Shown: positions 1-64,000 of the stretch, piece after piece
Layout of the letters: the number at the start of each line of letters is the position of its first letter
Numbering within the stretch: position 1 is the stretch's first letter
Assembly (NCBI GenBank): GCA_014376785.1
Contig: JACMQW010000098.1
Location: forward strand, 1 to 64,000
Length of the DNA: 64,000 nucleotides
Direction: 5' to 3'
Source: Oligoflexia bacterium
GTDB taxonomy: Bacteria > Bdellovibrionota > UBA1018
Program-made: the position numbers and the translations under genes
The notes under the pieces: model-generated
Told to the model about the DNA's origin: nothing
Seen by the model: only the letters and a program-made list of their open reading frames with translations
Database searches by the model: none

Positions 1-1
1 C

Positions 2-829
2 CTCGTTTATGGCGCCGAAGCCATGGGGGATCCTTGGGAGGTATTTTCCCGTTCGGGAATTCGCCATCCCTTGCGCATTTATTTCCGGCTCTCCCTTACT
101 GCGCGAATGAAGAAGCAGATTTCGGGCGCCGCTTCGGTTGCGTACGTCACCGAAAAAACCCTCCAAAAACGGTATCCATCCGGTTCTGGCGCGCTCTCGA
201 CGGGAGTTTCGAATATCGATCTTCTTCCGACTCATCTCGCGCGCACCGCGAAAACACGAAATGCGAGCGAAGTCCTTCGCATCACAAGCGTCGGAAGCCT
301 GGAACAGCTTTATAAAAACCCGGATATCGTGCTTCACGCGGTTGCTCGTTGTGTGCAAGATGGAATGAAGATTCAGCTGACCTGGATCGGCGGAGGCGCC
401 TTTCTTCCGGAAATGATCAAACTCGCTAAGAGTTTAGGAATCGAAAGATCCGTGCGTTTTCTCGGACAACTTCCTTCTGGCGATGCCATCCGCGAAGAGC
501 TCGACCAGTCGGATCTTTTCGTCCTCGCCTCGAAGACCGAAGGCCTTCCGCGCGCATTGATCGAAGCGATGGCGCGCGGACTCCCTTGCATCGGTTCCGA
601 CGTGGGAGGAATTCCGGAACTTCTCGAACCGCGGGAACTTTTTTTACCGAACCTTCCAGAAGCGCTTTTCGCGAAAATCAAAGAAGTCGCGGCGAATCCT
701 GAACTTATGAAAGAAATGGGCGAGAGAAACCTTAGGAAAAGCCGGGAATTCCTTAAAGAAAAACTGGATCGTAAAAGAGCGGTTTTTCTCCGCGAACTCC
801 GGCTGCGGACGGAATCCGCTCTAAAATAA
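2..829 (+). CDS. Glycosyltransferase family 4 (5' end truncated by window edge)
   Basis: Frame open from base 2; GT4-like C-terminal half (TEGLPRALIEAMARGLPCIGSDVGGIPELL). Confidence 0.85.
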   Translation, partial: LVYGAEAMGDPWEVFSRSGIRHPLRIYFRLSLTARMKKQISGAASVAYVTEKTLQKRYPSGSGALSTGVSNIDLLPTHLARTAKTRNASEVLRITSVGSLEQLYKNPDIVLHAVARCVQDGMKIQLTWIGGGAFLPEMIKLAKSLGIERSVRFLGQLPSGDAIREELDQSDLFVLASKTEGLPRALIEAMARGLPCIGSDVGGIPELLEPRELFLPNLPEALFAKIKEVAANPELMKEMGERNLRKSREFLKEKLDRKRAVFLRELRLRTESALK

Positions 830-2537
830 TGGCGCCATTGCGGCCCAACTCCACGTTCACGAGGCAAGAACCCACTCTTCGTTCCATCGTACCTGTGAAA
901 TCGATTTCCTCGCCTTCGGAATCGTACTGAATCACGTGGACACTTTCGCACGCCGTCTTCCATCCGTAATGACCACTTCGCCGTGCGACGATTTTATCCC
1001 GGCCGAGAACCGCACCCGAGTAAAGCTCTACGGGCGTGATCGGATAAATCTTAGCCAGGAAGGAAGTGCGGTATCCGAGACGCACGCTAAGCGGCAGAAG
1101 TCCGTGATCGAGAGGCGCAAGAATACGGTTCCAATCGTCTTCGGACCCAATGAACGCGAGCGGCGTCGTCAAATGAGCATAAGTACTGTAATCGGAACGA
1201 TGCTGGCCTTCCACCATATGTAGATCTTGGCGAAGACCGAGACGGCGAGTCGTCGGCGGAGAGTTCGCCATCACCGCGCCCGCGCGTTCCGCAAAAGCTT
1301 CTTTCGCGCCTTTGCTCAAGAGATTCAGATAGCCGATTTTTCCGAGAATACGTTGGTGATCGTCAAGTTCGCAGCTAAATCCGTCCCAAGCGCCGCGCGT
1401 CGCCCTGACCCCCGAGTAATCGAGCGACTCCATTTCGTCCCAGTAAATTCCGTCTGCACCGAGTTTTTTTCCGAGATCGACAACGTCGAACAGAGCACGC
1501 CCATAACTATTTTCCAGCGTTGGGTAAAAACTCCAAGTCCGGCTGTACTCGCCGAGCCAATCGGTCGACTCAGGCGTGGAATCGCCCTTGAGAAAACGGC
1601 TATCCTCGTATTTCTGAAGCGAGTCCGGCGAACTATCTCTCTGAGCATCAAAGTAAACGTAGACCCGAATCCCCGGTCTCGCCGCTTTCAGTTTTCGAAT
1701 GGCAGCAGAGATTTCCGTCCGGAAGCCCGAAAATCGATCGAGAAGCGGCGCCGTTCCAAAACCGATGAAAGGCGGTTTTCCTTTCTCCGGTTTCGCATGA
1801 CGATCGACCCATCCGCCAAACATATTCGCAATGCCCACATTTTGCCGTCGGAGTTCCGTCTGCAGGTTCGAAAGCGGAATCCCGAGGATGTCGGCGGGGT
1901 GAAACCAAACGAAAGCACCCGGAACGCTTTTTTCAATTCCCCAGTCTTTGCGCACGCGATTCAAAAAATCCCAGTATGTTTTCCCGTGATCGGAATAAAC
2001 ACTCCATTTCAGAACGACTTCTTTCCCGGGCGCGAGACAGAGTGACGTCGTTTTCATTCCCGCGCGTTTTTCGAACGGGTTGAAGAAAAGGCGAACTTGC
2101 TGCCGGAAAACATCGTCTTCCGCGACGAGCCCAATCGCACCGGTGGGCGATAAACCGTATACTGTGGGATTCCAAGGATCCGAGAAATCGATCGGTGACT
2201 TCCGGTAATCCAGGTTTTTCAGGAGCGCGCGAATATCCTGACCCCCTAGGGAAACTTCTCCGACCGAAGTCGAGAGCGAATGGCTGATCTTTACGCCGCG
2301 CATCTCGGACGATTCAATGGAGAAGTGGTCTTCGATCTCGAGATGGGTGGCGAACGTGTTCAACTTGCGCGTCCAATGCACACCTTTTCCAGTCACCTCG
2401 GTGAGGACGGTGCGGTCTTGACCCGGCACGACCAAGGTCTTCTGCTGATCTACCGGCCGTGATGAGATAAAAAATCCTGCGATGGTTCCCACCGCCAGGA
2501 GGCTAACGCCGAAAAAAATGCGACGACTATTCTTCAT
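753..2537 (-). CDS. Secreted/membrane-anchored hypothetical protein, possible TIM-barrel glycoside-hydrolase-like
   Basis: Start at ATG 2537 gives MKNSRRIFFGVSLLAVGTIAGFFIS signal/anchor; long ORF with GADGIYWDEMESLDY region. Overlaps the upstream GT gene tail-to-tail. Confidence 0.65.
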   Translation of the reverse strand: MKNSRRIFFGVSLLAVGTIAGFFISSRPVDQQKTLVVPGQDRTVLTEVTGKGVHWTRKLNTFATHLEIEDHFSIESSEMRGVKISHSLSTSVGEVSLGGQDIRALLKNLDYRKSPIDFSDPWNPTVYGLSPTGAIGLVAEDDVFRQQVRLFFNPFEKRAGMKTTSLCLAPGKEVVLKWSVYSDHGKTYWDFLNRVRKDWGIEKSVPGAFVWFHPADILGIPLSNLQTELRRQNVGIANMFGGWVDRHAKPEKGKPPFIGFGTAPLLDRFSGFRTEISAAIRKLKAARPGIRVYVYFDAQRDSSPDSLQKYEDSRFLKGDSTPESTDWLGEYSRTWSFYPTLENSYGRALFDVVDLGKKLGADGIYWDEMESLDYSGVRATRGAWDGFSCELDDHQRILGKIGYLNLLSKGAKEAFAERAGAVMANSPPTTRRLGLRQDLHMVEGQHRSDYSTYAHLTTPLAFIGSEDDWNRILAPLDHGLLPLSVRLGYRTSFLAKIYPITPVELYSGAVLGRDKIVARRSGHYGWKTACESVHVIQYDSEGEEIDFTGTMERRVGSCLVNVELGRNGAIILERIPSAAGVRGEKPLFYDPVFL

Positions 2538-2649
2538 CGAATGAAACTCGTGCCTGGAAGAATGTTCAAAATTTTGACCATGCGGTTTCAGGCTACCTAC
2601 AAAGGATAAAGATTTGGAGTTTTTCGCGAAATCTAGGTAAAATTTCGAT

Positions 2650-3312
2650 GTGACAACACGAAAGATAGTCATTATCGGGGCGGGCGGGTTCGCGCGCGAG
2701 ACGGAGTGGCTGCTTCGCGAAATCAACCGCGCCCATTCATGCGACACCTACGAGTTCCAGGGCTATGTCGTATCCGATCTCGAAAAAGTTCCGGCCGGGG
2801 AACGCGCGGGAATTCTCGGAGACTTCGATTGGCTCGATAAAAACCGTGACCAGTGGGACTCTCTCGCCATCGGAATCGGTACCCCTGCTCTCCGCGTCTC
2901 GATTCCTCAGGAACTCGACCGTAGATTCTCCGGCATTCATTGGCCGTCCCTCGTTCACCCTTCCGCGAGAATGGATGCTGAATCCACACACATTGGCCGC
3001 GGAACGCTCATTTGCTCGAACGTCATTGGAACGGTGAATCTCCGTTTCGAGGAATTCTCGCTCGTAAATCTCGCCTGCACGATCGGGCATGAGGCGGTTA
3101 TCGGAAAAGGTGCCGTCCTGAATCCTTCCGTGAATATTTCGGGTGGCGTGAAAGTCGGAAACGAAGTTCTGATCGGAACGGGAGCTCAGGTGCTCCAATA
3201 TCTCACTGTCGGAGACGGCGCGCAGGTCGGCGCAGGCTCCGTGGTCACAAAAGACGTCGCCGCCGGCGTGACTGTCGTCGGCGTTCCAGCGAAACCTCTG
3301 CGCGCCCCATGA
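2650..3312 (+). CDS. NeuD/PglD-like sugar O-/N-acyltransferase (left-handed beta-helix)
   Basis: N-terminal KIVIIGAGGFARE plus C-terminal hexapeptide repeats (IGKGAVLNPSVNISGGVKVGNEVLIGTGAQV). GTG start. Confidence 0.85.
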   Translation: MTTRKIVIIGAGGFARETEWLLREINRAHSCDTYEFQGYVVSDLEKVPAGERAGILGDFDWLDKNRDQWDSLAIGIGTPALRVSIPQELDRRFSGIHWPSLVHPSARMDAESTHIGRGTLICSNVIGTVNLRFEEFSLVNLACTIGHEAVIGKGAVLNPSVNISGGVKVGNEVLIGTGAQVLQYLTVGDGAQVGAGSVVTKDVAAGVTVVGVPAKPLRAP

Positions 3313-4490
3313 AAGTTCTCCACCTTATCAAATCCGTAGCGGGTGCAAGTTGGGCCGCTCGCCAAATCAAGGAGCTCGTCGCCGCGGGCATTGAAATTCA
3401 CGTCGCGCTCCCCGCGGGTAATCCAGGCGAGATGCAGAAGTGGATCGATACCGGCGCGACCCTGCATTTCGTGAATCTAGATTTTCCGGTCCGTGCGCCA
3501 TGGACTCTGTCCTCAGTTCTCACAGAAGCGCGGGAGCTCGTCGAGGAAGTGAGACCAGATTTGATCCATTCGCATTTTTTCGGGCCCACGATCGTCATGC
3601 GATACGCGCTCGGAAAGGATCATTCGATCCCCCGTATTTTCCAGGTTCCCGGACCACTCCATCTCGAGCACCTTATTTTTCGGACCTGGGAAGTCGGTTC
3701 GGCGGGAAAAGCGGATCATTGGATCGCTTCGAGTTATTATATTCGCGGCCTCTATCTAAAGGCCGGAGTAGCCGAAAATCGCGTGCAGCAGAGTTATTAC
3801 GGAGTTACCCTCCCTGCGAAAAAACCGGAAAGAAGCTTCGCTCTTCATCGCCTCCTTGGGATTCCAGAGACTCAGAAAATCATCGGAAATGTGAGTTATA
3901 TCTACAAACCGAAGTATTACCTTGGTCAGACAAAAGGCATTAAACGCCACGAAGACCTTATTGACGCCATAGCCGAAGTCACGCGCGCACGGCCCGATGT
4001 CACCGGAGTATTGATTGGTGGCGCATGGCAGGGAGCGGAAAAATACGAGCGGCGTCTCCGGAAGATGGCGCGAGACGCCGCGGGCGATCGCATTCGCATG
4101 ATGGGAACCGTTCCGAGTGAATCCATTCTTTCCCTCTGGGCGGATTTCGATCTCGCGATTCATGTTCCTATTTCGGAAAACTGCGGAGGCGTGGTCGAAC
4201 CTCTTTTAGCAGGCGTCACCGTCATCGGCTCGGAAGTCGGAGGCATCCCCGAAGTCATCGAAAACGGAGTAACCGGAACTCTCGTGCCCACCGGAAATCA
4301 ATCGGCACTCGCCCGCTCCATTCTGGAGAACCTGGATCGCCTCTCTCGGAATCATGACCTCGCACTCGCCGGAGAAAAAAGAGTGCGAAATATCTTCGAT
4401 ATTCATCGGACATCGTCCGAAATCGCGCAGGTCTATCTTTCGATTTTATCATCGGGGAACGAGTCGAATCTCAGAGGAGCTCTTTCATGA
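3309..4490 (+). CDS. Glycosyltransferase family 4
   Basis: MKVLHLIKSVAGASWAARQIKEL...; ENCGGVVEPLLAGVTVIGSEVGGIPEVIENGVTGTLV; 4-bp overlap with previous gene. Confidence 0.88.
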   Translation: MKVLHLIKSVAGASWAARQIKELVAAGIEIHVALPAGNPGEMQKWIDTGATLHFVNLDFPVRAPWTLSSVLTEARELVEEVRPDLIHSHFFGPTIVMRYALGKDHSIPRIFQVPGPLHLEHLIFRTWEVGSAGKADHWIASSYYIRGLYLKAGVAENRVQQSYYGVTLPAKKPERSFALHRLLGIPETQKIIGNVSYIYKPKYYLGQTKGIKRHEDLIDAIAEVTRARPDVTGVLIGGAWQGAEKYERRLRKMARDAAGDRIRMMGTVPSESILSLWADFDLAIHVPISENCGGVVEPLLAGVTVIGSEVGGIPEVIENGVTGTLVPTGNQSALARSILENLDRLSRNHDLALAGEKRVRNIFDIHRTSSEIAQVYLSILSSGNESNLRGALS

Positions 4491-5749
4491 ACTTCCGCTC
4501 TTTGAAGTCAGTCCTTTCTATCCTAATCTCTGGCGTATTCGCGCTCAACGCCGCCGCGGATGTCGAAAAGAAAAGCCTCACGCTCCAAGATCTCTTCCAA
4601 ATGGCGAAAGCGGCGAATCCCAACGTCTTGAAAGCGAATTCAAAGATCGTCGAAATGGCGGATAACGGCATCCTTGCACGCTCGAATTACTTTCCTTCGC
4701 TTACCCTTCAGTCGACGATCCTCAGTAACCAATTTCTCCTTAGCCAAAAGGTTTGGGACGGAGGCGCTACCCTTTCCGCATACAGACAGTCGAAGGAAGA
4801 AGAGAAAATCGCGGGTTGGGATAAGAAATCGGAAATTCACCGCCTCTATCGGCTCGTTACCGAGGCTTATTACAAAGCCCTTTTTGAAATCCAAAAAATG
4901 GAAATTCTCGAAGGCGATGCGAAACTCATCGACGGGGCGCTCGTGTATGCAGAGAAACAAGTGAAATTCGGCGCGATCGGGCGCAATATCCTTTTGAAAG
5001 CGAGGGTCGCACATAAGAAGTCGGAGTCAGAACTTTTCGCGGCGAGATCCGAGAAAGAAAAGGCGACGCGCGTACTGATGCAACTCACCCGCCGCGGCGA
5101 CCTGTCGCTCGACGCTTTGAATGGTCGGCTCGATCCCCACGACTTAGCGCCCCTCCCAGAAACCTCGGGTGGCGAAATGGTTCAAACCGCCGCTGCGCGC
5201 TCGTCAGATATCGGCGCCCTGAAAAGTCGAGAACAAGCCGAAATCAGTCGGAATAACTATTCGCTCTCCGAAGAACGCCCTCAGGTTTCGTTAATCGTCA
5301 CTTACGGCGTCGGCGAGAAGAACCCACCCAAAAGTATTTATCCGGGCTATCAAACGGGCGTGAACTTGGGCGCCTTCATTAATATACCTCTCTTCAGCGG
5401 GTTCAGTTCGAGCGCTAAAAACCGCATTTCACGCGAACGCTTGGTCCAAATTAACCAAGATTTGAATAGCACACTTTCGAACATCGAATTTGAGACGAAC
5501 AGTCTGCGCGATCAGCTCAAGCAAGACGCAAACGACGTCGCGACCCTCGACTCCGAGGTGAGGTTTTCTGAGCGAATGTGGGACGAAGTGAACTCTGAAT
5601 ACCAAGTTGGCTTGGGCAGTCCGGATCTCTGGTTTGATGCGACGACGAACCTAGAGATCTGGAAAATCCAGCAACTCGAGAAGACCCGCGATTATATGAC
5701 CAAGCATGCTCACCTGCTTGCCATGATTCAAGACGGCGTGACGGAGTAG
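4487..5749 (+). CDS. TolC-family outer membrane efflux protein
   Basis: Signal peptide then SLTLQDLFQMAKAANPNVLKANSKI and coiled-coil repeats typical of TolC/OEP. Confidence 0.85.
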   Translation: MNFRSLKSVLSILISGVFALNAAADVEKKSLTLQDLFQMAKAANPNVLKANSKIVEMADNGILARSNYFPSLTLQSTILSNQFLLSQKVWDGGATLSAYRQSKEEEKIAGWDKKSEIHRLYRLVTEAYYKALFEIQKMEILEGDAKLIDGALVYAEKQVKFGAIGRNILLKARVAHKKSESELFAARSEKEKATRVLMQLTRRGDLSLDALNGRLDPHDLAPLPETSGGEMVQTAAARSSDIGALKSREQAEISRNNYSLSEERPQVSLIVTYGVGEKNPPKSIYPGYQTGVNLGAFINIPLFSGFSSSAKNRISRERLVQINQDLNSTLSNIEFETNSLRDQLKQDANDVATLDSEVRFSERMWDEVNSEYQVGLGSPDLWFDATTNLEIWKIQQLEKTRDYMTKHAHLLAMIQDGVTE

Positions 5750-5759
5750 AGTAAAGTTC

Positions 5760-6370
5760 TGGATCCGCAGGCGGCTGAGGTTTCCAAGACTTTTCCGTTC
5801 TTCTCGGGACGCTCACCCTTAAGATTAATGAGGCGATTCTTCTGATCAATGTGCCCGCACTGACGATCGATTGCGCTGTCCTTTGCATCGAACCATTGCC
5901 CGTCTTCTTTGATCTAATGACCTCCGGCATCGGTTAAGTGACCGCTTTTCATTTCGAGCAGGCGACCGACTTCATCGATCCGTCTTCCCTGATCATCGAG
6001 GCGAAAGCCTTCTTTTTTGATGATGAGGCCGTGATCAGCCGTATCGGGGATGCAGGGGCGCTTTGATCAGATAAGGCGCACCTTGCTCATTCAGCATTCC
6101 TTTCCCTTTCAATGGATTGTAACCGAGCGAGTACGGAAGACCTGCTTCCTTACGTACCAAATTTTTGAAATAGACGGCGCGGAATTCGGAGATGACACCA
6201 CTTTCCAGTGGTTCCATCCGGAATGATGGATGCAAGATCTCACGAACCGGACCCACCCGATTTCGCGTGAGCGGAATATGGAGTTCACCTTTTTAAAGCC
6301 GCTCGGTTGCGGTCTCCAGCACGGAGGCAAGACTGGAAGCCAAGCTAGCGCATTCGGTTTCGGTTTTGCG
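5760..6370 (-). pseudogene. Decayed coding remnant with several frame breaks (unknown protein)
   Basis: Manual minus-strand reading gives TECASLASSLASVLETATERL*KGELHIPLTRNRVGPVREILHPSFRMEPLESG...NEQGAPYLIKA, then a frame change into CIPDTADHGLIIKKEGFRLDDQGRRIDEVGRLLEMKSGHLTDAGGH*IKEDGQWFDAKDSAIDRQCGHIDQKNRLINLKGERPEKNGKVLE. Confidence 0.5.
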
Positions 6371-6446
6371 CTAACGTCATTTTGTTTGCCTCTTGGTCAA
6401 TAGGCTTTGAATGAACCTAAGTTGGTTTGGGATGGTTTCGATACCT

Positions 6447-6488
6447 TCCGGTGGTGCGCTTCACGTGCGCGCGCACCACCGGATTTTT
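6447..6488 (+). terminator. Rho-independent terminator
   Basis: Perfect 13-bp stem TCCGGTGGTGCGC / GCGCACCACCGGA followed by TTTTT. Confidence 0.85.
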
Positions 6489-6782
6489 GAGCTGCCGCAC
6501 GATAGTTCGGGTGGGCTCGCTTTGGTGAAACTTCGCACTTCAGTCGATCCCTTATTAGCTACAAGAATTTGAGCTCGTGTTGGCTCAGAAAAACTTGGGA
6601 TCTGACGACATCGATCTATAAAAATCAACTTGTTCTGCCATCGTCCATAAGTCGGCCGCATCTACCTAATAGCGAGAGTAATGTCCTGAAACACAGGGAA
6701 ACGCGCAGTCACCTCTAATTTTCACAGACTTCGCCGAGCCAAAAACTCAGTGGGATTTTTCCATTTCATTCGTCAGAAAACT

Positions 6783-9461
6783 TTACTCTTCTAAAATCAA
6801 AATCACGCCCGTTTGCCCATCAATGCGAACACGCATACCGGTTTTCAATTTTTCGGTCAGACCTTGGATTCCGACAATCGTTGGAAGACCCATCTCACGC
6901 GCGACAATCGCCGAGTGAGAGAGCAGGCCTCCTCGTTCCACTAACAGTGCGGAAGCGGATGGGTAGAGCGGGATCCAACCAGGATCGGTACGAAGTGTGA
7001 CCAAAATATCCTTATTCAATTCCATGTCGTCGTCTGGAGAAAGAATCACCTTCACTCGACCTTCCACAATTCCAGGGCAACAACCGGCACCGCGCAGCGC
7101 TCCCGGTGGAAGATCAGAGAGATCAATGATCGGCGGAGCGGGAAAATGCTCATTCATCCAATAGACCGGTCCCCGAGTCATGAACCGTGGAGCCGGCTCC
7201 TGAGAATTGTAGGCTGCGTATTCTTCCTTCCGAAGACGAATCAATGCTTTTAGATTTTGGGTCGCTAGAGCGCCACAAAAAGCCCCGTCTAACTCTTGTA
7301 CGGTGATGTAAAACACTTCCTCTGGCCGTTCGATCATTCCGCGTAACGCAAAATCTCTCCCGATCGAACAAAACATCCGACGAACGATCCCGTAGATTCG
7401 AGTCCGACAAAACCGGGTGTTCTCTCGATTCTTCACCGCCTGGCGCGCATTCTTCAGAGACCACCGGTAGACGAGGAGCTTTAATCCCGAAAGTGCGCCG
7501 GAGACTTTTTTTTCAGCTCCTCCTCGTATTTCTTGCTCGCGTTGCTCATATGCCTCCAGATCCGAGAAACCTGATCGAAGGTAATTTTTTAAACAAACAA
7601 AGAGAAATGTCGGATCCTTGTGGAGATCCGTCTGCTCGAGCTTCATTTCATTCATGCAGCGAAAACCATACAGATCGATGTAGCGATCTATCTGGGCTTT
7701 AAACTCGGTATGGGGCGACTGGCGCAGCCCTTCCATCAAATCCGGAGCTGGAGTGGCTAACATCATTTTTTTCAGTTCTGCACTCTTCTCAATCATCCCC
7801 GCCATTCGAATGAGTTCCCTCGTCGGTTCGGCAGACTCCAAATTTCCTTCTCCGCAAAGCAAGTCATTCTGAATCCCCGCACCCAACTCGGGCAGCCATT
7901 TCGCAGTCAATTTTTTCAAGAGGCCGAAATGAATCATGCACAGGTAGTCGTTAATGATCGGCGCTTCCCACCGTCTCAAAATCCGGCGCTCCAACTCCTG
8001 GTATTTCGCGTAAACTTCATCCGAGGACATTCGCTCATAATCGACACGTCGGAAATCATCGTAAACAATATGGAAGGTAACCAAAAAACGATCGACTACG
8101 GATTGGATTCGGAAGTGATAATAAAGAAACTTAAGTCCAGAGATGGTTCGGCGAATTTTAGTCGAAATTTTTTCTGCGGCGCCGGAGGGGCTGATCCGCT
8201 CCGCAATTTCATCCGAGAGCGAGTGAGGTGTCCCCATCATCGTCTCCATAAATCCACGGTTGTATTTAAAACCCGGAAGAATGCTCGTCAGTTTATACCA
8301 ATTTAAAATATTATAGAACACCCGCCCGTAGAAACTCCCGAGCATGTTCCTTAGAAAATAATCCATGTCTTTGATTTCGCGGTCCGGAATCAAAAGAATC
8401 TGACAGAACTGAACGTAGACCTGATGGTAAACGTAACGCGCAAACGTGAACGTCAAAGGCAGCGTAATTCCGCCATAACTTTCGACAATGTTTGAATTAT
8501 CCCAAACATAAAGAAGGCCTTCATGCGCACGAACCGCTGTCGTGACCGGTCGCGACTGGAGGATAAAGATCGTTCCATCCCGGATGCCCCACTCGATGTC
8601 TTGGGGAAAGCGGTAGGTCCGTTCGATGGCCACCCCGAGGGACGAGAGACTTTTGATTTCACTGTCACTCAGTGATGATGCTAACCTTAAAGACTGCTCC
8701 ACGGGAACCTCGCGAGTTCCCGGTCCTCGCTCGGCCTGCACAAGCTTCAGGTCTTTATTCACAACTTCGCGAGAACTCTCACATCCAGAGTCTTTGTCCC
8801 AGACGAACGCGTCGGATTCGAGAAGCCCCGATACAAATCCCTCTCCGATCCCATAGACCGAATTGATGAAAATCTTACCCCCGTCTCCCGTGATGGGGTC
8901 GCAGGTGAAAAGCACTCCACTTCGGTCGCAATCGATCATCTCCTGGAAAACAATTCCGACTGAAATCAGGCTGGACGCTTCAAGGCCACTTTGCTTGCGG
9001 TAAACGAGCCCACGCTCAGAAAATCCCGATGCCCAACATTCAAGAACCGAATTTTTAGCGTCCTCGAAAGAAGAAACGTAAAGGAAGGTACTCAACTGTC
9101 CTGCAAAAGAATGTCCCGCCGAATCCTCATCCAGTGCACTCGACCGCACCGCGATCAGCTTATTTTCGAATCCTGAGTAAGCTTTCCTCATGTCAGACTC
9201 CAAGCCCGCGGGAAGGTCGAGACTGAGAAACCACTGGCGAATAATTTCGGACGCAGACTTCGGATCGTAACCTGGTCTTAAAAGTTCATCGATCTTTCCA
9301 GAAAGTTCGTGGTGATTCACGAATTTTCGAAAATAGGATGCGCCTAAGATCACCCAAGGTGGAACTGGGAAACCACAGCTGGCGAGGTGGAAGAGATTAA
9401 GTCCCTTACCCCCTGCTTCGCGCGTAGCGTACGAGAGGGTAGAATCCCGGGTGACTAACAT
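6783..9461 (-). CDS. PEP-synthase / rifampin-phosphotransferase-like ATP-dependent dikinase
   Basis: N-terminal ATP-grasp (GGKGLNLFHLASCGFPVPPWVILG), swivelling His domain at the extreme C-terminus (GGLLSHSAIVAREMGLPTIVGI...VRIDGQTG). ATG 9461 overlaps the stop of the upstream gene. Confidence 0.85.
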   Translation of the reverse strand: MLVTRDSTLSYATREAGGKGLNLFHLASCGFPVPPWVILGASYFRKFVNHHELSGKIDELLRPGYDPKSASEIIRQWFLSLDLPAGLESDMRKAYSGFENKLIAVRSSALDEDSAGHSFAGQLSTFLYVSSFEDAKNSVLECWASGFSERGLVYRKQSGLEASSLISVGIVFQEMIDCDRSGVLFTCDPITGDGGKIFINSVYGIGEGFVSGLLESDAFVWDKDSGCESSREVVNKDLKLVQAERGPGTREVPVEQSLRLASSLSDSEIKSLSSLGVAIERTYRFPQDIEWGIRDGTIFILQSRPVTTAVRAHEGLLYVWDNSNIVESYGGITLPLTFTFARYVYHQVYVQFCQILLIPDREIKDMDYFLRNMLGSFYGRVFYNILNWYKLTSILPGFKYNRGFMETMMGTPHSLSDEIAERISPSGAAEKISTKIRRTISGLKFLYYHFRIQSVVDRFLVTFHIVYDDFRRVDYERMSSDEVYAKYQELERRILRRWEAPIINDYLCMIHFGLLKKLTAKWLPELGAGIQNDLLCGEGNLESAEPTRELIRMAGMIEKSAELKKMMLATPAPDLMEGLRQSPHTEFKAQIDRYIDLYGFRCMNEMKLEQTDLHKDPTFLFVCLKNYLRSGFSDLEAYEQREQEIRGGAEKKVSGALSGLKLLVYRWSLKNARQAVKNRENTRFCRTRIYGIVRRMFCSIGRDFALRGMIERPEEVFYITVQELDGAFCGALATQNLKALIRLRKEEYAAYNSQEPAPRFMTRGPVYWMNEHFPAPPIIDLSDLPPGALRGAGCCPGIVEGRVKVILSPDDDMELNKDILVTLRTDPGWIPLYPSASALLVERGGLLSHSAIVAREMGLPTIVGIQGLTEKLKTGMRVRIDGQTGVILILEE

Positions 9462-10378
9462 CCGATTCCTTTCGGGCCAAACAAAAGCCATAGAGTGTAA
9501 ACGATGACAATATAAACAGACGTTCCGGTTCGATAAATCCTTCCGAACTTCGGATTATTCTGCTGAACAAAGAGGACGCCGGAGACTCCAAGCAAACCGA
9601 GCGCAATTCTTCCGGAAAGAAACGAGGCCGAAAGAGAACGCTCGAAGCAATATTCGGCAACGCCTGCCATGCAGATCACAAGAACTACGGCACCTAATTT
9701 CCCAAACACCTTGGAGTAAGACGCCACTCCGGCTCGCTCTTCTCGATTTGAAAATGTTTTTCGGCCAAACTCGAAAACATTAAAAAGGCACCAAGTGCTT
9801 CCCGCAAAAAACCACACACGGTTCGGAAGTGACTCTAGCGAGGTCGCTTGTGACAACGATCCGGAAATCGCGATTCCGAGGAGCGCACTCACTACGGTGT
9901 GCGAAACGGCGTAGGTAGTTAGAAGCGGGCGAATCCACTTCGCAATAAAAAACTCATGGTACATGAGGACCGAATAGCCGGCCGCGATGCTGAACAATAG
10001 AAAAGGAAACATTCCCCAAAGCGCAAAACTAGCGGCCTCCAGGACCGTGCACACAACCATTCCTCGGAAGAGGTCACCGTGACTCACCAACCCTCGCGCA
10101 AGTGGACGACCGGGATTGAGTTCGAGATCTGTTTCGTAATCCTTCACTTCGTCGTAAAGGCGAAGTTTGAAGAAGAACGCAAGCGTAGCGAATCCAAGCG
10201 CGAGGATCTTCCAGTGATCCACTCCGCAAGGTGGGGTCAGTTTCAAGTGGGCTGCGTAGAACAGTCCGACTAGGGTCACATGGGTAATGGGCTCAAACCG
10301 CTCTTTTACAAAAATGAGCCACTTCGAAAGCGCAGTGCGAGTGGGATGTTCGAGAGCTTCACTCACCGGAAACTTCAC
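9455..10378 (-). CDS. UbiA-like prenyltransferase family membrane protein
   Basis: Multi-TM protein with RLYDEVKDYETDLELNPGRPLARGLVS (UbiA-type Asp-rich motif). Confidence 0.75.
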   Translation of the reverse strand: MKFPVSEALEHPTRTALSKWLIFVKERFEPITHVTLVGLFYAAHLKLTPPCGVDHWKILALGFATLAFFFKLRLYDEVKDYETDLELNPGRPLARGLVSHGDLFRGMVVCTVLEAASFALWGMFPFLLFSIAAGYSVLMYHEFFIAKWIRPLLTTYAVSHTVVSALLGIAISGSLSQATSLESLPNRVWFFAGSTWCLFNVFEFGRKTFSNREERAGVASYSKVFGKLGAVVLVICMAGVAEYCFERSLSASFLSGRIALGLLGVSGVLFVQQNNPKFGRIYRTGTSVYIVIVYTLWLLFGPKGIGC

Positions 10379-12113
10379 CGTTATTAATCATTTCGCGTCG
10401 GAGCGAATCGTATTCGACTTTACTATGGTGCCTTGGGTCCATCGGCATCGCATTTCGAATCACGATTTCATCGACGGTTATGCCGTTTTTATCCATCAAG
10501 CGTCTCACCTCGGACCGGTACTCCTCCAACTCGGCTTTCGCGTTCAGCGCCTCCGCATCATTCGGCACGATGACTGCCACGATTTTTTCTCCTAACCTTG
10601 AGTCAGGAAATCCCAGATAAGCTCCGTAACGCACAAACGGAAGTTTTTTCAGGACGATTTCCGCCCTGACGGGGAAGTGGTATTCCTCCAACCTTTTAAT
10701 CACATTATGCACTCTACCCACGATCCAGAGCTGTCCATCTTCGTCAAGGCGGCCCAGATCACCGGTGCGATGCCAAACGACTCCTCGCTCATCCCGGATT
10801 TTCGCACGGTGGAAAGCCTGGGCGTTATTATAATAATCTCGGCAAACATGCTCACCCGCAACAATGAGTTCGCCCACCGCACCCTTCTTCACCTCCAACG
10901 CCTCCCAGTCCAAAGCGGCACTCACCGTGATCGGATCTGGATTTATTTTCAAAAACTTTCGCTCTAACGAGTCAACCAGATGGCCGACGTTTACTCCTTC
11001 ATCGACCCAATCTGCGTCCTCGCTCGCCTTCGTCCGGGAATGAATCATCGGCTGGGCTTCAATGTGGGCCATCGGCTCTGCTTCGGTCGAGCCGTAGAGA
11101 ACCCAGACCTCCGCATTTTCCGCGACCTCAGTAAAATCGATCAGGTTATCTCGACTGACCGGCGCACCTCCCGTTGCGGCCCTTCGCAAATGAGGCAACG
11201 AAATTTTGTTTTTAAGACAGTAGGCAGAGAGGCCATTCAGGAGTGAAGGCGAGAGCGTCGTGCAGGTCACGCCATTTGCCCGCATTTGGGCAATTAAAAT
11301 AAGAGCGTCTCGCTCGGATGGAACGCCCACATCCAAAGCTGGAATCACTGTACTCACCCCTTCGGCAAGATTATTCAAACTGAAGATCGGAAAAATCGGA
11401 AGATCGATATCCGCTTCCCGGTAAGGAATACAGGCATGGAGTTCGTAGTGCTGGGCTGCGAGAAACCGGTGCGTGCGATTTGCGCCTTTTGGAACTCCAG
11501 AACTCCCCGTCGTGAAAGTGATGAGAGCAGTCTCCTCCATTTCGACTGCAGCCGTTTTAGAGGTAGCCGGAGACGCAAGCAAAGACTCAAAAGTCGCACT
11601 GTAGGCCACATTACTGGGGAAAGATCCCTTCACGATTTTCAGCGGAATTTTTGCGATCTCAGGCTCCCCACCCACTCCTTCAAAGGCCTGATGAAAAGAC
11701 ACCATGGCTTTCGGCGAGACGGTCTTCGCACATTCTCCAAGCGAACCGCGGCGTGCCCATGAATCGAGAAAGACAGCAATGGCCCCAATCTTCTGCAGCG
11801 CGAACATGGCAACGTACATATCGAGCGACATTGGTAAAAAGAGAATCACTCGGTCGCCCTGCTCGATCCCAAGGTTCAAATAACCTTGAGCGACGCTTGA
11901 AATCTTCTGCTCGAAATCTTTCAAACTCACCGAAAGATGCGGCAATGGATCCTCAAGCTTGAAACTCCAAGCTCGCAAATCTGAGGGCTCTACCCATCGC
12001 AGAGGAATGAGGTCTGGTCTTTCAATGAGGTGTCTATCCAAAAAGGAGTTCACATTATTGCGCACATCTTTTCCGGGATAATACCCTGTGCGTTCAGCTT
12101 TGGAATCGCTCAT
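10359..12113 (-). CDS. AMP-dependent acyl-CoA synthetase / acyl-AMP ligase (OleC-like class)
   Basis: ALITFTTGSSGVPKGANRTHRFL, VLYGSTEAEPMA, WHRTGDLGRLDEDGQLWIVGR adenylation motifs. Confidence 0.9.
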   Translation of the reverse strand: MSDSKAERTGYYPGKDVRNNVNSFLDRHLIERPDLIPLRWVEPSDLRAWSFKLEDPLPHLSVSLKDFEQKISSVAQGYLNLGIEQGDRVILFLPMSLDMYVAMFALQKIGAIAVFLDSWARRGSLGECAKTVSPKAMVSFHQAFEGVGGEPEIAKIPLKIVKGSFPSNVAYSATFESLLASPATSKTAAVEMEETALITFTTGSSGVPKGANRTHRFLAAQHYELHACIPYREADIDLPIFPIFSLNNLAEGVSTVIPALDVGVPSERDALILIAQMRANGVTCTTLSPSLLNGLSAYCLKNKISLPHLRRAATGGAPVSRDNLIDFTEVAENAEVWVLYGSTEAEPMAHIEAQPMIHSRTKASEDADWVDEGVNVGHLVDSLERKFLKINPDPITVSAALDWEALEVKKGAVGELIVAGEHVCRDYYNNAQAFHRAKIRDERGVVWHRTGDLGRLDEDGQLWIVGRVHNVIKRLEEYHFPVRAEIVLKKLPFVRYGAYLGFPDSRLGEKIVAVIVPNDAEALNAKAELEEYRSEVRRLMDKNGITVDEIVIRNAMPMDPRHHSKVEYDSLRREMINNGEVSGE

Positions 12114-12781
12114 CCGCTCTCCCTTATCAGTTGTTTAATCTTTTCGGCGATAATATCCGAACGAGTCCAGATGAGTGCGTGACCCGCATCTGGCACCACC
12201 GTTTGTTCATAAGTCGAGAGCACGCCTAGCCACTCCGTTTGAACGGGCTTTGCGAGTGCATCTTCGGATCCGGCAATCACGTAAATACGCGTTCCGCGCG
12301 ACGCAGCGATCGCCAAAAACTTCCTTTTAAAAGGCTCATCGATCCGAAGATCTTCTTTTTCCAATACCGACTGCGCCAAGATGTCCGGCCGAGAAAATCG
12401 GCGAGTCATCTCGCGAACCCTTTCGGGTACGGCGTCAGGAAGGCACGCTTTCACTAGAAACTTTTCAACAATCTCCGAGCCTTTTTTCATCAGAAGGAAA
12501 TTTCTGACGAAAGCGATGCGCAAAAGTTTTACCTTTATAAATCCCGCACTTTTTTCTGGAAAAAAATAAGGTGAAATAAATAGAACTGATTTCGGCATTC
12601 CCTTTTTTACACAGGCCTCGACGAGGCGAGCACATCCCCAGGAGTAACCAACCGCAATCTCGTCTGAAAACCCATCTCCAGAATCAGCGGCGCTTGCGAA
12701 TTTAAAACCAAGCTTCGATTCCACCATGGCGAAATCTTCGTGAAATCCGGGGGATCCGTGAAAACCGACGACTGTACTCAT
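12110..12781 (-). CDS. Alpha/beta hydrolase
   Basis: Oxyanion HGSPG, nucleophile elbow GYSWG, terminal GHALI; 4-bp overlaps with both neighbours. Confidence 0.75.
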   Translation of the reverse strand: MSTVVGFHGSPGFHEDFAMVESKLGFKFASAADSGDGFSDEIAVGYSWGCARLVEACVKKGMPKSVLFISPYFFPEKSAGFIKVKLLRIAFVRNFLLMKKGSEIVEKFLVKACLPDAVPERVREMTRRFSRPDILAQSVLEKEDLRIDEPFKRKFLAIAASRGTRIYVIAGSEDALAKPVQTEWLGVLSTYEQTVVPDAGHALIWTRSDIIAEKIKQLIRESG

Positions 12782-13527
12782 AAACTCATTCCCTTCCGAA
12801 TCAGTGCACGAATTTCCGAAATTTTCTTCGGCGCTTTTTTAAGGAGGATAGAGTCTGAGCGATTCATAATTTTTTCTGGCCATTCACCTCGGTCGGCAAA
12901 AAAATTTAAGAGCCCCGAAATCGCTTTGCCTTCTCGGGCGCCAGTGCGAGAGAGGTAAGCCAGGTAGTTCTTCTCGCCACCACCGGAAACTTGTTCCCGA
13001 TGCAAAATCGCTCCATCATCGACCTTTTCATTCATGAGGTGGATTGAAAAACCAGCGTCACGGTTTTCAGAAAGCGCATAGAGATCACACATTGCACCTC
13101 GGTCGACGGGAAGAATTCCATGATGGATGTTCACACAACCGAAACGCGGCGCTCGCAAAACTTCTTCTCGGTAAATGCACCGGGTACGGGCATTCACTAT
13201 GAGATCGACTGGTTTTTCGGTTAGCCAAGCGACCACTTCGGGACTGTTCATCGTGGAAACGCGGAGAATCGGTAGTCCTCTCGCTTTAAACAATTTCTCT
13301 CGCGGATCAAAACGCGAAGTTAGAAAGTTCCGGAAGAGCTGTAAACCAAGGCGCGGAGCGCCGGCTGCGACGAGTCCGGTAGCGCTTCGAAAAACGGATG
13401 TCTTGTCAGCTTTTAAGATGATGAGACCCGCCACATGATCCGGGCAGAGCGAGAAAATTTCAGTAAAAAGATCCAAATAGTTCCTCGGAACATAAGTCAG
13501 CTCGGAAGTTACGAAAATCGTTCTCAT
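12778..13527 (-). CDS. Formyltransferase family protein
   Basis: FGCVNIHHGILPVDRGAMCDLYAL and GFSIHLMNEKVDDGAILHREQV resemble the Fmt/GART catalytic N-H-D region. Confidence 0.8.
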   Translation of the reverse strand: MRTIFVTSELTYVPRNYLDLFTEIFSLCPDHVAGLIILKADKTSVFRSATGLVAAGAPRLGLQLFRNFLTSRFDPREKLFKARGLPILRVSTMNSPEVVAWLTEKPVDLIVNARTRCIYREEVLRAPRFGCVNIHHGILPVDRGAMCDLYALSENRDAGFSIHLMNEKVDDGAILHREQVSGGGEKNYLAYLSRTGAREGKAISGLLNFFADRGEWPEKIMNRSDSILLKKAPKKISEIRALIRKGMSL

Positions 13528-13555
13528 CGGTAAACCATCGTCTCAGCTTGGCTCC

Positions 13556-13585
13556 CGATCGTCAAAGTCACACGTTTGACGATCG
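13556..13585. promoter_or_regulatory. Perfect 11-bp inverted repeat in divergent promoter region
   Basis: CGATCGTCAAA-GTCACACG-TTTGACGATCG between genes starting at 13527(-) and 13647(+). Confidence 0.65.
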
Positions 13586-13646
13586 CGGTTTCTGGAAGAA
13601 ATCTGAAGTTGTGCGGCGGAAGCATTCCCCCGATACTGAAATCAAC

Positions 13647-14744
13647 ATGACTTATTTTGATAAATTAAATTACACGCTATCAAACGAAGATACTCGAGTC
13701 GAAGTCGAACTCCTTCAATCCGGTGCCCGTAAAGTATTCGCAATCGCTGGATCCGGGGCGCGAGTCTTACCCCTTCTGGCAAAAAATCCGAGTGAGCTCG
13801 TCGTGGTGGATGTTTCTGCTCACCAACTCTACCTTGCCGAATTGCGGATCGCTGCCGCAAAAAAACTCACTCACCCTGAGTTTATTTATTTTCTCGGTTA
13901 CCGCGGCGGACTGGCTGAAGGAAACCGCCAGAATCTGGACCGAAGTGAATTCTTCGACATCCTCAAAGATAGCCTATCGGCAGACTGCCGTCAGTTCTGG
14001 GATGAAAACCGACCGGCCTGGTGCCCGCGCGGGATTATCTATCTCGGAAAATGGGAAGGACACTTCATTCAGATCGCGGCTATTTTTAGAAAAATACTTT
14101 TCATGAACGTCCTTCCAATTTTTGAAGCCCACTCGATGCAGGAGCAGCTCGAACTTTACCGGAAGCATTGGAAATCGGCGCGATTCAAATCTTTTTTGAG
14201 GGTTGCGGCAAGCGAGTGGGTGTTTGAAAAGTTTCTCTACAAAGGTCACTTCGCAGGCGCTCGGTCTCGAAAAACCGTCAAGCAACCGGCATGGGAATTT
14301 CTTCATGATGAATTCGTGAGGATCTTCACCACCACACTCGTTCGAAAAAACTACATGATGCAGCTTTTTTTTCTTGGAAAAGTCCTCTTCGAAGAAGGAC
14401 TTCCGATCGAAGCGACGGCCTCCACTTTGGACGAAATCAAGCGATCGAACACCCGGGTTCGTTTTTTAAAGTCCGACCTTACTTCGGCATTAGCGAGCGA
14501 GCCTTTCGATTTCGTATCCCTGTCGGACACGATTTCTTACCTTCCCGCGGAACAAGCAAATCAAGCATTACAAATGATGGCGAGTGATTGCTCACCAGGT
14601 ACGACCGTGGTGATCCGTTCCTTTCTGCGTGCACCTACGGCGATCGATACCCGCGGGTGGACGGAGGACCGAAGCGCCGAAGACCGAGCGTATCAGCTGG
14701 ATGGCACCGGGGTCTACCGGTTTCACATCTTTCGAAAGAACTAA
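13647..14744 (+). CDS. DUF3419 / BtaA-like S-adenosylmethionine:3-amino-3-carboxypropyl transferase
   Basis: MTYFDKLNYTLSNEDTRVEVELLQSGARKVFAIAGSGARVLPLLAKNPSELVVVDVSAHQLYLAELRIAAAKKL matches the pattern of the DUF3419 SAM fold. Confidence 0.75.
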   Translation: MTYFDKLNYTLSNEDTRVEVELLQSGARKVFAIAGSGARVLPLLAKNPSELVVVDVSAHQLYLAELRIAAAKKLTHPEFIYFLGYRGGLAEGNRQNLDRSEFFDILKDSLSADCRQFWDENRPAWCPRGIIYLGKWEGHFIQIAAIFRKILFMNVLPIFEAHSMQEQLELYRKHWKSARFKSFLRVAASEWVFEKFLYKGHFAGARSRKTVKQPAWEFLHDEFVRIFTTTLVRKNYMMQLFFLGKVLFEEGLPIEATASTLDEIKRSNTRVRFLKSDLTSALASEPFDFVSLSDTISYLPAEQANQALQMMASDCSPGTTVVIRSFLRAPTAIDTRGWTEDRSAEDRAYQLDGTGVYRFHIFRKN

Positions 14745-14863
14745 TCGCCATAAATAATTGGAATTATTAGCTTAAATAACCGTCCCCGAACTGCCATGTT
14801 CATTCGTTAATTCTGTTCTCAGTTTTAACATTATGTGTCATTATTCGGCTCGGTCGAGGTTTT

Positions 14864-15865
14864 ATGCGAGTTGATATCCTGATCAATGGAAATGCCGGGC
14901 AGTCCAATCAAAGAGAAATCATCGCTCGCGTGAGCAGCGTTCTTTTTAGATGCGACCTCCGTTTCCATCATCCAGATTCAATTCTCGCGATGCAGGATAC
15001 TCTCAGCCAGGCTTGCGAGGAAGGAAGCGAATGCCTCATCATCAGTGGAGGGGACGGCACCCTGAACGCGACATTGGAACCGATGATGGAAAGATTTTTA
15101 GCAGGACAAACCATTCCGCCGATTTGCCTGGTCCCCGTTGGGACTGCAAACGATCTTGCCGGTAGTTTGCGGACACCCAGACGGATCGAAAAAGCCGCGC
15201 GCGCGGCGCTCGAAGGAAAGCTTAAGCCGATCGACGTGATCGAAGTGAGCAGCGAGAAAAATAAACGGTACATGCTCACCAATGGGGGGCTCGGAATTCC
15301 CGCCCAAGCCGCGCTCCAGGCAAACCGCCTTCGTTCTCTCGTTCGAGAAAAAGCGCACGGTTCTCGTAAAAGTTTATTCTCGAGAAAACTTTATCACTTC
15401 GGCGAAAACATCATGAGTCGTGCGGGATCGAAAATCTATGATGTCCTCGCGGTAAGAGAAATGCTCGGGTGGGAACCGGGGCGATGGGATATTTCCGTCG
15501 AAGCAGACGGACGTGCCCCCTTCCGAACCCAAGCACCATTTATTTTTGTGAATAATCAGCCAGGGATTGCGGGCAAATTCACCTCTGCTCCCTTAACGAC
15601 GAACAATGACGGAACCTTCAATTTTTTACTGATGAATTTAACGGAGCTCGTTCCTCAATTAAAGGCCATGGCCGTCATGAGAGCCGGTCGCGAACTTTCA
15701 CGAAAGGCCTGTCCTAGTTTCGAAACTCGATTCGTCCGCCTCACCGCCGAAAGCGGCTCAAAAGGATTAACGTTTTTTGGGGACGGTGAGATTCTCCACG
15801 AAGGTGTTCGAGAACTCTCCATCCGGTGCCTTCATCCAGGCATTCCTTTTTTGGTGATGGAATGA
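14864..15865 (+). CDS. Diacylglycerol-kinase-family lipid kinase (YegS/BmrU-like)
   Basis: INGNAGQ N-terminus, IISGGDGTLNATLEPM, LVPVGTANDLAGSL, FFGDGEIL. Confidence 0.88.
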   Translation: MRVDILINGNAGQSNQREIIARVSSVLFRCDLRFHHPDSILAMQDTLSQACEEGSECLIISGGDGTLNATLEPMMERFLAGQTIPPICLVPVGTANDLAGSLRTPRRIEKAARAALEGKLKPIDVIEVSSEKNKRYMLTNGGLGIPAQAALQANRLRSLVREKAHGSRKSLFSRKLYHFGENIMSRAGSKIYDVLAVREMLGWEPGRWDISVEADGRAPFRTQAPFIFVNNQPGIAGKFTSAPLTTNNDGTFNFLLMNLTELVPQLKAMAVMRAGRELSRKACPSFETRFVRLTAESGSKGLTFFGDGEILHEGVRELSIRCLHPGIPFLVME

Positions 15866-16962
15866 CAACGGTTTCTTCTCTTTCACTCCCCACAAACCTG
15901 CGCATCCTCATTTCCGGGGGCACCGGATTTCTGGGAAGCGCCCTGGTACCCGCACTGAAGCCCTACGCATCGACGATCGATTGCATCTCAAGAACAAACC
16001 CCAAATGTATTTCCGGAGATTTGGCGGAGTGGGACGGAAAAATGGACCCTCGCTCTCTCCGAGGGAAATACGACCTCTTTATTCACCTCGCTGGACTCTA
16101 CAACCTTCGGGCAAGTCCGACAGAACTGCTCCGCCAGAATGTCGGAGCCACGCACAACGCACTCGTGGTCGCTCAGAAAGCAGAAATTCCTCATTTTGTG
16201 CACGCAAGCACGGTTGCCGTCACGATCGGTGAACAAGGACTCGGGAATGAACGCGACATGCGCAGAGTCGGGATGAATTCACGCGATCCCCTCGTTTATC
16301 CCGACATGCTGGACACCTCGCGCGAGTTTCCGGATTTCTACGCGAAAACGAAAGCCCATGCAGAACACCTCGTGAAGAATTGGTCGACCGGGAGCTTCGT
16401 TTCACAATTGAACCTGCGTTTCGGCATTTTAGTGGGTGACACCTTCAGTGGTCGAATTGAACGGATCGACGGCCCCTATCATAGCGCCGAATTTCTTACT
16501 CGAGCGAAAGGATTTTTTGAACGGTACCGCGGTCCCGTAATCCTTCCCGGCAATTCCCGAAAAACGATCCCGATCGTTCCCGTCGATATCGCAGCAAAAG
16601 CGGCTGCAAAACTGATCGGAATTTCACGGGCGCTCGACTGGCAAGGCTACAAGTCTCTGCACGTGGCTCCGGGAACCGACCGAGCATTAGGGACTCGCGA
16701 GATGTACGAAAGCGCAGTCGCTCACCTGGGTTATCAGAATCGAGAGATTAAAATTTTAGAGAATTTGCCAAAAATACTCGTAAAATACCTGGGCGAATGG
16801 ATCGGACAGATTCCCAGGCAGGAAGTGGAATACATCCTATCCTTTCCTCGTTTAGACGTCACCGAGACCGAACTGCTCTTAGGCAAAGATTGGTGTCCGG
16901 AATTTAAATCTTACGCTCCCCAGTTTTGGAAAGGTTACGATGAGTACATTTCGAATCGCTAA
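15862..16962 (+). CDS. NAD-dependent epimerase/dehydratase (3beta-HSD-like SDR)
   Basis: ILISGGTGFLGSALVPAL nucleotide motif; FYAKTKAHAEHLV YxxxK motif; ATGA overlap with upstream gene. Confidence 0.88.
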   Translation: MTTVSSLSLPTNLRILISGGTGFLGSALVPALKPYASTIDCISRTNPKCISGDLAEWDGKMDPRSLRGKYDLFIHLAGLYNLRASPTELLRQNVGATHNALVVAQKAEIPHFVHASTVAVTIGEQGLGNERDMRRVGMNSRDPLVYPDMLDTSREFPDFYAKTKAHAEHLVKNWSTGSFVSQLNLRFGILVGDTFSGRIERIDGPYHSAEFLTRAKGFFERYRGPVILPGNSRKTIPIVPVDIAAKAAAKLIGISRALDWQGYKSLHVAPGTDRALGTREMYESAVAHLGYQNREIKILENLPKILVKYLGEWIGQIPRQEVEYILSFPRLDVTETELLLGKDWCPEFKSYAPQFWKGYDEYISNR

Positions 16963-19072
16963 CTTAGCCTTTGGGAAGTCCACTCTCGATAGCGCCTATG
17001 AGTTCGATTACGGTGGTCATCATTTCGAGGTTCAGCGGTATGGCACGCATTTTTCAATTCCGTACCTAAAAGACCTCATGCGTTCGCTTCGAACCACGGT
17101 CGACGCGATTGCCCTGTCTGACCTCCCTCCTCCCATGCACCTCGGGAAAAAAAGTTACATCCATCGCCAGGTTTTAGATGTCATGGCGACCCCGCTCTCC
17201 ATTCCCCTCTGCGACGGCTACCAAATTCGCGAGATCGCCACCGTGGATTCCATCGCGCGTTACATCGCAGACGGTACGCTCGATCCGGAAGATGGAATTT
17301 TCTTTCCCATTGGTCTATTGAACTTGGAGATCATCGTATATCTGCGTGAGAAATACGGCGAATCCATCCGACTGGGTGATGCCTTTTCCGTACTGGGAAT
17401 ACCAAAGCTCCTTACCCCGTCCGACGACCTCGTACTACCCGCCCAAGCGCTCATGAATTTGGTGAATCTACGAGACATCGAAAAGCAAACTCCCATGGCA
17501 AGCAGCGGATGGAAGCGCATGGTTCGGGAACGAATGGCGGGAAGCTTGTCCGGAATCAAGTCCGTCGTATCGGATGTCGGTGTGCTCGCCTTATTTGGAA
17601 AAGACGTCAGTTTCATTCGGGGAAAAGACGTCTACCTCACGAGCTCAAACCCAGCGATGGAGAAGTTTTTAAATCAGCACGAACCCTCTACCATCCGAAA
17701 CCTTTTCCCGGAGAATTTTCGACTCTCTCCTTTTATTAACTACTCCGTTTTAGACGCAGCCCTTCGACTAGCCCATGGAAAAACCGCAGCGCTTTCGATT
17801 GAAGAGTGGCAGGAAATGCTGGCAACCGAACCGATGGAAAAAGACAATCGACGTCGCTACGTCGTCCTGTCTTCGCCCTCTCTCCAAACCCGACTTCAAA
17901 ATGGGGCCCATCAAGTTCTTCGTCGAACACGGGCTAAGGCAACGCCTGACTTCGCATTCGTCGTCCACCCCCTCTCTCGGGAAGATATTTTCCGGGTACC
18001 GGGGCTACGAGGTCTTCGAAATCTTCCGGAAAATTACGGGAAACCGATTGAAAAGCTGATTTCGAAAGCCCCAGGATTCGTTTACGGGCACATTCGCCAA
18101 ATCGTGAGCGAAAAAAATAACCGGGAAGTGAATGGAATTATTTACTCCCTGCCGTCGACTCCTCGCCTGATGAAAGAAGAAGATCCAGACGTCACTTACC
18201 GAAAAGTCGAGAGACTTTGCCACCTCGCAGCCGAATCCGGCGCGAAGATCATCGGTTTGGGCGCTTACACGAAAGTCGTGGGCGATTCGGGCGAGACGAT
18301 CAACCGAAATAGTCCCATACCGGTCACGACGGGAAACAGCCTCTCTGCTTCCGCAACGCTTTGGGCGGTTCACGATGCGGTTCAGAAAATGGGCATTCTG
18401 AAAATGGATCAAGCCACCGGGCTAGTGGACGGAACCGCGATGGTCATCGGCGCAACCGGATCCATCGGCAAGGTTTCCGCAAAATTGCTCAGTCTTGCCT
18501 TCAAGAAAGTCATTTTAGTCGCACCCCGTTTAAATCGCCTGGAAGAACTCGCCAGGGACGTGAGGGCAACATCGCCGGGCTGTGAAGTGCTCGTCACCAC
18601 CGATGCCAATGAACTCGCTGGACACGCGGACGTCCTCGTCACGGCAACTTCTGCTTTCGACCAAAAGATCGTGGACGTGATGCGACTGAAGCCAGGTTGC
18701 GTGGTCTGTGACTGTTCGCGCCCTCTGGACTTTACCGAAGAAGACGCCCGCAAGCGCCCCGATGTGTTAATCATCGAATCGGGAGAAGTCGTACTTCCCG
18801 GCCCGGTAAAACTCAGTTGTGATTTAGGCCTTCCCGATAATTCGGTTTACGCCTGCCTCGGTGAAACGGCAATCCTTGCCATGGAAGGCCTTTATGAACC
18901 GTTCACCATCGGGCGAGACATCGATTGGTTGAAAGTGAAAAAAATCTACCGTCTCGCAACCGAGCACGGAGTGAAGCTCGCGACGATTCGCGGCCATGCC
19001 GGATTTGTGAGTGAAAAAGAAATTTCGATCGTCCGAGCACTTGCCCTGAAAGGGCTTAGCCTTCCTCGCTAA
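16940..19072 (+). CDS. Fusion protein with C-terminal long-chain acyl-[ACP] reductase-like (AAR) domain
   Basis: C-terminal half GAKIIGLGAYTKVVGDSGETI...PVTTGNSLSASAT...GTAMVIGATGSIGKVSAKLL resembles cyanobacterial AAR; ~330 aa N-terminal part unassigned. Confidence 0.75.
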   Translation: MSTFRIANLAFGKSTLDSAYEFDYGGHHFEVQRYGTHFSIPYLKDLMRSLRTTVDAIALSDLPPPMHLGKKSYIHRQVLDVMATPLSIPLCDGYQIREIATVDSIARYIADGTLDPEDGIFFPIGLLNLEIIVYLREKYGESIRLGDAFSVLGIPKLLTPSDDLVLPAQALMNLVNLRDIEKQTPMASSGWKRMVRERMAGSLSGIKSVVSDVGVLALFGKDVSFIRGKDVYLTSSNPAMEKFLNQHEPSTIRNLFPENFRLSPFINYSVLDAALRLAHGKTAALSIEEWQEMLATEPMEKDNRRRYVVLSSPSLQTRLQNGAHQVLRRTRAKATPDFAFVVHPLSREDIFRVPGLRGLRNLPENYGKPIEKLISKAPGFVYGHIRQIVSEKNNREVNGIIYSLPSTPRLMKEEDPDVTYRKVERLCHLAAESGAKIIGLGAYTKVVGDSGETINRNSPIPVTTGNSLSASATLWAVHDAVQKMGILKMDQATGLVDGTAMVIGATGSIGKVSAKLLSLAFKKVILVAPRLNRLEELARDVRATSPGCEVLVTTDANELAGHADVLVTATSAFDQKIVDVMRLKPGCVVCDCSRPLDFTEEDARKRPDVLIIESGEVVLPGPVKLSCDLGLPDNSVYACLGETAILAMEGLYEPFTIGRDIDWLKVKKIYRLATEHGVKLATIRGHAGFVSEKEISIVRALALKGLSLPR

Positions 19073-19782
19073 ACTTTCCGTTTCGATTGGTAGCGCTGGT
19101 TTAAAAACTCAACAAACGCTGAAAACGCCATCGAGAAATAGATCGTGCCTTTCGGAATGTGGCTACCCAAGCCTTCGCCAATCAACGAACAGCCAATCAA
19201 AATCAAAAAACTGAGGGCGAGCATTTTGATCGTAGGTCTAGCGTCCACAAAGTCCGAGATGCGCCGAGCAGAAAGAACCATCACTCCCGTCGAACATATC
19301 ACCGCGGCAATCATGACAACTAAATCATCCACCATTCCGACTGCGGTGATCACCGAGTCGAGTGAAAAAACAATGTCGAGAATAAGAATCTGCGCGATGA
19401 CCGCGGCGAAACTCGCTTTTTTTCTTTTTAAGGAAACCTCTTCAGATTCCCCTTCGATTTTCGCGTGGATTTCGAAGGTACTTTTCCCAAGCAGAAATAA
19501 TCCCCCTACCATGAGAATTAAATCGCGCCCTGAAAAGGACCGAGAAGCGATCTGAAAAAGAGGAGCCGTCAGACCTGCCAACCAGGAAAGCGATAAAAGC
19601 AGAAGAACCCTAGTAATCACGGCGAGGCTTAAACCCGTGACTCGCGCTCGGTTTTGCTGATCGGCGGGCAACCGAGCAGAAATGATCGAAATAAAAATGA
19701 CGTTATCGATGCCCAGCACAAGCTCCAGCACAAAAAGAGTGAGAAAGGCCACTGCGGAAGCTGGAGTAAAAAATGACGACAT
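19069..19782 (-). CDS. TerC-family integral membrane protein
   Basis: FVLELVLGIDNVIFISIISARLP and ILILDIVFSLDSVITAVGM. Confidence 0.92.
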   Translation of the reverse strand: MSSFFTPASAVAFLTLFVLELVLGIDNVIFISIISARLPADQQNRARVTGLSLAVITRVLLLLSLSWLAGLTAPLFQIASRSFSGRDLILMVGGLFLLGKSTFEIHAKIEGESEEVSLKRKKASFAAVIAQILILDIVFSLDSVITAVGMVDDLVVMIAAVICSTGVMVLSARRISDFVDARPTIKMLALSFLILIGCSLIGEGLGSHIPKGTIYFSMAFSAFVEFLNQRYQSKRKV

Positions 19783-21126
19783 CTATGGATTCCCCGGGAT
19801 AAAAGTCCGCCAGTGAGAAAGGTAATCTCTCTGGAGAAATGCTTCTTTTTTCGCAAAATCAGTCACTAAAAGTGGGGCGCGGGATTCAAACATGAAGGCC
19901 AGCGTGTCTTCGAGCTTTACCGGAGTGAGCTCTGAAACGGACGCTTTTCGATGACTCTCGCTATCGGGACCATGGGCCGAATAGAAATTATGCAGACTGC
20001 CACCTCCAGGAACAAATCCTCCTGCTGTTTTTGCATCGTAAACACCCCGAATAAGACCCATGTATTCGCTCATGCAGTTTCGGTGAAAATAGGGTGGCCG
20101 AAACGTATTTTCCGCGACCATCCACCGAGGAGGAAAAATAACAAAATCCACGTTTGCCACTCCCGGAGTTTCGCTTGGCGAAGTGAGCACCGTAAAAATG
20201 GATGGATCGAGGTGGTCAAAACTGACCGTATTCACTGTGTTGAATTTAGCTAAGTCGTATTTGTAAGGAACGTAATTCCCATGCCAAGCCACCACATCAA
20301 ACGGAGAATGCTCGATCTTCGCACCCCAAAGCTCGCCGCCGAATTTCGCGATGAGCTCAAAGTCTCCCGCTTTGTTTTCATATTCGGCGACCGGAGTGAG
20401 AAAGTGACGGGAATGGGCGAGCCCATTCGCGCCGATCGGGCCGAGCTCCGGAAGTCGGAAGGGCTGACCAAAGTTTTCTGCAATGTAGCCTCGGCAACTC
20501 AAGCCATCTGTTTCAAATGGGTTGATTTGGAATTTCATTCCGCGCGGGATCACGCAGATTTCTCCGGGCGAGACATCTAGCGAACCTAGCTCGGTTCGCA
20601 CTTCCAACGCGCCTTGCTCGGGCACGAACAAAAAATCCGAATCCGCATTCATAAAAAAACGATCGACCATCAGTGTGCCAAAACAATAAAGGTGGATATG
20701 CAGCCCCCTTTGCTCACGAACTGCGGAAAGTGCAGGCCCGGTGCCCGCTAGGGTTCGAATACTGGTGACAAAATCAGTGGCTGACACAGACGCGGACTCC
20801 GCATCTTCCGGATAAGAATTCCATCGCATTTGATTCGGATCGAGGTGCTTCGGATTGAAAAATGTGGTTTGGGTGAGTTCGCGAAGAGGTGCAAAAGGCC
20901 CATGCATGACCGAAGGCCTTAAGCGGTAAAGCCAGCTGGACAGGTTTTGAGCGCGCGGCACCGTGAATGCGGAGCCGCTCAGCTGCTCTGCATAAAGCCC
21001 AAAAAGCGGCTTTTGGGGGGAGTTTTGATCCCGGGGCAGCGCCCCCTCTTTTGCTTCAGTGGAAAAGTGATTACCGAAACCAGAAAGGTATTTCGAAGGT
21101 GAACGCGCTTTATTTTGATTCCGCAT
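19783..21126 (-). CDS. hmgA: Homogentisate 1,2-dioxygenase
   Basis: YLSGFGNHFSTEA, PPRWMVAENTFRPPYFHRNCMSEYMGLIRG, GFVPGGGSLHNFYSAHGPD. Confidence 0.95.
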   Translation of the reverse strand: MRNQNKARSPSKYLSGFGNHFSTEAKEGALPRDQNSPQKPLFGLYAEQLSGSAFTVPRAQNLSSWLYRLRPSVMHGPFAPLRELTQTTFFNPKHLDPNQMRWNSYPEDAESASVSATDFVTSIRTLAGTGPALSAVREQRGLHIHLYCFGTLMVDRFFMNADSDFLFVPEQGALEVRTELGSLDVSPGEICVIPRGMKFQINPFETDGLSCRGYIAENFGQPFRLPELGPIGANGLAHSRHFLTPVAEYENKAGDFELIAKFGGELWGAKIEHSPFDVVAWHGNYVPYKYDLAKFNTVNTVSFDHLDPSIFTVLTSPSETPGVANVDFVIFPPRWMVAENTFRPPYFHRNCMSEYMGLIRGVYDAKTAGGFVPGGGSLHNFYSAHGPDSESHRKASVSELTPVKLEDTLAFMFESRAPLLVTDFAKKEAFLQRDYLSHWRTFIPGNP

Positions 21127-21248
21127 TCGCCGAGCCTAACCGCGCAAACCGATAGAATGCAACGCGACTTTAGAGCGAGCGCGTCAGGGAGATGAATAAA
21201 AATCAATATGAGACTCGATCTTGATTTCGTATTTCTCGTTAATGAGAC

Positions 21249-22511
21249 ATGGTCTCGATTATGAATTCACGTTTTGCTTACTCGATTCTGGTCCTCACAC
21301 TCATCCTCTCGGCAAATCTCCGCGCTGAGGAAGGAAACTCAAATTCAAATGCATTTCACTGGGGACTGAACGACGTCTCATTCCTTTTTCCGATTCAAGA
21401 CCATAACGTGACGACCGAACTTCCGAGCGTGGCCACCAGCGGGGCCTTCGGCCCCCTCCTTCCCTTTTCGGTGATTCAGCAAATCGGCCGGCTTCAATCC
21501 TTTGAAGATCCGAAGAAATCTTATTCAGACCTCCGAATGGTTGCCGCTCGTATCGATCCTTGTTTTCCCGCGCCCGAGAACCCGTCCATTTGTCGCGCGC
21601 AAGTCAGACTCGTCTGGCAGCCTGTGCAAATCGTTCGAGGTCGCGCCGTCGGAGCGGACGCTGCGATTCACACGTTTTATAACCTTCCGGCTACGGACTT
21701 CCGCGCACTCACCGACGAACTGAAAATGCTTCGCATGTCCTTTGATTCTGCGGCAGCCAAGTCCTCAGAATCCGCGGTTTCGAATCGAGACCTTCCACTG
21801 AGTGTGCATCCGATCATTCGCCGCGAAGGCCTGAGCGGACCCTATTTCCAAGGATTTAAGCGGGCGATCTTAAAACGAATCGGTCGCGACCGTCTTTCGA
21901 GGGCAACTTTCGTCAAATTGTCTTCTGGATTTTTCCTCTGGGACTTTGGCGGCTTCGATGTGATCGGGGGTCGCTTGGTTCCGATGGTGATTCCTCGTAC
22001 CGGAAGAAAGCGGCAGATGTTCACAAACAATGTCATGCCGGGAGAAACGGAATTTGTGGAAAGCGGAATTGCACCATCCCCACTGAAATCAGAAGCTAAC
22101 GTGAACTTCATCACCTCTGAATCCTCTCGCATTCGACAAAAAGATGCCGAACCGCTGATTATTCAAAACGTGATCGATGCCGCAGCGATGGAAAATCCGA
22201 GAAAATTTAAGACTGCAGAGCTCGATTGTGTCAGTTGCCACATTGCTCAGGCAGCCCGTCTTTTCGCGGTGGGCGAATTCCGCGAAATGAATCTGGGTGC
22301 TCAAACCGCTAAAACCACCTACCGGTCCAAAACTCAGTCGCTCAAAGTCTCGAGTCGCGTCGGTCACATCACGGGCAATCTCCGAAGCTTCGGTTATTTT
22401 TACGGAGATCCGGCAATTAGCGCACGAGTGATTCACGAAAGCGCGGAAGTTGCGGACGCCTTAAATTCGGGTTCTGCTTTTAACCGCCCGCGAATTTCAC
22501 GCGAAAGATAG
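21249..22511 (+). CDS. Exported hypothetical protein with a single CxxCH motif
   Basis: Signal peptide; DCVSCHIAQAARLF haem-like motif; ATG at 21261 is an alternative start. Confidence 0.65.
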   Translation: MVSIMNSRFAYSILVLTLILSANLRAEEGNSNSNAFHWGLNDVSFLFPIQDHNVTTELPSVATSGAFGPLLPFSVIQQIGRLQSFEDPKKSYSDLRMVAARIDPCFPAPENPSICRAQVRLVWQPVQIVRGRAVGADAAIHTFYNLPATDFRALTDELKMLRMSFDSAAAKSSESAVSNRDLPLSVHPIIRREGLSGPYFQGFKRAILKRIGRDRLSRATFVKLSSGFFLWDFGGFDVIGGRLVPMVIPRTGRKRQMFTNNVMPGETEFVESGIAPSPLKSEANVNFITSESSRIRQKDAEPLIIQNVIDAAAMENPRKFKTAELDCVSCHIAQAARLFAVGEFREMNLGAQTAKTTYRSKTQSLKVSSRVGHITGNLRSFGYFYGDPAISARVIHESAEVADALNSGSAFNRPRISRER

Positions 22512-23624
22512 ACCCGGATTGGCCATCTGAAACGAGCAAACTTCCAGACGGTTCAAACAAAACATCTGCGGGACGTCCCCAAGATTTCTCGTCTTGCACA
22601 AACCCATCGAGGAAGGTTTCGTACGTCACGGCCTTGTCTCCATTGAGAGTCACAAAACTCACCCGATACCCGCTTTTTTTGCTCGGTTCCAAGAACCATG
22701 TTCGGCGATAAAAACCCCGTTTTGGTAAGTGGCAGGGAAAGACTTGCTCGTGCTGAATCGCATTCCAAGAGCCGCGGCGTGCGCGCTCAAGCTTTGGACA
22801 GGAGGGACCAACTCCGAACATTTCTTTTCACCGCCAAATTCCGGATCCGGGATCGACCCCGCATGGCAAAATGGAAATCCGAAATCCATTCCGACTTTCG
22901 AGAGTCGATTTAATTCATCCGGCGGGGTGTCGTCGCCTAACCAATCCCGACCATTTTCAGTGAACCAAAGTTCCTTGGTTTTAGGATTCCAATCAAAACC
23001 GACGGTATTTCGAATTCCGTGAGCAATCGTCTCCATTTCGCTTCCGTCCGCGTTCATGCGCCGAATACTCGCATATCCATCTTTATCTTCGTTGCAGAGA
23101 TTGCAGGGAGCTCCCACCGGAGCGTAAAGTTTTCCATCCGGTCCGAAAGCGATAAACTTCCATCCGTGGTGTTCTTTTTTCGGGAGCTGATCAGTGACTA
23201 AAATCGGTGGAAGCGGACTTGCGAGGTGGGAATCGGTTTTTCCAAACTTTATAATTTTAGAAACCGTGGCAACATAAAGGTCCCCGTCATGAAGCGCAAT
23301 CCCGCTCGGCATCTCCAAATTTCGGGCGATCGTGTAAACTTTTTTTGGATTTTTTAAATCGAGGGCCGACACAACTCCCGCTTCTTTCGAAGCGACATAA
23401 AGAATGCCCGCAGCTGAAAGGGCCATCTCCCGAGCATTCGGCACTCGCGCCACCAATTCCACTTGAAACCCTTTGGGAGCCTTCAGAAGTCCTGTCGATA
23501 CGGGAGGCGGAGAGTCAGGAGCCGGATCTGGCTTAGGCGCTGCATTTACCGAAAGGATGAAAGAGAAGCTGAGAAAGAGGGGCATTACCAGAAGCGGGCA
23601 CCGTGAGGAGTGAACTTGAATCAT
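22480..23624 (-). pseudogene. PQQ/sorbosone-dehydrogenase-like beta-propeller, frameshifted at an A7 run (or recoded)
   Basis: ORF 23624-22659 ends ...FIAEHGSWNRAKKAGIG*; the -1 frame continues AKKSGYRVSFVTLNGDKAVTYETFLDGFVQ...GSLLVSDGQSGSIFRVKF to 22480. Confidence 0.8.
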
Positions 23625-23683
23625 TCGACCATTTTAAGGACCGGCGAATGAATGCCCACTTAAAAATCTTTCATTCTTGATGA

Positions 23684-24403
23684 TTACTTCAGACGAAAAA
23701 CGACGGCCACGGTCGCGGTCACGCGCGATAATCCTGCCTCTAAAACAGGTGCACTTCGCTCAGCGCGGTCGGAACCGAGAGTCTTCATCATCATCGGATG
23801 GGGCTCATCTGCAGGTGGAGACGAGGAATCCGCGATCGACAGCACTTCGCCCACTTTTCCGTCCAATGCGAGGGCCATCGCTTCTGCTTGCACCCTTGCA
23901 TTTAAAACGGCTTCTTTCTGACAAGCGAGCTTTTCATCCCGGATCTTTTTTTCAGTCACATAAAAAGAAAGGGCACTCATTTCCGTAACACCTGCCCGGG
24001 TCCCGATTTCGATGACCTCACTCAGGCGTGAAACAAGTCGGGTTTCGACCTTGAGTGAAATTCGGGTGTGGAATCCTTTGGAAACCATTCTATTTTTCTC
24101 CCATTCTTTCACTTCCTCGGAAATGTATTCGCTCGTGGTGACCTCTCCCTCAGGCAGTTTAAGCGCGGTCACTTCCGAACGAATCTGTTCGTAGATTTTC
24201 GCGGCCCCTTCCCTCGCCTCACCTGAAGTTTTTTTCCGAACATCGACGGTCAGTAGAATCCTACTTCGGTCCGGTGTGGTCTCATGAGCGCATGTCCCGA
24301 GAACGGAGATTGAACGCGGCAAATCGGCCCGCGCCGAAAGCAGACAGCCGAGGAAGCCGAGAAGAGAAAAAAGAACACGGCGAGCAGTTTTTGTTTTTTT
24401 CAT
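23684..24403 (-). CDS. SIMPL domain-containing protein (DUF541)
   Basis: ISVLGTCAHETTPDRSRILLTVDV...; RVTATVAVVFRLK. Confidence 0.8.
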   Translation of the reverse strand: MKKTKTARRVLFSLLGFLGCLLSARADLPRSISVLGTCAHETTPDRSRILLTVDVRKKTSGEAREGAAKIYEQIRSEVTALKLPEGEVTTSEYISEEVKEWEKNRMVSKGFHTRISLKVETRLVSRLSEVIEIGTRAGVTEMSALSFYVTEKKIRDEKLACQKEAVLNARVQAEAMALALDGKVGEVLSIADSSSPPADEPHPMMMKTLGSDRAERSAPVLEAGLSRVTATVAVVFRLK

Positions 24404-25123
24404 TTAGTTTCCTTCGGTTCTTAAAATGACGACTTCAATGCGACGATTCGACCCGACAATGCGGCCCAGAGTGCTCTCGAGCGGACGGTAGTGGCCAAAT
24501 CCAACCGTTTCAATTTTTTCAGGGGCCAAATCGAACTTCACCATCCAGTACTGAGCCAGAGCCGATGACCGCGCGGCGGACAACTCCCAAGTATTCCGAT
24601 AAGACGATTTTCCTCGCTGAATCGATTCCGAGTCTTCGAAATCGGCGTGGCCTTCGATGCGCAAACGCCTTCCGGATTTTAAAATGAGCTCACCTAACCG
24701 ATTCACGAAAGGTTCGGAACGACCGAAAACCTTCGCGGCTCCCGCCTGAAAGAGATCCGGAGTAGCCACCCGAACCAGAAAATCGCCGCTAGCCAAATCA
24801 AGGACCTCGACATTCGGACGGGAAGTCTCCCCAACCGAAGCGGCAAGAAAGGTTTTTGCGTCCGCGAGAATTTCTGCTTGAATCTCAGCGTTCATTTCCG
24901 CAGTCCCAGTGGATTCCGATTTACCTGAAGGCGTGTCTTTCGATGGGAGCGGTTTTGAACGTTCCTTACGCAAGGTTTCGACTTCTTCGCGGTATTTTCC
25001 GCTCTCTTTTTTTGCACTCGAGTAGAGAATCAAAAAAAGTGAAAAAAGGAGCAACATGATGATCGCAAAAGCGAGCGTCCAGCGATTATCGGGAGTAGGC
25101 GGTTGGGCAATCGGCCGACTCAT
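24404..25123 (-). CDS. MotB-like stator protein with OmpA C-terminal domain
   Basis: Single N-terminal TM; RLRIEGHADFEDS...NTWELSAARSSALAQYWM...NRRIEVVIL. Confidence 0.85.
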   Translation of the reverse strand: MSRPIAQPPTPDNRWTLAFAIIMLLLFSLFLILYSSAKKESGKYREEVETLRKERSKPLPSKDTPSGKSESTGTAEMNAEIQAEILADAKTFLAASVGETSRPNVEVLDLASGDFLVRVATPDLFQAGAAKVFGRSEPFVNRLGELILKSGRRLRIEGHADFEDSESIQRGKSSYRNTWELSAARSSALAQYWMVKFDLAPEKIETVGFGHYRPLESTLGRIVGSNRRIEVVILRTEGN

Positions 25124-25845
25124 CCGGTAGCAACCTGCTTTAAACGCTCTTCAATCAGATGAGGATTTAGCCCTTCTTGAATCCCCAGCACGGCAGATTT
25201 CACCATTTCATCGGGCAAGGTTGCCTCCGAAGCAAGGCGTCTTCGACGGGCGGCAAGCGGCGAAAAGACAAAATTTGCGAAGAAGAACCCGTAAAGTACT
25301 GAAGCCATCGCGGACGCGATTCCCCGGCCGAGTTGCGCAGGATCATCCAGCTTAGCCAATGCAGTCAAAAGTCCAAGGGTCGCCCCCAGCGCGCCAATCG
25401 AGGGCGCCGCACCGGCTGCAATTTCCCAGACACGGACCGACGATTCTCCCTCTTGAATTTTCCTTTGAATGCTCGCATCGAAAAGTTCACGAATCGCGGA
25501 TTGGTCGAAGCCCGAGGTGAGGTAGCTCATTCCTTCTTTCAGAGAAACCCGTGAAGCGGTGACTTTCAGCGGATCAAGCGCGAGAAAACCTTCCTTTCGA
25601 GCGGTAGAAGCGAGTTCGATCAATTCTTTTTTCAGAGAATTCGTCGTTCCGCTCATGTCTTCCAAGGGTCTGAAAGCTTGAAAAAGGTCTCGATTCGGCG
25701 CACTGAGCGCTGTGGAGAGAAAGGTTCCGAGGATCACGAAGACGAGCGGGGCAGGTTGGAAAAGATCACTCAGCATTCCGCCGTTCCAAATGTGAACGAT
25801 TCCTAAAATGAGACTTCCTAAAAATAATCCAACTCCCGTTTTCAT
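25120..25845 (-). CDS. MotA/TolQ/ExbB proton-channel family (MotA-like)
   Basis: GVGLFLGSLILGIVHIWNGG..., APSIGALGATLGLLTALAKLDDPAQLGRGIASAMASVLYGFFFANFVFSPLA. Confidence 0.88.
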   Translation of the reverse strand: MKTGVGLFLGSLILGIVHIWNGGMLSDLFQPAPLVFVILGTFLSTALSAPNRDLFQAFRPLEDMSGTTNSLKKELIELASTARKEGFLALDPLKVTASRVSLKEGMSYLTSGFDQSAIRELFDASIQRKIQEGESSVRVWEIAAGAAPSIGALGATLGLLTALAKLDDPAQLGRGIASAMASVLYGFFFANFVFSPLAARRRRLASEATLPDEMVKSAVLGIQEGLNPHLIEERLKQVATG

Positions 25846-26044
25846 CCAACTCCCGCTTTCATCGTCGTTTGCCGCACTTTCCGTGGGAGAGACCCGGATT
25901 TCTCACCCGTCTCGCTTTATGAAGGAAGGCCGGAGGTGAAGCCCCGCGCCCTCCTAGATTCTCTCTCGAAACCGTGTCAGTGTAACCCTTTAGGCCGAAG
26001 TGTCCAGTGACCAACCCCCATTCACCCTTCCCAGAAGGACATCC

Positions 26045-27406
26045 ATGTCGGTTCCAAGCGATCAACAAAAACCAACCTCTCCACACGAACTCAGTCTGAG
26101 CCTACGCATCATCCTCTTCCTCACGGATTTTCTTCTCCTCTCTGGACTGATTGCGGCTCTCTCGGTGATCGCTTCGCCGCGAACGGTCGGCTCCATCTCG
26201 ACTCATTTTTTCTTTCCGTTGATTCTCTTCCCCCTCGCTAGTTTTTTCGCGCACCGAACCTTCGGGGCGACTCCCGCGGAGGCCGCATTCGGAGTGAAAA
26301 GAAGACTTCCGGGAGGCGCTCGCGCGTCGCGCGGTTACGATTGGATTTTCTTACTCACGCCGGAAAACACTGAGCCGGGTTCGAAATTCCGAGGGTTTTT
26401 ATTTTTTGCGGCGTCGGCAGTCTTATTTTCGGGTGCTCAGGCATTCCTTTGGATGCGGGATCCGACCGTGCACCCACTCGGTGACCGCGTGATTCCCCTG
26501 CACGCTCCTCAAGGTTGGACCCCCCTTCCTTTTTTCTATGCAACTGGCGCGTTTCCGCTCGAGCTGAAAGCAAACAGTCTAGCGACCGGATCCTCACCCA
26601 AAAAGGAATTGAGCGTCGAGTACGGCCTTCCCTACGAAAAGGGACCACCCCATCGTTTTTTGGGAAAAATCGCTCTCTACTGGAGAGACCTCGATTCCCG
26701 GTTGGTTCTGTCGGGTCCGCAGACTCTCGCAACTCCCGGCACCCAAGACGAACTTCGCCGCTGCTCAAGGCAGTGGTTTGGGTGCGTGGAAGCTCGGCGT
26801 CGCATTTGGAAATACGCCGTGATTCCCGCACTTGAAAATCGCCTGATCGACCGAGCGGAATGGTTTCACGTTCCAAACGAATTTCTGCTCGAAGCCGAAC
26901 GTGCCCAAGGACTTTACGTGCGGTCAAAGTCTGAGCGAGGCAGAATCCGAGAGGCTTATTTTCTGATCGGTCCGAAAATGGCTAGCCAAGGATTTATATT
27001 AGATCGACCGGACCGCACGGAAGGGAATCAAGCATCGGAAACGTTGGCAAAAATCATCGGCAGCCTTCGACTTTCGCCCGACCTCGCCGCTCCCCGCGCT
27101 TTTTTGGACCCGAAGCTTGCGAAACTTCGAATCGGACCGGGGAGTTCTTTGAGTGATCTGATCACGGCAGAAGCACACCTCTTAGCGAAGGTATCGATTG
27201 AACCGAAGCAAGCCGAGTCTTTTTATCATTTGAGTGGAATTGGAATCACGCTCTACCGGATTGCCCGTCGAGAAGGACGAATCGAGCTTGCGGCCACTTC
27301 GAAATCGATTGTGAAAAACGCACTGAATTACGCACGCGATGTGGACCCGAAATCCGCCCGCTTGCCTGAGATGGAAAAATTCCAAGCGGAGGTCGATGCG
27401 AAATGA
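26045..27406 (+). CDS. Membrane hypothetical protein, possibly RDD-like N-terminus
   Basis: TM segments, RTFGATPAEAAFGVKRR; no clear motif in the C-terminal part. Confidence 0.6.
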   Translation: MSVPSDQQKPTSPHELSLSLRIILFLTDFLLLSGLIAALSVIASPRTVGSISTHFFFPLILFPLASFFAHRTFGATPAEAAFGVKRRLPGGARASRGYDWIFLLTPENTEPGSKFRGFLFFAASAVLFSGAQAFLWMRDPTVHPLGDRVIPLHAPQGWTPLPFFYATGAFPLELKANSLATGSSPKKELSVEYGLPYEKGPPHRFLGKIALYWRDLDSRLVLSGPQTLATPGTQDELRRCSRQWFGCVEARRRIWKYAVIPALENRLIDRAEWFHVPNEFLLEAERAQGLYVRSKSERGRIREAYFLIGPKMASQGFILDRPDRTEGNQASETLAKIIGSLRLSPDLAAPRAFLDPKLAKLRIGPGSSLSDLITAEAHLLAKVSIEPKQAESFYHLSGIGITLYRIARREGRIELAATSKSIVKNALNYARDVDPKSARLPEMEKFQAEVDAK

Positions 27407-28437
27407 TGCAAACTCTTGTGACTCTTGAAATCAAAGGCGACGGAAAAAGGAGGCTGGAAGAGCTCTTGGCCGCCGCCATTGAAAAATTAGCTCACGATTC
27501 TTCGGTGCGTGAAGCCTTTCTCAGGCATCCGTTACTGCAGTCGGTTCCGCCGAGCGCATTGCTTGGAAAAATTTCTCGCAAACGGGCAGCGAGAGTGATC
27601 GAAGCAGGTCTCCTCTCGAGTGACGATGGACGAGAACTCATCGGAGATGCGCTCTTTGGCAGAGGCCGTGAAATCGAAACAACCATCCCGCTTGCGCTGC
27701 TCCTTGGTGAGCTTGGTCTGATGCCTCCCTCGCTTTCACCTGGACTGCCACCGGTCCAAATTCTCTTTGAGAACGAAGACTGCTTGGCAGTTTACAAACC
27801 CCATGACTTGCCTTCTGCCCCACTCAGGTCCGACGAAACGGATTCCGCAGTCCATCGCACCTTAGCCTATTTTGCGAAATTGCCCATTCTTCGGGATAAC
27901 CCTCTCGAACCGGGACTGATGCATCGACTGGACACCGGCACGAGCGGCGCTTTGCTTTTCGTAAAATCGGCGGAAGCCTTCACAAGAATCGGAAAAATTT
28001 GGAATAGTGGCCAGGTAAAAAAAGATTACCGCGCACGCGTCGCGCTTGAACCCGGCGCACCTCGACTGACCACCGGTAGGATAGAGCTCTTGCTCGGGCA
28101 CGACGCGAAGTCCAAAAGAAAAATGCGGGTCATCCGAGGTCCGCAGGATGCAAAATTAATTCGCGGAGACGCTCAGCGAGCCTTAAGTGAAATCCTTCGC
28201 GTAAATCCCCTGGCTCAGGAGAGTTTGGACGTTTCGATCCGAATCGAGACGGGAGTTCACCATCAGATTCGCGCAACGCTCTCTCACCTCGGAGCGCCGC
28301 TGCTTGGAGACTCCATCTATGGGGGACGCGAGGAAGCGAGACTTTGGCTGCATGCTTGGAAAATCCTCATTCCCACAGGTGCAGGAAAGTCCCTGGAGAT
28401 CGTTGCTCCCTTGCCGGCAGATTGGCCTACGGGATGA
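27403..28437 (+). CDS. RluA-family pseudouridine synthase
   Basis: LEPGLMHRLDTGTSGALLFVKSAEA; GVHHQIRATLSHLGAPLLGDSIYGG. Confidence 0.93.
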   Translation: MMQTLVTLEIKGDGKRRLEELLAAAIEKLAHDSSVREAFLRHPLLQSVPPSALLGKISRKRAARVIEAGLLSSDDGRELIGDALFGRGREIETTIPLALLLGELGLMPPSLSPGLPPVQILFENEDCLAVYKPHDLPSAPLRSDETDSAVHRTLAYFAKLPILRDNPLEPGLMHRLDTGTSGALLFVKSAEAFTRIGKIWNSGQVKKDYRARVALEPGAPRLTTGRIELLLGHDAKSKRKMRVIRGPQDAKLIRGDAQRALSEILRVNPLAQESLDVSIRIETGVHHQIRATLSHLGAPLLGDSIYGGREEARLWLHAWKILIPTGAGKSLEIVAPLPADWPTG

Positions 28438-28595
28438 GCGAAAATCGTAACTCAAGCACGCCCTGCGCGAGAGCAACGACCTCTGGGGTTGTCTGAAGAT
28501 TCAGTCGACCTGAATCCCTTTTTAAATCCGTGACAAAGATTTGTGACAGAATTCTGCAAATGAGTCTGCATTCTAAATTGGCGTTTTAAATTTTC

Positions 28596-28817
28596 ATGAG
28601 GTCCGGAGGATGAGAAAAAACTTTTACCGGAGATCTGAATTGAAATCTCTCCTGATTTCGATGTCGTCCTCATCCTAAGGCCTCCTCATTACTTTGGGGG
28701 GAGAAGGAGTAATTGTCAAAAATCACCACTACCCCTTGGGGGGTGTGTGACTCGAACCCCAACCGATAGTAGGTCCTAGGCCCTCGCTCTCGATTGAAAT
28801 CATTCGCCAATTACTCC
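28596..28817 (+). promoter_or_regulatory. Candidate structured 5' leader of corA
   Basis: Nested arms ATGAGG/CCTCAT and AGGATGAG/CTCATCCT, then GAGAAGGAGTAATTG (28701-28715) pairing with CAATTACTCCTCTC (28808-28821) with one bulge, abutting the ATG at 28823. Confidence 0.5.
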
Positions 28818-28822
28818 TCTCG

Positions 28823-29848
28823 ATGAGTAACCCCCGAGTGAATCGGGGCATTTCATGCGTTGCAGAAAACGAAAAAAATGCGATGAAAAGACTCATGAGC
28901 GACCTTTCAGATGAACGTCCCCAGCCCCAGAAACTTGCGTCGAATTGGACGGATTTTGAAACGGTGAATGAGGATTGCCATGAGCCCCTGCTCGAACTCG
29001 GCCTGGCCCCTCGCCTAGTCGACATCGCGCTTTCCCCCGGCGTCTTGCCACGGGTCGAAGTTGAGGGAGACACGACCCTCATCCTGCTCAGGGTATTCGA
29101 TGCGACGGCAGATAAGCGGGCGGCCAGCACTCGCGAACTCACTCGCAAGCTTGGAATATTTGTCCGAGGGGACGAAATCATTACGGTCCATCGCTTTCCG
29201 ACCGCAAATGTTCCGAAGTTTTTTGAGAAGGTGACCAGACGCGATGCCATTCTTTCTCACCTCTTTGATCGGATGCTCATTACTTATTCAGACGCTTTGA
29301 ATGAGAGCGACGAACATTTCGACTCGCTGGAAGAGAGCGTCTTTCAAGCGACCCTCGCGAATCCCTTCCACCTCCGCGAGGGTTATTATTTCAAACGTCG
29401 CCTCAATATCATCCGTAAAATCCTCCGCATGACCCAAGACATGCTCGACACATTAGTTGCGCTGCCTGGCTGGGAAAAACACGCTCCGGCTTACCGGCTG
29501 GGCACCCGGAAGCGCCTTACGCACGCCATCGCTAATAGTGAGTCTCTCCTGGAAGCCATGAACCACCTCCTGGCACTTCAGCTCGCAATCGTTTCTCAAA
29601 AAACGAATGAAGCCAGCCAGCGGACAAACGAAGTGATGCGAGTGCTGACGGTTTTCAGCGCTTATTTTTTGCCACTGTCTTTTATCGCTGGGGTGTATGG
29701 GATGAATTTCGCCCATATGCCCGAGCTCACGGCTCGTTATGGGTACCCTGCGGTTCTTTGCCTGATGGTGTCGATTGCGGTCGGTATTACCGTGTGGTTT
29801 CGAAAGCGCGGATGGATGGATGGGATCAATCTCGGAAAGGGACGATGA
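28823..29848 (+). CDS. corA: CorA-family magnesium transporter
   Basis: C-terminal FIAGVYGMNFAHMPEL (GMN motif) between two TM segments; ATG 28883 is an alternative start. Confidence 0.9.
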   Translation: MSNPRVNRGISCVAENEKNAMKRLMSDLSDERPQPQKLASNWTDFETVNEDCHEPLLELGLAPRLVDIALSPGVLPRVEVEGDTTLILLRVFDATADKRAASTRELTRKLGIFVRGDEIITVHRFPTANVPKFFEKVTRRDAILSHLFDRMLITYSDALNESDEHFDSLEESVFQATLANPFHLREGYYFKRRLNIIRKILRMTQDMLDTLVALPGWEKHAPAYRLGTRKRLTHAIANSESLLEAMNHLLALQLAIVSQKTNEASQRTNEVMRVLTVFSAYFLPLSFIAGVYGMNFAHMPELTARYGYPAVLCLMVSIAVGITVWFRKRGWMDGINLGKGR

Positions 29849-30485
29849 TGAAGAGCAGGCTTTCTTTGGGCGGTTTCCGAAACCAGTATTCGACTTCACT
29901 TGCACGAGTCATGTTCGCTGGATCATAAACTGCCATGACTTGCCCAGGGTCTTCAGGCTTCTTTAAACCGTCCAAAATCTCGTAATCCTTTGCATAAATG
30001 GGGACATATTCACTCTTATTCCAGACGAGACTTGCTGAACGAAGCGGGTTCAAATCTAGATCGAATGTGACGGCATAAGTGACGTCCCGATCTGCTACGC
30101 CTGCTAATTCTCGCGCCTTCGCGCTCGCATCGACTGGAGCAAGATTCCATAAATGCGAGCTGGCATCACGGTCACTCCCCGTTTTTAAGGCCTGCTTTAA
30201 GCGTGTCCAGTGGAATTGGCGAACGACCACTTTGTGTCCAGTATGACTGTGCGCTTTCAACCCTTCACGGAGCGTCGTCTCTAAATCTTGCCATCGATGA
30301 ATTTGCACTATCTGGCTAGGATTTTCGACGACGAGCGAATCATAAAGATTTAAGGACGTGATCAGTCCCAAACATTCGTCTTCTCCGGCAAGAACTGACT
30401 GCGCCGAAAAGATCATTCCAAGTGCGATACAAGTAACCAGACCTTTAGTTCGATTCCGAGCCCTTGCCGCGGAAAAATACGTCAA
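29826..30485 (-). CDS. Exported hypothetical protein
   Basis: Signal peptide GLVTCIALGMIFSAQSVLAGEDE; coding length; 4-bp overlap with spoVR. Confidence 0.6.
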   Translation of the reverse strand: MTYFSAARARNRTKGLVTCIALGMIFSAQSVLAGEDECLGLITSLNLYDSLVVENPSQIVQIHRWQDLETTLREGLKAHSHTGHKVVVRQFHWTRLKQALKTGSDRDASSHLWNLAPVDASAKARELAGVADRDVTYAVTFDLDLNPLRSASLVWNKSEYVPIYAKDYEILDGLKKPEDPGQVMAVYDPANMTRASEVEYWFRKPPKESLLFIIVPFRD

Positions 30486-32020
30486 GTGAGCTTCTCTGAA
30501 AAATCATCTTCACCCAGGCCGTCGACTGCAGGCACATAAGTGTAGAGCTTTTTCTGATTTTCCACTTCGGTCTCTAAATTCACGGGGCGCTTCCAAATTG
30601 CAGCCAGCGAACGCATCGTTTCTTTCGTCCATTTCGCGTCCAAGTCCATTCCCATGTGCTTGTGCCAAAGCAAGAGTTCGCCTTTATTCCCCAAATTCCC
30701 GTCGGTGACGTAAATGAAGGGCTGACCGCGGTTCGTGAGTTGGAAAAGGAGCTTCTCTTTCACCTTCTTATAATCCCGGTCAATGATCTCGTACTGATTC
30801 GTTCGTTTGTTGAACCCGTAATTATAAAGCTTCTGGCGTTCACAAAAATCAGCCGTCATGTACTGATCAATAAACGTGATGTCGTTGCATACTTTTCGAA
30901 CTTCAAAGATTTTTTGGCGACCGAGCCCGAGTTTTTTATCCCAGTTCGCAGCAACTCGGAGGTCATCACACTCGTCGAATTCCTTACCAAACGCTCCCCG
31001 GTCCCAACGGTCTTCAATGTCCCGAAAGAGTTCAATTCCGACTTTATAAGGGTTTAGGCGACCAGGCTGAGTCACTAGAGTTCCCGCATGGGAATCACAG
31101 AAGTCGATGACCTCAGACGCCTTCAGCGCTTTAGTGGTCATGATTTTCGAATGCCAATAAGAAGCCCAGCCTTCGTTCATGATTTTAGTCTGCGCCTGGG
31201 GCGCAAAATAATAGGCCTCGTCTCGCAACATGGCGAGCACATCGTGCTCCCAGGGTTGCAACGGAGCGTTCGCAAGCAGAAACGCGAGCACGTCTTTCAT
31301 CGGCGACGGCGGGTTTTTCAGTTCCTTTTTAGCCTGCTCAGCTGCAATGACCTTCTGTTCAGCCAAATACTGCGGAGGATTAATAAATTTCTCCATGTAA
31401 CCTCGGTCCACTTTCAAACGGCCCGCCTCCCTCTCCACTTCATCATCTGAATCGGTGCGAGCAGAAGTTCGAAGGTCTGCGCGAGGGCTCGGCGCAAAGG
31501 GCGCGAAGGGATCGATTAAGTTTTCAATCGCGAGAACCCGGTCAATAAAGTCCTCTACTTTTTCTTGGCCGAGCTTTTCCATGAGACTTCGTATCCGAAC
31601 GGCGTGATTCGCCATCGTATCCAGCATTTTGCGATTCGTTTTTGAGAACCAATAATTATTTTTAAAAAAATCGACGTGCCCGAAGACGTGGGCCATCACG
31701 GTTTTCTGTTCGACCATGGTGTTTGATTTCATGAGGTAGGCGTACGAAGGATTCGTGTTGATCACCATTTCATAGATCTTCTGAAGTCCGTACTCGTAGC
31801 CTTTTGAGAGCTGGTCGAAATCCATTCCGAAACGCCAATGCGGATAGCGCACGGGAAAACCGCCATAGGCCGCGAAGGCGTTCATCTGGTCGTGATCGAT
31901 CATTTCAAATATCGTGTCGAAAAAATCGAGTCCATACCCGCGGGCGTAGCCTTCGATTTCATCCCGTACACGCTTTAATTCCGGAGTGAGGTCCGAGCTA
32001 TCGAATCCGTATGCCATCAC
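30482..32020 (-). CDS. spoVR: SpoVR family protein (YcgB-like)
   Basis: Length and motifs ([53 protein letters not shown]). Confidence 0.93.
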
Positions 32021-33138
32021 TTCCCCTTACCCAAGAAGTCCTTAATGGACTGTAAGATGCCTTCTTTATTTTCAATTCTAGAGAGCAGCACTTCTTCGTG
32101 ATTTTCGCCGAAGTAGGCGGCGAGATCTTTGTAAAACTGTCCGGATCCGTACCGAGATTCCACCTGTCCATAACAAAACGTATTCACCTTTGGCAGCAGA
32201 GAGTTTTGCATCATCTCTAAACAGAGCTTCGTGTCTTCGCCCGACCAATTATCTCCGTCGGAAAAATGGAAAGGATAGATGTTCCACTCAGAAGGGGGAT
32301 AATGCGTGTCAATCAGCGACTCGCAGAGCTTATAGGCAGAAGAAATGAGAGTCCCCCCCGATTCGCGCGTGCGGTAAAAAGTGTCCTCGTCAACTTCTCG
32401 GGCGGTGGCATCATGGATAATGTAGCGTGTTTCGATGCCTTTGTATTGGGAGCGAAGCCAAGTGTCGATCCAAAACGCTTCTGTCCGGACGATCTCTTTT
32501 TGCTCATCACCCATCGAACCAGAAACGTCCATCATGTAGATGATGACGGCCGAGTTTTCGTGCTTCACATCAGACTTCCACGAACGAAAACGGAAATCTT
32601 TTTTGATCGGAATGATCATCGGCTTATCGGGATTATAAACTCCCGAAGCAATCTGCCGCTTCAAGGCTTCTTTAAAGGTTCGTTTGAAATGTCTGAGACT
32701 GTTCGGACCCTGAGACGCGATCGACGTGTACTTATCGACTTTCGATTTCAAAGTTTTGTGGCCGCGTGGCTCGATCTTCGGAAGCTGAAGCTCCTCACCG
32801 AGAATTTCTGCAAGCTCCGCAAGTGAGAGTTCTACTTCGAGATCGTGCTTACCCTCACCTTGTCCGGCTTCTCCCTGCCCCGGTTCATCCCCTTCTTCCG
32901 GCTCTCCTCCCGCAATCGCATCGCCCGGCTCGCCTTTTCCTTGGCCCACGCCACCCTGTTCTTTATCACCATAGCGAAAGCGCGGAATTTCGATTTGGGG
33001 AATCGGGATCGAAACGAGTTCCTTCCCCTTCCGGCCGATCATCTCGCCGTGGGTGATGTATTTTTTCAGATTCTTTTTGATCATTCCCTTAACGATATTT
33101 CTAAATCGGGAATGATCCTGGCGAATGGATGAACTCAT
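32017..33138 (-). CDS. yeaH: DUF444 / YeaH-YhbH family protein
   Basis: [31 protein letters not shown] (vWA-like); [20 protein letters not shown]-terminus. Confidence 0.93.
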
Positions 33139-33140
33139 AG

Positions 33141-33186
33141 ACCTCCAGTGAGGAGGCGGGGAAATCGCCCAAAGCAATTTCCCCGC
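33141..33186 (-). promoter_or_regulatory. Adjacent intercistronic hairpins, one covering the yeaH Shine-Dalgarno
   Basis: Minus strand: GCGGGGAAAT...ATTTCCCCGC (10-bp stem) then CCTCC-TCACT-GGAGG directly before TCTATG start. Confidence 0.55.
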
Positions 33187-33240
33187 TGGACTGAAACATT
33201 AATGGGCATTAAGCATTCTTGTGCCCAACCCTGAAACAAA

Positions 33241-35367
33241 CTACGAGCGCTTTTTCGCATCCCCACGCGCAAAGATACTCGCGACGTAATTCAGAACATC
33301 CGTGGCAGAAATCTCATCGTAACCGAAGTTCTTAATCAGACGCGATTTCACGATGTCGATCTTCTCCTGCGTTTGGCGATCGACCACGTTTGAAACCAGG
33401 GAGGTCAGCTTGATCGTGTCCTTTTGGTCTTCGAAAAGTTTCAACTCGAGTGCCTTGTGTAGGCGCTCGTTCATTCGGTAGTCGAAAGTCTTTCCTTCGA
33501 TGGCCAGAGCACCGATGTAATTCATGATCTCGCGGCGAAAATCTTCCTTCCGAGATTCCGGAATTTCGATTTTTTCCTCGATCGAACGCATTAGACGCTC
33601 ATCGGGTTCCTCGTCCTGACCTGTGTATTTGTTTTTCACCCGCTCACGCTGAGTATAAGCCTTCACACTATCGATGTAGTTTCCGCAAAGTTTCGCAATC
33701 GCGTCTTCGTCCGCCGAAATCGCACGCTGGACTTCGTTTTTAATGATGTCCTCGTATTCTTGCTTCACCACATCTACAAGCTCTCGGTAATGCTTCCTGC
33801 GGTCCTCTGAAGCGATGAGCGCGTGATGTTTCAGTCCGCTATCGAGTTCATTCAAAACCATAAACGGATTAATGCATCCGACGTCGCCGTTTTTATCATT
33901 CACGAGCGCATTCGATATCTTATCCTGAACATACCGAGGAGAAATACCGTCCAAGCCTTCACGAATGGCGTCTTTTCGCAATTCCTTCACGTTGTCTTCC
34001 GTCCAACCCGAAAGCGTCTTTCCATCGTAGAGCTTCATTTTTTGGAGCATGGAAACGTTTGCTTTTTTCGGGATCTCCAACCTAGAAAGAACAGCCCACA
34101 TCGCTGCAACTTCGATCGTGTGCGGAGCGATCGACTTTCCTTTGATGCGGTTTGGGTTGAAGTCTTTCTCGTAGATCTTAATTTCTTCCTTCAACTTCGT
34201 AATGTACGGAACGTCAATCTTCACCGTTCGATCGCGAAGTGCTTCCATAAACTCATTATTCTGAAGCTTTCGAAATTCGGGTTCGTTCGTGTGACCGATG
34301 ATCACGAGATCAATGTCGGTCTGCGCGAATTTTTTTGGTTTAATCTTATGCTCTTGCGAAGCTGTCAGCAAATCATAGAGGAAAGCGACGTCGAGCTTCA
34401 AAACCTCGATGAATTCAACCATCCCTCGGTTTCCGACGTTAAACTCGCCATCGAAATTGAAAGCTCGCGGATCCGAATCCGAACCGTACTCCGCGATTTT
34501 CCGGTAGTTAATATCCCCGGTGAGCTCTGTGGAGTCCTGGTTTTTTTCGTCTTTAGGCTGGAACGTGCCAATTCCAATCCGATCTTTTTCGGAAAGCACG
34601 AGCCTCTGAATCCGAATATGGCCCAGCACCTTCATCCAGTCGCCGTCGTAGCGCTTTAAAAACTCACGGAAAATAAAGCGCGATGCGGGATCCAGATCGC
34701 CCGTAATCGTCACTTTGTACTGAGATTTATTCCCCCGGTTCAGTTCTTCGATGGCTTTTGCCCGAAGCTCTTCCGGAATGAGCTTCAGCGGCTCTTCATG
34801 CATCGGGGAAATCACTTCACGTGCTCCCCCTAAAATGTCCGAAAATTTTCCTTCCGGGTCCACCCACTTGAAAGTGTACATTGCGCCCGCGTCCGAACGG
34901 GAATAGGTTTCGATTCCTTTTTTGAGCAACCTTGCGATGGTTGATTTCGCCGATCCGACTGGACCATGGAGGAGTAAAACCCTTTTCTCGGTGCCATAAC
35001 CCAGAGCCGCCGACTTGAAAAAATTAACCAGCTTCATGAGCTGAACGTCGAGACCAAATACCGCGTCGCGGCCGTTTTCGATCGGATCATCAAAGAACTG
35101 GTAGCGCGTGATGTTCTTTTTATATTCGAGGTAGTTCGTCGCTCCATACGTCATGATCATGTCGTACATGCGTTGGAAGGAATTCCGAACGATCGCAGGA
35201 TTTGCCTTTACGGTATCGAGGTATTCGAAAAAATTTCCTTCCCAAGATTGGTGGCGAAAATCTTCTACTACACGCTTATCATTTAAAATTTTCTGCCAGT
35301 CTAAGGTGGAGGCAGCGGCGGTAGCGCTCGTCGAATTCGTGGACGGTGTTCCAGAAGATGAGGTCAT
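33241..35367 (-). CDS. prkA: PrkA family serine protein kinase
   Basis: [45 protein letters not shown]; first ATG consistent with family is 35367. Confidence 0.93.
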
Positions 35368-35463
35368 CGATGAATCCTTCTCTCGTCCGCCAGATCCGTT
35401 TGGCGGCTCATTGCTTAAGATTTTACCTTTGCAGTCGGGCACTTGTAAAGTTACCCTCCATTT

Positions 35464-36822
35464 ATGGCCCGACCTCGTATGGATGTGGCGCTGGAAACAG
35501 CTCTGGACTTTGCCCGCAAACGCCTCTTGCAGATTAAACCGGAAGAGTATGAACTCTTCTTGAGTCGCTCCCGCGCGACGAAAATCGATGCAAAAGACCA
35601 AAAAGTCGAAGCATTGACCCGAGCGGAGGACGTGGGCCTGTCCATTCGGCTGAAGCGTCAAAATCGGATCGGTTTTAGCTACACCACTTCTCTCGACCCA
35701 GCCGCGATTGACCGCGCCGTCGACTCCGCACTGCAAGTCGCAGAGGTCATGCCCGAGGAAAACGACATTCGGCTCGGCGCTTTCGATGCCACCATCCCAG
35801 AATTCGAGCCACGATTTGACCTTGAGGGCCTTGGACGGCCGGTTGAAGAAAAAATCGCACTTGCCCTTCGGCTCGAGCGGCTCTGCCGGGAGAAGGATTC
35901 AAGAATCCAGACGGTGCGCAGCGCAAGCTTTTCCGAATCTTCGGGAGAATCGGTCCTGGCCTCGCACGATGGCCGAACCTTAAGCCACCAAGGAACGATT
36001 TTTTCAGTTTCGCTCGCTTGTAAGGCTGAGGAAAAAGGCGACGCCCAAATGGGGTACGAGTACTCTTTTTCACCCTATTTAAGTAAACTCGACGTCGACT
36101 TCTGCGCACGGGGTGCCGTGGAGTCGGCGACTGAGCTATTAGGAGCGACCAAGCCCACTTCAATGAAATGTCCGGCAGTGATCCGAAACGACGTGGTTTC
36201 CGATTTGTTGGACTTTCTAGCCGGAAGTTTTTCAGGTGAGCAAATCGAAAAAGGAAAGAGCCTCCTCCAGGGAAAACTGGGCGAAAAAGTATTCGCTGAT
36301 TTCATTCAAATCAGGGACGACGGACTTCTTCCTGGCGGCCTCGCGAGCCGACCTTTCGATGCGGAAGGAACCGCATCCAGAACGACCCCATTAGTTCAGA
36401 ACGGCGTCTTTCAGTCGATGCTTTTAGATCGCAAATACGCAAAACGGTTTGGGCTTCAGCCGACGAGCAATTCCGCGCGCTCCATTAAATCATCCCCGAG
36501 CATTTCGACCACGAACCTTTACCTCGAAGCCGGTAAACAGTCCCTAGCTGAACTGATTCGAGAAGTCGGCGATGGCATTCTCATCACAAACCTCATGGGC
36601 GTTCACACTGCAAATTCGGTCACAGGAAATTTTTCGCTCGGAGCCAGTGGCATTTTGGTGAAGAACGGAAAACTCGGTGCACCGGTAAAAGGGTTTGCCG
36701 TAGCCGGAAACATCCTCTCTCTCTTCCGAGACGTAAGGGCTCTGGGCAGTGACCTCCGCTTTTTTGGTTCAGTCGGAGCTCCTTCTCTTTTGCTTGGAGA
36801 ACTTGCGGTGAGTGGTGATTAA
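35464..36822 (+). CDS. pmbA: TldD/PmbA family metalloprotease (PmbA-like)
   Basis: [56 protein letters not shown]. Confidence 0.88.
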
Positions 36823-36836
36823 GTCAGGAGCGAAAA

Positions 36837-37649
36837 ATGTCGATTGAAGCGGCACTCCTTACAGATATTGGGCGTCGTCGAGCCCAAAACCAAGACTCCG
36901 GCGGTTCATTTCCGGAGATGAACCTCTTTGTGGTTGCAGACGGTATGGGAGGGCATCGCGGAGGCGAAGTCGCTTCTCGCATGGCAGTGGACACGATTCA
37001 CGAAGTGATGACGAGTTCGCTGAAAGCAGGACGAACTCCCGCGGAAGCGCTCGAGCTCGCTGCGAAAGCAGCGAACGCAAAAATCATGGAGCGCTCAAAG
37101 AAAGAAGAAGAGTTAGAGGGAATGGGCACGACCGCCACCACTCTTTATTTTGATTTGGCGAAGTCGGATAACGGCGCGAAAAGCCGCGCTCTCGTCGGCC
37201 ACGTGGGCGACTCCCGTTGTTATCTCTTACGCCCGGACGGGATCTGGCAAATCACCCGAGATCATGCGCTGGTTCAAGAAAAGCTCCGCGCGGGAATGAT
37301 CACCCGGGACCAACTGAAGACCGATCGCATGAAAAACGTGATCACCCGTTCAGTCGGGTTCGATCTTCAGTTCGGAATTGATCTCTACGAATACGAGCCC
37401 GCGGAAGGTGATCTCTTCCTGATTTGCTCCGATGGACTGACTGGCCCACTTGAAGATGCGATGATTTATGACATCGCTTGCGAGATTTTTTTCGACGTGA
37501 TCGAGGAAGAAAAAGCAGATGGAACGCCATGCGCATTCGGAGCACACCTCGCGAAACTGGCAGAAGCGCTCGTTCGCGCGGCAAATGACCGCGGAGGGGA
37601 TGATAATATCACCGCTCTGGTCGCCCGGTATTCAGGTGATACAAAATGA
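36837..37649 (+). CDS. PP2C-family serine/threonine phosphatase
   Basis: TDIGRRRAQNQDSGG, FVVADGMGGHRGGEVAS, HVGDSRCYLL, LICSDGLTGPL, GGDDNITALV. Confidence 0.95.
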   Translation: MSIEAALLTDIGRRRAQNQDSGGSFPEMNLFVVADGMGGHRGGEVASRMAVDTIHEVMTSSLKAGRTPAEALELAAKAANAKIMERSKKEEELEGMGTTATTLYFDLAKSDNGAKSRALVGHVGDSRCYLLRPDGIWQITRDHALVQEKLRAGMITRDQLKTDRMKNVITRSVGFDLQFGIDLYEYEPAEGDLFLICSDGLTGPLEDAMIYDIACEIFFDVIEEEKADGTPCAFGAHLAKLAEALVRAANDRGGDDNITALVARYSGDTK

Positions 37650-38617
37650 AATCTTCTACCAACCGATTTTACACCATCATGATCGTCCCGGAAAAAACCA
37701 CTCAAGTGCGGAAGATTTTAGTTCCGGCCTGGGTCGTTCGGCTCGGTGCGGTCGCCATTGCGGTCATGATCGTTCTAGTCGGTGTGATGGTCGCAAATTA
37801 CGGTTACGTCATGAGTCAGGTCGGCGAAAACAACGAGCTCAAAACCGAAAACCGCCGACTTCGCCAAAGCGTGCAAGTTTTCAAAAGCAAAATGGGAACG
37901 CTCGAGAGCGCCATGGAGCGAGTGAAAACTTTTTCGACGCGCCTAAAAGTGATCACCGGCGCGGAAGACCGCGGTGGGGTTGCTTCGCTTATGAAATCCA
38001 TTCCGGATTCCGCTACCAACATCGGAGGCCCGAAAGACGTTTCTCCAGAAGTCGCAGCCATCGAGGCTGAACTCGACCCCCGGGATCCAGAGCACGAAGA
38101 ACTTCAGAAACAATACAGCGAACTCGAACTCAAAATCAGCTCCATGACTGCTGAGTCGCTCGCGCTGGAGCAAAATCTCCAAGATCAGTACGAACACCTA
38201 GTCGATCAAAAAACTTTTCTCGCGGCACTCCCGACCCGAAAACCCGTCATTGGTTACTACACCAACGGATTCGGTACTCGTTACGCACCGTTCGGTGGAA
38301 AGCTGAAGATGCACGAAGGGCTCGACATCGCGAATCATCCCGGAACTCCGATCAAAGCTACGGCGGACGGCGTCGTGACCTTTTCAAACACCAAAGCCGG
38401 CTACGGCCAAACCGTCATCGTCGACCACGGATATGGTTTGCAAACGTGGTACGCCCACACCCGCAAAATCCTCGTGAAAAGCGGCCAAAAGGTGCGCCGG
38501 GGCGACACGATCGCCCTTCTCGGAAGCTCGGGACGATCGACTGGCCCACACTGTCATTATGAGGTGCGCGTGAACGGAATTCCGGTCGATCCGCTTTCCT
38601 ATATTTTGGAAAACTAA
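37646..38617 (+). CDS. M23-family metallopeptidase (LytM/NlpD-like)
   Basis: GTRYAPFGGKLKMHEGLDIANHPGTPIKATADGVV...HGYGLQTWYAHTRKILVKSGQKVRRGD...GPHCHYEVRVNG. Confidence 0.95.
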   Translation: MKSSTNRFYTIMIVPEKTTQVRKILVPAWVVRLGAVAIAVMIVLVGVMVANYGYVMSQVGENNELKTENRRLRQSVQVFKSKMGTLESAMERVKTFSTRLKVITGAEDRGGVASLMKSIPDSATNIGGPKDVSPEVAAIEAELDPRDPEHEELQKQYSELELKISSMTAESLALEQNLQDQYEHLVDQKTFLAALPTRKPVIGYYTNGFGTRYAPFGGKLKMHEGLDIANHPGTPIKATADGVVTFSNTKAGYGQTVIVDHGYGLQTWYAHTRKILVKSGQKVRRGDTIALLGSSGRSTGPHCHYEVRVNGIPVDPLSYILEN

Positions 38618-38719
38618 TCACTGAACATTTCTGGCCAACGTCAGGAAATCTCTCGAAAAAACGGGACCTTTTCTAATGACTTTTTGGCCCCGTCGAAACT
38701 AAACTCACCCCTATCCACT

Positions 38720-41623
38720 ATGGCAATTCTCAATTTCGCTCAGAAAATATTTGGCACCCAAAACGATCGCGAACTGAAATCGGTCGGACCTTTGGTCACT
38801 CGGATTAACGAACTCGAAAAATCGATAACCGCACTCTCCGACGCCGAACTCCAGGCAAAAACGGCAGCTTTTCGCGAGCGCTTATCCCGGGGTGAGAGTA
38901 TCGACTCCCTTCTCCCCGAGGCTTTTGCCGTCGCCCGCGACGCTGGACGACGCGTCCTCGGCCAGAGGCACTACGATGTGCAAATGATCGGTGGCATCAC
39001 CCTTCACCGCGGTCGGATCGCGGAAATGAAAACCGGCGAAGGAAAAACCCTCACCGCCACCGCCCCTCTTTATTTGAACGGATTAACCGGCAAGGGCTCC
39101 CACCTCGTCACTGTGAACGATTACCTCGCGCGTCGTGATAGCGAGCACATGGGAAAACTTTACGGCTTCCTCGGATTATCGACCGGTATCATCGTACACG
39201 GACTGAATGATTCCGAAAGAAAACGAAATTACGGAGCAGACATCTCATACGGAACCAATAACGAATTTGGTTTCGACTACCTCCGCGACAACATGAAGTT
39301 TCGACTGGAAGATTACGTTCAGCGGGACTTGAATTTCGCCATCGTCGATGAAGTCGATTCGATTCTGATCGATGAAGCGAGAACACCGCTTATTATTTCC
39401 GGACCGTCCGACGATTCGAGTGGCCTTTACGTCGAGATCGATGCGCACCTTCGAAGTGGCGGCGGACTCGTAAAAGACGTCGACTACACCGTCGATGAAA
39501 AATCGAAATCTGCGGCATTGACCGAAACCGGGATCGACAAGATGGAAAGCCGCATGGGCACCGAAAATCTTTACGATCCGCGAAATATCGAAATCCTCCA
39601 CCACGTCATCCAAGCGCTTCGTGCTCACGTGCTTTTCAAACGCGACGTCGATTACGTCGTTCGTGATGGCGAAGTCATGATCGTCGACGAATTCACGGGC
39701 CGCTTGATGCCCGGCCGCCGCTGGTCAGACGGACTCCACCAAGCGATCGAAGCGAAAGAAGGCGTCGATATCGAAAGCGAGAACCAAACCCTCGCGACGA
39801 TTACCTTCCAAAACTATTTCCGGATGTACTCGAAACTTGCCGGAATGACCGGGACCGCAGACACCGAAGCCGCCGAATTCAAGCAAATTTATAAGCTCGA
39901 TGTGACGGTGATTCCGACGAACAAACCCCTGATTCGAAAAGATCATGCAGATGTGATCTTCAAGAATCAGAAAGCAAAATTCAAGGCCGTTGCCCAAGAA
40001 CTGAAAGTCTTGCATGAAAAAGGACAGCCGGTCCTCGTAGGAACCACGTCGGTTGAAAAATCTGAACTCTTGCACGAGCTTCTGAAACGCGAAGGAGTGA
40101 AGCACTCTGTTTTGAACGCAAAACAGCACGAGCGCGAAGCTTATGTGGTTGCCCAAGCCGGACGAAAAGGATCGATCACGATCTCCACCAACATGGCCGG
40201 ACGCGGAACCGATATTTTACTCGGTGGACAGCCCGATATGCTGGCTGAAGAGGAAGTGGGCAAACTCTCAGCGAATGCGACCGATGAAGAGCGCGCCGAG
40301 TGGGAGCCCCGCTACGAAGAAGCACGCAAAAAATGGCGCGAAACTTGCGCCCGCGAGCGAGAAGAAGTAAAAGCTGCGGGTGGTTTGTTCATCTTAGGAA
40401 CGGAACGCCACGAGTCCCGCCGAATCGATAACCAGCTTCGCGGACGCTCCGGACGTCAGGGAGACGCGGGCGGATCGCGCTTTTACCTCTCATTTGAAGA
40501 TGATTTGCTTCGTATTTTTGGACACTCCACCCTCCTCCAAGCGACAGTCGCGAAAATGGAAGAGGACGTTCCGGTGGAACATGCCTGGACCACGAAAGCG
40601 ATCGAGAATGCCCAGAAAAAAGTCGAAGGACATAACTACGACATCCGGAAGCATTTGCTCGAATACGATGACGTGATGAACCAGCAGCGAAAAGTCATCT
40701 ACGCCCTTCGAAAAGAAGTGCTCGCGCGAGAAAATCTTCGCGAGATGGTCTTTTCGTTCTTAGAAGATATCGTCCGAAACATCGGACAAGAGTACTTTCC
40801 AAACGGAAAACTCAAGCGCGGCGAACAGGGGATCGCAAAGCTTGAGATTGAAGAGCTGAAAAAGTCGATTGCGACGACCCTCCAATTCATGCCGGAAATT
40901 CGTGAAACCGAAATCACTCCCTTCAGCCATCTCGGCATCGAGAAACTGATGATGAATTTCGCCCACGAAAAATACTCAGAAAAAGAGAACCAGTACGGTG
41001 CGGAAATGATGCGCCATCTGGAGAAAATGATCCTGCTCACCACGATCGACCAACTCTGGAAGGATCACCTCCTCGCAATGGATCACCTCCGCGAGGGAGT
41101 CGGCCTGCAAGGCTACGGTCAAAAAGACCCGATCTTGGTTTATAAAAAAGAAGGATTCAAATTCTTCGGCATGATGATGGATTCCATCGCGCTCGATGTC
41201 GTGAAGAAGTTATTCGCCATCCAGCTCGCACCGAGCGACACGCCCGAAGACATCGACGCGGAAATCGAACGCGAAGAAAATGCACTTCTGGGAGATGGGA
41301 ACTTCCAATACAATTTGACTGAAACGGGCGATCTCGTGGCTGCTCCGAGTGGACAGGTTTCTCCTCAGGCTCAGAAAGCCGCACCGGCGAGCGGAAGTGA
41401 AGATCCCATGGACCTCTCTCACCTCCACCGTGCCCCTCGGCAAATGCAGCTTTCTCGCAGCCCTGCCCCTGCTTCGGGAAGTCCGTTTGCTCAAAGAGAA
41501 GCGACTGCACCGGGTGGTGGTGGAATGAGCTACGCCGGTGACGTTGATAAAGTCGGAAGAAACGACCCCTGCCCTTGCGGCAGCGGCAAGAAATACAAAA
41601 AATGCCACGGAACGGAAAGCTAA
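38720..41623 (+). CDS. secA: Preprotein translocase subunit SecA
   Basis: Full-length SecA with [33 protein letters not shown] and [18 protein letters not shown]. Confidence 0.98.
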
Positions 41624-41635
41624 TCCGGCCACCCC

Positions 41636-42427
41636 ATGAAATACCATTCGGTCGATGCGTGTCTGAAAAAATTAGACACCCTGCCTGGTCCGGTACTTTT
41701 TGCATTTGATTTCGACGGCACTCTCGTGGGCTTTAGACGAGGTCCAAACCAAGTCGTTTTAGGTTCTGGGATGAAACGGTTGCTTGAGCGACTTGCCAAG
41801 CGAGAACACCTGGCCATCATCACGGGCCGTAGCTTACAGAACATCGAGCATAAAACCAGTGGTCTGAAGATTCACCTCGCCGGTAGCCACGGCTTCGAAA
41901 TCAAACTCCTCGATGGGCGAACTATCGGTGATGGGAATGAGGCTTGGCAGGCGGCCACTGAAATTTGGGTTGCCGAAACGAAACGCCTCATGGCATCCGT
42001 CGACGAATTCCGTGAATGTCGTCTCGAGGAGAAGAAATTTTCGCTCTCTCTTCATTTTCGGCAGTCGAAAGACCCGGTGACCGCTCAAGCCCTGTACACG
42101 AAGCTCATGAAAAAAATAAAGCCCACCCCCCGAATCGTCGGCGGGCACCTGGTCGTGAATCTGGTACCCAAGGAATCTTTCGATAAAGGCGACGCGCTCA
42201 AGGCGCTGATGAAGACTCTGGGATGCAAGTCCGCCGTATTCGCGGGTGATGACATCACGGATGAAGCTGTTTTCCGCCGAAATTTTAAAAATGTGCTCTC
42301 GATTCGCATCGGGGGTTCGAACCGCGAAATTCCCGCGCAAATCCACTTTTACGGACGCGGCGAGATGAAGACCTTCATGACGTCCGTGCTCGCTCGCGGA
42401 AGGCGTTCCAGCTTGAAAGGCTCCTAA
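41636..42427 (+). CDS. otsB: Trehalose-phosphatase
   Basis: LFAFDFDGTLVGF, LAIITGRSL, SHGFEIK, FAGDDITDEAVF. Confidence 0.88.
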   Translation: MKYHSVDACLKKLDTLPGPVLFAFDFDGTLVGFRRGPNQVVLGSGMKRLLERLAKREHLAIITGRSLQNIEHKTSGLKIHLAGSHGFEIKLLDGRTIGDGNEAWQAATEIWVAETKRLMASVDEFRECRLEEKKFSLSLHFRQSKDPVTAQALYTKLMKKIKPTPRIVGGHLVVNLVPKESFDKGDALKALMKTLGCKSAVFAGDDITDEAVFRRNFKNVLSIRIGGSNREIPAQIHFYGRGEMKTFMTSVLARGRRSSLKGS

Positions 42428-42447
42428 AAGGAGAGCAAACTTTTCAA

Positions 42448-43536
42448 GTGGATGAAAAAAAAGACCTCACCGCGCTCACTCTGACTCCTCCCGAAAGCGG
42501 CGAACCGCGCGATCCATCCTTTTCAGCCGAGGAAAGCCCGGAGTCGCCCGACGAAAGTCTCGACGATCTCTTTGCGCCCATGGCCCCAACCGCCCCGGGA
42601 AGTGAATTTGATCCACTCGCGGAGCTTTTGCCGATGGATCCAGAGATCGAGAACCTCGCGAATGCCTCTGATTTTCTGCAGGCCGGTGAGGCACAGCCGA
42701 GCAATGCTTGGGAGACCCCCGTTTCTGAATCAGAACAAGCCGACTGGCAATCCACCCCGCTCGTCACAGAAACGGCCCCAGAACTGCTCGATGATCCATT
42801 CAATGCTCCTTTGGAAGGGGCTCCGAGCGAGCCGTCCCCGAAAAATACGGCGTCCACTCGGCTGAATGCGCCCATGGAAGAAGTCAGGCACTATTCTGAT
42901 CACCTCGCTCCCTCCATGAGTAAAACCGCCGAAACGCCTTACTCTTTACTGATCGATGGGTTCTTGAAGGATTTTGAGCGGGAAACGCTGCTCTCACTGT
43001 TATCGAGAGAAAATCTCGGGATACGCGAAGTGGAGCTGGAACCCCAGTTCGAATCAGGGCGCATTCTCATCCCCCGAATCAGCGAATATGCGGGAGTCCT
43101 CATCGTCCAATCCCTCCGGAATGCTCACGTGAAAATGCGGTTGGATCTGGCTGAGAAAATTTTCGCCTCCAAGGAAATCGATGCGGATGACCATCTCATT
43201 TTTCCGCCCTCCCAGGATTCGGAACTCCTGATTAACGAAGAAGGGCACCATCCCGCTGATTCGCTCGTCCTCACGACCGACGACTCTCTCGAGGGTCGCG
43301 GCCCAGCCGAAGTGCTCGACACGCTGCACGGCTCCATGAATTTGAAAGCGGCCCAGTTGGCTCATCCCCAGGCACCTCTCTTTCAAGACGCGCTCGAAAA
43401 GCTGAAACGGCAGCTCAAATTTCAAGCCTATCACCGAGGAGCGCAGGCCCTTTTATCCTTCAAATATGATTTGCATCCGCTTGAAGGACAGACGATTTAT
43501 AAACTGATCGTCCAGGCAAAAGCCGTTCGATTTTAG
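42448..43536 (+). CDS. Hypothetical protein with acidic low-complexity N-terminus
   Basis: GTG start; Ser/Pro/Glu-rich first ~140 aa; C-terminal YHRGAQALLSFKYDLHPLEGQTIYKLIVQAKAV loosely YbjQ-like. Confidence 0.6.
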   Translation: MDEKKDLTALTLTPPESGEPRDPSFSAEESPESPDESLDDLFAPMAPTAPGSEFDPLAELLPMDPEIENLANASDFLQAGEAQPSNAWETPVSESEQADWQSTPLVTETAPELLDDPFNAPLEGAPSEPSPKNTASTRLNAPMEEVRHYSDHLAPSMSKTAETPYSLLIDGFLKDFERETLLSLLSRENLGIREVELEPQFESGRILIPRISEYAGVLIVQSLRNAHVKMRLDLAEKIFASKEIDADDHLIFPPSQDSELLINEEGHHPADSLVLTTDDSLEGRGPAEVLDTLHGSMNLKAAQLAHPQAPLFQDALEKLKRQLKFQAYHRGAQALLSFKYDLHPLEGQTIYKLIVQAKAVRF

Positions 43537-43573
43537 CTGCGGCAGTCGCACCTAGAGGCCGAGAGATTTTTTC

Positions 43574-44623
43574 ATGAGTCACCCGATCGATCCCAACGGA
43601 GTCGCCGTTAAAAACGATGCCTACTTCAGCTTAGACGGAGCTCCGGAATCTTCCGACATCCTCTTTCTCTCGCTGCCGTGGGACGTCACCACTTCTTATC
43701 GACCGGGAACTCGGAGCGGACCGCTCGCCATCATCGATGCGTCCTCTCAACTGGATTTGTACACGCCTTTTCTCGACCGGGCGTGGGAGATGAAACTCGC
43801 GACGCTTCCCTACCCACTAGAATGGGATCAGAAGAGTGAGGAACTCCGAAAAAAAACGGGGCGCTACATCTCGTTTCTGGAAACCGGCGGGACAGCAGAG
43901 TCTAGCCCGGAAATGAGCGAAATTCTGAAGGAAGCCAACCGAGAAGCCGGTCGCATGTACGAGTGGTCGCTTGGGGAATCTCGAAAATGGCTGGCGGCTG
44001 GGAAAAGTTTGATTGGTGTGGGAGGCGACCATGCGATGAGCCTGGGCCCGATTCACGCCTACTCAGAAAAATTTCCAAACCTCAGCGTGCTTCACTTCGA
44101 CGCCCACGCCGACCTGCGGGTTGCTTACGAAGGATTTCCCCACTCCCATGCTTCGATTATGGACCGCGTGGTGGAACTTCCAGGGGTGAAGAAATTAGTT
44201 CAAGTCGGCATCCGCGATGTTTCACCGGGTGAAGTCGAGCGCATCCGCACCAGTGAGAAATCCGGAGGAAAAATTTCTACTTATTTCGATTGGGATCTAC
44301 AGACCCGGAAATTCAAAGGCGAAAACTGGGACCGCGTTTGTGATGAAATCGTTTCAAAACTGACCTCCGACGTTTTTGTCTCTTTCGACATCGATGGGCT
44401 TGATCCGAAACTCTGTCCGACGACCGGAACGCCAGTTCCGGGCGGACTCGAATTTATGGAAGCGGCTTACCTGATTCAGAAAGTGGTGACTGCGGGAAAA
44501 CGCATCGTCGGAGCCGACTTGCTAGAAGTCGCGCCGAATCCTAGCGGGGATCCCTGGGACGGAAATGTGGGCGCTCGAATGCTTTACCAACTCACGATCG
44601 CCGTGGCTCGTTCGCTCCGCTAA
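43574..44623 (+). CDS. Ureohydrolase (agmatinase/arginase family)
   Basis: GVGGDHAMSLGPI, LHFDAHADLR, SFDIDGLDPKLCPTTGTPVPGGLEF metal-binding motifs. Confidence 0.93.
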   Translation: MSHPIDPNGVAVKNDAYFSLDGAPESSDILFLSLPWDVTTSYRPGTRSGPLAIIDASSQLDLYTPFLDRAWEMKLATLPYPLEWDQKSEELRKKTGRYISFLETGGTAESSPEMSEILKEANREAGRMYEWSLGESRKWLAAGKSLIGVGGDHAMSLGPIHAYSEKFPNLSVLHFDAHADLRVAYEGFPHSHASIMDRVVELPGVKKLVQVGIRDVSPGEVERIRTSEKSGGKISTYFDWDLQTRKFKGENWDRVCDEIVSKLTSDVFVSFDIDGLDPKLCPTTGTPVPGGLEFMEAAYLIQKVVTAGKRIVGADLLEVAPNPSGDPWDGNVGARMLYQLTIAVARSLR

Positions 44624-44643
44624 CCTCGGGGTTTCTGCCACCT

Positions 44644-45252
44644 ATGAAATACAAACGCAAAAATATCGCGCGCGCATTCGAGATCGAAACGATCTGGAGT
44701 AAACGCGCGCCTCTGGGCCCCTATCCCGTTATTCTGGTGCTCGATGGTTTAAAAGCGGCGTTCAATGTGGGCAAGATCGTTCGGACGGCGAATGCGCTCG
44801 GGCTCCGCGAAGTTTTCCTCGTCGGCATGCAACCGTGGGATCCGGTCCTCGCTCGGGGTGCGCTGAAGGCAACCCGAACCCGCGCGTTTCTCACGTTGCA
44901 TGAGGCGCTGTGCGCTTTGCGCGAGGACGGTTACACGGCCTATGCCCTCCATCCCCGGGGCGAAATCAGCTTGGGCGATATCGCTTACCCGGAAAAAACC
45001 GCGTTCATCGTCGGGCACGAAGAGTTGGGTTTGAGTCTCCCGCTCGAGGAACAACCCGACGTGAAAGCCGTTCGCATCCCTCAATTTGGGATCGTGGAAT
45101 CCCTGAACGTGTCGGTGGCTGCGTCGATTGCGGCTTTCGATTACTTGCGGGAGCGGAAGCTTCTCGGGACCGCGGACCCGCTGATTCCTCTTCCATCATC
45201 GCCCGCGACTGCCGACCCAGCGATTCGGTCTTCCGTTTTGAATCCGCCTTGA
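44644..45252 (+). CDS. SpoU/TrmH-family RNA methyltransferase
   Basis: NVGKIVRTANALGLREVFLVG; FIVGHEELGLSL; IPQFGIVESLNVSVAASIAAFDYLR. Confidence 0.92.
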   Translation: MKYKRKNIARAFEIETIWSKRAPLGPYPVILVLDGLKAAFNVGKIVRTANALGLREVFLVGMQPWDPVLARGALKATRTRAFLTLHEALCALREDGYTAYALHPRGEISLGDIAYPEKTAFIVGHEELGLSLPLEEQPDVKAVRIPQFGIVESLNVSVAASIAAFDYLRERKLLGTADPLIPLPSSPATADPAIRSSVLNPP

Positions 45253-45268
45253 GACTGGAAATGATCCG

Positions 45269-46264
45269 ATGAGACGCACGCTTTACACCGTTCCGCTTCT
45301 TCCGGCCGAGGTTCGAACGGAATTCCTCCGCGAAGCTAAACTAAAAAACGTGGAGCTGGAAGAACTGGAGGGAGAATTTTTTCTCGGACCGGCGGATGCA
45401 CCGAATTTGATTTGGGCAACTGACGTGACTCATGATGCGACCATCGTCGAGATCCCGTCCATCGCCGCGGGCGCGAAAAATCTGCGGGCCGCGGTGAAGC
45501 GAGAGTGGCCAGATTTGAAAAAATGGGGTTGGGTCTTACTCCCGGGCACCCATCATCGTCGCGCAACCCTGATCGCGAGCGAACTTCGCGCGAAAGAAGC
45601 CACGCCGCTCTCCTTTCCGGAGTCGCGACAGGAGGCGCCTTCACCGTTCATCGGTTTTTTTCTCACCGCGACTGACCGCGCAGTCCTAGTGCTGAACTCG
45701 CTGACGCCTTCGCCCGGGGGCGGAATCGAATTCCGGGAGGAAAAAGTAGGACCGCCAAGCCGCGCTTATCTAAAAATCTGGGAAGCCCTCACCCGGGTAA
45801 AACTTTCATCTGGGGTATTTCCTGCCTCGGGGGACGTCACGGTCGACCTCGGAAGCTGCCCCGGAGGATGGACTTGGGCGCTGGCGAAACTGGGGTGCAT
45901 TTGCCTAAGCGTCGATGGTGCCGCGATCGATGATTCCGTTTTAAAAATGCCGGGGGTCCGGTTTCTAAAAAGTGATGCTTTCAAGCTTTCACCGGAAGCG
46001 GTCTGCCGGGAACTCGGGGTGAAAAAAATCGATTGGGTCTTCTCCGATATGATCTGCGAGCCAAAACGCCTCGCCCCTTTTTTAAAAGCGTGGCTGGATT
46101 CGGGAGTTTGCGAAAATTTCATTATTTCAGTAAAATTTAAAGGCGAGGCGGATCTCGCGGCGATTCGCGAATTAGACGGATTAGGCGGTGGCAAGCTTCG
46201 TCACCTTCGTCAAAACAAACACGAAGTGACTTGGTTTCGGGTACCGGGGCTTAAGCGAATCTAG
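45269..46264 (+). CDS. RlmM/FtsJ-like SAM-dependent methyltransferase
   Basis: VTVDLGSCPGGWTWALAKLGC; FSDMICEP; RHLRQNKHEVTWF. Confidence 0.75.
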   Translation: MRRTLYTVPLLPAEVRTEFLREAKLKNVELEELEGEFFLGPADAPNLIWATDVTHDATIVEIPSIAAGAKNLRAAVKREWPDLKKWGWVLLPGTHHRRATLIASELRAKEATPLSFPESRQEAPSPFIGFFLTATDRAVLVLNSLTPSPGGGIEFREEKVGPPSRAYLKIWEALTRVKLSSGVFPASGDVTVDLGSCPGGWTWALAKLGCICLSVDGAAIDDSVLKMPGVRFLKSDAFKLSPEAVCRELGVKKIDWVFSDMICEPKRLAPFLKAWLDSGVCENFIISVKFKGEADLAAIRELDGLGGGKLRHLRQNKHEVTWFRVPGLKRI

Positions 46265-46363
46265 CGGCATTTAAGTTTCACGGGTTTGGAAAATGATCGC
46301 GCTGACTGAAAGCCTGTAACGCTTCAGGCCCTAACCCTTCTCAATGATGTCCGCCCTCAAAGT

Positions 46364-46400
46364 GAAAGGCCCGAAACTCTAGAGAGAGTTCAGGCCTTTC
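46364..46400. terminator. Likely bidirectional terminator hairpin between convergent genes
   Basis: GAAAGGCC-CGA-AACTCT-AGAG-AGAGTT-CA-GGCCTTTC; weak U-tract. Confidence 0.5.
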
Positions 46401-46454
46401 AAACTTAAGCGAGGTCATCGATCCGCTTGGCTGATCAACTCCGTCTCAAACAGA

Positions 46455-48887
46455 CTAACTTCCGCAAGAAATGCACTCGTTTGGATTATCGAGCGAGCAG
46501 ACAAGGTCCGCAGCCGTGGCGTCGGAAATTCGCGGCATTCCGGCATCACCCACCTTCGCACTCATCCCACCCGCGTCCATCGTCATCATCGGCGCTGGAC
46601 GGGCCGTGGCTGCAGATGCGGTAGCCGGTTGGTCGACGGTGAACTTCGTTGCGTCCGCAGCTGCTTTCGTACGGAGGTAATACATTCCCGTTTTCAATCC
46701 GAGTTTCCAGGCGGTGAAGTGCAGCGCGGTCAACTTCGCAGCGTTCGCCCCTTCCATGTGAATGTTCAAGCTCTGCGACTGATCGATGAAAGGTGAACGA
46801 GTCGCCGCCATTTCGACGATGCGCTTTTGTTTGATTTCCCAAACGGTTTTATAGATTTCGCGAATTTTAGCCGGAATTTCGGCGATTCCCTGGACCGATC
46901 CATTGTGCTGGATGATCTGATCTTTCAGAGACTTGCTCCAGAGACCGAGATCGATTAGGTCCGCAACCAAGTGCTTATTGATGACAGTGAACTCTCCCGA
47001 TAGAACTCTGCGCGTGTACAAGTTCGAAGTGATCGGTTCGATGCACTCGTTGTTCCCCAGGATTTGCGAAGTACTTGCAGTTGGCATCGGAGCAAGCAAG
47101 AGGCTGTTTCTCGCGCCATGGGCTTTCACTTTTTCTTTTAAGCTGTCCCAGTTCCAAAGTCCGGATGGCGTCACATTCCAGAGATCAAACTGCATTTTTC
47201 CTTCTGAAAGCGGTGAGCCCGGGTAGGACGTGTACGCTCCGTCTCGTTTTGCAATGTCTGAACTCGCCGACATCGCGGCATAGTACAAAGTCTCGAAGAT
47301 TTGTTGGTTCAGCTCATTTGCTTCTGGAGATTCAAACGCCATGCGGAGCTTGAAAAAAGTATCGGCAAGACCTTGAACACCAATCCCGATCGGGCGGTGG
47401 GTGCGATTCGAATACTCGGCTTCCGGAACCGGGTAGTAGTTCATGTCGATCACTTGGTTTAAATTCACCGTGACCTGATACGTGACGTCGTAGAGTTTTT
47501 CGAAATCGAATTTCCCGTCCTTCACGAATTTCGGAAGGGCAATCGATGCGAGGTTGCAAACGGCCACTTCTTTCTCAGACGTGTACTGGATGATTTCTGT
47601 ACAGAGGTTTGAGGACTTAATCGTTCCGAGATTTTTTTGATTCGATTTCTCGTTTGCGCTGTCTTTATAGAGCATGAACGGAGAACCGTGCTCAATTTGC
47701 GACTCGATGATCGCGCCCCAAAGTTCGCGCGCTTTCACCGCACGCTTTGCGCGGCCTTCGGTCTCATACCGCGTGTAGAGTTCGGTAAACGCTTTTCCGA
47801 AAACGTCGAAAAGGCCCGGAGCTTCGTGCGGACAAAACAGCGACCACATCTCGTCTTTTTCGACGCGCTCCATGAAAAGGTCATTCACCCAAAGAGCGTA
47901 GAAAAGATCGCGAGCCCGAAGCTCTTCTTTTCCGAAGTTCTTCTTTAACTCGAGGAAATCGAAAATGTCCGCGTGCCAAGGTTCGAGGTAAATCGCAAAT
48001 GCGCCTTTCCTTTTTCCGCCGCCTTGATCGACGTAGCGAGCGGTATCGTTAAACACACGCAACATTGGAACGATTCCGTTGCTCGTTCCGTTGGTTCCGC
48101 TGATGAAAGAACCCTTCGCGCGGATGTTATGGATCGCAAGCCCGATCCCCCCCGCACTTTGGGAAATCAGCGCGGTTTGTTTCACGGTTTCATAGATGCC
48201 TTCGATCGAATCGTCCTTCATGGTGAGAAGAAAACAAGACGACATCTGCGCCTTGTTCGTGCCGGCATTAAAGAGAGTCGGAGACGCATGGGTGAAGAAT
48301 CCCGTGCTCATGAGCTCGTAGGTTCGAAATGCGTTTTCCAGGTCTGCCCCATGAATCCCGAGTGCCGCTCGCATGATCATGTACTGGGGGCGCTCGACGA
48401 TCTTTCCGCCCATTTTCAGGAGGTAGGATTTCTCGAGCGTTTTGAAACCGAAATAATCGTACTCGAAGTCCCGCACGTTTTTGATCGTTTGGTTGATCTT
48501 GTCTGCGTTTTTCTCCACGAGTTCATAGAGTTCGCGACTGACCAGCGGGGAGTGTTTTTTGGTGTGATTGGATTCATTTAAATAGAGTTTTTCGATGCAC
48601 TCGCTGAAGGTCGCGGGCGTGTAGCGGTGCAAGTTCGACAGTAGGATTCGCGCACCGAGCGTCGAATAATCCGGATGCGTACTCGAGAGGTAGGCGCAAG
48701 TCTCCGCGGATAAAACGTCGAGTTCTTCCGTACTGATCCCGTCGTACATTCCCTCGATCGTCTTCTGGGCAATCAAAACCGGATCGACGTAGGTCTCATT
48801 CAGCCCGATGGCTAGATTTTGGATCCGGTTTGTAATTTTGTCGAAGCTAACGGCTTCTAGTTTCCCAGAACGGCTTTTTACTTTCAT
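46455..48887 (-). CDS. nrdA: Class I ribonucleoside-diphosphate reductase, alpha subunit
   Basis: ATP-cone-like N-terminus, [68 protein letters not shown]-terminal NECISCGS. Confidence 0.96.
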
Positions 48888-49002
48888 GTCATTTTCCTCA
48901 AACTCAAACGTTAAACTACGTAATTTTTCTAGGGCCTGCGCCATGGCGTCCGATCTCAGTGCTTTAGCTATGGCTTTAAATCCCAGGCTTACAATTCAAG
49001 GC

Positions 49003-50175
49003 TTAGAATTCGGCGCTCAGATCGAAGCTCGATCCGTGACCAAATCCACCGCGGTTCCCCTGAGTGCCTTCGCCGTTACCGGTGGTGAGCACTCCCGCTT
49101 TTTGGTACTCGGCGACCTTCTTCTCAAAGAAATTCGTTTTGCCCTGAAGACTAATGAGTTCCATCCAATCAAAAGGGTTCGTCGAACCATAATGTTTCGG
49201 CAGGCCAAGCGTCCGAAGCAGGCGGTCCGCGACGAACTCGATGTACTGGATCATGAGTTTTGAATTCATGCCGATGAGCGAAACCGGAAGGGACTCGCTG
49301 ACAAATTCTTTTTCGATCTCGACCGCGTCTGTGATGATTTCGACCACGCGAGCGGGAGCGAGCGGTTCCAGCATCCCATAGAGGTGGCAGGCAAAGTCCG
49401 TGTGCAAGCCCTCATCCCGGCTGATCAACTCATTTGAAAAAGTCAGTCCCGGCATGAGCCCGCGTTTTTTCATCCAGAAAATAGAACAGAAACTCCCGGA
49501 GAAAAAGATTCCCTCGACCGCCGCAAAAGCAATCAACCTCTCCGCAAAGCTTTCGCTGGAATCGATCCACTTTAGGGCCCAGTCGGCCTTCTTTTTAACC
49601 GAAGGAACGTACTTGATCGCCTTGAAAAGGTGGTCTTTTTCTTTTGGGTTTTGGATGTAGGTGTCGATCAAAAGTCCGTAAGTTTCAGAGTGGATATTTT
49701 CCATGGCGATCTGAAACCCGTAGAAGCACCGAGCTTCCGGAATCGGAACGTCTTGGTAAAAACGGAGGGCGAGGTTTTCGTTCACGATGCCGTCGCTCGC
49801 CGAGAAGAAGGCAAGGACGTGCGAGAGGTAATGTTTTTCGTCTGGGCTGAGCTTCGCCCAATCGCTTAAGTCTTGGTAAAGATCGATTTCGGCCGCCGTC
49901 CAAAAAGAAGCCATCGCCTTTTTGTAGAACTCCCAGATTTCGGGATGCTGAATGGGCATCAAAATAAAACGCTCTTCATCGCCGTAAGCTGAAAAATCCT
50001 TTGCGCGGCGAGGGGTCGCCGGTGCGGAATCGATCCCCTGGACAGGGAACATCGCATCTGTTTCGACAATGCCGCCGGCTCTGACTCCGACACCGACGCC
50101 GGCAGAGCTTGCCTGAATTGGCAGCGCCTCTTCTTTGACGGTTCCCGGGACAGCTCTTAAATTTGTGGTTTCCAT
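49003..50175 (-). CDS. nrdB: Ribonucleoside-diphosphate reductase, beta subunit
   Basis: [83 protein letters not shown]. Confidence 0.96.
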
Positions 50176-50372
50176 TCCTCTACCTTTTCCTTTGAAGCGA
50201 TTCCTTGAGGGAAAGCGTTCCCCTGGACCTGCGTGCTCCGAGCCCGCGTCCTACCTTGGATGATCGGCACGGACGATTGAACCCCAATGTTTCAATCCCG
50301 TACTTTTTCACGTTTTGACCGACTTTTCAGAAACCCAAATCGCCAGGTGTGGCCCTCGGGGTGATGCTTTTA

Positions 50373-50400
50373 ACTTTACGGAGTTTTAGAGCGCGGTCAA
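50373..50400 (-). promoter_or_regulatory. Candidate sigma70-type promoter for nrdBA
   Basis: Minus strand TTGACC (50400-50395), 16-nt spacer, TAAAGT (50378-50373). Confidence 0.5.
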
Positions 50401-50406
50401 CGGATA

Positions 50407-50454
50407 CCACTAGGGATTGTGGTGTGAAAAAATTTGACCCACTACTTATAGCGG
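50407..50454. promoter_or_regulatory. Pair of NrdR-box-like sites upstream of nrdBA
   Basis: CCACTAGGGATTGTGG (50407-50422) and CCACTACTTATAGCGG (50439-50454), 32 bp start to start. Confidence 0.75.
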
Positions 50455-50568
50455 TTATTAGAAAGTCTTAGATCTTGATTTGATTCGGTTTTTCTTCAAA
50501 AACGGAGCGCCTCGTCGGAAAGACCTTAGATTTCATGCATTGCAGAAATGGCGGATGACGATGCCGCC

Positions 50569-51159
50569 CTACCGGAGCTTCGAAACGAATCGGCTCCCAG
50601 CCAAATAATACCGCAAGCACCAGTCTCGGGCTTTAGCTGACGAATCGATTCCCCCCGGCGAGACGCTTCCACGTTGAATCCGCCAGAAATTAACTTCCCC
50701 TCTCTCAATAAAAATTCGGGACCGGGAAGACGCCAAATTGAGTCCGTCGTCGTCTCTTTCGATCCCATAAAATCGGCAAAGTTTACCCGGACCGTTGGTT
50801 TCTAACCGCGAACCCCGCTCTGGTGGGGCTTCAGACAACGGAAAGGGCTCGGTCGCCCGAATCAGGACGGCCTCAGGCACTCCTCGCTCCCCCGTGACGG
50901 CATTCAGACAAAAATACATCCCGTAGATGAAGTAAACGTACGAAGTCCCTGGCTTGCCGTATATGGCCTCGTTTCTCGCTGTCCTTCGGCCCCCGAACGA
51001 ATGGCAAGCCCGGTCTAGGACACCCAGATAAGCCTCTGTTTCTACGATTCGACTCCGCTTGAGACCCTCAGGCGTGCGCACGACGAGAGTCTGTCCAATC
51101 AGGTTTCGGGCGACTTCCTCAGTCGGAGCGAGGTAAAAACTCTCGGGAAGAACTTTCAT
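50569..51159 (-). CDS. DNA-3-methyladenine glycosylase (AAG/MPG family)
   Basis: ETEAYLGVLDRACHSFGGRRTARNEAIYGKPGTSYVYFIYGMYFCLNAVTGERGVPEAVLIRATEP. Confidence 0.95.
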   Translation of the reverse strand: MKVLPESFYLAPTEEVARNLIGQTLVVRTPEGLKRSRIVETEAYLGVLDRACHSFGGRRTARNEAIYGKPGTSYVYFIYGMYFCLNAVTGERGVPEAVLIRATEPFPLSEAPPERGSRLETNGPGKLCRFYGIERDDDGLNLASSRSRIFIERGEVNFWRIQRGSVSPGGIDSSAKARDWCLRYYLAGSRFVSKLR

Positions 51160-51185
51160 TCAAAAAATGATAATGAGAAAATCCG

Positions 51186-52406
51186 ATGGCCAAACACCCG
51201 CGCGGAATCGCGCCCGAACTGCTCTTCACTCAAGTCCGCGGCACGATGCCGTACCTCTTCAGCGAATCGCTTGCTCAGGAGCATCCAGAGCTTGAACAGT
51301 TTCCGCCTGCGCGACTTTGGCGTGGGTTCATACCCGCAAATAAGGAAGAAAAAGCCACCGAACTTTCGCATTCCGATTATTTCCGCCTCTGCCTCTCTGC
51401 CCATTACCTCACTTGCGGAACCCCCGTACCCACCGATGTCGACAATCAGATCCGACTGAAGCTTTGGCCAGCAAAGCTTTCTCTCGAAACAGCGATCGAA
51501 ATGGCAGAATTTGTTCTCCAAAGTCGGCACTGGAATTTCTCCACCGTGTCGACTCGCTACACCACCGGGGCACCCGGATCGGCTTTAGAGAATGAGAAAC
51601 TTTCAGGCCATCTCGGCGAGTGGTTTACGGTTTCCTGCGCCGCTTACTGCGCAATGAGAAAATCCAAGGTTCCGGAAGCGGTGGGAATGGCTGAAAAACT
51701 TTTCACCGCCATCGAAAGCGAGATCGCTCGGCACTCGGAAATCTTCGGTTCGCTCTGGCGCGCAAAAGACGGCGCACGCAGCCTAAAAGCCGCCGCAAAC
51801 ATCGCGCACAACTTCGGCGACCTCGACCGCGTGATGGACATGTGGGAACTGCCCATCGGAGACCCCCTCCGACTGCGATTTTATAAACTCACGGCATTGC
51901 CCTTTGATGGCGATAAAAACCTGCGCTATCAGGGTCGGCTTTGGGTCGCGGGTGAACTCTACAAATCAAAACTTCCGCTTGGAAGTTTAGGCAGCGGATC
52001 GCTTGCCTTAGAGAATCACCGGCATTTCGCCCTCCGAAAACCGAGATCCCTTCGCGAAAAACCAGAATTCGTACTACCCACTGCGCCCTTTTTTGATGAC
52101 TGGGGGTTCGCTGTGGCGAAAGGTTTGAGTGAGGCGGACGGTCAGCCGAGCGCTGAACTGCTCGATGTTTTCGACACCTTGGCTGAAGCTTGGATTCGTC
52201 AGCCCGGAACGTTCGCTTACGGCCGCGGCCTACGAAGCTTTATGGTGACCCATCCAGAGCTTGAAAAACGATGGTCGCATTCCCCAGGCGCAGCTTCTTT
52301 GAGTCCCCTCCACTCGCAGGTCCTCGCCCTGCCAAAGGAAGCTTTCGAGGCCCTCTGGGGTGAAGCGGCGCTGGCAGAGATGGACGACATTCCTTCCCGC
52401 GCCTAG
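51186..52406 (+). CDS. Hypothetical protein
   Basis: Long intact ORF, 26 bp from the divergent MPG gene; no family recognised. Confidence 0.6.
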   Translation: MAKHPRGIAPELLFTQVRGTMPYLFSESLAQEHPELEQFPPARLWRGFIPANKEEKATELSHSDYFRLCLSAHYLTCGTPVPTDVDNQIRLKLWPAKLSLETAIEMAEFVLQSRHWNFSTVSTRYTTGAPGSALENEKLSGHLGEWFTVSCAAYCAMRKSKVPEAVGMAEKLFTAIESEIARHSEIFGSLWRAKDGARSLKAAANIAHNFGDLDRVMDMWELPIGDPLRLRFYKLTALPFDGDKNLRYQGRLWVAGELYKSKLPLGSLGSGSLALENHRHFALRKPRSLREKPEFVLPTAPFFDDWGFAVAKGLSEADGQPSAELLDVFDTLAEAWIRQPGTFAYGRGLRSFMVTHPELEKRWSHSPGAASLSPLHSQVLALPKEAFEALWGEAALAEMDDIPSRA

Positions 52407-52411
52407 ACGGT

Positions 52412-53593
52412 TTACTCCGTTCCGTCCGTGTCCGCTTTCAAGGAATCAAAAATCGTAAACTTGTGATTTTTCGCGACACCCGCGACGTTTCGGAAGGTGC
52501 GCCGAAGCTGGTCCCCGATTTTTAGATGCGAATTACCGATCACGCGGATTCTGCCGCCGGGTTCCAGCGCTTGGTGAGCATCGCGGAACATCTGAGACGC
52601 GATGAAATCCCCGATGGTGCTCCCCTGATGGAAAGGGGGATTGCATAGCACGAGATCGACCGAATTCGCTGCTCCCGCTTCGAATCCATTGGTCCAGTGG
52701 AATTCAGACGACGCCTGACCCTCTCCCGGAAAATACCGAGCGAAATTCAGACGAGCACTTTCAACCGCCATCCAAGAGTCATCGGTGAAAATCACGCGTG
52801 CTTTCGGCCATTTTAGTTTAGCCGCGATTCCGACGATTCCATTTCCGCAACCGATGTCGAGCACTGCTTCAGGAGTTTCATCAGGAAGATGGTCGAGAAA
52901 AAATCGAGTGCCGATGTCGAGTTTATCCCGGCTAAAAACATTCGCCAGGTTTTGGAAAGGTTTTTTAAATCCTTCGATTTTTACGTCAGGCGCCGGGGCA
53001 AGCGACGCGGGAGTTTTTTCGAACTGGCAGAAAATCAATCGGGCCTTTTTCTTTGCCAGGCTGGTCGTCGTCGGACCGATGAATTTCGCGAGCAAATCAA
53101 AGCTTGAGTTTGCCTGGTGCTTCACCGCGTAGCCCGAAATGATCTTTGCACCCGGGCTCAAGTGATGACTGAGTCTGCGTAAAATTTCTTCGAAAAACGC
53201 CATGCTTTTTGGAATCTTCACCAGCACGACGTCGTAATGGCCCGAGAGACGAGCTAGGTCAGAAAACGGCAGAACTTTACCCGCGCTATTGAGGTCCGCT
53301 GCTTTCGCGCTCACGAAAGAGTCGGTATAGGATTCGACCGCTGAACTTCCTTTGCCGTCTCCTTCGCTCTGGGCTTCAGCGAGAGTGACCGCAGTGGCCA
53401 GCGCTCCGAAGCTGTCATTTACGACTAAAAGCCTTTTTCCATTCAAGTCGAGCGTTGCGAGGTGCTCGAGGATGAGTTCGTCAGCCGCATCCCAGGCCTG
53501 CAACACTTCCCGTTTCCGCAGCGGATAGCGTTCCCATTCAGGATTGATTTTATAGCGAGAGTTGGCGGGTTCGGTCGTCTTTTCATCGGTCAT
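52412..53593 (-). CDS. RlmG/RsmC-like 23S/16S rRNA guanine methyltransferase
   Basis: VLDIGCGNGIVGIAAKLKWPKARVIFTDDS...; DLVLCNPPFHQG (NPPF); duplicated N-terminal methyltransferase-like domain. Confidence 0.88.
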   Translation of the reverse strand: MTDEKTTEPANSRYKINPEWERYPLRKREVLQAWDAADELILEHLATLDLNGKRLLVVNDSFGALATAVTLAEAQSEGDGKGSSAVESYTDSFVSAKAADLNSAGKVLPFSDLARLSGHYDVVLVKIPKSMAFFEEILRRLSHHLSPGAKIISGYAVKHQANSSFDLLAKFIGPTTTSLAKKKARLIFCQFEKTPASLAPAPDVKIEGFKKPFQNLANVFSRDKLDIGTRFFLDHLPDETPEAVLDIGCGNGIVGIAAKLKWPKARVIFTDDSWMAVESARLNFARYFPGEGQASSEFHWTNGFEAGAANSVDLVLCNPPFHQGSTIGDFIASQMFRDAHQALEPGGRIRVIGNSHLKIGDQLRRTFRNVAGVAKNHKFTIFDSLKADTDGTE

Positions 53594-53594
53594 T

Positions 53595-54044
53595 TTAGAG
53601 GCTCATTCCTTTGAAAAGATTGCGGAGAAACTGATCGCCACATTCTCGGTAATTTCGGTGATCGCGTTTTCGAAAAAAAGCGCTGAGTTCGCTCTTCGAT
53701 ACCCGGAGGCCGGACTTTGCGATGATTTCGATGATGTCGACGTCTTTCAGTTCGAAGGCGACCCTCATTTTTTTAAGGACGACGTTATTCGTCACCGGAA
53801 CATCGAGGGGCGGGAGGGGCGATGCGGGATCTCGACCCCGCTTGTAAACAATCAAACCGTTCAGAAAGCCCGCCATCACTTCATGACTGAGAGGCGTATA
53901 ACCGGCTTCTTGATCATTCATTAAGAAAGACCGAATTTCGTCCAATGTGATGACGGTCTCACCGAGGGCCGCAATTTCCACCAGACGAGCGTCCGTGATA
54001 TTCATGAGATAGCGCAGTCCGATCAGTGCTTCATTGTTCGTCAC
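53595..54044 (-). CDS. DUF1456 family protein (YehS-like)
   Basis: MTNNEALIGLRYLMNITDARLVEIAALGETVITLDEIRSFL with repeated half in the C-terminus. Confidence 0.85.
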   Translation of the reverse strand: MTNNEALIGLRYLMNITDARLVEIAALGETVITLDEIRSFLMNDQEAGYTPLSHEVMAGFLNGLIVYKRGRDPASPLPPLDVPVTNNVVLKKMRVAFELKDVDIIEIIAKSGLRVSKSELSAFFRKRDHRNYRECGDQFLRNLFKGMSL

Positions 54045-54079
54045 TCGAGCCTTCTAACACCGGATCCTTGGGTTGATTC

Positions 54080-55150
54080 ATGAAAAAACACGCTAAAAAG
54101 AACTTCCCGGTCGAAACGTCGACTCCTCTAAGAAATTTAAGCCCGAAAAGCCCTAAATCGAGTAGGGTCCAGGCCATGCCCATTCAGATCAAACTGAAAA
54201 ATAAACTCGCTCCCGATACCTCGCCTCCGATCAAACCCACCGTGAAAGAAGTCGCAGCCGGACTCCGCGAGTTTACGGGCGAGGACGTCTCACTCTGGCA
54301 CTTTGCCATGATGAACGACGAAGTGAGGAATGGTGCCTACGACCGAGCGCTCGGTGGAGCGGTAAAACCAGGGACAAAAGTTTTGGATATCGGTACCGGG
54401 GCTGGATTACTCGCCCTCATGGCAGCTCGCCACGGCGGAGAAGTCACGACGTGCGAAGGAATTCCCGTCATTGCTAAAAAGGCGAAGGAAATTTTTCAAG
54501 CGAATGGATACAGCGAAAAAATTCGCGGGATCGAGGGCCTTTCGACCAAACTGGTCATCGGCAAAGACGTCAAAGAACGTTTCGATGTTTTAGTCACGGA
54601 GATTTTTGATGACGGGCTACTCGGAGAAGGCGCCTTCCTGGCCATCAAACACGCAAAAGAACACCTTTTAAAACCGGGCGCGAAAATCATTCCTGAAAGC
54701 GTGCAAGTCTACGTCATGGGAATCGAATCAGACGAATTTTTTTCACACTACCATGTGGAAAAAGCAGCGGGATTTGATGTGAGCGCATTCAATGAATTCA
54801 CGCTGCAGGGTTACATTGGATGGCATTTGGACAAGTGGAAATGGAAGGCGCTCACCGCTCCGACCCCTGTTTTTCATTTTGATTTCAACCAGCTTCCGAA
54901 CGCAGAAAATCGCCCACTTGATTTGGAAATTACCACGGCCGGTCATCTCCATGGACTCGCATTTTGGTTTGATCTGAAGATGGATGACAATACGGTCCTC
55001 AGCAGTGGTCCTGGGCTTGCGAAGCTTTCCAGTTGGAAACAAGCCCTGCAACTCTACGGCGAGGGCAGGGAGTGTCATCCAGGCTCGAAGATCGAATTGA
55101 CGGCCCGGCACGATGAAAACGAAATTTGGTTTTCCACGCGAAATTCTTGA
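54080..55150 (+). CDS. Protein arginine methyltransferase-like SAM methyltransferase
   Basis: WHFAMMNDEVRNGAYDRAL; KVLDIGTGAGLLALMAARHGGEVTTCE; VLVTEIFDDGLLGEGAFLAIKHAKEHLLKPGAKIIPE (PRMT double-E-loop-like). Confidence 0.8.
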   Translation: MKKHAKKNFPVETSTPLRNLSPKSPKSSRVQAMPIQIKLKNKLAPDTSPPIKPTVKEVAAGLREFTGEDVSLWHFAMMNDEVRNGAYDRALGGAVKPGTKVLDIGTGAGLLALMAARHGGEVTTCEGIPVIAKKAKEIFQANGYSEKIRGIEGLSTKLVIGKDVKERFDVLVTEIFDDGLLGEGAFLAIKHAKEHLLKPGAKIIPESVQVYVMGIESDEFFSHYHVEKAAGFDVSAFNEFTLQGYIGWHLDKWKWKALTAPTPVFHFDFNQLPNAENRPLDLEITTAGHLHGLAFWFDLKMDDNTVLSSGPGLAKLSSWKQALQLYGEGRECHPGSKIELTARHDENEIWFSTRNS

Positions 55151-55226
55151 TCGTTCTGGGTGGATTTACACCCCATCCATTCAGGTACGAGACTTGCTGA
55201 ATTAGGCTACTTATACAGAAACTAAT

Positions 55227-55255
55227 GAAACAGATGAAATTCCTTCATCCGTTTC
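55227..55255. promoter_or_regulatory. Hairpin in leader of pyridoxamine-oxidase-like gene
   Basis: GAAACAGATGAA-attcc-TTCATCCGTTTC, one mismatch. Confidence 0.35.
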
Positions 55256-55273
55256 TTCGTTGAGGAGCGCTTC

Positions 55274-55690
55274 ATGGCAAAGAAAAGTTTAAAAGAAATC
55301 AGTAAAAAAATGCGGAATGTCGACCTCTGCATGATGACCACCATCACCAGCAGCGGAATGACGGCTAGCCGCCCAATGAGTAATAACGGCGATGTCGAAT
55401 ACGATGGAAACTCCTACTTTTTTACCTGGGAAAAATCCCGCCTCATTAAAGACTTAAAGAAAAATAACCACGTGAACCTTTCCTTTAAAGGAAAGAAGGA
55501 TTTGTTTATCTCAGTAGCCGGCAAAGCGAAGTTGGTTCACTCCCGCACAAAAATGGAGAAACATTGGGTAAAAGATCTCGATGTGTGGTTTGAGGACGGC
55601 CTCGACACCCCAGGAATCGTGATGATTCACGTCTTAGCGAAACATGTGAAGTACTGGCAAAAAGAAGAAGAAGGCGAAGTAAAACTCTAA
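55274..55690 (+). CDS. Pyridoxamine 5'-phosphate oxidase family protein (general stress protein 26-like)
   Basis: MTTITSSGMTASRPMSNNGDVEYDGNSYFFTWEKSRLIKDLKKNNHVNLSF. Confidence 0.88.
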   Translation: MAKKSLKEISKKMRNVDLCMMTTITSSGMTASRPMSNNGDVEYDGNSYFFTWEKSRLIKDLKKNNHVNLSFKGKKDLFISVAGKAKLVHSRTKMEKHWVKDLDVWFEDGLDTPGIVMIHVLAKHVKYWQKEEEGEVKL

Positions 55691-55782
55691 CCCGGGCCGA
55701 TCTGGGATTTGCTCATTGCTCTTCTAGGACTGAGTGAATCGGCCCAGGCCTCATGTTTGCATTACGTCTTCCAACCCACCTT

Positions 55783-55817
55783 AAGGGGGCATCCAGTCAT
55801 CTTGGTTGCCCCTTTTT
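55783..55817 (+). terminator. Rho-independent terminator
   Basis: AAGGGGGCA...TGCCCCTTTTT. Confidence 0.75.
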
Positions 55818-55883
55818 GCATCCCTGATTTGCCCCATTTGAAGCTTAAAAACAGCAACTCAAAACCTAGTCTGAAAGATTCGA

Positions 55884-57343
55884 ATGCATTCTCCAAACTC
55901 TATCCCACCTCCGATGAGAGAAGTCCGTAAAACACTGCGCGCTCAGTTTGATTTGAAGTCTCTCAGAGCGGGCCAGGAAGAAGTGATTCAGTCTGTTTAA
56001 AAGGGAAAAGACACGCTCGCGATTTTAAAAACGGGAGGCGGTAAGTCGCTCTGCTACCAATTGCCGGCGGTTCATTTCGGCGGCACCACTTTGGTTATTT
56101 CTCCCCTGCTCTCGCTCGCGAAAGATCAGCGCGAAAAGCTGAATGACTTCGGAATTGAATCCGTGGAATTCAATCGTGCCGTATCTCCATCGGAAACCGA
56201 GATCAGTCTCGAGGCCTTTCGGCACTGCGAAGCTCACTGCGTGAGCCAATGGGGACATGACTTTCGCCCGGCTTTTTTAGAGATCGGATCCGCAATCAAA
56301 GAACTGGGTCACCCGACTGTTTTAGCGCTTAGAGCCACCGCCACCCATGAAGTGGCTGAAGACGTTCGCATCCAACTCGGCCTGAAAGAAATGCAGACTT
56401 TTCGAACCAGTCTTTACCGAGAGAATCTCCATTTTTCTGCCGAACTCACCGAATCGGAAGCGCAGAAGCAAACCCGATTACTAGAGCTCTTGAGTGCCTT
56501 TGATCTAAAATATCCGGACAGTGCGGGAGCAATCTACGTATCCACCGTGAAGAAAGCAAAAGAGCTCTATGAGCTACTGATCTCAAGCGGCCTTCCCGCA
56601 CTCCTCTATCACGGAAAACTTTCTGTAAAAGAACGAGCAAAAAATCAGTCCGAATTTATGAGCGATGGGGGTGGTCGGAAAATTATGATCGCCACCAATG
56701 TTTTCGGCATGGGAATCGATAAAGCCGATATACGGTACGTCATTCATTACACCTACCCGGGTTACCTCGAAGCATATTATCAAAAAGCCGGGCGTGCAGG
56801 AAGAGATGGGAAAGCTTCAGATTGCACGCTCCTCTATTTAAAGAAAGATCGCTCCGTTCATGCGCTGTTTCTTTCGAGAAAATATCCTTCGGATGAAGAG
56901 GTCAGAAAAGTTTTCGAAGAACTGACGCAGGCGCTGAAGTCAGCTTCGCTTAAGACTGAGGTTTTTTTGAATCGAGAGGGCCCTATTCCGTCAAAGAAAA
57001 ATGCACTCGTGATTGCGATGTTGAGAAGGCTCCGAGTATTAAAGAAAAGAAAGAATGAACTCACGTTTCGCCCGGGGCCTCCGGGAGAAAAAGAATTCCT
57101 CGAAATGACTGCTGCTTACCACGCTCGAAAAGATCAGGACCAAGAGAAACTTAAAAAAGTCATCATCTACGCCCAGACCGCACTTGCCGATGGAAATCGA
57201 TTCGTGAGTATTTCGGTGAGGTAATCGATCTGGGGTGTGGAACTTGTGATAATTGCCTGCGTGATGGGGCACGCGGCGCTTCGCTTGATTCAAAGAATCG
57301 AACGAAAGTTCTTTCGCTTGATACGATGGAAGTCGTCGTCTAA
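55884..57343 (+). pseudogene. recQ: recQ helicase pseudogene
   Basis: In-frame TAA at 55998-56000 within [40 protein letters not shown]; motif II reads [17 protein letters not shown] (Asp lost, region shortened); 1-nt loss near 57185 shifts out [24 protein letters not shown]. Confidence 0.9.
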
Positions 57344-57378
57344 AAAATATTTCGCTCGAAATTTATTTTCTCCGAATT

Positions 57379-58734
57379 TTATTTTCCGTCGAAGAGAAGT
57401 GGGATGGAGGTTGATGACGAGACTTTTTTCCAAAGGTAGAAAGTCTCATCCAGTTCCCGGGAAGCACGAACAACGGCACCGAGGTTAGTCTGACCCACAT
57501 CCGCGCGCTCGATGCTCCAGGCAATCGAATCGCGCACCTTCTGGTAAGGCTTCACCATGCGTTCCGCGATTTCTTTCGCTGACCGCAGCGACGCTTGGAG
57601 GTCTTCGGCCGTCACCGATGGTTCTTTTCCGTTTTGGGGAGAAATTCGCCAACGAATCTCCGCTCCGTCTTTATGAACGGTCCAACGGTTTGCAACTTCC
57701 GACGTGTAGGAGTCGATTAAGAGCGCGCGCGACCACTGACCGGGAAAGTCTCGGACAGGCTTCCAACCCGAGTCCGTTTTCCAAGCCTGGACAGAAAGAG
57801 CACGGCTGGCTAGATCTATGGTCCCCACAGACACATCGAGGCCCGTGCTCGCGACGTAGCGGATCGATCCTAAAAGTTCTTCGACGGCTCGTGACTCTCC
57901 GCTTGAGAGTTTTCGGCCGATGTACCAGGTGAGTTTCTCCGCAAGCAAAACGACCGACTCGACATAGGCTTCCACTTCTTCAAATGTCTGTCGCCTTCCG
58001 TATCCGCCATGAGTCTTCACGATGACTCGTCCGACTTCGCTCCCTATTAAGCCAGCGTAGGGATTGAGCGGATCTAAAATCCCTTTACGACGAGCGCGGT
58101 CATGAGCAGCATGGATGACGGCTTCGTGATGAAACGACTCATCGGCGACGCCCGTTGCTAGCATTTCGTGAGAGATTCCGAGAGCCGCATCATTCTCAGA
58201 AAAAAACGCATGGGTCCCTCGCATCAGAAATGAGGGAGCATAGACAAGCCTTATCCCGGGGAGATCTCGACCAAACTCGGACGCTAATTGGTTTAAGGTT
58301 GAGTCCTCGCCAGGCAAAATTTTAAAAGCCGTTTCGCCACGCTTGCCCATCTGAATCTCAGTGACCGCTATTCCTCGTTCAGCAAACAGTGCCCGACTTG
58401 CGGCAACTGCCACCCGCTCGTACATCTCGCTCTCCTCACTGCCTACGAAAGAAGTTTGCTTGGAGGTTGCAGATTTCCACTGACGAAAAATGGGAGTGTC
58501 GAGCACCACTGGCTCGCCCTTGAGGAACTCCAATGTCAATCTTCTCTCCGGACGGATGAGCGGAGCGCCGCCCGACTCTGAAGTTCCCAGCGATCGCAGG
58601 ACGTTCCGACAAACTTCGATCGGATACGCGGATGCGATCTCAGGACGAAACCCTGCGCAAATCCAAAGGACTTGAGCCCAAATGAGAGATCGAATTCCGT
58701 AAAAAGCAAGTCGGCGGCTTCGGGCAGTTTCCAC
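57379..58734 (-). CDS. Exported hypothetical protein
   Basis: Long ORF with hydrophobic N-terminus; no family recognised. Confidence 0.6.
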   Translation of the reverse strand: METARSRRLAFYGIRSLIWAQVLWICAGFRPEIASAYPIEVCRNVLRSLGTSESGGAPLIRPERRLTLEFLKGEPVVLDTPIFRQWKSATSKQTSFVGSEESEMYERVAVAASRALFAERGIAVTEIQMGKRGETAFKILPGEDSTLNQLASEFGRDLPGIRLVYAPSFLMRGTHAFFSENDAALGISHEMLATGVADESFHHEAVIHAAHDRARRKGILDPLNPYAGLIGSEVGRVIVKTHGGYGRRQTFEEVEAYVESVVLLAEKLTWYIGRKLSSGESRAVEELLGSIRYVASTGLDVSVGTIDLASRALSVQAWKTDSGWKPVRDFPGQWSRALLIDSYTSEVANRWTVHKDGAEIRWRISPQNGKEPSVTAEDLQASLRSAKEIAERMVKPYQKVRDSIAWSIERADVGQTNLGAVVRASRELDETFYLWKKVSSSTSIPLLFDGK

Positions 58735-58812
58735 AGTCTCCTGAGCTGAAATCAGATCCAGCTCTTAAAGTTTGCCTGGTCCGCTCTCTTCCATCAACTC
58801 ACTGACTGAAAC

Positions 58813-59748
58813 TTACTGAGCAGGAACGAGGAAGTCTTTTACAACCGCAAGGTGCTGCATTCCCGGAGAGCGACTATCGGTTGCTTGAATGCCATTCAAA
58901 CGGGAAAGCGCCGGGAAAACCGTGCTGTCAAAAACGAGTCCGTTTGGAAACGAGGTCACATTTAGCTGCGGCGCTTCCGCCTTAGCGGATAAGAAACTGA
59001 CCGGGACTTCGTGGGCGGCGAGATCAGCATCCGTCAAGATCCAGTCGTAGTTCTTTTTGCCGTTCATATTCGTTGTTGTCGCGCCATTCGTATCCGTCGG
59101 AGCGTTTCGTTCCGAAACTTCCGGAGCGAGAACATCGAGAATTTCATTCTCCCGAGAAGTCAGATTAAAATCGCCACCCAAAACAACGTAGTCCGTCGCG
59201 GGGAGCGCATGAATGCGGCGAGCAAGCTCTTCACTCTCGGCGCGTCTCACGACTAAATTTTTTGAATGAAGGTGAACACTGATCGCCCAAAGATCGCGGG
59301 AGCCGGGAATATCCAACCGAGCGAAGGCGAAGTCACGATTCGGCATTCCTGCATCTTCCCACTCTCCGGACTCCAGAATCGGAAACCGCGAAAGAATACC
59401 ATTTGGGATCTGATCGGTCGGCTCATTCTCGCGGGAGAAAAACGCTTTGCCCGAGAAAATCGAAGAAAGAAACTCGAGCAGGTCGGTTTCAGAACTAGAT
59501 TTGTAATTAAATTCTTGGAGCAAAACCACATCGGCCTGTAATCCCTTTAGGATCCGAGCGCCCTCGCCTCCATCGTAATTCTGATGCGTGCCGGTTGAAA
59601 GATTCCCCGTTACGATGCGAATCTTCGTTGCGGTCTCTGATGACCATGCGACGGAAGTGGTGAAGGCAACGGAGAGGATCAGAGCGCAAACGAGGTTCAA
59701 ACGGTAGCAATTCATGACCGCTTGATAGCTCATTGCGTTACCGGGCAC
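58813..59748 (-). CDS. Endonuclease/exonuclease/phosphatase family protein
   Basis: IVTGNLS..., DVVLLQEFNYKS, VVLGGDFNLTSRENEILD, KNYDWILTD; start uncertain (59748, 59733 or 59715). Confidence 0.88.
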   Translation of the reverse strand: MPGNAMSYQAVMNCYRLNLVCALILSVAFTTSVAWSSETATKIRIVTGNLSTGTHQNYDGGEGARILKGLQADVVLLQEFNYKSSSETDLLEFLSSIFSGKAFFSRENEPTDQIPNGILSRFPILESGEWEDAGMPNRDFAFARLDIPGSRDLWAISVHLHSKNLVVRRAESEELARRIHALPATDYVVLGGDFNLTSRENEILDVLAPEVSERNAPTDTNGATTTNMNGKKNYDWILTDADLAAHEVPVSFLSAKAEAPQLNVTSFPNGLVFDSTVFPALSRLNGIQATDSRSPGMQHLAVVKDFLVPAQ

Positions 59749-59885
59749 AAGGGTGTTCTCCAGGGCCTTTCGTCCAATCCGTTTTCATCTCGTTTAGAGT
59801 CGTGAGAGCGTTCTCCGATGACCTCTCTAAAGACAGCGATTCCTATCCATCGAAATACGGAACCTCACGCGCTCGGAGACTTAAA

Positions 59886-60521
59886 ATGATCTTAGCGGCG
59901 CTTCTGGGTGCTGTTTTCGGTTTCATCTCAGCAGTCCCTGTCGCCGGACCGATTTCAGCAATCGTCTTCAGCCAGGGCATGCAGGGCAGGTTTTCCCAAG
60001 CCCGGTGGATAGCACTCGGAGCAGCACTCGTGGAGAGTGGATACGCCTTTCTCGCGTTCTGGGGATTCAACCGATTCCTGTCCAAATACAGCATTCTACT
60101 CGTGATATCTAAGATCGTCGCCGCAGTCGTCCTTTTGGGGCTTGGAATTTATTTTATTCGCTCAAAAAAAATGCGCGCTCCCCTCTCGTTTTCGGAAACA
60201 AACGGCGCGCGCGCTCCGAAAGCATTTTTCCTCGGCGCGGGAATTAGTGCTGCAAATCCAACCCTGATCGCAACCTGGGCTGCATCGATTACCACACTCT
60301 ATTCGATGAGCCTCTTTTCATTTTCAAACGCCAATTCCGCTCTTTTTTCGCTGGGTGTTTGTGCAGGAATATTTGGATGGTTTTCTCTCTTCATTCATCT
60401 CATCGCAAAACACCGAAACCGATTCGACTCCCGAATTCTAGGACGGGTGCTCACGGGGATTGGTATTGCGCTGATCGGAATTTCAGCTTGGATGGTCGCG
60501 ACGAATTTGCTGAAATCTTGA
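59886..60521 (+). CDS. LysE-family translocator-like membrane protein
   Basis: LLGAVFGFISAVPVAGPISAIVFSQGMQGRFSQARWIALGAALVE. Confidence 0.78.
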   Translation: MILAALLGAVFGFISAVPVAGPISAIVFSQGMQGRFSQARWIALGAALVESGYAFLAFWGFNRFLSKYSILLVISKIVAAVVLLGLGIYFIRSKKMRAPLSFSETNGARAPKAFFLGAGISAANPTLIATWAASITTLYSMSLFSFSNANSALFSLGVCAGIFGWFSLFIHLIAKHRNRFDSRILGRVLTGIGIALIGISAWMVATNLLKS

Positions 60522-60530
60522 ACGCATCGT

Positions 60531-60569
60531 AAAAAAATGAGGCGCTCATTCACATGGAATGAACGCCTC
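60531..60569 (-). terminator. Rho-independent terminator
   Basis: Minus strand CGCCTC..GAATGAGCGCCTC stem of 12-13 bp with one mismatch followed by ATTTTTTT. Confidence 0.8.
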
Positions 60570-60586
60570 CCCTAAAACCCTAAAGA

Positions 60587-61408
60587 TTAGCGAGCGCGGT
60601 CGACGGCTATTTGCAAATCCCGCACATTTAAATAAGCAAAATCGCGGCGAGTCAGTTTCAAGAGGGTATCAATGCCATTCGCCCGGTTGAAAATGTAGTC
60701 CGATAATTTCGGAGCAACCTTTTCCCGCATTTCACGGTTCAAAACATCTGCGGCGCGCGGACATAGGCGAGCCCCGATCGCCCCCATTCCTTGGCTATTC
60801 GCAAGCGTCTGACAAGCTCCCAGAGTCGTGTAAAAAGTCACGATCCCTGCGAAAGGCACAAAATGATCTCGGTAATCGTCTCGGTCGTCCCCTGCGTTAC
60901 GACCGCCGCGCCATTCACCCTTCGGTGCAAAGACCACCGGAATCGCATAGTTCATCGTGTTTAGGTCTGCAAGCAGCACGGCGTATTCTGCTTTTTTACC
61001 GATGGTGCCCGAAAGCACACGGTAAAGGGTCGCCAGAAATTGGGACAGCGGAGCATGATCGCCCACTTCACTCAGGCGAATGGAAAGGCCGTGGTTAAAT
61101 TCTTTTTCCCAACGCTTGCGGTACCGTGCAGCGAGAGCGGGTTCGCCTTCTCTTTCTAATGCGTCCAAACTTGCGAGCACGAGGTGATCGAGAGTGGAAG
61201 CGGCCGCTTCTTTCACTCGGCCATGCGCGAGGTCTTGAACTAGATCATCGCGACTAGAAAGACTCGACGAAAAACCAGGAAATGAACTCGCCTGCGCAGA
61301 AGAACTGGCGCAGATCCCACTAACTGCTACCGAGGCAGTTACCAAGCCAGTCACGAGGACAGTTCCGCAAACAGTCAGGAAAGAAAACAAAACAGATTTT
61401 AGGTTCAT
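60587..61408 (-). CDS. Exported hypothetical protein
   Basis: Start at ATG 61408: MNLKSVLFSFLTVCGTVLVTGLVTASVAVSGICASSSAQA signal peptide. Confidence 0.65.
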   Translation of the reverse strand: MNLKSVLFSFLTVCGTVLVTGLVTASVAVSGICASSSAQASSFPGFSSSLSSRDDLVQDLAHGRVKEAAASTLDHLVLASLDALEREGEPALAARYRKRWEKEFNHGLSIRLSEVGDHAPLSQFLATLYRVLSGTIGKKAEYAVLLADLNTMNYAIPVVFAPKGEWRGGRNAGDDRDDYRDHFVPFAGIVTFYTTLGACQTLANSQGMGAIGARLCPRAADVLNREMREKVAPKLSDYIFNRANGIDTLLKLTRRDFAYLNVRDLQIAVDRAR

Positions 61409-61510
61409 AGATCGCCCTCCGGCGGTTTTCATTAAGAATGGAATTGAGTAAAACGTGCTCATCCTGATAAATCCATAGAATTCACGAGGCATCTCGGGGA
61501 AGGTCTTTTC

Positions 61511-62185
61511 ATGACAGACGTGTCGCCATTCGAATCTGAGTTCAAAGCCGAGGTACGCAGTCACGGATCTCAGCTCGTCAGCAAAGATAAAGTTTCTCTT
61601 TCTCATGGCTCAGACACTGAGATTGGAGGTTTTGTGAAAGGGACACCCCCCGCGCGCGTGGCCTTCCAAGCCGAGTCGATTGAGAGCAGTACTTTCACTG
61701 CATCCTGCAGCTGCCCCATGAATGCGAAATCATCGTTTTGCAAACACGTCTGGGCGGTACTCGTTCAGGCGATCGCTGAAAGACCCGATTTCTTTTCGGA
61801 AAAAATCTCGATCGAAAAAAAGAATTCTAGCTCGCCAAAAGAGGCGGAAACTTCACGAATTCAATCCGAAGCGAAGAAACGGGCTTCCGACTACCGCAAA
61901 GCGCAGTATCAAAAACAAAAAAGCCACTCGAAAGCAAAAAAGACGGGTGAATCCGTTCCCTCAGAAAGTAAATTACCAAGCACAACGCCGGATGCAGTGA
62001 GCGAAGCGATTCAATACTTTAAAACCAATGGATTTTTCTTAGATGAAGAGGTTTCCGAATCCGGACTAGGAGAGGCGAAACGAAAACTTTCTCGCGTCTT
62101 CCATCCCGACAAAGGAGGAACCCATGAAGAAACCGTCGAATTGAATCTACACTCAGAAACGATCCAAAAATTTTTAAGAGGCTGA
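61511..62185 (+). CDS. SWIM zinc-finger protein with C-terminal J-domain-like segment
   Basis: CSCPMNAKSSFCKHVWAVLVQ (CxCx8CxH); LGEAKRKLSRVFHPDKGGTHEETVELN (HPD motif). Confidence 0.78.
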   Translation: MTDVSPFESEFKAEVRSHGSQLVSKDKVSLSHGSDTEIGGFVKGTPPARVAFQAESIESSTFTASCSCPMNAKSSFCKHVWAVLVQAIAERPDFFSEKISIEKKNSSSPKEAETSRIQSEAKKRASDYRKAQYQKQKSHSKAKKTGESVPSESKLPSTTPDAVSEAIQYFKTNGFFLDEEVSESGLGEAKRKLSRVFHPDKGGTHEETVELNLHSETIQKFLRG

Positions 62186-63403
62186 CCCGGGCGGTGTCTC
62201 TGCGACCCATCGCGAGTCCCTCGGTAGCTGCACGATAAAAGTCGTTCCTTTTTTCGGCAGACTTCGAACCGAAACCGATCCACCATGGGATTCACAGACT
62301 CCACGAACCAAAGTTAAACCCAGGCCCCATCCTCGTTGCCCACTGGCAGGTGCGGAAATCGTGCGCGAGAAGGGCTTGAACAGGTTTTCTTGCTCTTCCA
62401 AGCTCAGGGTGAAGCCACGGTTGTGAACAGAGAGTAAGATACAGTCAAGCCTCGTTTGAAAATCAATAGTAATCGGCGAATCGGAATCACCATATTTCAC
62501 TGCATTTAGAACGAGATTTTCATTAACACGCCTCAGTTCATCACAACACCAATAACCGACCACCGCACCTTTCCCTTTCAATACGAAACGGTCTCCTGCA
62601 GACATGCTGAGTTCGGTCAGCACATCTTCGACCGCCTGCCGGAGACCGCACTCGCTCAAAACCTAAGGCAACTTCTCCCCGGCGCGAATCAAATTCGCAT
62701 CCAGCAAATTATGAATCATCTTGTCTGCCCGCTCGACACTATGGATGATGCGATTTCCGAGCACTTGGTGTTTTTCTCGTTGATCCGGATAGCGAACGAT
62801 GATCTGCGCACTCGTCTTAATCGCAGTCTGTGGAGACCTGAGATCGTGAGAAAGTGTGGATACGAAACGATCGCGGAGGTCTTTCTCTATTTGAAGCGCC
62901 TCGACGTCTGCTTTCGCTTGGTCAAAACGCATTTGCTCCGTCATGTCGGTTGCGAGCAAGCAAACGCCTTTGCCGCCCTCTAAATTTGCGGAACTCATCG
63001 AAAAGAGGGAATGCAGAACGGCTCCATTCGAATTCAGCTGAAGCGCACATTTAGCATTCGACCCCAATGCCAATTTGAAAGATTGCTCGAACTTTCCGAG
63101 GTCGGCGGGATGGAGAAACTTGTTTAAGGTCCTTCCGATCACCGCGGTCAGGGGCAGACCGACCATTTCCGCAAACTTCGAATTGCCGTAGAGAATGATC
63201 CCTTCGGAACTCACCTTAAGCGCGCCCTCGTTCATGAACTCTACTAAAATACGGTAAGGAAGATCGGCGTTCGTGAGGGTAAATACTTTCTCTCCGTCCG
63301 CGCTGTTTACGACGAGCGCGTCCACTTCGCCCTCGCGGATCGCCCGAAGGGTTTCTAGTGCGTTCTCTCATTCATTCCTCAGTTGATCCACTTCACTCAT
63401 CAT
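62174..63403 (-). pseudogene. PAS-domain sensor histidine kinase interrupted by two in-frame stop codons
   Basis: MMSEVDQLRNE*(TGA 63370-63368)ENALETLRAIREGEVDALVVNSADGEKV...SHDLRSPQTAIKTS...RAGEKLP*(TAG 62665-62663)VLSECGLRQAVEDVL...NLVLNAVKYGD...RGWGLGLTLVRGVCESHGG; all in one frame. Confidence 0.88.
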
Positions 63404-63462
63404 GGGTGACCTGATCGCATTGGCTGAGTTTTTCGGTAATGATTTATTTTTTGTTTTCGTAT

Positions 63463-63816
63463 TCATCGCGTTGCTGACAGGAGTCCCAAGCTGGCTAAGA
63501 CTCGACTTTGATTGGATAAGTCGCCCAAGATCTGCCGCGTCGGCAGCGTAAAAGCCCGCACCAGAGTCGGCACGGCTAATATTTGGTCTTCCTTCGCTCG
63601 CGCGGGAGTCTGGTAAATGTCGATGATTTCCAATTCAAAGCGGCTGCTCAAATACTTTTCACAGGTCGTGTGTAAATTCCTGACCGCTCTCTGAGACTGC
63701 GGAGTCGTTCCGGAAATGTAGATACGGAAAACAAAAAGTTCGGTTTTCGATTGGGTCGCCGCTTTTTCACACGCGGTAAGAGTTTTTTCGTTTTTCGTTT
63801 GGGTTTTTTTGGTCAA
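63463..63816 (-). CDS. kaiB: KaiB-family protein
   Basis: [86 protein letters not shown] start overlaps the previous stop. Confidence 0.88.
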
Positions 63817-64000
63817 GAATCGCCTGCGGCTTTGATATTCAGTCCGACCAAAACCTTCTCGATATTAGAGAGGTCGCCAATGTTTTTTTTGATCGGTTCG
63901 GGCAAGTGACGAACCAGAGTCGGCAATGCGAGAATCTGGTCACCTTTCGCAAGCTGCGGCTCTAATAGAAGGTCGACGATTTCGATTCGGTACCGATCAC
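63813..64000 (-). CDS. kaiB: Second KaiB-family protein (5' end beyond window)
   Basis: Manual translation: [61 protein letters not shown]. Confidence 0.85.

Follow-up and report, generated by a model that had tools for sequence, protein, structure and literature searches.

Organization of the Locus

The window is the whole stretch of DNA analysed, 64,000 nucleotides of an Oligoflexia bacterium contig (JACMQW010000098.1). Inspection of its open reading frames finds nine intact genes between 6783 and 19072, in two divergent halves. The minus-strand half (6783-13527) encodes, in order, a dikinase with PPDK_N and PEP-utilizers domains, a UbiA protein, an AMP-ligase, an alpha/beta hydrolase and a Formyl_trans_N protein; we call these genes (g1-g5) module B. 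The plus-strand half, which runs from 13548 to 19072 by its ORF limits, is module A (g6-g9): DUF3419, DAGK_cat, an SDR of the NAD_binding_4/3beta-HSD kind, and a fusion protein with a C-terminal AAR/PigE-type reductase. The first-pass annotation had listed the same nine genes at these coordinates and strands, and all nine frames are indeed uninterrupted; Pfam and NCBI model matches show its family names to be correct. The features, with refined starts, are as follows.

6783..9461, minus strand: g1, RPH/PigC/TamQ-like ATP dikinase (PPDK_N plus swivelling His domain), about 892 aa
9455..10378, minus strand: g2, UbiA-superfamily membrane transferase
10359..12113, minus strand: g3, AMP-forming acyl ligase (Pfam AMP-binding, 1.1e-39)
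12110..12781, minus strand: g4, alpha/beta hydrolase with a GYSWG nucleophile motif (Pfam Abhydrolase_6, 1.2e-5)
12778..13527, minus strand: g5, formyltransferase catalytic domain (Pfam Formyl_trans_N, 2.2e-13)
13528..13646, no strand: divergent intergenic region, with the DUF3419 start refined to ATG 13647
13647..14744, plus strand: g6, predicted DUF3419/BtaA-like SAM-dependent aminocarboxypropyl transferase (Pfam DUF3419, 7.4e-52)
14864..15865, plus strand: g7, diacylglycerol-kinase-like lipid kinase (Pfam DAGK_cat, 3.5e-21; YegS_C, 2.5e-8)
15862..16962, plus strand: g8, extended SDR of the fatty-acyl-reductase (NAD_binding_4) type (Pfam NAD_binding_4, 2.3e-20)
16940..19072, plus strand: g9, two-domain protein with an N-terminal domain of ~310 aa and a C-terminal acyl-thioester reductase

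The starts of the DUF3419, SDR and dikinase genes were probably mis-set in the ORF list. The N-termini of homologues place them at ATG 13647 rather than TTG 13548, at ATG 15862, and at ATG 9461 in a frame that itself extends to 9491. The first of these revisions opens a 119-bp divergent intergenic region between the halves, within which the promoters of both would be expected. Promoter-like matches in 13528..13646 are no commoner than in shuffles, and the promoter and terminator scan found nothing above shuffled sequences. Most junctions had been described as overlaps of 4-23 bp; with the starts revised, the coding junctions do overlap by 4-23 bp, except for a 119-bp gap between the DUF3419 and DAGK genes.

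The flanking genes lie outside the conserved set and serve other functions: glycosyltransferases and an OEP efflux protein below 5749, TerC at 19069 and homogentisate dioxygenase at 19783. The OEP gene is separated from the dikinase gene by ~1 kb (5750-6780). This interval contains a single ORF of at least 120 aa, on the minus strand with a start near 5930, and is possibly decayed coding sequence.

The Enzymes of Module B

The g1 dikinase matches PPDK_N (8.6e-72) and PEP-utilizers (8.2e-23) in Pfam and, among NCBI models, NF004881 (1054 bits), RedH (377 bits) and PigC (340 bits). Its nearest solved structure belongs to the 5fbs family. The swivelling histidine, His859 in a GGLLSHS motif, and the ATP-site region are invariant among the cluster homologues. 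PPDK_N and PEP-utilizers are the only domains that Pfam detects in g1, with no C-terminal PEP/pyruvate-binding barrel, and the score against the PEP synthase model TIGR01418 is 297 bits for a cut-off of 740. Since there is no detectable PEP-binding barrel, we reject PEP synthase as the identity of g1, and the label "phosphoenolpyruvate synthase" that NCBI attaches to such dikinases through NF004881 is unlikely to be right. The idea of a selenoprotein, raised by RPH matches flagged "1 TGA", was also discarded; the aligned region is stop-free in tblastn.

The UbiA assignment of g2 comes from a Pfam match of 5.2e-9 (36.2 bits against a cut-off of 34.2). The first Asp-rich motif is present, as invariant D76, D80 and D84, and an invariant E203-x-x-R206-K207 lies further along the protein. 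The best and only PDB match is digeranylgeranylglyceryl phosphate synthase (6m31, 3.1e-7). The g3 ligase matches the PRK09274 family at 359 bits. In many relatives, the homologues of g3 and g4 form a single fused hydrolase-ligase protein. The nucleophile of g4 is Ser47, with Asp174 and His201 as candidates for the remaining catalytic residues. In g5, N133, H135 and D170 are kept in 27 sequences, and we take these to be the N-H-D catalytic triad of the PurN/Fmt-fold formyltransferases.

The Enzymes of Module A

The Pfam DUF3419 model is matched by g6 over its full length (4-385 of 385), and g6 weakly matches structures of class I methyltransferases. A BtaA activity is suggested by membership in this family. 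Homologues of g6 accompany module B alone in other phyla, where the DUF3419 proteins encoded at HMGR-type loci are 19-25% identical to g6. The GGDGT motif of g7 is kept in 37 sequences, and S128 and the Y172-xxx-K176 motif of g8 are kept in 44.

Used as a profile, the C-terminal half of g9 matches PigE (4ppm, 1.7e-40) and AAR (6jzq, 2.2e-16). Cys639, invariant in 31 sequences, aligns with the AAR catalytic Cys294 of 6jzq, and PigE has this cysteine too. The AlphaFold model has a pLDDT of 85.4, and its best Foldseek matches are AAR structures (3.1e-19). Against the AAR equivalog TIGR04058, g9 scores 51.5 bits for a cut-off of 449.7; against the PigE model, it scores 156 bits. The N-terminal domain has no clear relative by sequence search. 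Its own model reaches a pTM of 0.86, and the structural matches are weak, AAR being one of them (Foldseek TM 0.44, E 9.5e-4 to 8e-3). An hhalign comparison with the AAR half gives 2.4% probability, though it is collinear. From these comparisons, the domain is possibly a degenerate AAR-like copy. It also occurs without the reductase, in ~320-aa genes (G092:C5:220889-221809, G166:C49:25591-26511, G228:C17:2992-3966 and G078:C52:24979-25944), and for two of these four, stop codons are reported.

Conservation and Co-Occurrence of the Two Modules

A phylogenetic profile was taken over the 243 genomes of the phylum that are at least 90% complete, counting the AAR fusion at E <= 1e-60 and the dikinase at E <= 1e-200. 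The AAR fusion is found in 72 of these genomes and the dikinase in 78. Lack of conserved co-occurrence of the two halves had been named beforehand in the first-pass annotation as an observation that would speak against its reading; 68 genomes have both, 14 have one (the AAR fusion alone in 4, the dikinase alone in 10) and 161 have neither, for a Fisher p of 5e-44 that shared ancestry inflates. Of the four genomes scored with the AAR fusion alone, one (G014) carries pieces of the dikinase gene on small contigs. The two genes are within 20 kb of each other in 53 of the 68 genomes (2.0-10.2 kb). They are unlinked in the others: in G067 they lie 1.16 Mb apart on one contig, and in 14 genomes they are on separate contigs, of which several are long. 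That both modules are kept when unlinked indicates a functional tie between them.

The synteny extends across many genera. In two relatives from the same family as the window's genome (L025 and L030), all nine genes form a single co-directional run in the order DAGK, SDR, AAR fusion, DUF3419, FMT, hydrolase, ligase, UbiA, dikinase. These runs, together with the co-occurrence, support the earlier suggestion of an undescribed lipid or specialised-metabolite system. Bacteriovoracaceae and related genomes (e.g., L049, L050, L058 and L066) have a divergent layout, with DUF3419, AAR, SDR and DAGK facing FMT, hydrolase-ligase, UbiA and dikinase. The cluster is present in Bdellovibrio bacteriovorus, Bacteriovorax and Halobacteriovorax. 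Both modules lie within about 20 kb in B. bacteriovorus strain kdesi (L078, also G250), and 14 or more genomes from the genus to which G250 (Bdellovibrio kdesi) belongs contain both. Reduced forms of the cluster occur in Verrucomicrobia, Planctomycetes and Riflebacteria. Within the window's own genus, G000 has the cluster, but neither the AAR fusion nor the dikinase is present in two other genomes, G001 (93% complete) and G002 (87%), so the distribution of the cluster is patchy even inside one genus.

The trees place the window's two modules differently. Its AAR, SDR and DUF3419 proteins group with those of the Bdellovibrio-type loci L078, L100 and L073, with a support of 1.0 for the AAR clade, and L023, L084 and L090 join this grouping where those loci have AAR, SDR or DUF3419. 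The window's dikinase groups with L025 and L030 (support 0.994). As judged from these trees, the window's modules are of different ancestry and were re-paired, which argues that modules A and B work together.

Alternative Parts in Related Loci

Certain parts of the cluster are exchanged among the 80 loci compared. FMT and a GNAT acyltransferase, each in 25 loci, are never found together (0/80; p = 8.5e-6, uncorrected for phylogeny). The window's locus is of the FMT subtype, and the other subtype has GNAT in place of g5. AAR (31 loci) and an HMG-CoA-reductase-like protein (10 loci) are likewise never together (0/80; p = 0.005, also uncorrected for phylogeny). In 7 of the 10 HMGR-type genomes, HMG-CoA synthase is unmatched and DXP reductoisomerase is present, and L120 encodes a fusion of the HMGR-like domain with an AMP-ligase. 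On account of these two observations, we think that the substrate of the HMGR-like enzyme is probably not HMG-CoA but another acyl thioester, which it would reduce as AAR and SDR would here. HMGR-like genes adjoin UbiA, dikinase or DUF3419 genes in L059, L074 (12756-14057), L082, L120 and L123, mostly in genomes with no detectable HMG-CoA synthase. HMG-CoA synthase (PF08540) and DXP reductoisomerase (PF02670) are both undetected in G000, G276 (B. bacteriovorus kdesi), G277 and G278.

A polytopic protein with an RKxxHxxxG motif and no Pfam match adjoins DUF3419 in L059, L082, L102 and L123. It is presumably phytol/dolichol-kinase-like and may replace DAGK in those loci. Other genomes from the window's order or family also carry an RPH-type gene. 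In L034:7680-14957 and L036:3553-12231, from the same order, it lies beside a fusion of class III aminotransferase and AAR, with a domain order opposite to that of PigE. Further RPH-type genes are found in L035, L037, L038 and L039, and a UbiA gene in L035 and L036. From their gene content, L034-L039 look like a second, TamH/TamQ-like system.

Export Genes in Relatives

The clusters of relatives are often followed by a LolCD-type exporter, made up of an ABC ATPase with a MacB/FtsX permease, and by a LolA-like lipoprotein-sorting protein (PF17131) as carrier. Adjoining these in the same relatives is a secreted protein without a Pfam match, a probable outer-membrane barrel. In other relatives, the neighbors are an MMPL pump and a different LolA-like protein. 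Partners of these types suggest a hydrophobic product whose destination is the outer membrane or the exterior of the cell. In the window's own genome, no LolA-like gene was detected, nor any close match to the partial FtsX query taken from one relative. The export linkage is thus seen only in relatives, and export may be absent or different here.

Comparison with Known Systems

The first-pass annotation had found that no single known pathway fits, and this stands: OleA and ADO are absent among the cluster genes, and BtaB, ACP and PKS are not in the conserved set. Its comparison to olefin biosynthesis turned out to be weak. OleABCD shares the hydrolase, AMP-ligase and SDR, and the hydrolase-ligase fusions are reminiscent of OleBC; however, the ligase scores 229 of the 900 bits required by the OleC model, the SDR scores 23 of 580 against OleD, and the cluster hydrolase has a Ser nucleophile motif. 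We reject the OleBC reading of the hydrolase-ligase pair on the model scores and this motif. In fold and catalytic Cys, the C-terminal half of g9 is like the AAR of the cyanobacterial AAR/ADO system, but g9 has the additional N-terminal domain and other partners. The betaine-lipid system BtaA/BtaB shares the DUF3419 protein; in place of BtaB, the cluster has the formyltransferase or GNAT, and no BtaB-type N-methyltransferase was found in the conserved cluster neighborhoods. Rifampicin phosphotransferase (RPH) has the same three-part dikinase architecture and swivelling His, but g1 reaches 331 of the 999 bits of its model, and the g1 type is usually beside UbiA and ligase genes, while RPH is a stand-alone resistance gene.

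The closest parallel is in tambjamine and prodigiosin biosynthesis. In the enamine branch of the tambjamine pathway, the ligase TamA, the reductase-aminotransferase TamH and TamQ act in series (PMC6667630). The cluster shares with these systems the combination of an AMP-ligase, an AAR-type acyl-thioester reductase and an RPH-type ATP-dependent enzyme, g1 and g9 being distant homologues of PigC/RedH and PigE, respectively. It differs in lacking the bipyrrole genes and an aminotransferase, in having UbiA, BtaA, FMT, DAGK and SDR in addition, and in the partner domain of the g9 reductase, which is of another kind.

A Proposed Pathway

It is very probable that the nine genes serve a single pathway, and there is good reason to expect a lipid as its product. 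The fuller proposal, for which we see an even chance, is that one dedicated pathway with two co-evolving modules makes a fatty amphiphile for the outer membrane or the outside. The AMP-ligase would activate a carboxylic acid (step 1). Using Cys639 and NAD(P)H, the g9 reductase would turn an acyl thioester into an aldehyde, from which the SDR would produce an alcohol; in other phyla, the HMG-CoA-reductase-like enzyme would perform both reductions (step 2). The lipid alcohol would be phosphorylated by DAGK, or elsewhere by the phytol/dolichol-kinase-like membrane protein (step 3). By means of ATP and its swivelling His, the RPH/PigC-like dikinase would phosphorylate or condense an aldehyde- or alcohol-derived intermediate (step 4), and the UbiA enzyme would join the activated chain to an acceptor in the membrane (step 5). 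UbiA enzymes ordinarily use prenyl diphosphates, so this step may concern an isoprenoid instead of a fatty chain. The BtaA-like enzyme would transfer a 3-amino-3-carboxypropyl group from SAM (step 6), and the amine would be capped by formylation in the FMT subtype, as here, or by acylation in the GNAT subtype (step 7). In relatives, export would follow by the LolCD-like ABC exporter, the LolA-like carrier and the probable outer-membrane protein, or by the MMPL pump and a LolA-like carrier (step 8).

Parts of this scheme deserve less confidence than the whole. The exact order of steps 2-5 (reduction, lipid kinase, dikinase, UbiA) is unlikely to be as written. The combination of aminocarboxypropylation and formylation, already put forward in the first-pass annotation, gains support because FMT and GNAT never share a locus, but the chemistry itself is unproven; capping of the BtaA-derived amine by FMT or GNAT is a tentative idea that could well be wrong.

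Weighing the Alternatives

The parallel above allows a quite different product, a tambjamine-like secreted small molecule. The ligase and reductase would make a fatty aldehyde, the PigC/TamQ-like dikinase would condense it with a small amine or other nucleophile, and BtaA, FMT and UbiA would tailor the result. The shared trio of enzymes, the matches of g1 to RedH and PigC and of g9 to PigE, the sister loci with an aminotransferase-AAR fusion adjoining RPH, and the linked ABC exporter all favor it. However, the PigC and RedH equivalog cut-offs (1300 and 1350 bits) are far from reached, none of the nine genes is an aminotransferase, no pyrrole, ACP, PKS or NRPS genes were found in or around the conserved set, and the partners DAGK, BtaA and LolA-type proteins indicate lipids. 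We therefore regard such a molecule as unlikely. A low probability also goes to two independent neighboring systems, in which the membrane glycerolipids would be the target of module A (BtaA/DAGK/aldehyde) and module B would have another product, with a shared lifestyle explaining their co-inheritance. It would account for module B occurring without AAR, SDR and DAGK in other phyla and in genus g30, and for the differing module phylogenies in the window. It sits poorly with BtaA staying with module B where AAR, SDR and DAGK are missing (L059, L065, L074, L082, L120 and L124), with RPH being present in 68 of the 72 AAR genomes, and with the co-retention of unlinked pairs.

The sole PDB match of UbiA, to DGGGP synthase, raises the prospect of an isoprenoid or ether-lipid pathway. 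UbiA would act like the archaeal enzyme, joining a prenyl diphosphate to an acceptor of the glycerol-phosphate type that DAGK supplies, and HMGR would give mevalonate in other phyla. Related loci do contain HMGR and phytol-kinase-like genes. Yet most of the HMGR-type genomes have DXP reductoisomerase but are without a match to HMG-CoA synthase, the ligase-HMGR fusion of L120 points elsewhere, and no polyprenyl synthase is among the window's nine genes; we find this pathway quite improbable. Finally, the first-pass annotation had allowed that the genes might fall into unrelated housekeeping families, and the NF004881 label would fit a chance juxtaposition of a PEP synthase, a menaquinone UbiA and a fatty-acid ligase. 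With the dikinase far below the PEP synthase cut-off and lacking the Pfam barrel, the distribution patchy, and the synteny and co-occurrence of the nine genes conserved, this is hardly credible. The proposal of a single dedicated pathway to a fatty amphiphile is the one that we carry forward.

Significance

Every enzyme family in the cluster is known, while the combination is apparently undescribed and matches no known pathway. The portion of the open-access literature reached by searching for DUF3419, the Bdellovibrio lipidome, phosphatidylthreonine and UbiA yielded no description of the cluster, nor did the lipocone paper (PMC12419801), as far as the searched terms reach into it. As a speculative extension with a small chance of being right, the cluster would define a new bacterial lipid class: the reductase and kinases would turn a fatty chain into a phospho-activated, prenyl-diphosphate-like donor that UbiA couples to an acceptor, giving an aminocarboxypropyl lipid, N-formyl or N-acyl, for export to the outer membrane of predators.

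If the proposed pathway is true, then nine genes kept in many Bdellovibrio/Bacteriovorax-type genomes yield a lipid or lipid-like product without a described structure. Several orphan families would be joined in one process, namely the bacterial DUF3419 proteins, the NF004881 "PEP synthases", the UbiA proteins with the E-xx-RK motif, and the HMG-CoA-reductase-like proteins of genomes without HMG-CoA synthase. Since the cultured predator B. bacteriovorus carries the cluster, the product can be sought in a laboratory-grown organism.
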